In this document: positions 1-52,241 of the stretch, piece after piece
Layout of the letters: every line of letters begins with the position of its first letter
Position numbering within the stretch: position 1 is the first letter of the stretch
Source of the DNA: Spirochaetia bacterium
GTDB lineage: Bacteria; Spirochaetota; UBA4802; UBA5550
Length of the DNA stretch: 52,241 bases
Direction of reading: 5' to 3'
NCBI GenBank assembly: GCA_009885955.1
Contig: VFJS01000067.1
Coordinates: forward strand, 1-52,241
The notes under the pieces: model-generated
Told to the model about the DNA's origin: nothing
Database searches by the model: none
What the model saw: the letters and a program-made list of their open reading frames with translations, nothing else
Position numbers and translations under genes: made by a program

Positions 1-154
1 ACCGAAAATACATCATGATTTTTACACTGGATTCAGCTATTGATGTGAATATTATCGAAGAGCCGTATGAGGGAAAACCTCAAGTACGGTTCTGTGAGGG
101 GCATGCGCTACCTTACATATTAAATATATGGAGGTAGCGACATGTCTACTCGAC
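1..154 (+). mobile_element. 3' end of a group II intron (domains V and VI)
   Basis: Bases 60-92 fold as domain V: the lower stem pairs 60-68 with 84-92, there is a two-base bulge at 82-83, the upper stem pairs 69-72 with 78-81 under a GAAAA loop, and the catalytic AGC triad sits at 61-63. Bases 96-151 fold as domain VI: 96-98 pair with 149-151, 99-105 with 141-147, 106-113 with 132-139, and 116-120 with 126-130. A148 is bulged and is the seventh base from C154, exactly where a branch-point adenosine belongs, so the intron should end at C154. The sequence right after C154 is a repeat found again at 3726, which supports the junction. Any reverse transcriptase gene would lie upstream of the window. 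Confidence 0.87.
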
Positions 155-222
155 AATACTTTCTGGTTTTTTAACGTTTTCCGGGATCTGTTTTTATCAT
201 TTACTTGTGTATATTCCTATGT
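155..222 (+). repeat. ~70-bp repeat, copy 1
   Basis: Bases 155-194 are identical over 40 nt to 3726-3765. The rest is a degenerate version of copies 2 and 3. The core contains AACGTTTTCCGGGATC. It begins directly at the 3' end of the group II intron, so it is probably the 3' exon into which the intron inserted. Confidence 0.8.
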
Positions 223-225
223 TGA

Positions 226-296
226 AATACTTACTGTATTTATAACGTTTTCCGGGATCAGCTTCACCCAATTACAAACGGTAATTCCTGGATATT
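226..296 (+). repeat. ~70-bp repeat, copy 2
   Basis: Shares AACGTTTTCCGGGATC and the tail CCCAATTAC...AATTCCTGGATATT with copy 3 at 3726-3796. It lies in tandem with copy 1 and ends 30 bases before the start codon of the ankyrin/esterase gene, so it may also hold part of that gene's upstream region. The AATTAC/GTAATT arms can form a weak hairpin. Confidence 0.8.
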
Positions 297-326
297 AAAT
301 ATTAACAGTCACTTTACGGAGGAAAC

Positions 327-2801
327 ATGATCTGTCAGGTAAAAGCAGGTACAATATTAATTTTGACAGCAGCTCTTGTCTTTTCAAATAGTATAATTAG
401 AGGAAATGAAAAAAGTTCGCCTGTTGAGGATTCAGCAGCAGAGGCAACCGGAATTAATGCCCGCAGTGTAAAACCCTCTGCATATAATGTTGTATCTTCC
501 GACGGATTTATTGTTATCACATTCAACTCTTCTCTTAAGCTTAAAGTAGAAGCAAGTATTCGTAATTCCAGCGGAGAAAAAGTAAACGGCTATTTCAGCA
601 AGGCAACAGGCGATCTGACATGGTTTGATGATACGAGACACGTTATTGCCGGGAATAACAATAATAGCTATACTGTCTGGGTACGGATGCCCGCTCAAGG
701 TGATTACACCTTAAGTGTTATCGCTAAAACTGAAGATAAACAATATTTGAATCCCCTCAAATACAGTGTGAGAAGCGAAAAGGGAATAGAATGGAAAGAG
801 TTTGCTGCAAAGATAATTAAAAGCGGCATTTACAATGAAGAAGGACTTATTCAAACTCTTCTTTGGAAGAGTGATGCTTATTCGATTTCAGAATATGCAG
901 CATTGATAAAGCTCCTACTTGACAACGGCATGCTTCCTGATTTTTACATGGATTACAACAAGTCAACATTGCTTATGAAGGCAGCTGAATCAGGGAACAT
1001 TGAAGCAGCAGAATATCTTTTAAAAAAAGGGGCTAATCCTAATTTACTGAATTACTGGGGACAAAGTGTTCTTGTATATATTGTAAAGTCGAAATTGAGC
1101 AATCCTTCCAAGATTGCATTATTAAAGCTGCTGATAGACAACGGAGCAGATGTGAATGCTCCGGGTAAATCGGGCACTACTCTTCTGCATGTACTGGCAG
1201 ACAATCCTGGAATTTCCAAGCCGGTAATAACATATTCAGATAAAAATCATGAAATTACTGATATGGTACAAATAGACAATACTGCAGGCAACATTGAGAT
1301 GATAAAATATATTCTCTCACGAAATGCCGAGATAAATATCGCTGATGATGACGGCCTTGCTCCCATGTATTTTGCCAAGGGACCGATACTTGAGCTGCTG
1401 AAACAGAAAGGCGGTAAAACACACATCTCGATTTATCCTGCTAAAAATGATTCACCGTTATGCAAAGCAGTACTCAATAAGGACATAAAATTACTGGGCT
1501 CTTACCCTCCTGATGAATTTGTAAAAATTCAGGCGCGCACATCAGACGGAATACCTTCAACCGTTCTTCATCTTGCTGTTGAGCAGGGTGATATGGATGT
1601 TTTAAAAGTGCTGAACAAACTGAAAGTTAACTGGAATGCTCCGGATAAATTTAAAGGAACACCTCTTCTAATAGCTGTATGGAATAACCGGAAGGATATA
1701 GCTGAATTTCTTGTTAAAAACGGTGCTGACCCGAATGCTTCCAATATAAACGGTACATCACCGTTTTGCTTCGCTCCTGGCAGAGATCCTGAAATAATAG
1801 AAATCCTCTTTAATTCCGGAATAAAGCCTGACAACTCAAATGCTCTGGTTAACGCGATAGCTACGGGCAGACTGGATATGGTAAAAAAATTATATCCGTA
1901 TTCTGAAAAATTTATAAAGAAAAAAGATACATTGATTGATATAGCGACGAATTTCGGTTATTCAGATATTGCTGGCTTCCTCGCTGAGAAGTCCGGGAAA
2001 AGCAGTGAAGATTCCGCAAAACTGATTAAACTAGCGGAAAGTAACAGGGAAAGATATGCAGAATACATCACTAAAAACAGCCGGCCTATATCAGTGCCGC
2101 AGCACACAGACGAATTCACCGGAAAGAAGGGATATTATACTTTTACAATGAAGGAGTTTTCCCCATATACAAAAGAAGCACCAGATCCCTATCTGAAAAA
2201 TCTTCCTGTGTCTGTTTATGTTCCGGAATCATATAAGAAAGATAAACCGGCAGGCCTTATGATTTACATATTGGGTACTTATCCTAATCAGGAATATAAA
2301 AAGGTAATGGATAAAAACAATATGATCTGGGCTGGGATCAACTGTTACAGTTTTAACCTGAATGACATATTGAGAGGGAAAGCTCCTCATGAGGTTTTTA
2401 CATTGGGGATGGTCTATAATATGATGAAGCGCTACAATATTGATCCATCAAGAATTTACATGGCTGGATTATCATGGGGAGGGCGCCTTACAGGTACAAT
2501 TCTGCATAGGTATCCGAATATTTTTAAAGGCGGAATTGCAAGCGGCGGATGTGATTCTCAGCTGGCTGTTACAGGAAAACCCGGATTTATCGATGCTTTC
2601 AATTATGCACAGCAGAAAACCGCTATAGTAGTTTCTGCAGGCGATTATGACTATAACAGGGATGAGGCTTATAACATGGCAACGTTGTTCAAGCGCCAGA
2701 TGTTCAGGGGTGTTCATTATTTGCAGGAACCCGGCAAAGGCCATGTTGAATTATCCGGGGAAAATTTTGAAAAAGCAATTCAGATGCTGGATGCAAGATA
2801 G
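327..2801 (+). CDS. Exported ankyrin-repeat protein fused to an alpha/beta-hydrolase (esterase/depolymerase type)
   Basis: 824 residues. The ATG follows a good GGAGG Shine-Dalgarno. Residues 1-26 look like a signal peptide. Residues ~45-150 form a beta-rich region with TGDLTWFDD and YTVWVRMPAQGDYTL, resembling the Ig-like region beside KY/transglutaminase-type peptidase domains. Residues ~190-560 carry ankyrin repeats (for example AAEYLLKKGANPN and IAEFLVKNGADPN). Residues ~590-824 are an esterase-like alpha/beta-hydrolase domain with nucleophile Ser716 in GLSWGG, a likely acid Asp773 and His806 in GKGHVE. A catalytic triad is therefore visible and the enzyme is probably active outside the cytoplasm; its substrate is unknown. 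The gene is bracketed by ~70-bp repeats with the next gene, which suggests an acquired segment. The combination of the three domains is unusual. Confidence 0.8.
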   Translation: MICQVKAGTILILTAALVFSNSIIRGNEKSSPVEDSAAEATGINARSVKPSAYNVVSSDGFIVITFNSSLKLKVEASIRNSSGEKVNGYFSKATGDLTWFDDTRHVIAGNNNNSYTVWVRMPAQGDYTLSVIAKTEDKQYLNPLKYSVRSEKGIEWKEFAAKIIKSGIYNEEGLIQTLLWKSDAYSISEYAALIKLLLDNGMLPDFYMDYNKSTLLMKAAESGNIEAAEYLLKKGANPNLLNYWGQSVLVYIVKSKLSNPSKIALLKLLIDNGADVNAPGKSGTTLLHVLADNPGISKPVITYSDKNHEITDMVQIDNTAGNIEMIKYILSRNAEINIADDDGLAPMYFAKGPILELLKQKGGKTHISIYPAKNDSPLCKAVLNKDIKLLGSYPPDEFVKIQARTSDGIPSTVLHLAVEQGDMDVLKVLNKLKVNWNAPDKFKGTPLLIAVWNNRKDIAEFLVKNGADPNASNINGTSPFCFAPGRDPEIIEILFNSGIKPDNSNALVNAIATGRLDMVKKLYPYSEKFIKKKDTLIDIATNFGYSDIAGFLAEKSGKSSEDSAKLIKLAESNRERYAEYITKNSRPISVPQHTDEFTGKKGYYTFTMKEFSPYTKEAPDPYLKNLPVSVYVPESYKKDKPAGLMIYILGTYPNQEYKKVMDKNNMIWAGINCYSFNLNDILRGKAPHEVFTLGMVYNMMKRYNIDPSRIYMAGLSWGGRLTGTILHRYPNIFKGGIASGGCDSQLAVTGKPGFIDAFNYAQQKTAIVVSAGDYDYNRDEAYNMATLFKRQMFRGVHYLQEPGKGHVELSGENFEKAIQMLDAR

Positions 2802-2928
2802 CAGGATTGTTTACATTTTTCTATCCTTGAAACCAAGGTGTCAGGAAATTTTTTTAAAAATGCTTTTCCGGGAAAGACAACTGAGCAGAATGCATGGTTA
2901 CTAATTTTGTATTCTGTCTAAAAATATG

Positions 2929-2957
2929 TTGACTCATACAAAAGTTTCAGATATAAT
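2929..2957 (+). promoter_or_regulatory. Sigma70-type promoter for the small lipoprotein gene
   Basis: TTGACT at 2929-2934 and TATAAT at 2952-2957 are separated by exactly 17 bases, about 45 bases upstream of the ATG at 3003. This is the best promoter match in the window and shows that the lipoprotein gene can be transcribed separately from the upstream hydrolase gene. Confidence 0.7.
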
Positions 2958-3002
2958 TCTGTTTACTGTGAAATTTTTTAAAAAATAATGGAGTGGAATG
3001 CA

Positions 3003-3596
3003 ATGAAAAAAGTACTTATAGCTTTTTTAATTTTTGTAAATGCTGTTTTTATTTCCTGTTCTTCATATGTAATGAAGAATACGAAAACAACCGGGAACGG
3101 AGCGAACTTAACAGAGCGTCTGGGAGAGAAACAATCAATGGCGTTCGGCCATATTACAGAGCGGGATTTTGATAATAGCAATCAGGTAAATGAACAATTG
3201 CGCCTTGATAATCTAGGCCTGCCGGTTGAGAAACGCCAGGAAGCATGGAAAGAATTCTTGGCGAAAAAAGGCCTCTATGAGCCAAACAGATTCTTTGTCT
3301 TCACGATCAACCATCATAAGACTTGTAAATTCGGCAAAGATGACTTTATGTTTTCAATGACTGACTCTGTAGGCACAAGTATTAAGGCTGTCAGATTCCT
3401 GGAGATGGATTATAAAATAACCTTCTCCAGCAGAAACACTCCAGGATACAACGTGGGTGAAGTTTTAGTTAAACGCTGGATTATGAAAACTGATGCACCT
3501 GTCACCATGCAGAATTTCAAGAGTCCGGTTACCGTAACAATCAAACTGTTCAATGATTATGAATTAACTTATACAGGAGAAATACCTGATAAATAA
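3003..3596 (+). CDS. Predicted lipoprotein of unknown function
   Basis: 197 residues from the ATG at 3003, which I prefer to the in-frame ATG at 2988 because GGAG at 2989-2992 is placed to serve it and the product then begins MKKVLIAFLIF. A short hydrophobic stretch ends in VFISC, a lipobox with lipidated Cys19. The rest is soluble, with a charged middle and a beta-rich C-terminal part. I do not recognise a family. It has its own promoter and sits between the hydrolase gene and the third copy of the ~70-bp repeat, so it is part of the same repeat-bounded segment. Confidence 0.7.
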   Translation: MKKVLIAFLIFVNAVFISCSSYVMKNTKTTGNGANLTERLGEKQSMAFGHITERDFDNSNQVNEQLRLDNLGLPVEKRQEAWKEFLAKKGLYEPNRFFVFTINHHKTCKFGKDDFMFSMTDSVGTSIKAVRFLEMDYKITFSSRNTPGYNVGEVLVKRWIMKTDAPVTMQNFKSPVTVTIKLFNDYELTYTGEIPDK

Positions 3597-3725
3597 ATTT
3601 AGAAGATCAAGCAGCTAAAGCTTTTTTGTCATAAATATGCAGGTGGTGTTTCGAGTACTTTTATGAATGAGGCAATATGCAGTTTCTGATAACCTTTATT
3701 CTGTTTCTTGAATAGGGTTGTATTA

Positions 3726-3796
3726 AATACTTTCTGGTTTTTTAACGTTTTCCGGGATCTGTTTTACCCAATTACTAATGGAAATTCCTGGATATT
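3726..3796 (+). repeat. ~70-bp repeat, copy 3
   Basis: First 40 bases identical to 155-194; the remainder matches copy 2 (CCCAATTACTAATGG then AATTCCTGGATATT). It ends four bases before the stop of the convergent CoA-transferase gene. Together with copies 1 and 2 it brackets 297-3725 in direct orientation. Confidence 0.82.
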
Positions 3797-3800
3797 GATC

Positions 3801-5681
3801 TTAATCATTAAAAATCATTGTGCATGAAATTAAATTGTCTTCAACCCTCTTTTTCATGTCAGGGAAATATTTTTCGAAAACCCGGACCATGGACTGGTTG
3901 TTCAGGAGCACCTCGGCATTGAAGCCGTGAAGCCCCTCTTTTCTCCCGAGGAGGATGATATAGGCCATGAGTTCAGATCCGATACCCCGGTTCTGGAACT
4001 GGTCGCTCACGGCAAAGGCCACCTCAGCGGTATGGGTATTTTCATTTTTATACATCTGCCCCATCCCTGCAATAATTTCATGTTCATTCTCGGTTACTAC
4101 CGCAAGGATTATCATCTCCCTGGTATAGTCTATAGTGGTAAAGACTTTCCTCATGTCATGGGGGATATCTTTCCTCATTGACATGAATCTGAATTCAAGG
4201 CTCTTATCCGAGAGGGAATAGAAAAAATCCTTTATCATCGGTTCATCATTAATTTTCACCGGCCTCATGAACACCAGTGTCCCGTCCTGCAGGGACCGGT
4301 ATGTCTCAAGGTGTTCCGGGTAAAGCCCCCTCTCCCCGGGGAGTATCGTCTGGTCGCTGTAAATGAGCTTCAGTTTTTTTGCTTCCTCGATCAGGAAGGA
4401 CTTGAATTTGGGATGGGCAATGGCTATGAGGTCCATTGCCCGTTCCCGTATGTTTTTCCCGTGGATATAGGCGATGCCGAATTCCGTGACGATGTAATGG
4501 ATGTCTCCCCGGTTCAGGGTCACTCCGACACCGCTCTCCAGCAGGGGCACAATCCTTGAAACGGCCCCGTACATGGCCGTGGACTGGAGGACAAGGATTG
4601 ATTTACCGCCCGGGGCAAGGATGGCGCCGCGCATGAAATCGGCATGCCCGCCGATGCCGCTGTAGAATGTGTCGCCAATCGATTCCGAAGTGGACTGGCC
4701 TGTGAGATCCACCTGGAGCGCAGAGTTAATTGCAGTCATATTTTTTATCCCGGCAATGATCATCGGGTTGTTCGTGAAGTCAATGGGGTTGAAGTCGATC
4801 TCGGGATTATCGTCGAGATAGGCATAGGTCTCCTTCGTCCCCATGCAGAAAGCTGCCACGGTTTTCCCCCTCTTTATATTTTTTTTTGAATTATTGACAA
4901 TTCCCTTTTTTATAAGGTATATGATGGAGTCCGTAAGGAGCTCGGTGTGCACGCCCAGGTCCTTCTTGTTTTCCAGGCTTTTCAGAATCGCATTGGGGAG
5001 GCTTCCGTAGCCGATCTGAATCGTATCACCGTCATTTATAATCCTTGCGACATATTTGCCTATCTGTTCCGCTATGGTATCCGGGACAACGGGTCTATAT
5101 TCAAGGAGAGGCTCATCATAGGGTATCATGAAGTCAATTTTGCTGATATGTACAAAGGAGTCTCCATGGACCCTGGGCATATTTGAATTTAACTGGGCTA
5201 TTGTCAGGGTGGAATTTTCAATTGCGGCTTTGGTTATATCAACGCTGATTCCCAGGCTCACAAAGCCGTTTTTATCGGGAAGGGATGTCTGCACCAGGGA
5301 GATGTTAATCGGAATTTTTTTTGAATGGATGAGGCCCGGAACATGGGAGAGGAAAATGGGAGTATAATCAGCCAGCCCGCGGTTTACCGGGTCCCTGGTG
5401 TTGTCGGAAATAAAAAATGAATTGTGCCGGAAATTATAGGTGAATTTTTCATTTACATAAGGGGCAAGGCCCAGGGTCCAGACGTGCATGATCTCGGCAT
5501 CGGCAAAGGCCTTGGGGTTCGATTCCACATATTCAATGAGCGCTTTAATGAGGTACTGCGGGGCTCCGCACCCGGTGCCTATATAAATCCTGTCGCCCCT
5601 GCGGATGTTCCTGAAGACATCGGCCATGGGAATGAATTTTTCCGGGTACTGCGACATGTATTGGTTAAGTAATTCGTTCAT
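3801..5681 (-). CDS. Acetyl-CoA hydrolase/transferase-family protein fused to a GNAT acetyltransferase
   Basis: 626 residues from the ATG at 5681, which overlaps the upstream regulator's stop as ATGA, so translation is probably coupled; a TTG eight codons upstream is the alternative. Residues ~1-450 match the 4-hydroxybutyrate/acetyl-CoA CoA-transferase family: GVHTE with the likely catalytic Glu247, the loop GGHADFMRG at ~344-352 and TEFGIA at ~399. Residues ~472-626 are a GNAT domain with the acetyl-CoA loop QNRGIG at ~563-568. This GNAT is clearly similar to the one ending the PatZ-like protein at 16753-19422. The first half should move CoA between acyl groups; the second may acetylate proteins or small amines. 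Its place last in a kinase/regulator operon suggests a signalling link, which is inference. Confidence 0.88.
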   Translation of the reverse strand: MNELLNQYMSQYPEKFIPMADVFRNIRRGDRIYIGTGCGAPQYLIKALIEYVESNPKAFADAEIMHVWTLGLAPYVNEKFTYNFRHNSFFISDNTRDPVNRGLADYTPIFLSHVPGLIHSKKIPINISLVQTSLPDKNGFVSLGISVDITKAAIENSTLTIAQLNSNMPRVHGDSFVHISKIDFMIPYDEPLLEYRPVVPDTIAEQIGKYVARIINDGDTIQIGYGSLPNAILKSLENKKDLGVHTELLTDSIIYLIKKGIVNNSKKNIKRGKTVAAFCMGTKETYAYLDDNPEIDFNPIDFTNNPMIIAGIKNMTAINSALQVDLTGQSTSESIGDTFYSGIGGHADFMRGAILAPGGKSILVLQSTAMYGAVSRIVPLLESGVGVTLNRGDIHYIVTEFGIAYIHGKNIRERAMDLIAIAHPKFKSFLIEEAKKLKLIYSDQTILPGERGLYPEHLETYRSLQDGTLVFMRPVKINDEPMIKDFFYSLSDKSLEFRFMSMRKDIPHDMRKVFTTIDYTREMIILAVVTENEHEIIAGMGQMYKNENTHTAEVAFAVSDQFQNRGIGSELMAYIILLGRKEGLHGFNAEVLLNNQSMVRVFEKYFPDMKKRVEDNLISCTMIFND

Positions 5682-6352
5682 TGCTGCTGCTCGTCCTGTA
5701 TCCAAAGCGTAGCCCTCTGAACAAGTTCAATGGCATTCTTGAGATTCAGTTTCTCTTTAATATGGATCCTGTGGTTTTCAACAGTCTTAACGCTGACATT
5801 GAGCTTCCCCGCAACCTGCCTTGAGCTGAACCCGCGGCCTATCAGGACAAAGATCTCCAGTTCCCTGTCGGTGAGGAGGTCCACAGGCGTAGCATCGATT
5901 TTGGGCTTTCCTTCTAGTATGAAGCTGAAGATCCTTGTCGCTATCTCATCGCTTACGTAAATATTCCCCTGTGCCACTCGCCTGATTGCCTTTATGATTA
6001 TCTCCGGGGCCTCCTGCTTCATGATATATCCCTTTGCGCCGGCCCTCAGCGCGCGTTCGGCATACATTTTTTCGTCATGCATGGAGAGCACTATGATAGG
6101 CATTAACGGGAGATGGCCCTTCGTCTCCTTAATGAGGTCTATGCCGCTCCGGTCTTTCAGGGAGATGTCAACGATTGCCATGTCGGGCTTAATTTTGATC
6201 ATTGATTTCAGGGCGATGAAGGTGTCTTCAGCCTCCCCGCAGACCTCCATGTCTTTTTCATTGTTAATCAGCTGGACAAGTCCCTTCCTGAATATTGGAT
6301 GGTCCTCCACGAGAAACAGCCTGATTTTTTTATCTTTCGTCGAATCGGGCAT
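5678..6352 (-). CDS. NarL/FixJ-family response regulator
   Basis: 224 residues. An N-terminal receiver domain has the acidic pair at VEDH, phospho-acceptor Asp62 in IVDIS and Lys112. A C-terminal LuxR-type helix-turn-helix at ~155-220 has LTDRELEIF and SVKTVENHR. It lies 15 bases downstream of the histidine kinase gene and overlaps the CoA-transferase/GNAT start by four bases, so the three genes are one operon and the kinase is its likely partner. It is paralogous to the regulator at 43977-44639. Confidence 0.93.
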   Translation of the reverse strand: MPDSTKDKKIRLFLVEDHPIFRKGLVQLINNEKDMEVCGEAEDTFIALKSMIKIKPDMAIVDISLKDRSGIDLIKETKGHLPLMPIIVLSMHDEKMYAERALRAGAKGYIMKQEAPEIIIKAIRRVAQGNIYVSDEIATRIFSFILEGKPKIDATPVDLLTDRELEIFVLIGRGFSSRQVAGKLNVSVKTVENHRIHIKEKLNLKNAIELVQRATLWIQDEQQQ

Positions 6353-6367
6353 AACATTTTATCCGGT

Positions 6368-7744
6368 TTATTCCTTTCTATAGGTACAGGTAACCCTGGT
6401 TCCGCCTGTATCATTCGGGCCGATGTACAGCGAGGCATCGATTATCCTCGCCCGGTATTTCATAATATTAATTCCCATTCCTTCTCTCCTGTCAAGAATG
6501 TTTTCAATTCCTGTGCCGTCGTCTTTGACCGTGAGGGTGATGGCCCCGTCATTTTCAATCAGCTCGGCGCCGATATTTTTTGCATTGCTGTGCTTTACGG
6601 CGTTGTTCACCGCTTCCTGGGTTATGAGGAAAAGGTGTATTGCCACGAATTTATTTTTTATATTGAGGGTGCCGCCCTGGGTAAAGCTGCATTTTATCCC
6701 GTAAACTTTTTCCACATTCCGGGTAAGGTCGGCAATGGCAAAAGAGATCCCGTCGGCATCTATGTCCACAGGGCTCAGCCCCTTTACCATCTGCCTGGTG
6801 TGGTCTATCGCATCGGTAATCAGGCCGCTTATCTCATCGGCGTTTTTTGCTTCCTCCATGTTCTTCTGCTCGAGTTTCTGCTTCAGGAGGTTGGCCAGGA
6901 ATTTTATTCCCACGAGGTGGGGCCCCAGGCCGTCGTGGAGGTCTATGCCGATCTGGTGCCTCTCCTGTTCGCTTATCCTTAATATTTCGCTCTCCAGCCT
7001 TTTCTGCTCACTGATATTCATGAATGATGCGACGCTTTTTTTTGTTCCTGGGATTATGTCCGCGGTCATGAATATATCTTTTATGTCACCGTACCTGTCC
7101 ACAAACTGGAACTCATAGTTTCTCGGGGCTGCCGACGGGTCAATCCTCCTGAGCCTGTGGTAGTCCTTCATCCTGTCCAGGTCGTCCCTGGATATGAATT
7201 CGGTCCAGCTTTTTTTTCCTTCGATATCGTCCCTGTTGTATGCTGAGAGCTTCTCAAACTCCCGGTTTGCAAGCGATATGGTTGTATCCTCCTCTATGAA
7301 TATGGTGGCATTCCCGGTATTTTCGAAAATCGTCCTGTAAATCCATTCGCTCTCCTGGAGTTTTTTATCCATCTTGTCCCGGTAGAGTGAGATCTCAACG
7401 GAACTGTAGAGGTTTTTTTCATTCACCGGCTTCAGGACGAATTCATAGGGCTCAACTTTCTTGAGGCGGAGGAGGTAGGACATGTCGAATTCGCTTATGA
7501 TGTATATCACGGGGATGCTGAAGTTTTTTTTAAAATTTTCGGCGATTTCAAGCCCGAACTTCCCCTCGTTCAGGTCGATGTCTATGAGGATGATATCGGG
7601 CTTGTTTTTAAAAATTTCCCTGATGCACTCATCCTCTGTCTGGAGGATGGCAGTTACCTCATGTCCCAGGCGTTTCAGGTTGCCCCTGATGTCCCTGGCA
7701 ATGGAGGTTTTTTTTTCCATTACAAGTATTTTGGCTAAATCCAT
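6368..7744 (-). CDS. Soluble hybrid sensor kinase: receiver - PAS - HisKA_3 - HATPase (NarX/DegS type)
   Basis: 458 residues with no membrane segment. Residues 1-120 form a receiver domain with Asp55 and Lys105. Residues ~130-250 are a PAS domain. The dimerisation/phosphotransfer helix contains His270 in DLHDGLGPH, the signature of the HisKA_3 class that pairs with NarL-type regulators. The ATPase domain has the N-box around 377-390 (EAVNNAVKH) and DDGTGI at 408-413. The ligand is not evident; the kinase must sense a cytosolic or diffusible signal, or a phosphate passed to its receiver. First gene of the operon. Same architecture as the kinase at 44664-46073, so the two systems arose by duplication. 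Confidence 0.92.
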   Translation of the reverse strand: MDLAKILVMEKKTSIARDIRGNLKRLGHEVTAILQTEDECIREIFKNKPDIILIDIDLNEGKFGLEIAENFKKNFSIPVIYIISEFDMSYLLRLKKVEPYEFVLKPVNEKNLYSSVEISLYRDKMDKKLQESEWIYRTIFENTGNATIFIEEDTTISLANREFEKLSAYNRDDIEGKKSWTEFISRDDLDRMKDYHRLRRIDPSAAPRNYEFQFVDRYGDIKDIFMTADIIPGTKKSVASFMNISEQKRLESEILRISEQERHQIGIDLHDGLGPHLVGIKFLANLLKQKLEQKNMEEAKNADEISGLITDAIDHTRQMVKGLSPVDIDADGISFAIADLTRNVEKVYGIKCSFTQGGTLNIKNKFVAIHLFLITQEAVNNAVKHSNAKNIGAELIENDGAITLTVKDDGTGIENILDRREGMGINIMKYRARIIDASLYIGPNDTGGTRVTCTYRKE

Positions 7745-7810
7745 TTTATTATAAGATAATTAAATTCATTTTATTTTTTTCTTTTATTGCAATTAACGAT
7801 TGTATTGCGG

Positions 7811-7995
7811 CTACTCAGTTATAAATATTTGCTCACGGATTCACACAGATGTTCACGGATTTTTATTTTTTTAAATATCATAATCATAAACTTTCCTTCT
7901 AATTTCAGGTTTATTTCAATAATTAAGCAACCTGAAAATTATTTCGTATTTAATTTTTATCCGTGCAAAGACCTGAGCTTATCTATTTTTTTATA
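7811..7995 (+). repeat. Palindromic CACGGAT-family element, copy A
   Basis: The left end reads CTACTCAGTTATAAATATTT then GCTCACGGATT and TTCACGGATTTT; the right end is a decayed TTTTTATCCGTG...CTGAGC. Ends and some interior (AAATTATTTCGTATT) match copy B at 42245-42456 in the same orientation, and the reverse complement of copy C at 51930-52136. No reading frame of interest lies inside. It fills most of the gap between the kinase gene and yedK. The boundaries are approximate because the right arm is degenerate. Confidence 0.7.
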
Positions 7996-8097
7996 AGTGT
8001 TGTTGCAAATATGATTAATAAATATAATGCATGTATCAAATCAAGTTTTTTTTCGGCTGCAGCCTGCTGCTGCCCCAATCATAGCCCCATGGTGGCA

Positions 8098-8766
8098 TTA
8101 CCCGACAGGTTCAATACATTCAGGACTATTATTTTTCGGTGAGTTCACTGCCCTGGAAACATGGTGAAAAGCCATACGTTCCGGCGGGAAAGGCTTCATG
8201 AGAGGGGCCACGTCCCGTTCAATAGAACTCTCAGTGCTCAGCCACAGGTCTGCAGAATTTTTTTCAATAATCACCGGCATCCTGTCGTGGATCGGCATTA
8301 TAAGCTCATTGGCGCCAACCGTGATAATTGAGCAGGAATAAATCTCTTCCCCGGCCGGGGAGATCCATTTTTCATATATTCCTGCAAGGCCGAAAGGTTC
8401 CCTGTCGCTCATGTAGATGTAGACTGGCTCCTTTTTCCCCTCTTTTTTTTCCCATTCAAAGAATCCGCTGGCCGGGATTATGCACCTCCTGGTTTTAAAA
8501 GGGCCCCTGAAACTGGCTTTTTCCTGTATGGTTTCTGAACGTGCATTTATCATCCTGTAGCCGATTTTAGGGTCCTTTGCCCAGGAGGGGATGAGGCCCC
8601 ACCTGAATGTGGCCAGGCTCCTCCTGCCTTCATTTTTCACAATGGCCGGGACATTGACTCCCGGCGGGATGTTGTAGCTTGAATGATAGCCAGCAAGAAT
8701 ATCGTCAATTGAAAATAGTTCGGCAATTTTACTCACTTCATCTATGATAGCAAATCTTCCGCACAT
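8098..8766 (-). CDS. yedK: SOS response-associated peptidase family protein (YedK/HMCES)
   Basis: 222 residues beginning MCGRFA. Cys2 becomes the N-terminal residue after Met removal and in this family forms a thiazolidine crosslink with abasic sites in single-stranded DNA. The other family residues are present: Asn in INARSE, Glu in GFFEW and His in IHDRMPVI. The length is typical. It is a single gene transcribed away from the cytochrome genes, with no SOS partner next to it. Confidence 0.93.
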   Translation of the reverse strand: MCGRFAIIDEVSKIAELFSIDDILAGYHSSYNIPPGVNVPAIVKNEGRRSLATFRWGLIPSWAKDPKIGYRMINARSETIQEKASFRGPFKTRRCIIPASGFFEWEKKEGKKEPVYIYMSDREPFGLAGIYEKWISPAGEEIYSCSIITVGANELIMPIHDRMPVIIEKNSADLWLSTESSIERDVAPLMKPFPPERMAFHHVSRAVNSPKNNSPECIEPVG

Positions 8767-8859
8767 ATTTTTATTAAACAGTCCGCAGTAAAGGCTGCAG
8801 GGCAGCCCGATTTTATTATCCAGTTACATGGTTGGACATTCTGTGTCCCATATTGTCCG

Positions 8860-8886
8860 GAATCCGTCTGATACTCAGGCGGATTC
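8860..8886. other. Strong hairpin of unknown role
   Basis: Bases 8860-8871 pair with 8875-8886 (GAATCCG against CGGATTC, a wobble, then CTGA against TCAG) around a three-base TAC loop. There is no adjacent T-run on either strand, so it is not a normal terminator. It lies ~95 bases upstream of the yedK start and ~350 upstream of the cytochrome start. Confidence 0.5.
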
Positions 8887-9172
8887 TCCAGCAGTTTTCT
8901 GAAATATTAATACTAATGAAATAATTCTCTAATTTTTTCAGGATAATGCAATAACTTTTTAAGGTCTTGAAATTTTTATTTGCACCTTTCACAATAATAA
9001 GCTATACATTGTTTCATTCAGATCCAATAAATCAGGCAACTATCCCTTCTATTATTCATTAATTTTCACAGGTTTCATTATGGTATAGGGGCATGTTTTT
9101 ATCTTAAATTTAAGTAAATAGATACATTTAATGATAAATGACATAGTATTAGGGGTTTATACATATTTTTTA

Positions 9173-9201
9173 TTGACTTTGTTCTCAGTATTTAGTATTT
9201 T
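9173..9201 (+). promoter_or_regulatory. Candidate promoter for the cytochrome genes
   Basis: TTGACT at 9173-9178 and TATTTT at 9196-9201 with 17 bases between. The -10 is weak, but the position, ~30 bases before the ATG at 9234, fits. Confidence 0.4.
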
Positions 9202-9233
9202 GTAAAAAATTTGATTTTTTAATAATTATATTA

Positions 9234-10082
9234 ATGAGCAAAATAAAATTTATCATTCTAACATCACTTTTTTCTCTCTTTATGCCTTTTGTCCTGACAA
9301 AGTGCAGTGACCTGCGTACCACGAATAACCCTGAAGATTCAAAATGCGATTCGTCCCAATGTCATGGCTCAACCCTGCTTGGCCGTATCACACCTGATTC
9401 AGGAAGGCACGAGGCTCACCTGAACAGGGGATATACCTGTGAAAATTGCCATAAAAATTATTATAGTAATGAAAGGCATAAGAACGGTATCTATGATAAG
9501 GATACGGATACAGGAATTGTTTTTTTCAATGAGTCAAACAGCGGCACAGCCTGGAATAATTCCAGCGGCAGCTGTTTGAATATTCAATGCCATGTCACTC
9601 TAGTGCCATCGGTGAAAAATGTTTTCAGGCTGGTTACTGTCCGGTCTGCACCTTCGGCAAGCTGGTACGGCTCCGATACCGGATGCACCCTGTGCCACGC
9701 GCCGGGAACCGGCATTGACCCTCTCGCCACAAACGGGAGCGGTACCGCAGGCAAGCATATCGTCCATGTGGGGAAGGGGATTGACTGCCAGGCCTGCCAT
9801 TCCAATTATAAATCCAGCGAGCCCCACATGAACGGAGCCTATGGAACAGGCGAACCGGGCATCATTGTCTATTTTAATTCACTGAATCCCCTGGCCGTTT
9901 GGAATGCCGGTAATACCACATGCAGCAGCATGAACTGCCACGGAAGCGCAGACTGGTACACTGCTGCAGAAATGACATGCCAGGGCATGCCATGTTTCCG
10001 GAAATATAACCGGTGCAGTAGATCCCGTGACAACAAACGGGTCCGGCCTGAACGGAAAACATACAACGCATGTATCGGATAA
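9234..10082 (+). CDS. Multihaem c-type cytochrome, 5' part of a frameshifted gene
   Basis: The first ~250 residues are normal; the tail after about base 9985 is out of frame. The N-terminus is a signal peptide, with a possible relaxed lipobox before Cys in VLTKC. Haem motifs alternate CX4CH and CX2CH: CDSSQCH, CENCH, CLNIQCH, CTLCH, CQACH, CSSMNCH. This is the pattern of the Geobacter-type C4xCH/C2xCH repeat. Removing one G from the GGG at 9983-9985 changes the reading to a further CQACH motif and runs straight into the next frame at 10027. The original protein would be 739 residues (9234-11454). It is a predicted envelope or surface electron carrier. The start has no clear Shine-Dalgarno. 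Confidence 0.85.
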   Translation: MSKIKFIILTSLFSLFMPFVLTKCSDLRTTNNPEDSKCDSSQCHGSTLLGRITPDSGRHEAHLNRGYTCENCHKNYYSNERHKNGIYDKDTDTGIVFFNESNSGTAWNNSSGSCLNIQCHVTLVPSVKNVFRLVTVRSAPSASWYGSDTGCTLCHAPGTGIDPLATNGSGTAGKHIVHVGKGIDCQACHSNYKSSEPHMNGAYGTGEPGIIVYFNSLNPLAVWNAGNTTCSSMNCHGSADWYTAAEMTCQGMPCFRKYNRCSRSRDNKRVRPERKTYNACIG

Positions 10083-11454
10083 AGGAATATCCTGCCAAAA
10101 ATGCCATTACGGCTACAAGGCTGCGGCTGCACATGCCAATGGCACCCTGGACACCGGTAATCCGGCAGTTATTGCTGCATTATTTGATTCCACAAACCCC
10201 TCAGGGCAATGGTCCAATGATACAGGTCCGGGAACGGGCCGGTGCTTACAGCTTCAGTGTCATGGGTCTTCAGCACTGGACTGGTACGGGTCAGGTGCAT
10301 GGACCCTGCCGTCATGCGATACCTGTCACAATGCATCCATCGGTACGAGGCGGCAGGTGACGGGGAGCGGCGGCGATTTCGGCGCAAATCCAGGCATCAG
10401 GTCGCACCATGTTGCCACCAGTACTGCCGGTAATGATCCGACTGCTGAGCAGTGCAAGGTATGCCATTATATGAGCACTCACATGGGAGGCATTGTTAAA
10501 TTAAAAAATGCCGATACCGGGAATCCCATATTATACAGTTCATCAACACCCTCGGCCCTTGAGGCCTTCTGCCTCAGCTGCCATGATACTGATGGAGCCA
10601 TATCAACCTATTATGCGCCCGACGGCACAGCGACCGGCACCGATCCCTTCCATGACGGGAAGACGCTTGGCGCTGGGTTGTTTGTAGCAGGCAATAAAAT
10701 CAAGGGCTACTGGAATAATACATATACCGTCCACAAGGACAAAGGTCTCACATGCGCCGGTACCGGGGAGGCCGGGACCGGATGCCACGGGAGCAATGGG
10801 GTAGTGAATATACACGGTTCCGTATCCAAAGGCATTCTCACTAAAAACCTGACGCTTCCTGCTCCTAAATCGTCAAGCGACCCGCTTCCAAGAAATCCGT
10901 CAAATCCGGCATATGTGAGTTATATAAATAATATCTTTCAACTCTGTTTTGACTGCCATAACGATTACCCGGCAGTTTCTAAAGAGGTCGTTCTTGGATA
11001 CAAACAGGGGGGAAACTATGATCTTTCCTGGGCACCGACCCCCTATTATACATTAAGTATCCAGAGCCTTTTCCGTGATGTTTACACTTATGGGCCCAAA
11101 CCTTATGATGATAATTTTTTTGGCGATCCGAATACTCCAATTCATAATTATCACCTTTTATCATCTGATGGATGGATGCAGGATGTGTGGGCATACCGAG
11201 GCGATGCAGGCCAGACGGGGAGGGCGTCATGTACGACCTGTCATAATGTCCATGGTACTTCTGGAACTGTCAGGAGCACGTATGGTGAATTTGGGATAAC
11301 TGCCTTCAGCGACGGAGGGAATTTGTACAAGACATTGGTGCCAGACACGAATTTTGATGATCCAGTAATGAAAAGTTATCCAATTTATTGTAATATAAAT
11401 TGCCATGGCATGGCTGGACCGTCTTCATACTGGCATACACCGGCAAATGAGTAG
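10027..11454 (+). CDS. Multihaem c-type cytochrome, 3' part of the frameshifted gene
   Basis: This frame opens on a GTG inside a haem repeat (VTTNGSGLNGKH), with no signal peptide and no Shine-Dalgarno, so it is not an independent gene but the continuation of the frame starting at 9234. Haem sites: CQKCH, CLQLQCH, CDTCH, CKVCH, CLSCH, CFDCH, CTTCH and a CX3CH (CNINCH), plus a possible long-spaced C-X10-CH near 10755-10791. Merged with the 5' part, about 15 regular sites are present. The repeat between haems (NGSGxxGKHxxHV then CxxCH) also occurs in the 898-codon frame downstream. Either the gene is a recent pseudogene or the extra G is a sequence error. Confidence 0.85.
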   Translation: MTTNGSGLNGKHTTHVSDKGISCQKCHYGYKAAAAHANGTLDTGNPAVIAALFDSTNPSGQWSNDTGPGTGRCLQLQCHGSSALDWYGSGAWTLPSCDTCHNASIGTRRQVTGSGGDFGANPGIRSHHVATSTAGNDPTAEQCKVCHYMSTHMGGIVKLKNADTGNPILYSSSTPSALEAFCLSCHDTDGAISTYYAPDGTATGTDPFHDGKTLGAGLFVAGNKIKGYWNNTYTVHKDKGLTCAGTGEAGTGCHGSNGVVNIHGSVSKGILTKNLTLPAPKSSSDPLPRNPSNPAYVSYINNIFQLCFDCHNDYPAVSKEVVLGYKQGGNYDLSWAPTPYYTLSIQSLFRDVYTYGPKPYDDNFFGDPNTPIHNYHLLSSDGWMQDVWAYRGDAGQTGRASCTTCHNVHGTSGTVRSTYGEFGITAFSDGGNLYKTLVPDTNFDDPVMKSYPIYCNINCHGMAGPSSYWHTPANE

Positions 11455-11600
11455 CTGGTTTTTTTATTATGGTTAAATTTCTACTATCAAAATTCTGTGA
11501 AATATTTAATCAGTATTAATACTTATTTTTATTGACGAAAAAGGTAGGATTTATTAAATTATATCCACAATTTGTTTTTTTGTTTATACGGCATAAGTCC

Positions 11601-14228
11601 ATGACAATAAGAAATTTTATCAGACTATCAATCCTTATAATTCCCCTTGCTACTTTTGCCCTTAGTAACTGCAGCAAGGAGAGAAGCCTCCTCCCCAAAC
11701 AGGTTTCTACCTGCAATGCCTCGGAATGCCATGCATCGTCCCAGCTCAATAAGTACCCTCCTCAATCAGGGAAGCATGCGCTGCATCTTGTTAACGGACT
11801 GATATGCGAGAATTGCCACAAGGATTATGACAGTAATCCCAAACATAAAAACGGCGTAGTTGATATTTCATCGGACACCGGTGCCGTGAAGTTTGATACA
11901 TACAGCAGTGCAGGGAAATGGTTTTATTCCTCGGGCGAATGCTCAAATCTTGAGTGCCATGGCGGCGGTTCCGTGCCGGTTAAGTGGTATGGGGATGTGC
12001 CTGGCGGATGTACTGTCTGCCATTCTGAAGGGAGCCCCATTGACCCCCTGTTAACAAGCGGAGAGGGGATGAAAGGGAAGCATATCGCCCATGTGGTAAA
12101 TCAGAATATTAACTGCGATAGTTGTCATTATGATTATAAGAAAAACTCTGGTCATATGAATAATATTTATGGAAAGAATGAGGTTGTATCCATTGTAAAT
12201 TATGACGGCATTTTTAAAAACAGTAATGTCTCATTTACCTTTAATGATAATACTGGATTATGCGAAAATATTTCATGCCACGGCACTTCGATTGGAATAG
12301 GCTGGTACAGCGACACGAGCGGCTGCATGGCCTGCCATTCCTCCAGTAATATAAATCCTATTATAACCAACGGCAGCGGGGCCTCGGGAAAACATGTGGA
12401 GCACGTCACTAACAGGGGGATTGAATGCGTCTCCTGCCATTATGACTATAAAAACAACTCCCGGCACATGAACGGCCAGTATGGGCATGCAGAACCAGGC
12501 CTGTTGGTCTTTTTCGGCGGCAAGTGGCCGTCTAATGGTTATAATGTCTCTGCTGCCTTTAACAATCCGAATCCCGGATACTGCAGTGCTATTTCCTGCC
12601 ACGGAGGGACCGGTTACGAAAACTGGTACGCCTCATCTTCCGCGTCCTGCGTCAATTCATGCCATGCAGCGGGAAGCAGAATCGGACCCTCTCCAATAGA
12701 TGCATCTACCGGAAGCCATCCCGGGCATATTTCATCTGCCGGGATTAGCTGCGAAGAATGCCACTCAGGATACAGGAATCTATTGACCCATATCAACGGT
12801 ACGCTGGACATCCCGGCGGCAAATCCAGGGATGTTAAAATTTAATCCGTCACGACACCCGTCCGGGGGATACAGCGCCGGACAGTGCTCAGGGATTTACT
12901 GTCACGGCAGCTTTACCGGCGGCAATAGTTCAATCTACCCGGTGTGGGGAGGGATGGTGAATTGTGCGACGAATGCATGCCATGGCAGCGATGCAAGCGG
13001 AAATCCGGCTGAATCCAATAATCCGGATACAAAACATGGAACACATGTCACAGCCATAACGAATATAACCAACCCGGGAACCGGGTCAAAATATACGAAA
13101 ACCGAATCCTGCCCGGTCTGCCACAGTGGTCATGGTTACGGAACAGGCACCCATGTCAACAGCCAGGCTGATATTACATTCAATTACCAGAATCCCGAGG
13201 GAGCAATGGGTACGTCAACAGGGGGAAACTGGACTCTTTCAGGCTTTAGCCCGGTCCAATGCCAGAATACCTATTGTCATGGAAATTTTTCAGGCGGTAA
13301 TATTGACACAGTTAGCTGGGCTGAATCTAAGAATGATTCGGGATGGTGCGGATCATGCCACAGTGCAAATCCGATATCAGTAAAACATGCAAAACATCTT
13401 GCTGTCTATCCCGGGCAGTGCGTCTACTGCCATGAGGGATATACAGCTGCATCAACCTCTGAAAACCATGTAAATTTAATCAGAGATGTATCTTTCGGGT
13501 ATCCCATAAAGGAAAATACCGGGGGGATGCCTGATTATGAAAATGCTTCAAAAACCTGTTCTTATGTTTATTGTCATGGCTATTTCCCTCGGGTGATGTA
13601 TAATGCAACTACCACGAATCCCGGAAATGCAAACAATCCGATATGGAATTCGTCGTCGGCCGCACTGTGCGGGACATGTCATGGGAATGCCGGTAATAAT
13701 TATTCATCAGCGACTCACAGCATGCATACCAGGAATTTGTCGGGTTCGTATAAAACATATTTCGGCAATCCTATAGGCATTGAAAGCTGTGATGCCTGCC
13801 ATAATTTTGGAACTGATTCGGATAAGAGCTTTACCGCATCCAGTACGCAGGGGAGCTATAATACCGTTAACCATGGGGATTTTTCAATAAGCGATTCCGG
13901 CGTCAATGCTGATGTACTCTTTAAGGCCGATGACAGCGATCTTGCTTCGAGGATTGGCGACATTGTACCGGCAAAGACAACATGGAATCCAGGTTCAACT
14001 TCATGCAGCAATTCCTGGTGCCATGGAAATTTTGATAATGGGGCTGGCTTTGCCGGTAATAATGCTACCAATACCCCGAACTGGCTTGTTCCTTCGACCG
14101 GGGATTGTTTGACATGCCACTCTTATTATAATGGAACGCATAGCGGGGGGTTCAGCTGCACTGGATGCCATCCAATGCATGGGGGAGGTTTTTCCCCACA
14201 CATAAATGGGATATTCGGTGGGTTTTAA
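11601..14228 (+). CDS. Large multihaem c-type cytochrome with 23 CXnCH motifs
   Basis: 875 residues from the ATG at 11601; an in-frame TTG 69 bases upstream would put extra residues before the signal peptide. The N-terminus has a hydrophobic stretch ending ALSNCSKE, a relaxed lipobox as spirochaetes allow. I count 23 haem-type motifs: 13 CX2CH, 9 CX4CH (such as CNASECH, CSNLECH, CSNSWCH) and one CX3CH (CVNSCH). Internal repeats of ~70 residues follow the scheme CX4CH - WYG - CX2CH - NGSGxxGKHxxHV - CX2CH - YDYKxNxxHMNG. This is the family seen in metal-reducing Geobacter; haem loading at CX4CH is not assured and may need a special maturation system. It is probably co-transcribed with the preceding cytochrome, 146 bases away. 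Confidence 0.92.
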   Translation: MTIRNFIRLSILIIPLATFALSNCSKERSLLPKQVSTCNASECHASSQLNKYPPQSGKHALHLVNGLICENCHKDYDSNPKHKNGVVDISSDTGAVKFDTYSSAGKWFYSSGECSNLECHGGGSVPVKWYGDVPGGCTVCHSEGSPIDPLLTSGEGMKGKHIAHVVNQNINCDSCHYDYKKNSGHMNNIYGKNEVVSIVNYDGIFKNSNVSFTFNDNTGLCENISCHGTSIGIGWYSDTSGCMACHSSSNINPIITNGSGASGKHVEHVTNRGIECVSCHYDYKNNSRHMNGQYGHAEPGLLVFFGGKWPSNGYNVSAAFNNPNPGYCSAISCHGGTGYENWYASSSASCVNSCHAAGSRIGPSPIDASTGSHPGHISSAGISCEECHSGYRNLLTHINGTLDIPAANPGMLKFNPSRHPSGGYSAGQCSGIYCHGSFTGGNSSIYPVWGGMVNCATNACHGSDASGNPAESNNPDTKHGTHVTAITNITNPGTGSKYTKTESCPVCHSGHGYGTGTHVNSQADITFNYQNPEGAMGTSTGGNWTLSGFSPVQCQNTYCHGNFSGGNIDTVSWAESKNDSGWCGSCHSANPISVKHAKHLAVYPGQCVYCHEGYTAASTSENHVNLIRDVSFGYPIKENTGGMPDYENASKTCSYVYCHGYFPRVMYNATTTNPGNANNPIWNSSSAALCGTCHGNAGNNYSSATHSMHTRNLSGSYKTYFGNPIGIESCDACHNFGTDSDKSFTASSTQGSYNTVNHGDFSISDSGVNADVLFKADDSDLASRIGDIVPAKTTWNPGSTSCSNSWCHGNFDNGAGFAGNNATNTPNWLVPSTGDCLTCHSYYNGTHSGGFSCTGCHPMHGGGFSPHINGIFGGF

Positions 14229-14473
14229 CTTTTTTTTATATTTCCAATTTCCCCGTATTTTTTACCTTCACTTTTACTGTTGAGCCGTAGACAGTGCCAT
14301 TGATTCCTTCCCCATTTTATTCATCAATAATCAAACCGGAAAACTTTTCATTGTATATTAAGATTCCGGGAGGGTGAATAAAAGATTTAACATTATCCCT
14401 GTAATTCATCGATAATTATTGAGTATGTCCGTTAATTGTCGGGCTGAACAATTATGTACACAGGAGCATGCCC

Positions 14474-15157
14474 ATGACCTTTGAATTTTCAAATGGATCC
14501 TTCGATATCATCATCAAGATCGTTGTGGCGGCGCTCCTCGGCAGTTTCATCGGCCTGGAAAGGGACATCCACGGCAGGGCCGCGGGCCTGCGGACCCACC
14601 TCCTTGTGTGCATGGGCTCTGCAGTATTCATGATACTGTCAAAACAGATCGGTGCAGGCGCCTCGGGGGGTGATTCCGGCAGGATAGCCGCGCAGGTGGT
14701 GACGGGCATCGGTTTTCTCGGAGCCGGGACTATCATTAAGGAGGGCTTCACGGTACGGGGATTGACCACGGCATCGTGCCTCTGGGTGGCCTCGGGAATC
14801 GGGATGGCCGCAGGCGCCGGGAGCTATCTCCTGGCTTCCTCAGTTACGGCAATAACCCTTTTCAGCCTTGTGGGCCTTAACTATTTTGAAAAAAGTTACC
14901 GGCGGGATTCCTACCGGTCGCTCGTCATTGCCGTGGAAAACAGCGTGGACCCTTCAGATATCATAGAAATAATAAAGATAACCGAGATCAGGATTGTATA
15001 TTTTGATTTGGAAAAAAATTATGAGTCCGGCGTCACCACGTGCAGGTTTTTCGTGAAGATATTCCACAAGGGAATAACAGACAAGATCTCCCACAGGCTG
15101 ATAGATTCCCTTGAAGAAAAGGGCCTGGCCCTCAGGTCGATCAAGTGGGAGCATTAG
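14474..15157 (+). CDS. MgtC/SapB-family membrane protein
   Basis: 227 residues. I prefer the ATG at 14474 because AGGAG at 14462-14466 lies seven bases before it; the ATG at 14468 is too close. The N-terminal two thirds has the family's transmembrane helices and signature segments (LGSFIGLERDIHGRAAGLRTH, shown in part as GLERD; GIGFLGAGTII; TTASCLWVASGIGMAAG). The C-terminal third is soluble, as in MgtC relatives with an ACT-like tail. The family is linked to survival at low magnesium and to ATP synthase control in some bacteria; the role here is not shown. Confidence 0.9.
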   Translation: MTFEFSNGSFDIIIKIVVAALLGSFIGLERDIHGRAAGLRTHLLVCMGSAVFMILSKQIGAGASGGDSGRIAAQVVTGIGFLGAGTIIKEGFTVRGLTTASCLWVASGIGMAAGAGSYLLASSVTAITLFSLVGLNYFEKSYRRDSYRSLVIAVENSVDPSDIIEIIKITEIRIVYFDLEKNYESGVTTCRFFVKIFHKGITDKISHRLIDSLEEKGLALRSIKWEH

Positions 15158-15202
15158 AAATTCAAGGTATCGGATGATGTATCATCATCTTCCGCGGAGC
15201 GT

Positions 15203-16513
15203 TTATCTCGGGTTGAGAGTATATCCTATCCTGAATCCTCCCCAGTGCATTCCGTTCACATAGATAGGGGCCGAGGCATCATACATGAGCACGCCGGTGT
15301 CCCTCCGGTATATCTGGAGCAGATGCTCCTCCTGGTGTTTTCCCACCATTTTGCCGACTCGATCGCCGAAAATCCTCTTTGTCCGGTTCCCTATGAAATC
15401 TCTGTCGTAGTTCCCCGTAATCGGTTTGCAGAACAGAAGGTTGTGCTGGGGGACATAGCCGTTCTGATCCGCGCATATGCAATAGACGATGAATGTATTC
15501 TCCCGGTAAAGTTGTTCCTGGATCCCCGGGAGTTTGTCTGTGGCAAAATCTATGTATGCGGTATTGTATTTTTTAGGGTTCGTGTTGGGGATTTCCTTGT
15601 AGTTTGTGTCAAAGAGTTCATCCCCGGTTATATCGCCCTTTTCAATCGCCTCTTCGAAAAGCCTGGTAATCTTGACGGCATATTCCATTGCCAGCATTCT
15701 CATCTTCCCGTGCGTCAAGTTCTCATTGTAATTCACCTCGACCCGGAATATATCCATGATTGTTGATGAATCATTGGCATTCTTCAACAGGCCCGAGGAC
15801 ATTTCCCGAATCACCTCTATCATGCTAAAGGCCGATTCTGACACCTCGGTCATCTTGTCCCTCACCTTTCCCGCCTGGGTTAAGCTTCCGCTTATTTTTT
15901 CATGGGAGATATCCGTGACTTCGGAAATCTGGTGTACGAGGTCGTCTGTTTTCGCGGCAAGCCTTCTCACCTCCTTGGCTACAATAGCAAATCCCCTGCC
16001 TGCTTCGCCAACCCTTGCCGATTCGATGGCTGCATTCAGCGAGAGTATCTCGATCTCTCTTGAAATGTCGTTTATCCTGACTCCTATGGATGATATTTTC
16101 TTTGCATACTCTTCTATTTCATTCATGATTGTTGTAAGGCCTGCTAGCTCCAGCTGGCCTTTGTCATTCAAGTCAGAGATTACCTTTATTTTTTCACTGG
16201 AAAAGCTGTCAATACTTTTCGTCGACTGCTGAACTGAACTGATGGAGCTTTTAGCTGATATTACCACCTCTCTAAGGTTTGTGATGGCGGTGTTTATCAT
16301 ATTTTTCATTTTTTCTGAAATATCGCTGAATTCCCCTCCGGTATCGATTTCCAGGGTCTGGTAGAGGTCACCCTGGCATAATGAATAAAGAGTTTTGATA
16401 ATGGTTCCCAGTAGTGTATCGATCTCTTTCTCCAGCCTGCTCCTGTATTCCAGGAATTCATTCCTCTCATCCTTTACCTCTTTTTTCCATTTAAAGAAAC
16501 GGGATACATTCAT
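15203..16513 (-). CDS. Soluble methyl-accepting-type transducer with a C-terminal sensor domain
   Basis: 436 residues without a transmembrane segment. Residues ~15-75 hold a helical, HAMP-like region (GDLYQTLEIDTGGEFSDI in part). Residues ~80-270 are an MCP signalling domain, recognisable by the hairpin tip EILSLNAAIESARVGEAGRG (20 residues) and RRLAAKTDD. Residues ~280-436 form a C-terminal sensor ending in NGMHWGGFRIGY, a motif seen in cytoplasmic Cache/PAS-like regions of other MCPs. The sensor-after-signal order is the reverse of classical receptors. No CheW or CheA lies next to it. Confidence 0.85.
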   Translation of the reverse strand: MNVSRFFKWKKEVKDERNEFLEYRSRLEKEIDTLLGTIIKTLYSLCQGDLYQTLEIDTGGEFSDISEKMKNMINTAITNLREVVISAKSSISSVQQSTKSIDSFSSEKIKVISDLNDKGQLELAGLTTIMNEIEEYAKKISSIGVRINDISREIEILSLNAAIESARVGEAGRGFAIVAKEVRRLAAKTDDLVHQISEVTDISHEKISGSLTQAGKVRDKMTEVSESAFSMIEVIREMSSGLLKNANDSSTIMDIFRVEVNYNENLTHGKMRMLAMEYAVKITRLFEEAIEKGDITGDELFDTNYKEIPNTNPKKYNTAYIDFATDKLPGIQEQLYRENTFIVYCICADQNGYVPQHNLLFCKPITGNYDRDFIGNRTKRIFGDRVGKMVGKHQEEHLLQIYRRDTGVLMYDASAPIYVNGMHWGGFRIGYTLNPR

Positions 16514-16752
16514 GATATTTCCTTATTAAATTTTTTGTTTTTCTTTTATAAATTTAAATCAATGTCGATAAAAATGCAAATAAAAAAATATTTTAAATGT
16601 AAAAGTGTAACACATATTTTATATTTATCCAGTTTTATCATATGAATTAAAAATAAATAATTGCCTCCATATTATATTTCTTGACTTTATCATTAATAAT
16701 TCGTTAATTCAGGCATTACAACAATTGAATATACTTAATTAAGGATGAATTA

Positions 16753-19422
16753 ATGAGCACATTCCGGTTAAATGCTCTATTTAACCCTAAATCCATTGCG
16801 GTAATCGGGGCAACGGCAAGGCCCAATTCCCTCGGAATGCCGATAATGAGGAATCTGATAAGCGGTAATTTCCAGGGGCCCATCCTGCCCGTAAACCCGG
16901 GCTATGACTCCATTCATGGAATACTGTGCTATAAATCAATTGAACATCTCCCCATTGTGCCCGACCTTGCCCTGCTATGCACCCCTCCAGGGACAGTAAT
17001 GACACTGATTGATAAACTGGGGCAGAGGGGGACACGGGTTGTCATAATCATGACAACTGAATTCAATATGTTTGATTCAAAGGGGGAGAATAATTTCAAA
17101 TCGATTTTGACCACTGCGCGAAAGTACGGCATGAGAGTACTGGGGCCAAGTTCCACGGGGATACAGGTACCCAGGATAGGCCTCAACGCAAGCTGGATAA
17201 GCACTGCAGTTAAAAACGGGAAGCTGGCCTTTGTTTCACAGTCCGGATCTTTTACCGCCGCGGTCATGGAATGGGCGAGTCTGAACGGGATCGGCTTTTC
17301 CAATGTAATATCCACAGGGGATACGGTTGATATAGATTTTGGAGATATCCTCGATTTTGTGGCCACTGACAGCCAGACAAGTTCAATTCTCCTGAATATT
17401 CGGTCCATTGAAAACCCCAGAAAATTTCTCTCTGCTGCAAGGGCCGTGGCCCGCATAAAGCCTGTTATCGTCATAAAAGCCGCGCGGCGCTTTGAAAAGA
17501 TCGGTATCCGCGGTGACCACGATTTTTCACAGATTCTGGAGGACGAGGCCTATGACGCCGCAATACGGCGCGCCGGGATGCTGAGGGTGTATAATACCTA
17601 TGAACTTTTTGACGCGGTGGAGACCCTCACCTACGGCCGTATGATCCATGGAGACAGCCTTGCCATCGTATGCAACGGCATCAGCCCCGGGGACATGGCG
17701 GCAGACGCGCTCATACAGGGCGGCGGAAAACTTGCGGAGCTCTCTGAAGAGACCGTCCAGAAGATTTCGGTGATTATATCAAAGAAGCTGTTCAGGACCA
17801 ATCCCATAGATCTCGGCCGCGAAGCCAACGCGGTAAAGTACAGGGAATCAGTTTCAATACTTCTCGACGCCCCGGAGGTTGACGCTGTTCTTGTAATGTA
17901 CACCCCGACTCCCGTGACCCAGAGCAGCGAGATCGCGGCGGCCATCTCCGAAGTTGCCGGGAAAAGCCGCGGCAATCTGATTGCCTGCTGGCTTGGGGAA
18001 AACAGGAGGGATCCGAGGCACAATATTCTTACTCAGTGCGGAATACCGGTCTATGTCACCCCAGATGAGGCCACGAGGGCATTTCTGCATCTCATCCGGT
18101 ACAGAAAAAACCAGGAGATGCTCATGGAGACGCCGCTTATGCTCCCTGAGGAAAGGAGCGCCGACAGGGGGATGGCAAAAGAGATAGTTACAGCAGTACT
18201 CTCCGCAGGGAGAAAGTCTCTTAATGAAGAGGAGACCTCCAGGGTCCTCAACCTCTATGGCATCAATACCCTGGAAACACAATTGCTGAATAAAATTGAT
18301 GATGTCCTTGAATATGCCGATAGGGAGGGATATCCCGTTTCCCTCAGGCTTTCGTCGCCAACGCTCAGGAGGGAACTCTCCGTGGGGAACATATCCTTTG
18401 ACCTTTCTTCCAGGGATGCCGTGGAGGCAGCGGCAGAGGGTATGGATGAAAGGTTTTATAAACGGTATCAGGGACTGCCGCATCCGGGATATGTTGTGCA
18501 GAAGATGACACGCCGTCCCGAGGCGCTGCTCCTTTCCATGGGAATATCCAATGACCCCCTTTTCGGGCCCTTTATTCGCTTTGGAAGGGGAGGGGCTCCC
18601 ACGGGGATTCCCGGTGATTATGCCGTTGCCCTGCCGCCCCTTAACATGAGCCTTGCAGGGGAGCTTATCGCTCAGACAAATGTGGGTAAAATGATCAGCA
18701 TGAGGAATAGCCGGAGTCCAATAAATGATAATGAAATAAGGACCATGCTGGTGCGGATCTCCGACCTCCTCATCGACATCCCGGAACTCGTGGCCATGGA
18801 CATCAACCCGCTCCTGGCCGACGGCAGCGGCACGGTCATCATTGATGCGCGGATGTCTGTGCAGCCCTCATTCAAAGAGGATGAACGCCTGTCCATAAGG
18901 CCCTATCCAAGAGAGCTTGAAGATACATACGCGTTGAAAAACGGCATTGAACTGAGCGTCCGCCCCATAAAACCTGAGGATGAGCCGAACTACATCAAGC
19001 TCCTTTCCCTTGTCAGTCAGAAGGATCTGCGCATGAGATTTTTCAGTGAAACCAGGGATCTTCCCAAGGGGCTCCTTGCCCAGCTTATCCATATCGATTA
19101 TGACAGGGAAATGGCCTTCGTAGCCGTTTTAAAGAAAAATGAGATGGAATTTGACATTCTGGGAGTTGTAAACATCAATGCGACAAATGACAGGTTTATA
19201 GCCGAATATTCCATCCTTGTCCGGTCCGATATGAAGGGCCAGGGGCTCGGCAGATATTTAATGGAAAAGATTATTCATTATTGCAGGGACAAGGGAATGA
19301 AGACAATTTTCGGAATAGTCAATAACAATAACAGCGAAATGATACGGCTTACAGAAAAATTGGGCTTTAAAACCAATTATTTTTATGACGATGATATCAT
19401 TGAAGTGCGCCTTGATATATGA
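16753..19422 (+). CDS. PatZ-like protein acetyltransferase: NDP-forming acyl-CoA synthetase-like region plus GNAT
   Basis: 889 residues, near the usual ~880 of the PatZ/Pat family. Order: CoA-binding domain (residues ~5-130, SIAVIGA), succinyl-CoA-ligase-like domains (~140-460, including YDAAIRRAGMLRV and RYRKNQEML as in PatZ), ATP-grasp-like region (~475-715) and GNAT (~735-889) with KGQGLGRYLM as the acetyl-CoA loop. In characterised relatives the synthetase half is inactive and senses acetyl-CoA, while the GNAT half acetylates lysines such as that of acetyl-CoA synthetase. The usual phospho-His motif of active ADP-forming synthetases is not clear. A catalytic acyl-CoA synthetase remains possible. 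It is a single gene, with a GNAT homologous to that at 3801-5681. Confidence 0.88.
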   Translation: MSTFRLNALFNPKSIAVIGATARPNSLGMPIMRNLISGNFQGPILPVNPGYDSIHGILCYKSIEHLPIVPDLALLCTPPGTVMTLIDKLGQRGTRVVIIMTTEFNMFDSKGENNFKSILTTARKYGMRVLGPSSTGIQVPRIGLNASWISTAVKNGKLAFVSQSGSFTAAVMEWASLNGIGFSNVISTGDTVDIDFGDILDFVATDSQTSSILLNIRSIENPRKFLSAARAVARIKPVIVIKAARRFEKIGIRGDHDFSQILEDEAYDAAIRRAGMLRVYNTYELFDAVETLTYGRMIHGDSLAIVCNGISPGDMAADALIQGGGKLAELSEETVQKISVIISKKLFRTNPIDLGREANAVKYRESVSILLDAPEVDAVLVMYTPTPVTQSSEIAAAISEVAGKSRGNLIACWLGENRRDPRHNILTQCGIPVYVTPDEATRAFLHLIRYRKNQEMLMETPLMLPEERSADRGMAKEIVTAVLSAGRKSLNEEETSRVLNLYGINTLETQLLNKIDDVLEYADREGYPVSLRLSSPTLRRELSVGNISFDLSSRDAVEAAAEGMDERFYKRYQGLPHPGYVVQKMTRRPEALLLSMGISNDPLFGPFIRFGRGGAPTGIPGDYAVALPPLNMSLAGELIAQTNVGKMISMRNSRSPINDNEIRTMLVRISDLLIDIPELVAMDINPLLADGSGTVIIDARMSVQPSFKEDERLSIRPYPRELEDTYALKNGIELSVRPIKPEDEPNYIKLLSLVSQKDLRMRFFSETRDLPKGLLAQLIHIDYDREMAFVAVLKKNEMEFDILGVVNINATNDRFIAEYSILVRSDMKGQGLGRYLMEKIIHYCRDKGMKTIFGIVNNNNSEMIRLTEKLGFKTNYFYDDDIIEVRLDI

Positions 19423-19533
19423 AATAAAGCCTAAAATTCTCTGCAATTGTAAAATAATATTCTTGACATTTGCCGACACCTCAATAGTTATTAAATAATT
19501 ACCGTTTATTATCATAATAGCCAGGAGCATATT

Positions 19534-20619
19534 TTGAAATTTAAAATTAACAAATCAGCCTTGTGCATTTTTGCGGTTACAGCTGCTTTAATAATTTTTT
19601 CTTCAGGCAGGGCAATAGCTGAACCGAATAAAAATGTTATACTTGTTCTTGATACCTCCATGAGCATGATCGGCTTTGGCGGGAATAACATCATGGATAA
19701 GGTGAAATCCAGTATTGAAAATTATATCGATAAGCTGAAAGATGGCGATAAAGTCACATTCATCACTTTTGACACAAAAGTGACCATCTACCCTACAATT
19801 CTTATCGATGATAAGAATGACCGTGATATTGCTAAAAAATACATCTCCGCAATCGAGGCGAAAGGGCTCTGGACATATACAATTGATATGCTGAAAAATG
19901 TCTTCAAGAAGGCAGAGGAGATTTCAAAGGCTGAAAAAGACAGGAAAACAGTAATTGTAATCATGACCGATGGAATCGACGACCCCCCTCCCGGACACAG
20001 GAAGGATCTTTTTGACATCAAGAGTGTATCAAGCGAGTACTCGGGAAAGGACTGGTGGATTTATTTTATAAGTTTTGCAGACCTCCAGAAGAACGAGAAA
20101 TTAAAGGGGGAGCTTGAGAAGGAGCTTAAAAAAGTTTCTGACAAGAGCCAATTTATTGATGCCAAGGATGTCCCTGAAAAAGGGATTGAGGACATGCAGA
20201 AATCCATGAAAGCCCAGGAAGGCCTCCAATGGCGGGCCATCCTTATTATTGCAGCTGCAGTTATCATACTCTTGATTATTATTATCAGAATAGCAAAGAA
20301 AGGCGGACCAAAGGTAAAAGGCAGGCTGGAATACTGGAATATAGAGATTCTCGACCCATATATTGAAAAATTTGACCTGACAAAGAAAATGTCAGGTGAG
20401 ATTGTTATAGGAAAAAAAGCGCAATGCCATTTATATATCAGAGATATCACTATCTCCGGGAATTTCAGCATCATTGCCCTGAAGAACCCCGTCAGGTTAT
20501 CAATAAAGGGTGAAACAGGCGTTGATGTGATGTTTAAAAATAAGGAATCATCTGGTATTCTGACAGATGGGGACATATTCCAGGCCGGGAATTATGGCTT
20601 TAAGTATATTGCCGGTTAA
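19534..20619 (+). CDS. Membrane-anchored VWA-domain protein
   Basis: 361 residues from a TTG start, chosen because AGGAG at 19523-19527 precedes it by six bases and the product opens with a signal peptide (residues 1-29, ending AIAE). The von Willebrand A domain spans ~33-215 with the metal site DTSMS at 40-44 and MTDGID at ~144. One transmembrane helix is at ~232-253. The C-terminal ~100 residues are beta-rich (IVIGKKAQCHLYIRD, then GDIFQAGNYGFKY) and resemble an FHA-like fold. So the VWA domain would lie outside the membrane and the tail inside. Binding partners are unknown. A hairpin terminator follows. Confidence 0.82.
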   Translation: MKFKINKSALCIFAVTAALIIFSSGRAIAEPNKNVILVLDTSMSMIGFGGNNIMDKVKSSIENYIDKLKDGDKVTFITFDTKVTIYPTILIDDKNDRDIAKKYISAIEAKGLWTYTIDMLKNVFKKAEEISKAEKDRKTVIVIMTDGIDDPPPGHRKDLFDIKSVSSEYSGKDWWIYFISFADLQKNEKLKGELEKELKKVSDKSQFIDAKDVPEKGIEDMQKSMKAQEGLQWRAILIIAAAVIILLIIIIRIAKKGGPKVKGRLEYWNIEILDPYIEKFDLTKKMSGEIVIGKKAQCHLYIRDITISGNFSIIALKNPVRLSIKGETGVDVMFKNKESSGILTDGDIFQAGNYGFKYIAG

Positions 20620-20988
20620 GGCAGGTTTCAGGATCTAAGGTAATAATACCTGGTTTAACGATATTTATCAGTTTAAACAGGTATTTTTAATTTTAATTTT
20701 TTAGAATATACCGGATTTTAGGAATGCCCTTAATTATTATTGTCAATTTGTCGAAATAACTTATAGGCACTGGTAAAAGCAGATGTTTCACACAAACCTA
20801 GTATACAAAATTTGGAAGATTTTATATAAATTAAGAAATAAAATCTTGACATTATAAATATATTTGATAAAGTAATCCAAATTAGTATGTTCATATACAA
20901 TTATATTTTTTATATGATATTTATCCATATAAAAAATAAAAAGTGTTTAAGTAAATAATCTTTTAAATTTTTCTAGGAGGAATATTCA
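20620..20988. other. AT-rich gap upstream of cfpA
   Basis: It begins with the terminator of the VWA gene. TTGACA occurs at 20846-20851 without a convincing -10 at the right distance. The end holds the strong Shine-Dalgarno AGGAGG at 20975-20980. I see no gene. Confidence 0.5.
20645..20695 (+). terminator. Rho-independent terminator after the VWA gene
   Basis: AATACCTGGTTTAA at 20645-20658 pairs, with one bulged G, with TTTAAACAGGTATT, and is followed by a T-rich tract. Confidence 0.7.
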
Positions 20989-22944
20989 ATGGCAGGTGGT
21001 CAATTTCCAAAAAGTCCTAATAAATTTCACCCTACTACGCCCAGTGCTGTAGGTTCCAGAAATTCGATAGTACAGGAGGGCAGGGATAAAATTGATGAGC
21101 AGAGAGTTCTTCTCGAGGAGACTACCGATAAGGTATTGAATCATATTGAGACAAAACTTGCTCCCGAAGTACTGGAAAAACTTGATGTAATGGGGGGCCT
21201 TAAAGAGAAGCTCTACCGTTATGTTAACCAGCACTATGTTAACATGTTCAATAGATATACCGTGACCATGGAAGACGAATTTTTGAAAAAAGTCAGGGAC
21301 TTCACTGACAAGGAAGAGTCAAAGGGCCTCAACAGGTATACTCCGAAAGAGATTACCGAGATGCTTGATAAAATAGGCGGTTCAGACAAGTTCCATACTG
21401 GTGAGATTGAAAAATCGATTGTAAACATGTATGGTCACCTTCAGGGCCACATCCAGAGGGGTGTCAACGACCTTGAGACTGAAACCAATGCCATATTAAG
21501 GCAGAAGACCGATGTCGGAGCTTTTGTCCGCGGTGAAAACGCATATTCAGTTTTAAAATGCGTTTTTAAAGATAATGCAATGAGGCCCAAGTATGTTTAT
21601 GATGTAAAGTTGTCTATCAACATACTGGACAGCGAGCTCATAAGCCCGGTCTATCATTACCAGGCAACTCTCGAGACTCTCATGAAAGATGCCATTCAGA
21701 AGCATATTCATGAACTCATTGACCACCAGGTCCAGACGCTGAATGAGGACCTTATCGATCAGGGGAAAAGAGACCTGAATGCAAGTGAGATGATGTTTGA
21801 GAGAATTAAGAAGATTGAGAATTACACAGGCGATGAAAAAGAGGATGAGAAGTCCAAGAGATATACCATCCTTGCAAAGAGATTCCTTGACAAGATTGAG
21901 GGGCTCAGGGCCGAGATTGATGAGCAGGACAAGGATCCTCTGAATATCAGGGATAATATCAAGTACATCATCGACCAGGAGAATATAAGGAACAGGGGAT
22001 ATAATACCAGCGTAAACTCGCTGACATCAATCCTCGACACCAGTAAGCTCGGTTACCAGGTATGCGACAACCTGAAAAACGCAAGGGTCTGCCATGTAAG
22101 GGAGTATGAATCAACTGACCCGGCTGAATTACCCGATGAAAGGTACAGGATGAGGCTTGCATATTATGACCTGAACCAGTTAAGAGAAGAGAAGAGAGAG
22201 TATGATAAGCAGATGCATGCCTTCTCTGTTCAGGTGGCGGAGCTCTGGGATGTAACTCATGCCCATTATGAATCAAAGAAGAGATTCAGATCCCTTATCG
22301 ACTTGGATGACCTTGCAGGCAGGCTCATGACCAAAGAGTGGAGAAATGAAAGGAAATCGAGGGAAGCTGATCCCGAGCATGTTCTCTGGAATGAAATCGG
22401 GCAGATGTATAATGAAAATACCTTTGTAGAGAAGAATAACAGGACCTATGAGGACAGGATAAAGAATCTTAAAAACAAACTCAAGTATCTGAGAAATATT
22501 CTTGTTGAGATGCATGAGTTCCAGAACCCGATTGAAAGGGTTATCCTGGATGAGAGGATCAATTATCTCACACTCAAGTTCAACGATTTTACCTATCTTG
22601 TAAATCCTCATCATATACAGCCCGGAGTTGTTCTTGATATAGACATAACCACTATAAAGAGAAAACTCTATATGCTTAAAGGTATGGCAAACGTTCTTAA
22701 CGAATTCCTCTACGGAATATCAAAAGGATTTGCCGATGCTGCATTCGCAACATACAGCAGAAGGAGATCAACCGTGAGATCCGATATTGAGCAGTCTTTC
22801 ACCGAAGATGAAGTGAAAGAGGAATTCTTTGAGTCTCAATTCAAGAAGCCTGGTGGTGAATCTCCGGCAGAAGCTGTCGGCGCAGTTGACCTTTCAGGAA
22901 AGAACAGGCCTAAGAAGAAGAGTACGGGATTAAAAGAGTTATAA
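20989..22944 (+). CDS. cfpA: Cytoplasmic filament protein A (CfpA)
   Basis: 651 residues, mostly helical and charged. The ATG follows AGGAGG at a good distance. The sequence agrees with Treponema CfpA as I remember it along its length: the N-terminal VQEGRDK block, ETTDKVL, KLAPEVLEKLD, GGLKEKLYRYVNQHY, NMYGHLQGHIQRG, RQKTDVGAFVRGENAY and KLSINILDSELISP. CfpA builds the ribbon of cytoplasmic filaments under the flagella in treponemes and is needed there for normal cell division and motility. It is specific to spirochaetes, so this gene identifies the phylum. It is likely monocistronic: terminators lie on both sides. It is slightly shorter than the treponemal protein (~680 residues). Confidence 0.93.
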   Translation: MAGGQFPKSPNKFHPTTPSAVGSRNSIVQEGRDKIDEQRVLLEETTDKVLNHIETKLAPEVLEKLDVMGGLKEKLYRYVNQHYVNMFNRYTVTMEDEFLKKVRDFTDKEESKGLNRYTPKEITEMLDKIGGSDKFHTGEIEKSIVNMYGHLQGHIQRGVNDLETETNAILRQKTDVGAFVRGENAYSVLKCVFKDNAMRPKYVYDVKLSINILDSELISPVYHYQATLETLMKDAIQKHIHELIDHQVQTLNEDLIDQGKRDLNASEMMFERIKKIENYTGDEKEDEKSKRYTILAKRFLDKIEGLRAEIDEQDKDPLNIRDNIKYIIDQENIRNRGYNTSVNSLTSILDTSKLGYQVCDNLKNARVCHVREYESTDPAELPDERYRMRLAYYDLNQLREEKREYDKQMHAFSVQVAELWDVTHAHYESKKRFRSLIDLDDLAGRLMTKEWRNERKSREADPEHVLWNEIGQMYNENTFVEKNNRTYEDRIKNLKNKLKYLRNILVEMHEFQNPIERVILDERINYLTLKFNDFTYLVNPHHIQPGVVLDIDITTIKRKLYMLKGMANVLNEFLYGISKGFADAAFATYSRRRSTVRSDIEQSFTEDEVKEEFFESQFKKPGGESPAEAVGAVDLSGKNRPKKKSTGLKEL

Positions 22945-22966
22945 AAAACATAGACTTTGATTTATT

Positions 22967-22999
22967 AAAAAGGATGCATATATGCATCCTTTTTTTTTA
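22967..22999 (+). terminator. Rho-independent terminator after cfpA
   Basis: AAAAAGGATGCATA at 22967-22980 pairs with TATGCATCCTTTTT directly after it, a perfect stem ending in a run of T. Confidence 0.88.
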
Positions 23000-23059
23000 A
23001 TTTTAACTGTTTTTTTATACAAAGTACTTGCAAATTTTTAATAATAATTTATGATTTCA

Positions 23060-23094
23060 TTTTATTTATGTGAAAGACGTTCACATAAATAAAA
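23060..23094. promoter_or_regulatory. Perfect 15-bp inverted repeat upstream of the 302-codon gene
   Basis: TTTTATTTATGTGAA (23060-23074) and its exact complement (23080-23094) flank a 5-base AGACG spacer. The core TGTGA-N7-TCACA recalls a Crp/Fnr operator, although Crp sites normally have N6. A short T-run follows, so a second terminator for cfpA is the alternative. It lies 145 bases before the start codon at 23240. Confidence 0.5.
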
Positions 23095-23239
23095 GTTTTT
23101 TCACCGATCATTCGGACATTTAATGTATAAACCGTTTTTTTCAGGAAACAGTTGAGCAAAGCTGTAGATTGCGGGAACAGCAGACTGATCATGATAAATA
23201 CAGTCTGATATCAATAATACCATTCAGGAGTTATAGATT

Positions 23240-24148
23240 ATGGAAACAACATATTATTCTCTTGCATCGAAGAATAATTTCAATAAGGCTTTGAAACATT
23301 TTTTCAGCGTCAATGATGCCGTTGATGAAGTTGAATCTGACAGGAACATAGCCGATGTCATAAACGGTTGGCTTACCAAAGGAGAAATAGTCGAAGATCA
23401 GATACTTCCCATGGTCGGCTCCATTATCAGGGATAAATTCGGATATTCCTACGATTCCTACAATATTCCAGGTACCATATCCGATTTCAGTAAACTCAAT
23501 GCCGAAACAATAAAATGGACTGCCCTTGACATTGTGATTACATATTACAGCCCAATCGGACAGGTTATACTCATTAACCCTAAAAATATAAATCACTGGA
23601 ATAACGCCCGTGAACTGATTAAGGACCAGCTTCTTGTTGTATACACCAAATTCTTGAAAGGTGAAAACAAAAAGGTTCAGATGGATGCAATTAACGCTGT
23701 TGAAGAGATGATCGCAGGAAAAGACGTTTTCATTAATCAGGATTTCATAGATCAGACCAAGGTAGCGAAGGTTCAGCCTGTGCAGAAGGTTGCTCCGCAG
23801 CCGGTCTCTGATTCAAAAAAAAATGTTACCCCTAAGTATCCTGTTCAGGTTTCCAATGAGCTCTTCCATAACGGAAATGTAGAGGCATGGAAAAAGATTA
23901 TTGAGAGTTTCAAGGAAAAATTTCCAGATCAGGAAGTGTCAATCTTTCACCAGGGTGCCCTCATCAATGACATCAATGCCCTTTTCAAATGGGGAAAAGT
24001 GAAACATGGGGATTCCATATTTTTCCAGGTGGCCGGGGAAAATATACAGGGTGTATCCAAACTAAAAAAATACCTCTACGAAGGGGCCAGCCACAGATAT
24101 GAGCAGTTTTTAAAGGTCGGTCTCGGACAGGTGCTTAACCTGTTTTAA
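23240..24148 (+). CDS. Conserved-looking protein of unknown function, upstream of the PPDK-like gene
   Basis: 302 residues with an AGGAG Shine-Dalgarno. I do not recognise a domain. Residues 1-~160 look globular and mixed alpha/beta. Residues ~175-205 are a proline/glutamine/lysine-rich linker (VQPVQKVAPQPV). Residues ~210-302 form a second small domain containing FPDQEVSIFHQG and FKWGKVKHGDSIFFQVAG. No signal peptide or membrane helix. It ends 32 bases before the PPDK-like gene, so the two are probably one operon. Its position between cfpA and a PPDK gene makes it a candidate spirochaete-specific protein. Confidence 0.75.
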   Translation: METTYYSLASKNNFNKALKHFFSVNDAVDEVESDRNIADVINGWLTKGEIVEDQILPMVGSIIRDKFGYSYDSYNIPGTISDFSKLNAETIKWTALDIVITYYSPIGQVILINPKNINHWNNARELIKDQLLVVYTKFLKGENKKVQMDAINAVEEMIAGKDVFINQDFIDQTKVAKVQPVQKVAPQPVSDSKKNVTPKYPVQVSNELFHNGNVEAWKKIIESFKEKFPDQEVSIFHQGALINDINALFKWGKVKHGDSIFFQVAGENIQGVSKLKKYLYEGASHRYEQFLKVGLGQVLNLF

Positions 24149-24180
24149 TCAGGAAATAATTTAAATTTGGAGTAATAGAT

Positions 24181-26781
24181 ATGGAAAACATTATATATTT
24201 TGACAAGGACATGAAAGCGATTGATTCCAAGATGAAGGAAAAGTTCGGAATCAGGGGAAGGAGGGCAATAGACCTGGCAGAGATGGGCTTGCCGATTGCT
24301 CCCGGGTTTATCATTGATTCAGATATGACCGGAAAACTGTCTCAGGTTAATCTGAAGGCACTGCTCAAAACGCATATAGGGAGCATAGAAAAAGAAGTTA
24401 AGAAAAAATTCGGCGATCCTGTGAAACCTCTTATGCTGAAAATTGTTATCAGCTCAGACCTGAATGTCCCCTATTTTCCGTCGATTCATAACATCGGAAT
24501 GAACGACGAGACTGTTAAGGGATTCAGTAAAAATACGGGGGCCGATTTCGCCTATGGAGAATACCTCTTTTTGTTACGAAACATGGGATTGAAGCTGTAT
24601 AATATTCCTGCTGAAGATAAAAAGTCACTGGAAGCTGACCTGGCAAAAAAATCAAAAATTGATGATATAAAAAAAGCAATAGCCGGATATAAAAAATATT
24701 ACGGAGACAAATTCCAGGAGGATGTCTATGACCAGTTAAGCCTTATATTGAAGGCCTCCTCTGAGAAATACTGTGATTCAGACATAGATGTTGACAACAG
24801 CCTGTCAATCATGGTGCAGGCCATGGTTTACGGAAATTTCGGGACAACCTCATATTCTGGAAATTATTTCACAAGGAATATTGTTACAGGCGAATCTGAG
24901 ATACAGGGTGAATTCGTTCAGAATGCCTTTGACTTCACCACGCAGAATTATAAGGATATAAGTAAGATTGAAAAAAAATATTACGAGAAATTTATAAAAA
25001 TAGGCCGCAGCCTGGAAGAAAACTTCAAGGAAGTGCGTAATATTAAATTTACGATAGAAGAGGGTGATTTCTGGCTCGTTGAACAGCGTGAGGTTGATGA
25101 GAAATCCACTCAGTCACAGGTGAAGTGCCTTCTTGAACTCTGCAAAAATAAAAAGATTACCCAGGAGTTCCTTGTTAAAAATATCAAGCCCAACCAGTTG
25201 ACCGAACTTCTTCATCCGGTAATTGATCCACGGACTATCAAGGGTACCAAGAGTATTAAGGGAGGCATTGCCGGTTCAACCGGAGCCGCAATCGGCAGGG
25301 CATATTTTTCTACGACCAAGCTTCTTGAGGAATACCGCAAGGCAATCATGAAAGGTGGGGATACCAACCTCATTCTTATTCTTTCTTCTTCATTCGCAGA
25401 GGATGTCAAGGCTATAGAGGTGGCCAAAGGCGTTATTACTTCTGAAGGCGGTTTTTCATCACATGCGCCGGTAGTTGCAAGGAGCCTTGGAAAAGTCGCA
25501 ATGGTACAGCCCGAGATGAAGGTCAGGGGGAATTCCATGACCCTGGGCGGAAAGACTATCAAAGAGGGCGATTACATATCACTGAATGTGCCTTACTATG
25601 AAGATCCGACAATATACCTCGGCAGGGTGGGCCTTATCGAACCTGATTTCAAAAACAACGGCCTCATTGATTTTCTGAACGTCGTGGAGAATTTCATCGG
25701 CGACTTTACGGTGCGGGCAAATGCCGACCTGGAACGCGATGCCAAAGTGGCCAAGGAATTCAACTGCAAGGGGATCGGCTTATGCAGAACAGAGCACATG
25801 TTTTTTAATGAGAAAAGAATAATGAAATTCAGGGAGATGATTATTGCCGAGAATGAAACTGAGAGAAGAAAAGCTCTCGATCTTCTTCTTCCGATGCAGA
25901 GATCTGACTTTTATGACCTTTTCAAAATCATGGGAGTGCTCCCGGTAACCATCAGGCTTCTCGATGCGCCTCTGCACGAATTTCTCCCCCGCAGTGATGC
26001 CAGCATGAACGAATTCGTGTCATATCTCAAGACCAAGAGAAAAAATATATCAGCATCAGAGATAAAGGCACGGTGCGAGGACCTCAGTGAAATGAATCCC
26101 ATGCTCGGCCACCGGGGATGCCGTGTTGCAGTTACCTACCCGGAGATATATGAAATTCAGTGCAGGGCAATTTTTGAAGCGGCATGCATGCTGAAAAAAG
26201 AAGGACTGAATGTTATCCCGGAAATCATGATACCCATCGTCATGAGCGAGGATGAGATAAAATTTGTGAAAAACGGCAAGACGATAGAGGGGAAAACAGT
26301 CAAGGGTATCCGTGACATAAAAGACCAGGTCCTTGAAGAATACGGGATTGATAATATTGAATATTCCGTGGGCACCATGATCGAGCTTCCGGCTGCAGCG
26401 CTCTGTGCAGGGAATATAGCCAAGTATGCTGAATTTTTCAGCTTTGGCACAAACGACCTGACCCAGACTACCTATGGGCTTTCACGGGACGACTCAAACT
26501 CCTTTTTCCCCGATTATTCACTTTATGACCTGATAAAGAATAATCCGTTTAAGGTGCTTGGTGATGAAGTGAAGGAACTTATCAGCATCGCAGCTTTAAG
26601 GGGCAAACTGACGCGTCCGGATATAAAAATGGGCCTTTGCGGCGAACATGGGGCAAACCCTGACAATATAAGGTTTCTTATGGAAACAGGCCTGAATTAT
26701 GTATCATGTTCGGCATATTCAGTACCGCTGGCAAAGCTTGCCATTGCCCAGATAAACCTGGAGAAAAAAGATAGTAAATAA
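24181..26781 (+). CDS. Pyruvate, phosphate dikinase-like protein with an eroded nucleotide-binding half
   Basis: 866 residues, about PPDK length. The central swivelling domain has the phospho-His at His428 (GGFSSHAPVVAR). The PEP/pyruvate barrel is intact: GIGLCRTEHMFF, RLLDAPLHEFLP, MLGHRGCR, FFSFGTNDLTQ and the catalytic Cys in GLCGEHG. The N-terminal ATP half keeps FTRNxxTGE, FTIEEG and an Arg at ~303, but GGKGxNL has become RGRRAID and the VRSGA block with its ATP-binding Arg has become VISSDLN; the GEDVVAG segment is also gone. PEP/pyruvate chemistry looks possible, ATP use doubtful. It could be a divergent dikinase, a PEP-dependent phosphotransferase or a regulatory paralogue. The symbol ppdK is withheld for that reason. 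Confidence 0.85.
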   Translation: MENIIYFDKDMKAIDSKMKEKFGIRGRRAIDLAEMGLPIAPGFIIDSDMTGKLSQVNLKALLKTHIGSIEKEVKKKFGDPVKPLMLKIVISSDLNVPYFPSIHNIGMNDETVKGFSKNTGADFAYGEYLFLLRNMGLKLYNIPAEDKKSLEADLAKKSKIDDIKKAIAGYKKYYGDKFQEDVYDQLSLILKASSEKYCDSDIDVDNSLSIMVQAMVYGNFGTTSYSGNYFTRNIVTGESEIQGEFVQNAFDFTTQNYKDISKIEKKYYEKFIKIGRSLEENFKEVRNIKFTIEEGDFWLVEQREVDEKSTQSQVKCLLELCKNKKITQEFLVKNIKPNQLTELLHPVIDPRTIKGTKSIKGGIAGSTGAAIGRAYFSTTKLLEEYRKAIMKGGDTNLILILSSSFAEDVKAIEVAKGVITSEGGFSSHAPVVARSLGKVAMVQPEMKVRGNSMTLGGKTIKEGDYISLNVPYYEDPTIYLGRVGLIEPDFKNNGLIDFLNVVENFIGDFTVRANADLERDAKVAKEFNCKGIGLCRTEHMFFNEKRIMKFREMIIAENETERRKALDLLLPMQRSDFYDLFKIMGVLPVTIRLLDAPLHEFLPRSDASMNEFVSYLKTKRKNISASEIKARCEDLSEMNPMLGHRGCRVAVTYPEIYEIQCRAIFEAACMLKKEGLNVIPEIMIPIVMSEDEIKFVKNGKTIEGKTVKGIRDIKDQVLEEYGIDNIEYSVGTMIELPAAALCAGNIAKYAEFFSFGTNDLTQTTYGLSRDDSNSFFPDYSLYDLIKNNPFKVLGDEVKELISIAALRGKLTRPDIKMGLCGEHGANPDNIRFLMETGLNYVSCSAYSVPLAKLAIAQINLEKKDSK

Positions 26782-26801
26782 GGATTTTCATTATGTGTAA
26801 C

Positions 26802-26836
26802 AAAAAGGAGCGGGATAAAACCCGCTCCTTTTTTAT
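26802..26836. terminator. Bidirectional terminator between convergent genes
   Basis: AGGAGCGGG (26807-26815) pairs with CCCGCTCCT (26821-26829) around ATAAA; runs of A before and T after make it usable from both the PPDK-like gene and the HEAT gene. Confidence 0.88.
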
Positions 26837-27741
26837 AAAATTACAACTTTATTTATTTTTCTTTTAACTGATTGATCGTTGGATCTGTCACCAATACGCC
26901 ACAGAGTCCAATTTACGGCACTGCGGATCCCTGGATCATCTTCTTTGAATATTTTTAGAAGGATATGAGCCGCGGTATCATCACCAATATCTCCAAGTGC
27001 ACGTACTGTGGTTAGTCTAATTGAAACAATATTTCCAAATTCATCTTTTTCATCAATTTTTTTATTTTTAAGCAGTTTAATTAATTCCGGAATGGCCCTT
27101 GTATCGCCGATTTTTGCAAGAGCGCCAGCAGCAGAATTTTTAACGTAATGACTTGAGTCTTTCAGGGCGTTCATTAGTGGTTCTACGGCTTTTATGTCAC
27201 CTAATGGCCCAAGGGCCCCGGCAGCAGCGGAGCGTAAATAGCGGTCTCCGCTGTTCAGGGCCTCGAGCAGTGGAATCAGCGCTTTTTGATCAGGAAGTTT
27301 TTCCAGAGCAAATGCTGCGATTTGATGCAAATAGGAATTTTTATTCTGTAGAAGATCTATCAGAATATCTACAGCTCTAGGATCTCCAATATTTTTAATG
27401 GTATTGGAAAGGGCATCTATTGCATCACCGGTTGTTTTTGTTCTGGCACGATCGGAATATTTCATCAAATCAGGCAGAACCCCGGCAATTGGCAAAATTA
27501 TCCTATAATCATGAATTTTCTGTATATCCATGCATGCCGCAAGCCTGACCGGATCCTCCCCCTTCATAATTCTATCCAGGAGGTTATCGGCATATGACAG
27601 GATATCCTTTTTTATGAGCTCGGATTGCCCGTCAGTCTCCTCAAAAATAGTACCGCAGAACTGACATTCATAAAAACCGGAAGATTTTGCCTGTTTTAAA
27701 CCGGCACCGCATTGCTTGCAATGAAAAATTTCAATTGGCAT
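26833..27741 (-). CDS. Zinc-ribbon protein with HEAT repeats
   Basis: 302 residues. The first 30 hold a zinc ribbon with Cys8, Cys11, Cys26 and Cys29. From about residue 95 on there are five or so HEAT/PBS-lyase-type repeats, for example VDILIDLLQNKNSYLHQIAA, AVEPLMNALKDSSHYVKNSA and AIPELIKLLKN. Such scaffolds bind proteins; the partner is unknown. No signal peptide, so cytosolic. It is transcribed alone, convergent with the PPDK-like gene. No clear Shine-Dalgarno is visible before the ATG. Confidence 0.82.
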   Translation of the reverse strand: MPIEIFHCKQCGAGLKQAKSSGFYECQFCGTIFEETDGQSELIKKDILSYADNLLDRIMKGEDPVRLAACMDIQKIHDYRIILPIAGVLPDLMKYSDRARTKTTGDAIDALSNTIKNIGDPRAVDILIDLLQNKNSYLHQIAAFALEKLPDQKALIPLLEALNSGDRYLRSAAAGALGPLGDIKAVEPLMNALKDSSHYVKNSAAGALAKIGDTRAIPELIKLLKNKKIDEKDEFGNIVSIRLTTVRALGDIGDDTAAHILLKIFKEDDPGIRSAVNWTLWRIGDRSNDQSVKRKINKVVIL

Positions 27742-27835
27742 ATCATTAGCATAATATAATCAAATCAATTCAGCAAGCTTTTTCTGGAATTGCAGATGCT
27801 GTTTAATAGAAAAAAGTATCATTTTAATAATTATA

Positions 27836-27863
27836 TTGACGTTTATGTATTTTATAGTAGATT
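27836..27863 (+). promoter_or_regulatory. Candidate promoter for the lone receiver gene
   Basis: TTGACG at 27836-27841 and TAGATT at 27858-27863, spacing 16. It lies ~150 bases before the ATG at 28015. Confidence 0.35.
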
Positions 27864-28014
27864 AGAATATATGTGCGAGTAATATGTTCATTTGGTGTAC
27901 TTTTAATTAGAGTAAATTATTTTTATATCATCAAGTTCATCAATATTATTTATGATGAATTTTTGATAGCTCAATTATTTTTATTTATCATTTTTTTTTG
28001 TTCAGGAATAATAT

Positions 28015-28380
28015 ATGAAAAAAATTTTAATAACAGATGATGACTTTATAACAAGAGAGATTATTGCGGAAATTGTAGAATCCATGGGTTATGTAGCAAT
28101 CCAGAGCTCCAACGGTCTTATTGCGCTGGATGTTCTTTTTGACAATCCTGATATTTCACTTCTCATCGCTGATATGATGATGCCGAGAATGGACGGGAGA
28201 ACTCTTATACAGGTGCTGAGACGACAGGAAAAATTTACCAAACTGCCAATAATAATAATATCAGGCATCATAGCGGTACATGATGTCCAGGATCTTCTAA
28301 GCATTGGCGCTTCCAGATTTATGCCGAAGCCGATTGAAGGAAAGACCTTGAAAGATTATATTAAAAGGTCAATTGAATAG
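28015..28380 (+). CDS. Single-domain response regulator (CheY-like receiver)
   Basis: 121 residues, only a receiver domain: acidic cluster TDDD at 7-10, phospho-acceptor Asp53 in IADMM and Lys in MPKPIEG near 104. There is no output domain, so it must act through protein contact. It is not beside a kinase or chemotaxis gene; the neighbours are a HEAT protein and pgk. The ATG follows AGGAA. Confidence 0.88.
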   Translation: MKKILITDDDFITREIIAEIVESMGYVAIQSSNGLIALDVLFDNPDISLLIADMMMPRMDGRTLIQVLRRQEKFTKLPIIIISGIIAVHDVQDLLSIGASRFMPKPIEGKTLKDYIKRSIE

Positions 28381-28385
28381 GATTT

Positions 28386-29570
28386 TTACTTATCCAGCGC
28401 CTTAACAGCCGGCAGGATTTTACCCTCAAGGAGTTCCAGAAAAGCGCCTCCGGCCGTGGATATATAGGACATTTTATCCGAAATTCCAAGCTGGTTTATT
28501 GCTGTGACGCTGTCTCCGCCTCCGACAATGCTGAGGCATTCTGATTCGGCCACGGCCATGGCTATGGAATTTGTTCCAATTGAAAAATTCGGCATTTCGA
28601 AGGCGCCCATGGGCCCGTTCCATACGATTGTTTTTGAATTTTTGATTTTATCTGAAAATTGTTTAATTGACTCAGGGCCGATATCAAGACCAATTTTGTC
28701 ATCGGGAATTTTGTCAAAGGGAATAATAGATTTAGGAGAATCATCCTTGAATTCTGATGCAACTACCACATCTACCGGCAGGAGGATCTCAATCCCGCTG
28801 ATTTTTGCCTGGCGTAATATTTCACCTGCCTCTTTAACAAGATCCTTCTCCATGAGTGATTTGCCGGTATTCAGTCCCATTGCCTTGTAAAAGGTAAAAG
28901 CCATTCCACCGCCGATAATAATGAAATCAACTTTCCCGATAATATTTTTCAGTATCCCAAGCTTGGAAGACACCTTTGCTCCTCCGATTATTGCTCCCAT
29001 GGGCCTGGCCGGATTGTCCATGGCTTTTTTAAAATATTCTATTTCATTTTTCATGAGAAAACCGGCACCGCAATCTTTTACATATTTTGTAATCGCATCG
29101 TTGGATGCATGGCCCCTGTGGGCAGTGGCAAAAGCATCATTGATGTAGACATCGGCCAGCAGCGCCAGTTTTTTTCCGAAGGCATCATCATTTTTTTCCT
29201 CACCGGGATAAAACCGGATATTTTCCAGGAGAGCTATATCACCATTCATCATTGTATCGGACATGGCCTTCGCCTTATCCCCCGGCTCTGCATCAATGAA
29301 GAGAATTTTCTTTTTCATGAGTTCCGAGAGCTTTTCTGCCACCGGTTTAAGGCTCATACCGGGAACAACTTTGCCGTCGGGCCTTCCAAGGTGAGATACG
29401 AGGATTACTTTTGCCCCCCGTTCAATGCAATAGTTCAAGGTATCAATGGTTGCGGTAATCCTTGTATCATCGGTAATCTTCATATTCTTATCATATGGGA
29501 CATTATAGTCCACCCTGATAAGAACCCTTTTTCCTGAAACATCCATCTGATCTAAATATTTTATTGTCAT
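28386..29570 (-). CDS. pgk: Phosphoglycerate kinase
   Basis: 394 residues, the normal bacterial length. It converts 1,3-bisphosphoglycerate and ADP to 3-phosphoglycerate and ATP in glycolysis. Signatures: RVDYNVP near residue 21, SHLGRPDG at ~59, FATAHRGHAS, the nucleotide-side FTFYKAMG, WNGPMGAFE and the C-terminal GGGDSV. AGGTAA precedes the ATG by five bases. It stands alone, without gap or tpi, and ends five bases from the convergent receiver gene. Confidence 0.97.
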   Translation of the reverse strand: MTIKYLDQMDVSGKRVLIRVDYNVPYDKNMKITDDTRITATIDTLNYCIERGAKVILVSHLGRPDGKVVPGMSLKPVAEKLSELMKKKILFIDAEPGDKAKAMSDTMMNGDIALLENIRFYPGEEKNDDAFGKKLALLADVYINDAFATAHRGHASNDAITKYVKDCGAGFLMKNEIEYFKKAMDNPARPMGAIIGGAKVSSKLGILKNIIGKVDFIIIGGGMAFTFYKAMGLNTGKSLMEKDLVKEAGEILRQAKISGIEILLPVDVVVASEFKDDSPKSIIPFDKIPDDKIGLDIGPESIKQFSDKIKNSKTIVWNGPMGAFEMPNFSIGTNSIAMAVAESECLSIVGGGDSVTAINQLGISDKMSYISTAGGAFLELLEGKILPAVKALDK

Positions 29571-29756
29571 ACCGTTACCTGTTTAATAGTTTTTTGATTG
29601 GAGCTCCCTTATACGTCTTCCTTTTATAAAGGGATACATATCATAGTGTAAAACCACGGTAATAAATCTGTCAAGAAAGTATTTATCACTTCTTATGTTT
29701 GATTGTGAATCGGATACTCATTTACGGGTTTAAAAAACTGTGGATTCCGGAACATC

Positions 29757-30812
29757 CTATTTTTTTATCATCATCATTCTTCTTTTTCTTAAAAAAATTA
29801 TCTTTGATATTACAATGGATATTTCATAAAGAAACATTACCGGGACTGCAATGAGGATCTGTGTGATAATATCAGGCGGCGACACTGCGGCAACAGCGAT
29901 CCAGATGAAAAGTATGGCATATTTTCTCTTTGAAATAAGAAATGCAGGTGTTATAATGCCCAGTTTTGAAAAAATTAAAATTATCAGAGGGAATTCGAAA
30001 AGCACACCTGCAGCGATGGAGAGGAGGAGGATAAAATTTACGTAGTCATCGGCGCCGATTTTTGTTACCATCTCATTGCCGATAAATCCCAGTAAAACCC
30101 TGAGGGCGCCGGGAAGGACTAAAAAAAATATAAAGGCAATACCGGAATAAAAAAGGAAAAAAGAAGAAAAAATTATCTTTATTGAAAATTTTCTGTACTC
30201 TTTTGAAACAGCCGGCATGATGTATTTCCAGATATTATAGAGTATTATCGGGATGCTGAGTATCAGACTGAAGATGATAGATGTTTTAAACCGTATCATG
30301 AACCCGCCTGTCATTTTAAATATATTGAGCCTGTGTCCGGTGTCGTTAATCGGATTGTTGATATAACTCAATATTTGATCGGACAGGAAAAACCCGGTGA
30401 TTATGAGGACAATCAGGATGCCCAGGCAGTAGATCAGCCTTTTTCTGAATTCATCGAGATGGTCCACCAGGCTCATTGCCTGGTCGCCTCTTTTTATTGC
30501 GGCCAGATCCTCCTCTGTGATAACTTCATTCTCACTGTTTTTTTCATAGAGGAGAGTTTTATTTTCCTGGGGAATTGCTTTCCTGCTTTCCTTTATAAGA
30601 GCAGGGATAAGAGATTTTTTTTTATTGATTTTTTTATTCCTGCCTGGAACTCTGATGCTGCTGGCGCCCATACCGGCAGTGCCGGTTTTTTTTGGTGCCG
30701 GTTTTTTTATGGCTCTGCCCCCTGATCTTTCAGGTTTTTTTATTGAATTCGGTTTTTTTGTTTTCTTCTTTTTTACATTTCCTGAATCGGCCAATTTAGT
30801 GCTCCTGTTCAT
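29757..30812 (-). CDS. tatC: Twin-arginine translocase subunit TatC with a basic N-terminal extension
   Basis: The TatC core begins at about residue 113 (MSLVDHLDEFRKRL) and has six transmembrane helices as usual. Before it lie ~110 residues rich in Lys, Pro and Gly (KKKKTKKPN, IKKPAPKKTG), of low complexity and probably disordered. An internal ATG at 30476 with an upstream GAGG could start a normal 239-residue TatC, so the extension may be untranslated; the open frame through a Lys-rich stretch speaks for a real extension. TatC recognises twin-arginine signal peptides of folded proteins at the inner membrane. No tatA or tatB lies nearby. Confidence 0.9.
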   Translation of the reverse strand: MNRSTKLADSGNVKKKKTKKPNSIKKPERSGGRAIKKPAPKKTGTAGMGASSIRVPGRNKKINKKKSLIPALIKESRKAIPQENKTLLYEKNSENEVITEEDLAAIKRGDQAMSLVDHLDEFRKRLIYCLGILIVLIITGFFLSDQILSYINNPINDTGHRLNIFKMTGGFMIRFKTSIIFSLILSIPIILYNIWKYIMPAVSKEYRKFSIKIIFSSFFLFYSGIAFIFFLVLPGALRVLLGFIGNEMVTKIGADDYVNFILLLSIAAGVLFEFPLIILIFSKLGIITPAFLISKRKYAILFIWIAVAAVSPPDIITQILIAVPVMFLYEISIVISKIIFLRKRRMMMIKK

Positions 30813-31221
30813 ACAGTTATTATTTATTGTCCATATATGGGGAAGGGAGGTGTCAAGTAAATAAATTCTGAATAATCGGCTATTAATTTTTTTTTCCCGT
30901 ATCGTTTTAAAGGAACCTCGAATTAATAAAATTTTCAGATCCCAAAAAGTTTTAATTCAGGTAAAATATGAATTATCCTTTCATAATAACCGCTATTTGC
31001 GGGAAAACTAAAGTAGGGATAAAAATTCTTACTTTTAGTAGAGACTGTTAAAAAAAGTGCTGGATAAAATATTGGAATGATTTATAATAATACTGATATA
31101 TTAATTATCAGGCTTCTGATTGAATACGGCAGCCTGCCGGGCACAGGATGGGGCCCTGCTTCATTGAGCATGCAATAAAAACGAACATTCAGATTCAATA
31201 GTTTAATCTACAGGAGGATGT
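30813..31221. other. Gap between tatC and the acyl-CoA synthetase gene
   Basis: Divergent upstream regions of the two genes. AT-rich; it contains a small CCGC/GCGG hairpin near 30990 and the AGGAGG of the synthetase at its end. I see no gene and no convincing riboswitch. Confidence 0.5.
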
Positions 31222-33027
31222 ATGGGAAAATATAAAGAAAATTCAATGGCTGCAATTTTTCAGAACCAGGCGGAGAAGCTGAAGGGGAAGGCCTGTGTCG
31301 CGTACAAAAAAGACGGGGCTTACAAGGATATTTCATGGGAGGAGATGAACAGAATGGTTAAGAATCTTGCCTGTTATCTGCTCTCCCTCGGCATCAAAAA
31401 AGGGGACAGGATAGGCCTCTTCTCTCCGAACAGATATGAATGGTGGGTGGCTGACCTTGCAATAATCTCTATAGGCGCTGTGAATGTCCCTGTTTATTCC
31501 ACAAATTCACCGGAAGAGACGGAGTATGTTCTGCATAATTCAGAATCGAAGCTCTGCTTTGTCGGTACGGAAGATCATCTTCAAAGGGTTTTAAAAGTTA
31601 AAAAGAAACTGTCGAAAGTGAAGAATATTGTTATTTTCGATGAGAAATCAAAAAGTAAGAATGCCTTGACCCTTGCAGAAGTAATGAAAAAGGGGGGGGC
31701 ATATAAAAAACAGGGCGATTTTGAAAAGAGGATTAAGGAAATTAAACCCTCAGATCTTGCAACCATTATCTATACATCGGGAACCACAGGAAATCCGAAA
31801 GGTGTAATGCTTACTCACGACAATTTCTGTTCCAATGTAAAGAATATTCATACTATTTTTAACCGATATTTTAATGATAGTGAAATATTTTTATCATTTC
31901 TCCCTCTTTCCCATTCCCTTGAAAGAACGTCAGGGTTATATTACCCCATAGTCATCGGGGCAAAGGTGGTTTTTGCAGAGGATGTATCAACCCTTATGGA
32001 GAATTTTGTTGAAGTTAGGCCCACGGTTGTTATCAGTGTTCCGAGGATATATGAAAAGATTCATGCGGGAATATTCGGCAAAGTGGCAGAGGCATCGGCG
32101 ATAAAGAAGGCAATTTTCAGCTTTGCCATGAAGACTGCTGCAAAAAATCTTCCCTATATTTGCAAAGGGAAGAAGAGATCCGGGCTTTTTGCAATCAGAT
32201 ATAACCTTGCTGATAAACTGGTATATTCCAAGCTCAAAGCAAAGCTCGGACTTGACAGACTTAAATATGCAGTATCGGGCGGCGGTCCCCTCTCGGTCTC
32301 CGATGCGGAATTTTTTCTCGGGATGGAGGTGATTATCCTGGAGGGGTTCGGCCTCACTGAAACTACACCGGTAACGAACGCGAATATTCCCGGCAACATT
32401 AAACTCGGCTCAGTAGGCCCGGCCATACCTCAAACTGATATTAAAATTTCTGATGACGGAGAAATCCTGATAAAAGGCCCCCAGGTTATGAAAGGTTACT
32501 TTAAGAACCCGAAAGCAACGAAAGAGGTATTCACAAAGGATGGATTTTTTAAAACCGGGGATATAGGAGTCATTGACAGTGACGGGTTCCTGTCAATTAC
32601 CGGCAGGATAAAGGATATCATAGTGACTTCCGGCGGAAAGAACATATCCCCCCAGAACATAGAGAACAGCCTCAAGGAATCCAGATTTATCGAACAGGTG
32701 GCAATACTTGGCGACAGAAGGAAATACCTTACTGCCCTGGTTGTCCCGTCGTTTGATGATCTGAAAAAATGGGCCGGGAAGGAGAACATTACCTATACCG
32801 ATAATGGCGATCTGATCACTCAAAATGAGGTTAAAAAGCTTATTCAGTCGGAATTAGACAGGCATACTGCGCAATATTCCAGGGTGGAGCAGATTAAGAG
32901 GTTTACCCTTCTCGATGCTGAATGGACCCAGGGGACAGGTGAATTGACGCCATCCCTGAAGGTGAAGAGAAAGGTTATTGAACAGAAATATCAGAAATTA
33001 ATCGATTCAATGTATCCTGCAGAATAG
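31222..33027 (+). CDS. Long-chain fatty acid-CoA ligase (AMP-forming)
   Basis: 601 residues with AGGAGG before the ATG. An AMP-binding enzyme of the FadD15/ACSL type that makes acyl-AMP and then acyl-CoA from a fatty acid. Motifs: YTSGTTGNPKGVMLTH at ~179-194, GFGLTET at ~376, TGDIG at ~435 and GRIKDIIVTSGGKNISP at ~449-465 with the lysine-bearing C-terminal part. No signal peptide; likely a cytosolic face or membrane-associated enzyme that activates host-derived or environmental fatty acids. Own promoter region and a following terminator indicate a single-gene unit. Confidence 0.93.
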   Translation: MGKYKENSMAAIFQNQAEKLKGKACVAYKKDGAYKDISWEEMNRMVKNLACYLLSLGIKKGDRIGLFSPNRYEWWVADLAIISIGAVNVPVYSTNSPEETEYVLHNSESKLCFVGTEDHLQRVLKVKKKLSKVKNIVIFDEKSKSKNALTLAEVMKKGGAYKKQGDFEKRIKEIKPSDLATIIYTSGTTGNPKGVMLTHDNFCSNVKNIHTIFNRYFNDSEIFLSFLPLSHSLERTSGLYYPIVIGAKVVFAEDVSTLMENFVEVRPTVVISVPRIYEKIHAGIFGKVAEASAIKKAIFSFAMKTAAKNLPYICKGKKRSGLFAIRYNLADKLVYSKLKAKLGLDRLKYAVSGGGPLSVSDAEFFLGMEVIILEGFGLTETTPVTNANIPGNIKLGSVGPAIPQTDIKISDDGEILIKGPQVMKGYFKNPKATKEVFTKDGFFKTGDIGVIDSDGFLSITGRIKDIIVTSGGKNISPQNIENSLKESRFIEQVAILGDRRKYLTALVVPSFDDLKKWAGKENITYTDNGDLITQNEVKKLIQSELDRHTAQYSRVEQIKRFTLLDAEWTQGTGELTPSLKVKRKVIEQKYQKLIDSMYPAE

Positions 33028-33038
33028 TCATCATATAC

Positions 33039-33097
33039 GGGCCGTATCAGAAATTATCTTCATAAGAGAAAATTACCTGATACGGCCCCCTTTTTTA
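33039..33097 (+). terminator. Terminator after the acyl-CoA ligase gene
   Basis: GGGCCGTATCAG (33039-33050) pairs perfectly with CTGATACGGCCC (33077-33088) across a 26-base loop, followed by CCTTTTTT. Confidence 0.8.
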
Positions 33098-33283
33098 TCC
33101 CGTTTATACTATCATTTTGACTCAATTATGAGGGCATTACAATGCTGTTGCTGATAAATTGTTATTAAGCGCTTTCATAAATCATCCGAAAATATAATAT
33201 GGAATAATTTATATGGTACCGGTAAAAACCGGCAATGCGGTTGATGAAATACCGTATCACTAAATCAAAAGAGGTAAGTCGTT

Positions 33284-34078
33284 ATGATGAGATCATTGTG
33301 GACAGCAGCATCCGGGATGATTGGGCAGCAGTTTAATATTGATACCCTGGCAAATAACCTGTCGAATGTAAATACCACCGGCTTTAAGAAGCAGAGGGCT
33401 GAATTTGAGGACCTCCTGTACCAGACAGTGCTTCTTGCAGGCACACCGGCAACTGAAGTTTCAGAGGTGCCTACAGGTATCCAGGTGGGCCATGGAGTAA
33501 AGGTCTCGGCGACTCAGAAGATGTTCACCCAGGGGAGCCTCCAGTCCACGGAGAATAAGCTCGACCTGGCAATGGAAGGAGACGGTTTTTTTAAAATTCA
33601 GCTCTATGACGGGACATTTGCATATACAAGGGACGGTTCTTTTAAAATTGATTCAAACAGGCAGATTGTAACATCAAGCGGCTATCTGCTTGAGCCGCCA
33701 ATGGTGCTCCCGGAAAATTCAAATATGGAGACGTTCTCCATAAGCCAGGACGGGAGGATCACCGTAAAGGTGTCGGGGGACGATAACCCGGTGGAAATCG
33801 GCCAGATGGAAGCATACAGGTTCGTGAATCCTGCAGGCCTCAGGAGCATTGGCGGGAACCTCTATAAGACAACTCCGGCATCGGGCGAGGAAATTCCGGG
33901 ACAGCCCGGCATCGATGGGATGGCAAAGCTCCACCAGGGCTTTCTTGAAATGTCCAATGTAAAAGTGGTGGAGGAGATGGTTAATATGATAGTGGCGCAG
34001 AGGGCCTATGAGATCAATTCAAAGGCAATACAGACCTCGGATTCGATGCTCGGAACAGCCATATCGCTTAAGAGATAA
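33284..34078 (+). CDS. flgG: Flagellar distal rod protein FlgG
   Basis: 264 residues, typical FlgG length. N-terminal MRSLWTAASGM and NTLANNLSNVNTTGFKKQRAEF, and the C-terminal LEMSNVKVVEEMVNMIVAQRAYE and KAIQTSD, are the rod-family helices that pack in the axial structure. It forms the distal rod of the flagellum, periplasmic in spirochaetes. First gene of a tight cluster; its stop overlaps the flgA start (TAATG). Confidence 0.96.
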   Translation: MMRSLWTAASGMIGQQFNIDTLANNLSNVNTTGFKKQRAEFEDLLYQTVLLAGTPATEVSEVPTGIQVGHGVKVSATQKMFTQGSLQSTENKLDLAMEGDGFFKIQLYDGTFAYTRDGSFKIDSNRQIVTSSGYLLEPPMVLPENSNMETFSISQDGRITVKVSGDDNPVEIGQMEAYRFVNPAGLRSIGGNLYKTTPASGEEIPGQPGIDGMAKLHQGFLEMSNVKVVEEMVNMIVAQRAYEINSKAIQTSDSMLGTAISLKR

Positions 34079-34596
34079 TGATGCTGAAATGGGGATATGG
34101 GGCGCTGGCAATTCTTCTCTATTCATCAATCCTTCATGGTGATGTGAGGGTCTACCTATTCCCTGAAGCAGAAGCCGGTAAGGATGGGCTCAGGATGGAG
34201 GATGTGGCAAAATTTGAAGGCCCGGTCAATGAAGTGGAGATGATACGTGGCGCAGTAATTGAAAAAAGGATTTATTCCGATGGTTTCCTCGACAGGAGCA
34301 GGCTCCATGAACTCCTCAGGGAAATGACCGGGGAGACAATACACATATACGGGAATGCTGTTAAAATTATTCTCCCTGTTTCACTGGACGGCAGGGAGAA
34401 GAAACAAGAGGACAGCCTTGTAAAATCCGGAGACCCGGTAGTCCTGGCCATTATAAAAAGAGGGATACGGATCGAGGTGGATGGAGTTGCCGTAAACGGC
34501 GGCTCCGAGGGCGATATGATAACGGTGAAGGTAAAAAACAGGAAGAGCCTGCAAGGGGTCATTGTTAACAGAAGGCTTGTTGAGGCCCGGCTGTGA
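34078..34596 (+). CDS. flgA: Flagellar P-ring assembly chaperone FlgA
   Basis: 172 residues, on the short side. Two adjacent ATG codons, the first overlapping the flgG stop. An N-terminal signal sequence (WGYGALAILLYSSILHG) sends it to the periplasm. The C-terminal part has the FlgA pattern: SGDPVVLAIIKRGIRI, SEGDMITVKVKNRKSLQGVIV. In other bacteria FlgA helps FlgI polymerise into the P ring, and flgI lies two genes on. Ends in a GTGA overlap with flgH. Confidence 0.87.
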   Translation: MMLKWGYGALAILLYSSILHGDVRVYLFPEAEAGKDGLRMEDVAKFEGPVNEVEMIRGAVIEKRIYSDGFLDRSRLHELLREMTGETIHIYGNAVKIILPVSLDGREKKQEDSLVKSGDPVVLAIIKRGIRIEVDGVAVNGGSEGDMITVKVKNRKSLQGVIVNRRLVEARL

Positions 34597-35231
34597 AAAG
34601 AATCATGAAAACAGCTCTTATCATTGTAACTCTGTTTTTCAGTACGTCTCTGCTCATTTCCAAAACCATATGGGTCGACAGGAATATATATTCCTCTGAC
34701 GGCAACATGAACCTGGGGGATATCATAATCGTAAACATTAACGACATGTCTGATATGAGGTTCAGCATCAACATGAATACACGCACCTCAAATGATCTCA
34801 CATCAAATCCCGATGTGACGATAACCGGTTTTCTTCCAAAAATTTCATCGAGCAAAAACATGAGCTTCAGGGATTCTGCAACACTCTCTGAGAAAGGACA
34901 GGTGAATGTATCTATAGCGGCAAAGGTTACGGGAAAGGGGGATAAAGGGACCTATGCCATAAACGGCTCCAGGACCTATTCCTTCAACGGCGTTACAAAC
35001 AGGATTTCTGTTTCGGGTTCCATAGACCCCTACCTTATAAAGGGAAGGAGCATCGATTCCGCAAAGATTGCCGATTTCAGGGTGGAGATAAAGGGTTCCA
35101 TGGAAGGGCTGGAGATAAAAAGGCCCCCGTTAAAGGAGAAAGAGACTGCGAACACAACCCTTACCGAGGGGGAAAAACAGAGGTTAATAATGGATTATCT
35201 TGAAAAAATGATAAGGGAGCTTTCCAGGTAA
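34593..35231 (+). CDS. flgH: Flagellar L-ring protein FlgH
   Basis: 212 residues from a GTG that overlaps the flgA stop; an ATG four codons later is possible. Signal sequence, then IWVDRNIYSSDGNMNLGD, GDIIIVNIND and the C-terminal VSGSIDPYLIKGRSIDSAKIADFRVEIKG in FlgH style. Enterobacterial FlgH is a lipoprotein; this one has no cysteine at the processing site (LLISKTIW), so it is not outer-membrane anchored by lipid. That is sensible in a spirochaete whose flagella stay in the periplasm. Confidence 0.9.
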   Translation: MKRIMKTALIIVTLFFSTSLLISKTIWVDRNIYSSDGNMNLGDIIIVNINDMSDMRFSINMNTRTSNDLTSNPDVTITGFLPKISSSKNMSFRDSATLSEKGQVNVSIAAKVTGKGDKGTYAINGSRTYSFNGVTNRISVSGSIDPYLIKGRSIDSAKIADFRVEIKGSMEGLEIKRPPLKEKETANTTLTEGEKQRLIMDYLEKMIRELSR

Positions 35232-35234
35232 GGC

Positions 35235-36233
35235 ATGATGAGAATTTTTATTATTTCCATGACAGCGGCTCTGCTGATTATGTTCCCGCCGGTATCCCGA
35301 TCCGAAGTTTCAGTAAAACTCAAGGACATATCGTTCATTGACGGCCTCAAGCCTAACCAGGTATACGGATTCGGCCTGGTTGTGGGGCTCCAGGGTACAG
35401 GGGACTCCAGGTCCATGATAACAAGGTCGTCTCTTAAAAATACACTAAAGTCCCTGGGCCTTGAAGGAGACGATGCAAATTCAAAAAATACAGCCGCAGT
35501 TCTTCTTACGGCCCAGCTTCCGCCATTTGTCAGGATCGGCGACAGGATCGACATTACCGTTTCATCAATCGGCGATGCCAAGTCGCTGGAGGGCGGGATT
35601 TTAATCCAGTCTACACTCAAAGGCGGCGACAACATAACCTATGCCGTGGTTCAGGGGCCTCTTGCCATTCAGGGGGGTGACGGCAAGGTCCGCGGCGTAA
35701 AAACCGTAGCCGTTGTAACCGGCGGCGGTGTGATAGAAAAGGAGATAATTCCCGATATTGTAAAGAACAATGCAATCTTTCTGGTTCTGAGCAACTGGGA
35801 CTACAGCGCTGCCGACAGCATTATCAAGTCGCTTGAAAAGCAGTTCCCGGAATCCAAACCTGAGAGCGGAGACGGAAAAATAAAGATAAACCTTCCGAAA
35901 GACGTAAAGCTCCATGAGTTTATTTCGGCCATTCAGAACATAGAAATAACGCCGGCATATAACGCACGGGTTGTTGTCAATGAAAGGACAGGCACCATAG
36001 TGACAGGCGGGAATGTGAAAATATCCGAGGCCATTGTGAGCAAGGAGGGTGTGACGGTTGAAATTGCAAAAAGCGATAAGCGTGGGTCCGTGGCCCATTT
36101 AAAGGAATCGGGCACGGTTAAGGACCTCATGGATGTACTTAACCTCATCGGGCTTTCAACAAGGGACATCATATCTATTCTCAAAGCACTGAAGGACGCC
36201 GGGGCCCTTCACGCGGAACTTATTATCAAGTGA
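35235..36233 (+). CDS. flgI: Flagellar P-ring protein FlgI
   Basis: 332 residues, with an N-terminal signal sequence. Family segments: VKLKDISFIDGLKPNQVYGFGLVVGLQGTGD in pieces, NTAAVLLTAQLPPFVRIGDRIDITVSSIGDA, ARVVVNERTGTIVTGG and the C-terminal TVKDLMDVLNLIGLSTRDIISILKALKDAGALHAEL region. It forms the ring around the rod at the peptidoglycan. Spacing of three bases from flgH shows one transcript. Confidence 0.95.
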   Translation: MMRIFIISMTAALLIMFPPVSRSEVSVKLKDISFIDGLKPNQVYGFGLVVGLQGTGDSRSMITRSSLKNTLKSLGLEGDDANSKNTAAVLLTAQLPPFVRIGDRIDITVSSIGDAKSLEGGILIQSTLKGGDNITYAVVQGPLAIQGGDGKVRGVKTVAVVTGGGVIEKEIIPDIVKNNAIFLVLSNWDYSAADSIIKSLEKQFPESKPESGDGKIKINLPKDVKLHEFISAIQNIEITPAYNARVVVNERTGTIVTGGNVKISEAIVSKEGVTVEIAKSDKRGSVAHLKESGTVKDLMDVLNLIGLSTRDIISILKALKDAGALHAELIIK

Positions 36234-36240
36234 GGATTTC

Positions 36241-36615
36241 ATGGTATCTATAGACAGTATTCTCGACAAAACGAAAATGGAACTCCAGGGAAACAGGACC
36301 GAAGAAAAGGGCGCTGTTAAGGGAGAGTCTTTTATGAACAGGCTGAAGGGGGAAATTGCAGGCGCTTCAAAGGACAGGAAAAAAGCGGCTGAAAAAAAAT
36401 TGATGGATGCCTGTGTGGAAATGGAATCGATATTCATCGGGAAGATGCTGAAAGAGATGAGAAAGACCGTCCATAAGGGCGGTATGATGAACGGGGGTTT
36501 TGCCGAGGAGATTTTTGAAGACATGCTGTTTGATGAATATTCCACGAAAATGGCCAAAAGCTCAAATATGGGCATAGCAAAAATGCTCTACAAGGAACTG
36601 AGCGGACAACTCTAA
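36241..36615 (+). CDS. flgJ: FlgJ-like rod-binding protein (short form)
   Basis: 124 residues, matching only the N-terminal rod-binding domain of FlgJ: ACVEMESIFIGKMLKEMRKT, GGFAEEIFEDMLFDEYSTKMAKS and GIAKMLYKEL. The muramidase domain of enterobacterial FlgJ is absent, as in many non-enteric bacteria, so another enzyme must open the wall for the rod. Last gene of the cluster, seven bases after flgI. Confidence 0.88.
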   Translation: MVSIDSILDKTKMELQGNRTEEKGAVKGESFMNRLKGEIAGASKDRKKAAEKKLMDACVEMESIFIGKMLKEMRKTVHKGGMMNGGFAEEIFEDMLFDEYSTKMAKSSNMGIAKMLYKELSGQL

Positions 36616-36643
36616 TTGATTTAAACTACTTAAAAATTGCTGC

Positions 36644-36670
36644 TTGACAACTGATTCTAAATAATATTTT
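36644..36670 (+). promoter_or_regulatory. Possible promoter for the cyclase gene
   Basis: Consensus TTGACA at 36644-36649; the best -10 is TATTTT at 36665-36670, with a short spacing of 15. It lies between flgJ and the cyclase, ~75 bases before the ATG. Confidence 0.3.
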
Positions 36671-36741
36671 AATATACTACTCTTCTCAATTTTTACATTG
36701 ATAGACAATTTTGCCGTAAAAAAATAAAAGGGGCAAGCTAC

Positions 36742-38043
36742 ATGAAAGAAAAAAAGCATCTCCTTTCCGACTTTTTTAATGAGATACTCCTCTTTTCGGG
36801 CCAGTATGCCCTGTTCTACATAATTATGAATTTCACAAAGGACGGGACAAAATATTTTTTAAACCTTGGCCATACCCTGCTCCTGATTATCCTTATTATC
36901 CAGACTCTTTTTCTCGTGAAATTCGGCAGCCGCCCCCTGTATCGGTTCCTGGGGTCATTGATTGCCCCCCTGGTATATACATTGATTGAACTCAGGGAGG
37001 GCCTGGAATTTGCCATCAATATCGGACATATTTTTTTCTGGATATTCTCCCTGATGACTGGCCTCCTCCAGGCCATTGAATTGAAGACCAGGAGGCAGGG
37101 GGTTAAAATTGCCCTGGAATTTATAGTAACTACGTTAAACGTTACGATTTTTATTTTCCTCTATTTTTATTTTGATCTTTCCCAGGCATACGGCGAGCAG
37201 CTGGAAAAAGGGATTATATCAAAAGATGCCTATGATGATTTTCTGGAAATTTATCATATGAATAAGGGCCTTTCAATGTTTTTCTCTGATATCACTCACA
37301 CCTATCTGCTGATAGGCGGAGGCATACTCAGTTTTTCACTCGCAGTAGGCAGGGTCAAAATAATAAGGCTCAAGGATAACATAAACGAACTATTCGGAAG
37401 GTATGTGGATAAGGGGATACGGGACATGATCCTCTCTTCAACCGGGGAGAAATCGGAGAAAAAAAACATTGCCATACTGTTTTCGGATATACGGGATTTC
37501 ACCACGATCAGCGAGAACCATACTCCCGATGAAATTACAAAGATGCTGAATTATTATTTCACTGAATGGGACAGGATTGTCACGAAACATGGAGGGGTAA
37601 TCGATAAGTTCATTGGAGACGCCATCATGGTGCTGTTCGGAATCAGCGATGAAAAAAGCGCCTCCAGCCATGCCGTGAAATGCGCGCAGGAAATGACTGC
37701 CAATCTTGATAAAATTAAAGAAGGCCTCAGGAGCAGGAACCAGCCCGTCATAAACAGGATCGGCATTGGTATAAATTTCGGTGAAGTCATCATTGGGGAT
37801 ATAGGCAGCGAGGAGAGAAAGAATTACACGGTCATCGGTGATAACGTGAATATAGCTTCGAGGCTTGAGGCCCAGTGCAAGGTTCATTCATCTGATCTCA
37901 TCATAAGCGAAACGGTATATGTTAACCTGAGTGATCTCCTGAAGTCCCGCTTTACGTTCCTGGGCGTAACAGAATTGAAGGGGAAATCTGCAAAGATAAA
38001 AATATACGGAAGTACTGGCGCATCCTCAACAGGGAAGCATTAA
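36742..38043 (+). CDS. Membrane-bound class III adenylate/guanylate cyclase
   Basis: 433 residues. Residues 1-~210 contain about five hydrophobic segments (near 20-32, 44-60, 95-112, 125-145, 186-204) forming a membrane sensor region I do not recognise. Residues ~240-430 are a class III cyclase domain: metal-binding Asp249 in FSDIRDF and Asp293 in GDAIMVLFG, then YTVIGDNVNIASRLE and ELKGK. It makes a cyclic nucleotide, probably cAMP given the Lys in ELKGK. It ends in a four-base overlap with the convergent htpX. Confidence 0.9.
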   Translation: MKEKKHLLSDFFNEILLFSGQYALFYIIMNFTKDGTKYFLNLGHTLLLIILIIQTLFLVKFGSRPLYRFLGSLIAPLVYTLIELREGLEFAINIGHIFFWIFSLMTGLLQAIELKTRRQGVKIALEFIVTTLNVTIFIFLYFYFDLSQAYGEQLEKGIISKDAYDDFLEIYHMNKGLSMFFSDITHTYLLIGGGILSFSLAVGRVKIIRLKDNINELFGRYVDKGIRDMILSSTGEKSEKKNIAILFSDIRDFTTISENHTPDEITKMLNYYFTEWDRIVTKHGGVIDKFIGDAIMVLFGISDEKSASSHAVKCAQEMTANLDKIKEGLRSRNQPVINRIGIGINFGEVIIGDIGSEERKNYTVIGDNVNIASRLEAQCKVHSSDLIISETVYVNLSDLLKSRFTFLGVTELKGKSAKIKIYGSTGASSTGKH

Positions 38044-38855
38044 TATTTTGCCGAAATCTCCTTGAGTTTCTGAACCCGCTTCTCAATGGGAGGATGGGTG
38101 GAAAACATTTCACGGTAACCGTCTCCGAAAAACGGGTTTACAATGAACATATGGGCCGTTTCCGGGCTGTGTCCCGGCATCGGCTTTTTCATCACTCCCT
38201 GTTCAAGCTTCTGCAACGCCGATGCCAGAGCCATAGGGTTCCTGGTTATCCTCGCGGAATATTCATCGGCCGCGTATTCCCTGTCCCTTGAAATTGCCAT
38301 GGTGATAACAGTGGCCGCAATGGGCGCAATGATGGATACGGCAACGGTCTTCATAAAGCTCTGCCCGCTGTCACCGCCGAAGAAAAGCGCCATCCGCGAT
38401 AGAATCATCACGCCGCCGGCTATGGATGCAGCTGCTGTGGAAATGAGGGTGTCGCGGTTTTTGATATGGCCTATTTCGTGGGCAATGACGCCCTTGAGCT
38501 CATTGTCGTTCATGAGCGCCAGTATCCCTTCAGTTGCAGCTACAGCTGCATGTTCCGGGTTCCTTCCGGTGGCAAAGGCATTCGGGGAATTTGACGGCAG
38601 GATAAAGACCCCGGGCATGGGGATGTTGGCGCTTTCAGCAATTTCCCTGGTAATGTGCACAAGCCTGTGGGAATCCGGCGCCGGCACTGCTTTATAGGCT
38701 TTCAGTACGATGGTGTCTGAATACCAGTATGATACCCCGTTCATGATCAGTGCCAGTATAAAGGCGGCTATCATCCCTTTTTTGCCGGCTAGAATCCGGC
38801 CGATTGCGATGAAGAACAGGGTTAATCCCAATAGCAGAAGAAATGTTTTTATCAT
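38040..38855 (-). CDS. htpX: Membrane zinc metalloprotease HtpX
   Basis: 271 residues. Two N-terminal transmembrane helices (residues ~2-22 and ~28-46), then the M48 peptidase domain with zinc ligands in HEIGH (His126, Glu127, His130) and the downstream Glu in DREYAADEYSA; two more hydrophobic segments lie in between (~140-160 and ~175-195). HtpX degrades damaged membrane proteins, with its active site in the cytosol. Single gene. Confidence 0.94.
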   Translation of the reverse strand: MIKTFLLLLGLTLFFIAIGRILAGKKGMIAAFILALIMNGVSYWYSDTIVLKAYKAVPAPDSHRLVHITREIAESANIPMPGVFILPSNSPNAFATGRNPEHAAVAATEGILALMNDNELKGVIAHEIGHIKNRDTLISTAAASIAGGVMILSRMALFFGGDSGQSFMKTVAVSIIAPIAATVITMAISRDREYAADEYSARITRNPMALASALQKLEQGVMKKPMPGHSPETAHMFIVNPFFGDGYREMFSTHPPIEKRVQKLKEISAKY

Positions 38856-39111
38856 CCCCGAACCTCTTGGTGTTAATTTTTTTTCAAAATTTGTTCCTTC
38901 AAGGGAATTACATAATCTGAATATTCGAGATACCCTTTTAATGGAATAAAATATGATTTAATGATTTAATAATAATAAAAAAATTCTGTAAAATCAACAA
39001 TTTTTTCACTGATGAATTACATAAAAAAATTATGCACGCAAATAATTGCTTGAAATTATTATTCCAATAATCATGATTCAGCGGTACGTATTTTTTTACA
39101 GGAGTCTGACT

Positions 39112-39468
39112 ATGAATAAAAAAATTTCCTACCTGCTAATTTTCCAGATTTTCGCGACAGTGCTCCTCAGTTGCGGCGGCACCATGATAACCGTGAACGG
39201 TCTTCAATGGGACAGGAATATTTCGACAATGAACTGGCAGGATGCCGTGGATTTCTGTTCAAAAAAAAAGGCGAGGCTGCCGACACTGGATGAACTTTCA
39301 GCGGCATACAAGAGCGGCAACGATGTATTGCTGAGTAAAAGAGACCCCTTCTGGACTTCAAATGCATATATTGGAGATACAGCTTTTGCCATGGTTGTCC
39401 ATTTTTCTTCCGGGGATGTTTATCACTATAAGAAATCCTACGACTACTATGTCAGATGCGTCCGATAA
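39112..39468 (+). CDS. Small lipoprotein with a DUF1566/FGE-like fold
   Basis: 118 residues from the ATG at 39112, which has AGGAG at 39100-39104; the open frame upstream to 39046 would put charged residues before the signal. The signal sequence ends in LLSC with lipidated Cys21. The mature part has GLQWDRN, WQDAVDFCSKKKARLPTLDEL, FWTSNAY and the closing YYVRCVR, the pattern of DUF1566/Lcl-like domains. Two cysteines may form a disulfide. Function unknown. The next gene starts 29 bases later. Confidence 0.75.
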   Translation: MNKKISYLLIFQIFATVLLSCGGTMITVNGLQWDRNISTMNWQDAVDFCSKKKARLPTLDELSAAYKSGNDVLLSKRDPFWTSNAYIGDTAFAMVVHFSSGDVYHYKKSYDYYVRCVR

Positions 39469-39497
39469 TATTGCACCGGGGCTGAGGAGTCTTTTTT

Positions 39498-40517
39498 ATG
39501 GAGAAGATGTTTCTTGGAAGAACCGGTTTAAAAGTATGCAGGAGCGGTTTTGGCGCCCTCCCTATACAGCGCATCCCCATTGATGAGGCCGTCAGGATCC
39601 TCCGGAAGGCCTATGAATCGGGAATCGATTTTTTTGATACTGCCCGGGCCTATTCCGACAGTGAAGAGAAACTGGGAGCTGCTTTCCACGGGACCCGTGA
39701 AGGGCTCGTTATAGCTACAAAAAGCGGTTCACTCACCAGGTTAGGGGTCCTATCCGATATTGAAAAAAGCCTGGGAAAACTTGAGCGGGATTATGTGGAT
39801 ATACTTCAGCTCCATAATCCTCCATCAACCCCTGATTTCGAAGACCCCGAAGGGGCCTATGCGGGTCTCCTTGATGCCCGGAAAAAAGGGATGGCCCGTT
39901 ATATCGGGATAACATGCCATAAGCGGAGTGTTGCCATGGAAGCGGCGCGCTCGGGACTTTACGATACAATTCAGTTTCCCATCAGCTCCATATCCTCGGG
40001 AGAGGATTTGGCAATCATTGATGCATGCCGCGGGTCAAACCTGGGGCTCATCGCAATGAAGGCCATGGCCGGGGGTCTCATCAGCAGCATGGCCGCAGGA
40101 TTCGCATTTCTCCGGCAGTATGAAAATGTCATTCCCATTTGGGGGATACAGCGGGAAAGCGAACTGCTGGAGCTCATCGAACTGGAGTCCAGCCCGCCTG
40201 TCCTTTCCGGTAAACTTCTCGACGAGATCACCAGGGACCGGGCAGAACTTTCAGGGCTTTTCTGCAGGGGCTGCGGCTACTGCATGCCGTGTCCCGAAGG
40301 CATCGAAATAAGCTGGTGCGCAAGGATGTCCCTGCTGCTCAGAAGGGCGCCCCACCAGTTCTTTCTAACTGATGAATGGAAGGGGAAAATGGGCTTGATA
40401 AAGAACTGCACTCACTGCGGCCAGTGCCTTGCCCAATGCCCCTACGGCATCGACACCCCGGGCCTGCTTGAAAGGAACCTTGCAGACTACGAGGAGTTTT
40501 ATGCAGCAAACACCTGA
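39498..40517 (+). CDS. Aldo/keto reductase with two C-terminal 4Fe-4S motifs
   Basis: 339 residues. Residues 1-~235 form an aldo/keto reductase barrel: FFDTARAYSDSE with Asp47 and Tyr52, VIATKSG with Lys, and DILQLHN with His, the expected catalytic tetrad. Residues ~253-310 carry CX2CX2CX2CP (CRGCGYCMPCP) and CX2CX2CX3CP (CTHCGQCLAQCP), typical of two 4Fe-4S clusters. This ferredoxin-tailed type is widespread in anaerobes; the substrate is unknown. The iron-sulfur sites suggest electron exchange with ferredoxin or another carrier and fit an anaerobic lifestyle. Confidence 0.9.
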   Translation: MEKMFLGRTGLKVCRSGFGALPIQRIPIDEAVRILRKAYESGIDFFDTARAYSDSEEKLGAAFHGTREGLVIATKSGSLTRLGVLSDIEKSLGKLERDYVDILQLHNPPSTPDFEDPEGAYAGLLDARKKGMARYIGITCHKRSVAMEAARSGLYDTIQFPISSISSGEDLAIIDACRGSNLGLIAMKAMAGGLISSMAAGFAFLRQYENVIPIWGIQRESELLELIELESSPPVLSGKLLDEITRDRAELSGLFCRGCGYCMPCPEGIEISWCARMSLLLRRAPHQFFLTDEWKGKMGLIKNCTHCGQCLAQCPYGIDTPGLLERNLADYEEFYAANT

Positions 40518-40540
40518 GTAAGAAAGTATCCGGAAAATAT

Positions 40541-40753
40541 AATGCCCTCACCCGCGCTCTGCGCACCCTCTCCCAGTAGGGCGAGGGTTTTTGTACATGT
40601 CTTTAATAATTTTTTTATAATTTTATTTTCCTAAAAATATTTATTTATTATCTAATTGATTTCAATTGGTTATGTAATTATATATATCAAGGAATTTTAT
40701 AAAACAACCACCCCTCTCCCTATTTCGGGAGAGGGGTCGGGGGTGAGGGCAAT
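40541..40753. repeat. Palindromic element with CCCTCACCC ends
   Basis: GCCCTCACCC at 40544-40553 and its complement GGGTGAGGGC at 40741-40750 form the ends. Inside each end is a hairpin: CCCTCTCCC...GGGCGAGGG near 40566-40587 and CCCCTCTCCC...GGGAGAGGGG at ~40711-40736. The middle is very AT-rich. It looks like a small non-coding mobile element. Its hairpins can also serve as terminators for the genes on both sides; the left one is followed by TTTTT. Confidence 0.7.
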
Positions 40754-40778
40754 AATTCCTGACATTTCGATACCGTAA

Positions 40779-41693
40779 CTATTTTTTGATCAGCTTAATG
40801 AGCTTTTCTTTCCGGTCGCACTGATCTTTTGTTCCGTTGGGCGGTGTTCCCATAAACGGCTTGCAGCTGAAGGTGAAATTCGTAAGCGCAAGGCTGAAGG
40901 GGCTTGTCAGTTTTCCGTCCTTCGCAAGTTTTTCAGCCATATCCAGGACAGCGTCGATATATTTTCCCTTGTACCTGTTAAGAATTGCCGCAGCCTGATA
41001 TGAGACCTGCGTATCATCATTGCTGAGAAATGGGAGCGCCCAGTCGCAGATTGCTCTGTTTTCATCTTCAGTAACGTCGTACATGTCCCTCGGGGCATTC
41101 AGTGCCGCATAGACTATGCTTTTATCGCTGCTTTTTGCCAGGTCTTTCACCTTGTCAAAGGTTTTCAGACGTCCGTAGGCCATGAGCTTGCTGTATCCTT
41201 CTGTCCGTACTGCGCTTTCGGGGTGTTCCTGGAGCATCTTGTAGAGCTCACTGGTCTTCCCTTTTATTGAAGCCGCGTAAACCGTTGATGCTGCCGCGTA
41301 CATGGCAACATAGGACTTAATGCCTCCTGTGCCGTTTATGAGGCCGTCAATCACGGCATCGGTGAGAACCTCGGGTTTAGCCTTCACCTTGCTGATATTG
41401 TCTTTTACCTCCCTGTACATGAGCTGACAGGCCACGACCCTTACCTTGTCGTTCTTGTCGTTAAGGGCGGCGCTGACCGTTGCTATGGCCTCGGGCATTT
41501 TTTTTATTGTAAGCTCGGAAAGTTTTCCGGCCTCGGCGCAGTCCGAAACAAAGGCATAGCGCATATCAATTTTGCACTTTGCAGCGGCAGCATTGATAAG
41601 GTCCATGAGCTCTTTATCAACCTTTATGCCCTTGCATCCTCCCATAGACATGGCGAGTAGTGCGGCACAAAGTGAAATCAGTAATCTATTCAT
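40779..41693 (-). CDS. Predicted lipoprotein with HEAT-like helical repeats
   Basis: 304 residues. The signal sequence ends in MSMGGC with lipidated Cys20. The mature protein is alpha-helical; segments such as AIATVSAALNDKNDKVRVVAC, YKMLQEHPESAVRTEGYSKL and ALPFLSNDDTQVSYQAAAIL look like degenerate HEAT repeats. A Cys pair in the C-terminal part (FSCKPFMG and DQCDRKE) may form a disulfide. Likely an envelope scaffold; no enzyme motif is visible. Confidence 0.78.
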   Translation of the reverse strand: MNRLLISLCAALLAMSMGGCKGIKVDKELMDLINAAAAKCKIDMRYAFVSDCAEAGKLSELTIKKMPEAIATVSAALNDKNDKVRVVACQLMYREVKDNISKVKAKPEVLTDAVIDGLINGTGGIKSYVAMYAAASTVYAASIKGKTSELYKMLQEHPESAVRTEGYSKLMAYGRLKTFDKVKDLAKSSDKSIVYAALNAPRDMYDVTEDENRAICDWALPFLSNDDTQVSYQAAAILNRYKGKYIDAVLDMAEKLAKDGKLTSPFSLALTNFTFSCKPFMGTPPNGTKDQCDRKEKLIKLIKK

Positions 41694-41878
41694 TATAGAA
41701 CCTCTCTTTGATTTTAATCCGTATATTTCAGGATATATCTCAATCCGAATTGTTGATAACGGTCATAGATTTAATGTAACAAAAAAAATGAACATTTCAA
41801 CTGTACATCAGAATATTTTAATGATTTTATTCCCTTTTCAGAATAATTGTCAAATGTGTGCCCGATGAATAATATCTT

Positions 41879-42163
41879 TTATCCCTTCAAAAGGGCGTCA
41901 ATGTCACCGGTATCAATGAGGTGTGAAAGTGTTTTCCATCCTTCAATGTGCCTGTCATTTATAAAGAGCTGCGGGACAAAATCCACCTCACCGCAGCGGC
42001 GGATCAGTTCGCGGGAATTCTCATCGTCAACAAGCCTGTCGTTTTTCCAGAAGACCTCATAGGACTTGTACGGGATGCCTCTCTCAGAAAAATAGTCCAT
42101 GGCCCTGTGGCACAGGCCGCACATCTGGGAATAGTATATTTCAACTTTTGGTGTTTCTGACAT
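41879..42163 (-). CDS. Glutaredoxin-like protein
   Basis: 94 residues from the ATG at 42163, which has GAGAGG upstream; an ATG six codons earlier overlaps that signal. Redox motif CGLC at residues 15-18, the cis-Pro segment DFVPQLFIND and the C-terminal glutathione-site residues around DTGDIDAL. It fits a GrxC-type dithiol glutaredoxin with CxxC, although the active site is CGLC rather than CPYC. Cytosolic thiol-disulfide exchange is expected. Confidence 0.9.
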   Translation of the reverse strand: MSETPKVEIYYSQMCGLCHRAMDYFSERGIPYKSYEVFWKNDRLVDDENSRELIRRCGEVDFVPQLFINDRHIEGWKTLSHLIDTGDIDALLKG

Positions 42164-42244
42164 GTGATGACCCTCTCTCATACAAAATATGCGCGCTGGC
42201 CTATGGGCCTGTACGCCTGATGCGCGGCATGCAGTATTCCTGTA

Positions 42245-42456
42245 TTACTACTCAAGATTCATGCTCACGGATGAACACGGATCTTCACGGATTTTTAATA
42301 TCGCTAATATAAACTTTTTTAAAAACCATGACCTAAAAAATTATATGTTTTTCATAATACTTGAAAAATGCTGCTAAAATTATTTTCGTATTGAATCTTA
42401 ATCAGTGTTTATCCGTGTAAATCCGTGAGCAATATTTTCCTTCCAATCTGAGCTGT
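42245..42456 (+). repeat. Palindromic CACGGAT-family element, copy B
   Basis: Left end TTACTACTCAAGATTCATGC then TCACGGATGAACACGGATCT; right end GTTTATCCGTGTAAATCCGT then GAGCAATATTTTCC. Same orientation as copy A. The right 60 bases closely match the reverse complement of the left end of copy C. No gene is inside. It sits between the glutaredoxin gene and the 53-residue gene. Confidence 0.8.
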
Positions 42457-42546
42457 CACATCCATGCAACATCATTAATCAATGAATAATTTTTTATGAA
42501 AAATGTCAAAGATATTTTTATCAATAATGACACTGTTAATAATCCC

Positions 42547-42574
42547 TTGACATAAATTTAAAACATGATAACAT
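42547..42574 (+). promoter_or_regulatory. Candidate promoter for the 53-residue gene and the TPR gene
   Basis: TTGACA (consensus) at 42547-42552 and TAACAT at 42569-42574, spacing 16, ~50 bases before the ATG at 42625. Confidence 0.45.
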
Positions 42575-42624
42575 TGTACTTAATTGAGTTTTGATTTATC
42601 ATGCATATTTTTTCAGGGTTATCA

Positions 42625-42786
42625 ATGAACAAAAAAAATGAATCCTACGGCTGTGCAGATTACCGGATGGAGATGACTCTCCTGGGAATGAAAAAACAGC
42701 TTGCAGATACAACCCTTTCCATCGACGACAGGCTGAAGATGGAAAAGCTCATACAAGACCTTGAAAGGGATATGGGGCTCGATTAG
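42625..42786 (+). CDS. Small helical protein of unknown function
   Basis: 53 residues from the ATG at 42625 (AGGG eight bases upstream); an ATG at 42601 in frame is less likely. The product is charged and helical (YRMEMTLLGMKKQLADTTLS, then DRLKMEKLIQDLERDMGLD), a probable coiled coil. It lies 27 bases before the TPR gene and likely shares its transcript. Confidence 0.6.
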   Translation: MNKKNESYGCADYRMEMTLLGMKKQLADTTLSIDDRLKMEKLIQDLERDMGLD

Positions 42787-42813
42787 AAATTATAAGGACA
42801 AAGTACAGATACT

Positions 42814-43980
42814 ATGGTTAACTTCAAATCACTGAATTTTAAACTGGCTGTGATAAATGAGCTTATTATTCTTGGTTACTTTACTGAGAAAATCGAGGAA
42901 ATAGAAGATGGGATAGAGAGCGGGAAATACAGTGAATATTACAAAAAATGTTCGAAAATGGAATACAGCGGTCCCCATCCTGAAATTTATGAGTATTTTA
43001 AAAACCTGGACATTACTGATAAACAGCTCGATGAAATAACCTCTCTGAGCTTTGACGGCGGGGACGACATTTACCTGCTCATCGCGCATAACTGGGACGG
43101 TGAAGATGATCTTTTTACCGTTGACACCCTTGAGGATGCAGTTCTCCTGAAAAACCTCGAGAGGCTGGAATTCACATTTCTCCTAAAAGTTACCGATGCA
43201 AGCCCCCTCCTGAAACTCAAAAAACTTGTATATGTCGATACCGATGACAACAATTCGATCAATGACCCTGTCACCATAGGGAAGCTGATTGACAACGGGG
43301 TGGAGGTTGATTCCGCCGGTGACGAGGATTTTGAAGAATGCCAGGATGACAATGAGATGGATGAACTGGAAATGGATGAACAGTATTCCTTGGCCCAGGA
43401 ATACCTGTGGGACAGGGATGACCCGGAAAAGGCCCTGGAAATTCTTGACCGCCTCGTAAAGATAAAAAATGACGATTCAGACATATGGCTTGAAAAAGGG
43501 AATGCCCATGATTTCATGGGAAGCAGCGATGAAGCGGAAAAAGCCTGGCGGAAAGCAGTGGAAATAGACCCGGAGAACTGCGATGCCTGCTATAACCTTG
43601 CCAGTCTATTCAAGGAGCGGGGAAATAATATTGATGCCCTTGCGTACATTGATATGGCATTAGAAAACGGGATGGAGGCAGGGGAGGCATATCATATAAA
43701 GGCGCAGCTTGAAGGGCTTGCGGGAAACGATATATCAAGCCTCACCCTTCTTAAAAAGGCACTCTCCCTGTACCAGGAAAGGGCCGAGGAAGAACCGGAC
43801 GACTATGAAACAATTTTTCAGATTGCCTGTGTTAAATCCCTGCTCGGAGAAGAGAAGGAAGCGCTTGAATTTTTAAAACTGGCAGTTTCCATGGACAGGT
43901 CACTGGGGAAGAGGGCCATGGAGGACTCCGATTTTGAGAGGCTCAGGGAAAAGCCCGAATTCAAAAAGCTGGTGAATTAG
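42814..43980 (+). CDS. DUF6892-like N-terminal domain plus TPR repeats
   Basis: 388 residues. Residues ~1-170 resemble the DUF6892 domain: FKSLNFKLAVINELI, EIYEYFKNLDI, LSFDGGDDIYLLIAHNWDGE and the leucine-rich stretch after it. Residues ~175-195 are very acidic. Residues ~195-388 hold TPR units (ALEILDRLVKIKNDDSDIWLEKG, AEKAWRKAVEIDPENCDACYNLA, ALAYIDMALENG). No signal peptide: a cytosolic protein-binding protein. It ends with a four-base overlap of the convergent NarL-type gene. Confidence 0.78.
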   Translation: MVNFKSLNFKLAVINELIILGYFTEKIEEIEDGIESGKYSEYYKKCSKMEYSGPHPEIYEYFKNLDITDKQLDEITSLSFDGGDDIYLLIAHNWDGEDDLFTVDTLEDAVLLKNLERLEFTFLLKVTDASPLLKLKKLVYVDTDDNNSINDPVTIGKLIDNGVEVDSAGDEDFEECQDDNEMDELEMDEQYSLAQEYLWDRDDPEKALEILDRLVKIKNDDSDIWLEKGNAHDFMGSSDEAEKAWRKAVEIDPENCDACYNLASLFKERGNNIDALAYIDMALENGMEAGEAYHIKAQLEGLAGNDISSLTLLKKALSLYQERAEEEPDDYETIFQIACVKSLLGEEKEALEFLKLAVSMDRSLGKRAMEDSDFERLREKPEFKKLVN

Positions 43981-44639
43981 GAGATATCCCTGTTCTCCTT
44001 TGCCCATTGTATGGCCCATTTCAGGAGCGCCGAGCCGTTTTTTACTTTGAGTTTATCCTTCAAATTTCTCCTGTGGCTTTCAATGGTATATGAACTGATG
44101 TTGAGCATCTTTGCCATTTCCCCTGTTGAATAACCGCTGCCGATGAGCTTCAAAATTTCCATTTCGCGCCCGGAGAGATTGATGGCGTCGCTTTTATCGC
44201 TCATTTTTGCAGGGCTGTAGATCTTATTAATCATTTTATTCGAAATCTGCGGGGTCAGATAAATGCTGCCTCCCATGACCTGCCTGATTGCCTCCACAAG
44301 AAGGTCCGATGGATCATCCTTGGTGACATACCCGTCTGCTCCGAAGCTGAGGGCCTTTTCAATATAATTGAATTCATTATGCATGGACAATATGATGATT
44401 TTTGTGCTGAAGCGCGCCTTAATCGATTTTGTCAATTCAAGGCCGTTAATATCACCTTTAAGGGATATGTCGATTATGGCGATGTCCGGGTTTGTCCCGT
44501 TGATGAGCCTGATGGCGTCATTGGCATTAGAGGCTTCTCCTGTGACCTCCATGTCTTCGATAGTATCGAAAAATTTTTTCAGCCCGAGCTGAACAACCTG
44601 GTGGTCATCAATGATAACTAATTTAATTTTTTTTGTCAT
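43977..44639 (-). CDS. NarL/FixJ-family response regulator (second pair)
   Basis: 220 residues from the ATG at 44639; a TTG three codons upstream is possible. Receiver with DDH at 11-13, Asp57 in IIDIS and Lys in VTKDDPSD; LuxR-type helix-turn-helix at the end (LSGREMEILKLIGSG, SSYTIESHRRNLKDKL). It follows the kinase gene at 44664-46073 and is its likely partner. Clearly paralogous to the regulator at 5678-6352. Confidence 0.93.
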   Translation of the reverse strand: MTKKIKLVIIDDHQVVQLGLKKFFDTIEDMEVTGEASNANDAIRLINGTNPDIAIIDISLKGDINGLELTKSIKARFSTKIIILSMHNEFNYIEKALSFGADGYVTKDDPSDLLVEAIRQVMGGSIYLTPQISNKMINKIYSPAKMSDKSDAINLSGREMEILKLIGSGYSTGEMAKMLNISSYTIESHRRNLKDKLKVKNGSALLKWAIQWAKENRDIS

Positions 44640-44663
44640 AGTATTCAATGTAAATAATGTATA

Positions 44664-46073
44664 TTAATCGGTTATGGGAATTTCACGCAACGGCTGATTA
44701 ACGGCCTGATTTTCTCCTGATTTTGCAATCGTTACAACGAACCCTTTATCTCCCATTTCGGCGCTGAAATTCGCTCCAATGACGTGGGCCCTGTATTTCA
44801 TGATTTTAAGGCCAATCCCCTGGGATAGCAAGCTTTTTTTCACCTTTATTTTCCCTGTATCAAGAACTTCTATTTTAAAATTTTTGTCATCCGCATGGAC
44901 AGTGATGATAATTTCGTCCGGATTCCCGTGCTTAATGGAATTATTGACCGATTCACGGATAATATAATATACGTTTGTTAAAATTTCCATATCATTATTA
45001 AAAAAAATACCCTTCTGGATTACACTGCACCTCACCTTGAATATTTTTTCCGTCTCCTCTGCCAGCTCCTGTAGTGCCGATATGAGGTCAAGGTTATCAA
45101 GATTAAGCGGGTTAAGGCCCTTGGAGAGCTGCCGGGTCTGGTAAATGAGGTCGGAGACAATTCCTGTCATTTCCTTCAGTGACTCCAGGGTTTTACTTTT
45201 TTCTGTTTTGTCATCTGATACTGACATGCTCAGGGCCTGCATGAGATAGGAGAGCCCGGTGAGTTTCTGGCCCAGGCCGTCATGGAGATCCTGGCCTATC
45301 CTTTTCCTTTCAATATTTACGGTATTGAGATATTCCTTTTCCATGGTTCTCAATTCGGTGATGTCTCTTATAAATATAGCTATTTTCATCACTGTATCAT
45401 TTTTATCCAGTATCGAAAAGAGCCTGTACTCCTGGGTCTTTATATCTGCCGATTCTTCGTACAATATATTTTTGCATGTTTTCAGGATCTGTTTTACCTC
45501 TTTCCGGAGTCTGCCGGATTCAGGTGCATTGAATTCATACATACTTGTCCCGATGATGTCTGCCCGGGACTTCCCGAAATGTACTGCCAGTTTTTCATTG
45601 GCCTCCATTATTATTCCTTTCCTGTCCATGAGGCAGATAAAATCTTCAGATGAGTTCAGGAGAACCTCCATGGTTTTCCTGTTGTCAGCCAGCTGCCTGT
45701 CAACCCTGCTTCTATAGAGGGCAATGTCAACATTTGAAATAAGCTGGAAGGGGTCTATGGGCTTTACAAGATATCCGTAGGGCTCTGTTTTCTTTAATTG
45801 ATTCACCAGGTTCCAATCGGAAAAGGAGGTAATGAAAATTACCGGGATTTCATACATAGCTTTAATAAGAAGGGATGCCTGGATGCCGTTCATGTCGCCT
45901 GAAAGTTTTACATCCATCAATATCAGATCCGTGGGGTTTTCCTGTAAAAATGACATACACTCCTCGCCGGATTGAACCGTATTGACATTTGCATATCCCG
46001 AATTGATGAGATTGTATTTTAACCCCTCGGAAATTATCGCTTCATCTTCAACTATCAGTATTTTTGAATTCAT
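44664..46073 (-). CDS. Soluble hybrid sensor kinase: receiver - PAS - HisKA_3 - HATPase (second pair)
   Basis: 469 residues from the ATG at 46073; the open frame to 46130 is upstream extension without a plausible start. Receiver with Asp54 (LMDVK) and Lys104, PAS domain at ~130-245, phospho-acceptor His264 in QDLHDGLGQ, and an ATPase domain with RESVNNSIKHG (N-box) and VLDTGK; the G-rich loop is SQGIGLKIMKYRA. Same domain order, similar length and same gene order as 6368-7744, so the two pairs are duplicates. There is no membrane segment. It is divergent from the carbonic anhydrase gene across a set of TGACT boxes. Confidence 0.92.
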   Translation of the reverse strand: MNSKILIVEDEAIISEGLKYNLINSGYANVNTVQSGEECMSFLQENPTDLILMDVKLSGDMNGIQASLLIKAMYEIPVIFITSFSDWNLVNQLKKTEPYGYLVKPIDPFQLISNVDIALYRSRVDRQLADNRKTMEVLLNSSEDFICLMDRKGIIMEANEKLAVHFGKSRADIIGTSMYEFNAPESGRLRKEVKQILKTCKNILYEESADIKTQEYRLFSILDKNDTVMKIAIFIRDITELRTMEKEYLNTVNIERKRIGQDLHDGLGQKLTGLSYLMQALSMSVSDDKTEKSKTLESLKEMTGIVSDLIYQTRQLSKGLNPLNLDNLDLISALQELAEETEKIFKVRCSVIQKGIFFNNDMEILTNVYYIIRESVNNSIKHGNPDEIIITVHADDKNFKIEVLDTGKIKVKKSLLSQGIGLKIMKYRAHVIGANFSAEMGDKGFVVTIAKSGENQAVNQPLREIPITD

Positions 46074-46152
46074 GGTAATTTGAATGCCTTTTTTAAAAGA
46101 TAATATACTACATTGTAAAGTGTAATACAATGATTAATTTCAATAAAATCTG

Positions 46153-46213
46153 ATGACTAAAAACGTTACCCTGTGACTGAATTAGTCATACATCTTTTTT
46201 TGTTTTTAGTCAT
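46153..46213. promoter_or_regulatory. Cluster of TGACT/AGTCA boxes forming nested inverted repeats
   Basis: ATGACTAAAAAC (46153-46164) and its perfect 12-bp complement GTTTTTAGTCAT (46202-46213) enclose a smaller inverted pair TGACT-N5-AGTCA near 46174-46188. The four half-sites lie in the divergent region between the second kinase and the carbonic anhydrase gene, and the right arm touches the -35 of the candidate promoter at 46213-46241. It looks like an operator, conceivably for the neighbouring NarL-type regulator; that is inference. Confidence 0.5.
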
Positions 46214-46241
46214 ATACAGCCCTCAAGTTTTAAATTATAAT
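46213..46241 (+). promoter_or_regulatory. Candidate promoter for the carbonic anhydrase gene
   Basis: TATACA at 46213-46218 and a consensus TATAAT at 46236-46241 with 17 bases between, ~40 bases before the ATG. Confidence 0.5.
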
Positions 46242-46283
46242 ACCATCAGACATAATAGGAAATCTTAATAAAAGGATACAATT

Positions 46284-47390
46284 ATGCAAAAGCCGTTCAA
46301 TCAAGTTTTATTTAGAATCATGCTTTTTGTACTGGTTCCCCTTGCAGGCGGAAATGCCAGTACAGATTTGAAAAGTCCAGGGATTTCTCCTGCCGAGGCC
46401 CTTGATAAGCTGAAGAAAGGAAACCAGCGCTATGTCTCGGAGAAGCGTTTTTATCCGAATCAGGATTCAAAGACTCGAAAAAATACCGCGGACAAGGGAC
46501 AGTTTCCTTTTGCCTCGGTGCTGGGGTGTTCCGATTCAAGGGCGCCGGTGGAGCATATCTTTGACGCAGGGGTCGGCGAGATATTCACCATCCGTGTTGC
46601 CGGGAATGTTTCAGACACCGATGAGATAGGTACCATGGAATACGGAATCGGCCACCTGAATACCCCGGTGCTCGTAGTCCTGGGGCACACGAAATGCGGC
46701 GCAGTCACGGCAGTGGTAAAAGGCGACAAGGTACACGGAAGCATCCCTGAGCTCGTGGACAACATAGTCCCGGCCGTGGAGAGGGCGAAGAAGAAATCGG
46801 GAAGCGCTTTCAGTGTCAAACTGGTTGACGATTCCATTCGTGAGAATGTATGGCAGTCTATTGAAGATCTCCTGAAAAGAAGCGAAGAGGCCCGCCACCT
46901 TGTGGAAGGGAAAAAGCTTATGATAGTCGGCGCACTCTACAATATTGAAAACGGCGAGGTGGAGTGGCTCGGCGAGCATCCCGGACAGGCGTCGCTCATA
47001 ACCCACAAATCAGACGGGCATCTAACATTCGGAAAGTACAAATCACAGCTCATTTTCAACGGTATTCTCCTTGGGATATTTCTCATAAGCTTTTTTCTAT
47101 TTATCGGGAAAAACCGCCTTGTCAAAGGAGTCCAGGTGAAGGGAAGGATGATTGCCTCATTTTTTGTCATCATTATTTCCATTGGATTTGTCATGGTATG
47201 GGAGATATACAGGAATGCCGGGCACGGCGCACATGCTGACAGGGGAGAGACAATTGTATCAGTATCAGTTTCCCTGTTACTGGCGATGATATTCGCCTTT
47301 ATATATATCAATTCAATCATCGGATCTTTTAAGAGGGTGATTGGAATTTTAAAGTCCGCTGCTGTTTCGGCCGGGGATATCAAAGAATAA
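46284..47390 (+). CDS. Beta-class carbonic anhydrase with signal sequence and C-terminal membrane segments
   Basis: 368 residues. Residues 1-~24 are a signal sequence or anchor. Residues ~35-250 are a beta-carbonic anhydrase with zinc ligands Cys82, His135 and Cys138 and the Asp84-Arg86 dyad (GCSDSRAP, GHTKCGA). Three transmembrane helices follow at ~253-273, ~290-308 and ~328-348, with basic residues between the first two placing that loop inside. The enzyme therefore faces the periplasm, tethered to the inner membrane, interconverting CO2 and bicarbonate. Usual family members are ~200-220 residues and lack the tail. A decayed copy of the gene's 3' end lies at 48337-48471. Confidence 0.88.
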   Translation: MQKPFNQVLFRIMLFVLVPLAGGNASTDLKSPGISPAEALDKLKKGNQRYVSEKRFYPNQDSKTRKNTADKGQFPFASVLGCSDSRAPVEHIFDAGVGEIFTIRVAGNVSDTDEIGTMEYGIGHLNTPVLVVLGHTKCGAVTAVVKGDKVHGSIPELVDNIVPAVERAKKKSGSAFSVKLVDDSIRENVWQSIEDLLKRSEEARHLVEGKKLMIVGALYNIENGEVEWLGEHPGQASLITHKSDGHLTFGKYKSQLIFNGILLGIFLISFFLFIGKNRLVKGVQVKGRMIASFFVIIISIGFVMVWEIYRNAGHGAHADRGETIVSVSVSLLLAMIFAFIYINSIIGSFKRVIGILKSAAVSAGDIKE

Positions 47391-47538
47391 AAAATTTTAA
47401 ATTATGAGGTAATTTTCTGGAAAATAAAATTAAATAATGAAGATTGTCAGTTCAATTTGAGAGATAAAATAATACATTGTTTTATCCTGAGCAATATAAA
47501 AAAAATTAGTAATATAAAACATACAAGGAGAGTTACAA

Positions 47539-48333
47539 ATGAGATGTGTAAATAAAATTTTAGCTGAATTATTTTTTTCCACATTTATTTTTTTGATAAT
47601 GTTTTCTGCAATAGAATTGCCGGCAACACCTTCAACAACATTCTGGACCCCGACGGTAATGGACATACAGCCCTTCGGAGTACTGCATCTGGGCGTGGAC
47701 AACTTTTTTTCCGTTTTAAAGAACGGCAAAGACCCCGTGAACTCCTTACCCACTGACGTGCAGGGAACCATTGGAATTCTTCCCTTTGAAAAGATTCAGG
47801 TGGAGATTGGCGTGGACGGGCTGTATCCGAAAGATGCGAACAATGCGCCGGTATATTTCAATGGAAAGATCGGATCACCGGAAAATGGGCTGTTTAAACA
47901 TGCCCCGGGACTGGGAGCCGGGATCTTCAACGCCGGAACAAAAAAAGACAAAACAAATTACAACATCGGCTATGGTTACATCGGAAAGTCCATTCCCTAC
48001 CTAGGCCGCTTCACTGCAGGCTACTATACAGGCAATGACAAGCTGCTTGTTGACAGCAAAGGAAACAAAGCCAACCGGGGCTACATGGCCTCCTATGACC
48101 ACGGTTTTTTCAGCGTAAAAGACGGTTCAGGAGAATATGACAAGATAATACTAGGGGCTGATTATGCATCGGGCAAAAACTCCTATGGCGGCGGCGGCGG
48201 CGGAATCTACTATTTTTTCAATAAGGATGTGAGCCTTATGGCCGGAGCAATAAAATTCAATGAAAAGGCTATCAATGGTAAATGGAAGGTTACAGTACAG
48301 CTTGATGCCAATATTAATATTTTCGGTAAGTAG
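47539..48333 (+). CDS. Predicted outer-membrane beta-barrel-like protein
   Basis: 264 residues, AAGGAG before the ATG. The signal sequence is long (residues ~1-30). The mature part is rich in Gly, Tyr, Asn and alternating residues (YNIGYGYIGKSIPYLGRFTAG, KIILGADYASGKNSYGGGGG) and ends in a strand-like VQLDANINIFGK. This suggests a small barrel or porin-like protein. I know no named family. It is flanked by a direct duplication: the end of the carbonic anhydrase gene on the left and a decayed copy at 48337-48471 on the right. Confidence 0.7.
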   Translation: MRCVNKILAELFFSTFIFLIMFSAIELPATPSTTFWTPTVMDIQPFGVLHLGVDNFFSVLKNGKDPVNSLPTDVQGTIGILPFEKIQVEIGVDGLYPKDANNAPVYFNGKIGSPENGLFKHAPGLGAGIFNAGTKKDKTNYNIGYGYIGKSIPYLGRFTAGYYTGNDKLLVDSKGNKANRGYMASYDHGFFSVKDGSGEYDKIILGADYASGKNSYGGGGGGIYYFFNKDVSLMAGAIKFNEKAINGKWKVTVQLDANINIFGK

Positions 48334-48336
48334 TTT

Positions 48337-48471
48337 TGGCGATGATATTCGCCTTTATATATATCAATTCAATCTTCGGATTTTTAAGAAGGTGGTAGGT
48401 GTTTTATAGTCCTCAGCTGTTTCGGCAGGGGATATCAGAGAATCAAAAATTTAATTGTTTGAGGTAAATTT
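48337..48471 (+). pseudogene. Decayed duplicate of the 3' end of the carbonic anhydrase gene
   Basis: The first 38 bases are identical to 47281-47318, and the rest (TTTCGG, GGGGATATCA, GAGGTAA) aligns with 47319-47414 with scattered changes and small indels. It begins four bases after the stop of the barrel-like gene and runs up to the MCP start. It has no start or useful frame, so it is a remnant. Confidence 0.85.
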
Positions 48472-50214
48472 ATGAAATGGTTTAACAATAGGAAGGTGGG
48501 GGTAAAGGTTTTTCTTTCGTGCTTTATATTCATGTTGATAATCGGCTTTATTTCTTTTCAGGGAATAATGTCGATGAATGGGGCAACACATGATTTCAAC
48601 GAGTTTTATGCTGACAGGTTCATCCCGGTCCGCCAGCTCAACCGGATAACTGCGTCTCTTTTGCAGATAAGGATAAATATGGTCCAGGAACAGCTGAGCG
48701 CAGAAGAGGGAAATTGGACAGAAGTCGAAAATCGAAAAAAAAATTCTAAAGAAATAACTGATGCATATAACAAGGAATGGAAAGCATATATGGCAACAAC
48801 CCTCACGAAGGAAGAGGAGAAGCTTTCCAAGGAATGGGAAAAACTTGCAGAAATTCCGAAACATACAAGAGAAGAATTTGCAAAAGCACTTGAAAACAAG
48901 AAACTGAAGGAAAGCCAAGTTTTACTGGCACGGTGGGCTGTCGAATTCAGGCCCCTCCGGGATAAGACAAAAGAACTGCTGGATCTTCAGCAGAAAGAGG
49001 CTGATATATTGAAACAAAACCAGGAAAGCACTGCAAAAAAAGTATTTATTCAATCCATTGCAATACTTGCAGCTTCGATTTTATTCGGAATGCTCATCAC
49101 CTTTATCCTTGCAAGGTCGGTGACAAAGCCCGTGGCCCTGGGCCTTGCCTTTGCCGAGAAATTCGCCAAAGGAGATTTAACAGTGAGGATCGATCTCGAT
49201 CAGAAGGACGAGCTGGGACAGCTTGGAAAGGCCCTCAATGCCTCAGCCCAGAATCTTGAAGAGCTTGTCTCCAATGTAATTTTAGGCGCACAGAACCTGG
49301 CACAGGCCGTGGAGCAGATATCCAGCGGCAACCAGAACCTGTCGCAGAGGACATCGGAGCAGGCTTCATCTCTTGAAGAGATTGCTTCAACTGTTGAAGA
49401 GGCCTCGGCAACAACAAGGCAGAATGCCGACAATGCCAATGAAGCCAACAGCCTTGCAGGAAGCACTTTCAAACTGGCGGAAGAAGGAGGGAAACTCTCC
49501 TTTGATGCGGTAAAGGGCATAAATGAGATAAATGAGGTGAGCAAGAAGATCAGCGATATTACAAGTGTTATAAACGAGATATCCTTTCAGACAAACCTCC
49601 TTGCGCTTAACGCCGCTGTTGAGGCTGCCAGGGCCGGGGAAGCGGGAAGGGGTTTTGCCGTAGTTGCAGGGGAAATCCGTAACCTTGCCCAGAGGTCGGG
49701 AAATGCGGCAAAAGAGATTGGAGGACTTATCAAGGAGACAATAAGCAAAATTGAAGCCGGTTCAAGCATGGTGAATAAAAGCGGAGAATCTTTAAATAAG
49801 ATAATCGAAGCAATTACATCTGTCACAAGTGTAGTGAGCGAGATAAACGCGGCAAGTTCCGAGCAGAAATCCGGGATGGACCAGCTTACCATTGCCATCA
49901 CCGAAATGGACAACATGACCCAGCAGAATGCGGCCCTTGTGGAAGAGACAGCGTCGGCAAGCGAGGAGATGGCCAACCAGGCCCAGGAGCTCATGACCCT
50001 GACACAGCAGTTCAAGGTGAGCGACGGCGGAGGAAACGGGTCCGGAAAGAAACAGATACATCTCGCGACAATTGAACACCATGTCCCCGGCGCCACTGTC
50101 GGGAAAAAAACCGGCGCGGTTGTCGGAAAGGGGAGTCATAAAACTGCTCCGGTAAAACATGAGAACGTTAATATAAAGAAGGCCATGACTGAAGAAGGTT
50201 TTGAGGAGTTTTAA
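48472..50214 (+). CDS. Methyl-accepting chemotaxis protein
   Basis: 580 residues, classical layout. First membrane helix at ~9-30, periplasmic four-helix-bundle-type sensor at ~31-185 ([19 protein letters not shown] in part), second helix at ~187-210, HAMP at ~211-265, and a long signalling coiled coil with the conserved tip [20 protein letters not shown] (20 residues). The C-terminus ends in EEGFEEF, resembling a receptor-modification tether pentapeptide. It feeds the nearby cheY, cheW and receiver genes. The ligand is unknown; the sensor is a short helical bundle. Confidence 0.93.
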
Positions 50215-50235
50215 AACCATGCCGGGGCCAATGAT

Positions 50236-50457
50236 ATGAAAAATACGATGGAGAGATTGAAAGAGCTTTCTGATACCCTTAATTCCTTTAATCCCGAGAA
50301 GGTGAAGGATGATATGAATGAGCTTGTTCAAAAACTTTCAAGTTCCGGGAAAGAGGAGGATATCGCCGAGCTCCAGAGGATTCAGGATAATTTCGAAAAT
50401 CTTTCCCGGAATCTGCTCAACCTGGCGGATTTTATTGAGAAGAGATTCAAGTCGTAG
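50236..50457 (+). CDS. Small helical protein in the chemotaxis cluster
   Basis: 73 residues, all helix-forming and heptad-like (ERLKELSDTLNSFNPEKV, LQRIQDNFENLSRNLLNLAD). It begins 21 bases after the MCP stop, so it is probably co-transcribed. I do not recognise it; an adaptor or receptor-associated coiled coil is possible. The Shine-Dalgarno is weak. Confidence 0.6.
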   Translation: MKNTMERLKELSDTLNSFNPEKVKDDMNELVQKLSSSGKEEDIAELQRIQDNFENLSRNLLNLADFIEKRFKS

Positions 50458-50487
50458 AATAGAACCTGTCCCGTGACAGGGGAAAAG

Positions 50488-50572
50488 TCAGCCACGGAGG
50501 CACAGAGGCACAGAGTATGATAATGTTTTATAATATAATTTCAGTGTCTTTGAGTTTCTATGGCAGTATTAT
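50488..50572. repeat. Palindromic element with CCACGGAGGCACAGAGG arms
   Basis: The left arm (CCACGGAGGCACAGAGGCAC) has an internal tandem of GGCACAGA. The right arm at ~50539-50567 is a decayed inverse (GTGTCTTTGAGTTTCTATGG). AT-rich centre. It lies between the 73-residue gene and cheY and looks like a small non-coding element distinct from the other two families. Confidence 0.55.
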
Positions 50573-50609
50573 ATTTTTGAAATATACCAGGTGAAGGAAG
50601 AACAGAAAA

Positions 50610-50987
50610 ATGAATTACATAATGGTAATAGACGATTCCCCGACCATTCGGATGAGCATAGGAATAACCATCGAGGACCAGGGCTTCCCCATAATGAATG
50701 CCGAGGACGGCCTCGATGGTCTTAAAAAGATATGCGAGCTGAAAGAGAAGGGGGATGATGTGGCCCTCTGCATCACGGACATAAACATGCCCAACATGGA
50801 CGGCATTGAGTTCATCAGGGAGTTCAGGAAGACCGACAGGTTCACGCCGATCCTTGTGCTCACAACGGAAAGCGGTTCCGGGAAAGTTCAGGAGGGAAAG
50901 GAGCTTGGAGCATCGGGCTGGTTGGTAAAGCCCTTTCAGCCGTCTGATCTCATCGGGGCAATGAAAAAACTGATAAAGACAAAATAA
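50610..50987 (+). CDS. CheY-like response regulator
   Basis: 125 residues. Receiver only: DDS at 8-10, phospho-acceptor Asp57 in CITDIN, Thr in LTTES and Lys in LVKPFQ. It sits between the MCP cluster and cheW, so a motor or kinase-linked role is likely. The family is well conserved in length. Confidence 0.92.
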   Translation: MNYIMVIDDSPTIRMSIGITIEDQGFPIMNAEDGLDGLKKICELKEKGDDVALCITDINMPNMDGIEFIREFRKTDRFTPILVLTTESGSGKVQEGKELGASGWLVKPFQPSDLIGAMKKLIKTK

Positions 50988-50998
50988 AGGAGAAGATC

Positions 50999-51496
50999 AT
51001 GGATAATTTACTTTATAAAGGAATTGACGGGGATAAATCAGCAAATACATCACAGTATGTTACCTTTTCCATTGGCGATGAATTTTATGGCGTCAATGCC
51101 ACCAAGGTGCACGAGATCATCGGGATGACGAAAATAACCCATGTCCCCAACAGCATGAATTACATGAAGGGGATCATCAACCTCCGGGGGAGCGTAGTCC
51201 CGGTTGTTGACATGAGGCTTAAATTTGTAATGGAAGAGATAGCGTACAGCGAGCAGACCATTATTATTATTGTGGAGATCAAAGGGAGGCTCTTCGGCAT
51301 GATTGTGGATTCAGTTTCCGATGTAATAGCCATTTCGGAGAACAGCATCCAGGACACGCCGCACTTCAGCACAAAAATTGAAACCGATTTTATCAGCGGT
51401 ATCGGGAATAAAAATGATCAGCTCATCATCATGCTCGATGTTGACAGGATCCTTACGAACGAAGAAATACTGGAAACCGCGGCTAAGAGCGCCTGA
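50999..51496 (+). CDS. cheW: Chemotaxis coupling protein CheW
   Basis: 165 residues with GGAG before the ATG. CheW pattern throughout: QYVTFSIGDEFYGVNATKVHEI, MNYMKGIINLRGSVVPVVDMRL, SEQTIIIIVEIKGRLFGMIVDSVSDV, and the end LIIMLDVDRIL. It links receptors to CheA kinase at the membrane; no cheA is in the window. It ends one base before the next ATG. Confidence 0.95.
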   Translation: MDNLLYKGIDGDKSANTSQYVTFSIGDEFYGVNATKVHEIIGMTKITHVPNSMNYMKGIINLRGSVVPVVDMRLKFVMEEIAYSEQTIIIIVEIKGRLFGMIVDSVSDVIAISENSIQDTPHFSTKIETDFISGIGNKNDQLIIMLDVDRILTNEEILETAAKSA

Positions 51497-51497
51497 C

Positions 51498-51923
51498 ATG
51501 GATGAAAGGATACTCATTGTTGAGGACGAGGAAATAACATCGATGCTCATCATGAGTATCCTGGAAAATAAAGGGTATTCTATCTATGGAAGCGTACCCA
51601 CCGGGGAGGAGGCGGTGGAGCTTGCCCAGAGGGAAAGGCCGCTTGTTGTAATAATGGATATTAACCTCGCCGGGGAGATGACCGGCATTGACGCGGTGAA
51701 GGAGATGAACCTTACCGGCAGAGTGCCGGTAATATATGTCACTGCAAACAGCGATGATGCCACCAGGAATGAGGCCATGAAGACCGGCCCTGCAGGATAT
51801 TTGAACAAACCTATCGATTTTCAGGAATTATTTTTTCTTATTGAAGGAATCAAGGAAAAGAATAAAAATGATGAGTCTTTGTTGCGTCCTGCCGCTCTTT
51901 ATAAACATATCGAAACACAATAA
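51498..51923 (+). CDS. Single-domain response regulator in the chemotaxis cluster
   Basis: 141 residues. The start is the ATG at 51498, two bases after the cheW stop; longer readings overlap cheW. Receiver with VEDEE at 8-12, Asp54 in IMDIN, and Lys in LNKPIDF. It resembles the receivers that open the two hybrid kinases in this window (same DINLAGEM and YLNKPID style). C-terminal tail ~20 residues, no output domain. Confidence 0.9.
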   Translation: MDERILIVEDEEITSMLIMSILENKGYSIYGSVPTGEEAVELAQRERPLVVIMDINLAGEMTGIDAVKEMNLTGRVPVIYVTANSDDATRNEAMKTGPAGYLNKPIDFQELFFLIEGIKEKNKNDESLLRPAALYKHIETQ

Positions 51924-51929
51924 AAAAAG

Positions 51930-52136
51930 TAACTACTCAGCCAAAAAATAGGAAAAAAATTGCTCACGGATTAGCACGGATAAACGCTGATAATAATGAG
52001 ATAAAAATAAAAATTTATTACTGCATTAAAAAAATAAACCTATAATGAGAATAAGTTTCTAATAATGATATTAAAAAAATCCGTGAATATCCGCGTAAAT
52101 CCGTGAGCTATTATTTATAGCTGAGTAGTTACTACT
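51930..52136 (-). repeat. Palindromic CACGGAT-family element, copy C
   Basis: Both ends are well preserved: GTAACTACTCAGC at the left and its complement GCTGAGTAGTTAC at the right. Inside them are GCTCACGGATTAGCACGGAT (20 nt) and ATCCGCGTAAATCCGTGAGC (20 nt). It is inverted relative to copies A and B. This is the copy that best shows the terminal inverted repeats of ~50-60 bases. Confidence 0.85.
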
Positions 52137-52241
52137 TGAGAGTACCGAGTTTAGTTAGTACTTTTAACTCTTGTTTTTGTCAATTTGTATTTTAAGAATC
52201 GATAATTCGATGCTCAAGTCGATCCATTGCTCTACCAATCG

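Follow-up and report, generated by a model that had tools for sequence, protein, structure and literature searches.

The window analysed here takes in all of contig C5 (52,241 bases), part of a spirochaete genome assembled to 4.77 Mb in 117 contigs and 98.35% complete. It holds two neighbouring genes, here called A and B, for large multihaem cytochromes (Table 1). Gene B carries 23 haem motifs (13 CX2CH, nine CX4CH and one CX3CH). Gene A is split by a frameshift: its 5' part, which ends at the break, has three CX4CH and three CX2CH motifs, and its 3' part has eight motifs (six CX2CH, one CX4CH and one CX3CH) and additionally one CX9CH. This gives gene A 14 intact motifs and one broken by the frameshift, 15 in all with the CX9CH left uncounted; the sequence-only reading, which had put the two proteins at about 15 and 23 motifs, counted correctly and made no mention of the frameshift. 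A chance origin of the motifs is excluded, because shuffled proteins average fewer than 0.3 of them (CX2CH and CX4CH observed against the residue-shuffle mean: 6 against 0.07 in the 5' part of A, 7 against 0.06 in its 3' part and 22 against 0.27 in B).

Table 1. Positions in the window of the cytochrome genes, their associated features and the spirochaetal marker gene.
Feature	Position	Strand	Basis and remarks
Promoter-like site 5' of gene A	9173..9201	+	TTGACT-17-TATTTT, consensus match 9/12
Gene A, whole	9234-11454	+	Two listed ORFs, 9234-10082 and 10027-11454, in different frames
Gene A, 5' part	9234..9980	+	ORF and motif list, TIGR01904; 6 haem motifs
Frameshift in gene A	9978..9993	+	TGC-CAGGGCA-TGCCAT; hits a CXXCH motif
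Gene A, 3' part	9988..11454 (listed ORF 10027-11454)	+	ORF, motif list; PF22113
CX9CH block in the C-terminal domain of gene A	10753..10788	+	C-AGTGEAGTG-CH; conserved in four homologues
Promoter-like site 5' of gene B	11532..11560	+	TTGACG-17-TAAATT, consensus match 9/12
Gene B	11601..14228 (ORF listed from 11532)	+	ORF, motif list, TIGR01904; 875 aa
CfpA, cytoplasmic filament protein	20989..22944	+	NF040882; spirochaetal marker, outside the cytochrome system

The repeats in gene B, and in a giant paralog on contig C10, mostly follow the order CX4CH, about 20-30 residues, CX2CH, about 30 residues, CX2CH, about 50 residues. The proposed kinship with the GSu C4xC/C2xCH family stands for gene B, which scores 143.7 bits over seven stretches against TIGR01904, and for the 5' part of A at 41.1 bits, with the 3' part (18.9 bits) below the cut-off of 27. 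Like the TIGR01904/PF09698 CxxxxCH/CxxCH cytochromes, which were named for Geobacter, the two proteins match this model and alternate CX4CH with CX2CH motifs; they differ from the Geobacter types in their spirochaete host, in a probable orthology link to a porin that is unmatched in the libraries, and in the added CX9CH block. The 3' part of A also matches PF22113 (MtrC/MtrF-like domains II/IV) at 37 bits against a cut-off of 30, so that a distant relationship to the MtrC/MtrF domains is possible; neither A nor B matches the OmcA/MtrC family (TIGR03507). The C-terminal domain of A has no match in the PDB and no relatives on viral contigs.

Translation of gene B likely starts at ATG 11601 (MTIRNF...LSNC-S) rather than at TTG 11532, because that TTG doubles as the first hexamer of the promoter-like site. 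Both promoter-like sites are consensus matches alone, and the AT-rich region before gene A gives many chance matches of this kind. Within gene A, seven bases (CAGGGCA) separate TGC (9978-9980) from TGCCAT (9988-9993), where an intact CXXCH needs six. The present sequence is compatible with a sequencing or assembly error as well as with a real mutation; if the latter, gene A would be broken in this strain, and gene B and the paralogs would have to do the work. Split family members also occur in genomes G006 (contig C67) and G011, through frameshifts or deletions. Since these breaks fall at other positions, we do not claim a programmed frameshift.

A search of the genome for other multihaem proteins, which the sequence-only reading had proposed, found five further large members of the family, on contigs C10 (1270 and 2803 aa), C70 (824 aa), C80 (837 aa) and C95 (776 aa); c7-type proteins are present as well. 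The 2803-aa protein has 78 motifs (50 CX2CH, 27 CX4CH and one CX3CH), and the predicted haem sites in all seven large members together number about 200. It falls in the same size class as the giant cytochromes of Desulfuromonas acetexigens (up to 86 motifs; PMC12133095) and ANME-2/3 (20-80 sites; PMC9012536), although those belong to Desulfobacterota and archaea and the ANME proteins have S-layer domains. Gene B is 46-47% identical (BLAST) both to the 1270-aa protein and to the surface-type cytochrome of a conduit locus in another spirochaete genome (L031, see below), and belongs to their group as a shorter version. In nearly all seven proteins the N-terminus is a hydrophobic stretch closed by a cysteine, usually followed by serine, as in lipoproteins. 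The N-terminus of gene A is hydrophobic and ends ...VLTK-C-SDLR, and that of gene B is likewise lipoprotein-like (...FALSN-C-SKER); the lipoboxes of both (LTK-C and LSN-C) are not textbook.

The window is spirochaetal, as its earlier reading had taken it to be. A CfpA equivalog lies on the same contig, about 7 kb downstream of gene B (NF040882, 894 bits against a cut-off of 500), and CfpA was present in all ten genomes searched, the window's own among them. The genome with the L031 locus, ‘Spirochaetia bacterium isolate Bin_58_12’, is the same as G196 of our sample (3072 of 3072 31-mers shared), which belongs to the window's phylum, and homologues occur in other genera of the window's own family. 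Given the CfpA linkage, the spirochaetal relative and the same-family homologues, a binning error is very unlikely, and we set it aside.

Genes for cytochrome c maturation, on whose presence the sequence-only reading had made its case depend, are found in one contiguous block on C10 (ccmA-B-C-(x)-E-F, system I) that adjoins haem biosynthesis genes; single scores lie below the NCBIfam cut-offs, and best matches and gene order agree. The PF01578 matches comprise one CcmF, one CcmC, a 261-aa CcsA/HemX-like frame on C41 (65 bits) and a weak one beside hemA. No second CcmF-sized lyase and no ResB turned up in the genome, and no lyase gene lies beside A or B. In L031, a homologue with 12 CX4CH motifs sits on a conduit contig that carries a CcsB-type (system II) gene instead. 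In M. acetivorans, MmcA receives covalent haem on CX3CH and CX4CH through the ordinary Ccm machinery of that organism (PMC11024163). With this precedent, the single Ccm system here and the CcsB-type gene in L031, the evidence does not appear to require the special CX4CH lyase that had been thought possibly necessary. Since CXXCK and CX15CH motifs are known to be served by lyases of their own (PMC6976685), we keep the C41 frame as a possible lyase.

No other stretch of gene A's C-terminal domain is as densely conserved as the CX9CH block. The consensus of this block reads LTC-x-G-x-G-x-x-GTG-CHG, then N-x-HGS, and both the spacing and those residues are invariant in A, the C70 and C80 paralogs and two G006 proteins; an X8 variant is found in G006 C67, and G196 keeps an X9 remnant next to stop codons. 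H-x-x-K-G-L precedes the block in A, C80 and G006 C33, in much the way that H-x-x-x-x-K-G-I precedes CxxCH in the canonical repeats. Such a block could bind haem across a long spacer, or its two cysteines could form a structural pair. We put it at somewhat below even odds that it is a genuine covalent haem site matured by the ordinary Ccm system, with a spacer length for which a full-text literature search for ‘CX9CH’ returned no relevant record. At the end of the surface protein, the motif is CX7CH in G019 and CX4CH in its relative G015. If the CX9CH block does bind haem, the family would have let its Cys-Cys spacer drift widely (CX2, CX3, CX4, CX6, CX7, CX9). The block offers a direct test of how much variation in motif spacing cytochrome c maturation tolerates. 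A CX14CH motif has been attributed to OmcZ; we give this no weight here.

Bacteria with two membranes are known to respire solids or to trade electrons with partners mainly through porin-cytochrome conduits. Searches of the window's own genome with profiles of the porin and the periplasmic protein of such a conduit in relatives found a gene pair at C60:29413-32379, encoding a putative porin of 446 aa and a 536-aa protein with 19 CXXCH motifs, followed by an 8-haem protein; a second locus, at C10:163307-165913, pairs a candidate barrel (501 aa) with a 13-haem protein. At L031, a 576-aa putative porin is followed first by a periplasmic protein with 11 haems and then by a surface-type cytochrome of 1382 aa that has 33 CX2-4CH motifs, and G011 has the same three genes, with the surface gene split. 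G105 and G152, both of family f38, have a complete triad, in which the periplasmic protein has 21 haems and the lipoprotein-like cytochrome, of 958-971 aa, shows significant local similarity to A and B. Porin, periplasmic multihaem and surface-type multihaem genes are adjacent in L031, G011, G015, G019, G152 and G105, and the porin and periplasmic proteins are homologous across these genomes.

A profile of seven porin sequences matched nine of the 393 genomes in the phylum sample, in three families: six genomes of the window's own family, G196, and G105 and G152 of the third. The porin always lies beside a periplasmic multihaem cytochrome and usually also beside a surface-type homologue of A and B. 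TIGR01904 (E <= 1e-6) was found in five of the 393 genomes (G000, G006, G011, G015 and G196), every one of which also has the porin; G018 has the porin and the periplasmic protein without a TIGR01904 match. The conduit trait is patchy even within the window's own family, since the pair occurs in 6 of its 20 genomes. These counts bear out the earlier view that such electron transfer is not a usual spirochaete trait: electron passage through a protein pore is rare among spirochaetes and has barely been described for them.

We use the term porin as a putative label, drawn from gene position, hydrophobic N-termini, a C-terminal phenylalanine (aromatic ...x-F type) in eight of the nine proteins, and conservation. 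Searches of Pfam, NCBIfam and the PDB gave no match to a known porin family, MtrB/PioB included, and no relatives of the porin or of gene B were found on plasmids. The amphipathic-strand count lies weakly above that of shuffles (z 0.4-2.1), which we do not take to prove a barrel, and the AlphaFold2 models were unusable (pLDDT 31 for the L031 putative porin alone and 24 for B aligned with L031). The periplasmic protein is of the c7 kind, with 3ov0 as its best solved relative. Its haem number varies (11, 15, 19 or 21) and it aligns with itself at several offsets, as if it had grown by duplication of modules. The 19-motif protein on C60 scores 47.4 bits against the MtrA/DmsE family (TIGR03508), well below the cut-off of 192.2.

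In the window's own genome, A and B lie on C5 and the porin pair on C60, so their proposed link to the conduit is one of orthology and paralogy, not of position. At the start of the conduit contig of G006 stands the terminal piece of a multihaem gene, separated by 477 bp from the porin downstream; this fragment is the closest match to gene A, and over its final 105 residues it shares 62% identity with the C-terminus of A. Another fragment at a contig end in G006 is 58% identical to the middle part of A. From these two matches, gene A is probably the orthologue of the surface cytochrome of the G006 conduit, now unlinked from the porin.

Taken with the lipoprotein-like N-termini, these relationships point to A and B as multihaem cytochromes anchored by lipid at the outer surface, making up the outward end of a porin-cytochrome conduit in a spirochaete, a reading to which we assign a probability of about 0.7. 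Weighing against it are the separation of A and B from the porin in this genome, the lack of a match between the porin and known porin families, the weak strand signal, the atypical lipoboxes, the frameshift in A and the case of G018. The sequences themselves show the motifs, the family, the gene triad kept in relatives, the co-occurrence and the single Ccm system; we infer from them where the proteins sit, how they are loaded with haem, whether they form a complex, which way electrons flow and what accepts them, and electron transfer is read from gene content alone. Three loci (L042 on C10, L103 on C7 and L104 on C39) each combine a 4-5-haem cytochrome, a ferredoxin-like protein and a multi-spanning membrane protein. 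At L042, the locus that was compared with protein families, the membrane protein matches DsrP at 400 bits (cut-off 350) and the FeS protein has DsrO as its best match, below cut-off, which makes the module DsrOP/Qrc-like. Elsewhere among bacteria, modules of the NrfD type are known to trade electrons with quinones. In the route we propose, quinol would be oxidised by these inner-membrane modules (4-5-haem cytochrome, FeS protein and NrfD-type membrane protein), and electrons would pass via periplasmic c7/c3-type cytochromes to the 19-haem periplasmic cytochrome, held by the putative β-barrel porin encoded with it on C60. From there they would move on to the surface lipoproteins (A, B and the five paralogs), whose closely spaced haem chains would deliver them to an acceptor such as minerals, humics, electrodes or partner cells; the flow may also run in the reverse direction.

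Other roles for A and B deserve consideration. They could be periplasmic electron stores or shuttles, serving soluble reductases or buffering, with the C60 conduit using other proteins. Other bacteria do have periplasmic multihaem capacitors, and the atypical lipoboxes and the separation of A and B from the porin in this genome would fit; yet lipoprotein-like N-termini are found family-wide, and in several genomes the homologues lie directly beside the porin and the periplasmic cytochrome, so we hold this to be unlikely, though the strongest of the alternatives. Polymerisation into extracellular cytochrome filaments (nanowires) like those of OmcS, OmcE and OmcZ seems improbable: the proteins are large and secreted and carry a very high number of haems in repeats, but their N-termini look lipid-anchored, and gene B matches no PDB chain at E 0.1, in a collection that should include the known cytochrome filaments.

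Least probable, and only marginally behind the filaments, is that the region is foreign, the contig or the bin being a chimera, or that it is a non-functional relic in decay. The frameshift in gene A and the shortness of gene B beside its closest relatives speak for decay; CfpA on the contig already contradicts a foreign origin through linkage, and seven large members, ccm genes and a conduit in one genome, together with homologues in the same family, argue against both. The surface-conduit reading thus remains our preferred one.

In the relatives, the same three roles (porin, periplasmic and surface) stand side by side as in the Mtr, Pcc/Omb-Oma-Omc, Ext and PCC3 systems, of which PCC3 likewise has many-haem proteins, with 21-27 haems on the periplasmic side and 10-35 at the surface (PMC10734462). 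The spirochaete conduit differs in its periplasmic part, which is c7-type and carries 11-21 haems, and in a porin without likeness to MtrB in the libraries. Transcriptomes had already revealed multihaem cytochromes in Spirochaetota: fatty-acid-degrading members of the phylum express them, and direct interspecies electron transfer was proposed as their use (Nobu et al. 2020, PMC7382037), with no conduit, porin or CX4CH family described in the passages covered. The spirochaete Leptonema illini was enriched on an electrode, where its role was judged questionable (PMC8258643). No description of a spirochaete porin-cytochrome conduit was found in the literature searched, which is weak evidence of novelty given its thin coverage of subscription journals. 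If our reading is correct, a conserved porin, c7-type wires and very large surface cytochromes would add a phylum in which extracellular respiration is nearly unstudied, and the porin profile could serve as a marker with which to test the suggested role of uncultured spirochaetes in direct interspecies electron transfer.

The 1270-aa protein on C10 is 52% identical to the L031 surface cytochrome, compared with about 25% for the porins, 29% for the periplasmic parts and 62% for CfpA. These identities suggest a transfer of the surface gene between families, no more firmly than that. Trees of the porin and of the periplasmic protein place G000 with G006 and the two f38 genomes near each other, with G196 on a long branch, and so speak clearly for neither vertical descent nor exchange.

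The genome encodes a giant paralog of gene A and gene B, the large multihaem cytochromes of the window, on another contig (C10), where it adjoins a 1270-aa paralog and two-component genes. Its haem motifs (50 CX2CH, 27 CX4CH and one CX3CH) are arranged in very regular triplets. A second gene pair, also on C10, encodes a candidate outer-membrane barrel and a 13-haem protein and apparently forms a conduit of its own.

Within gene A, a CX9CH block with the pattern LTC-x-G-x-G-x-x-GTG-CHG...N-x-HGS is strictly conserved in homologues (loci L045, L044, L050, L051 and L110), and is possibly a haem motif with a long spacer. In the relatives G011 and G006, too, a frameshift or deletion interrupts the surface-cytochrome genes, at positions that differ from that of the gene A frameshift; the cause is either misassembly or genuine gene decay.

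In another family of spirochaetes, the surface cytochromes have the segment ECDDGN-x-x-NGDGC close to their C-terminus; in L101 and L102 it is followed by a hydrophobic and basic tail resembling a sorting signal. An ORF of genome G196 terminates in a similar segment.

Elsewhere in the window, TatC has a long N-terminal extension, since its TatC domain begins at residue 115. Two proteins of CoA metabolism each carry a fused GNAT acetyltransferase domain. The contig that encodes the spirochaete filament protein CfpA also has genes for flagellar FlgG and the P-ring protein FlgI; P-ring genes are not known to be general among spirochaetes.

Features and their coordinates (window positions unless a locus is named)
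Position	Feature
10753-10788	CX9CH block
L041:10722-19133	2803-aa paralog
L088:8307-10913	501-aa candidate outer-membrane barrel and 13-haem protein
L054:9137-11280	split gene, G011
L053:672-5070	split gene, G006
L101:3265-6180	surface cytochrome, other family
L102:3095-5971	surface cytochrome, other family
L118:3-665	G196 ORF
327-2801	numerous ankyrin repeats, prolyl-oligopeptidase-like segment
3801-5705	acetyl-CoA hydrolase/transferase fused to GNAT acetyltransferase domain
16753-19422	acetyl-CoA-ligase-like protein fused to GNAT acetyltransferase domain
29757-30812	TatC
33284-36233	FlgG (flagellar), FlgI (P-ring)
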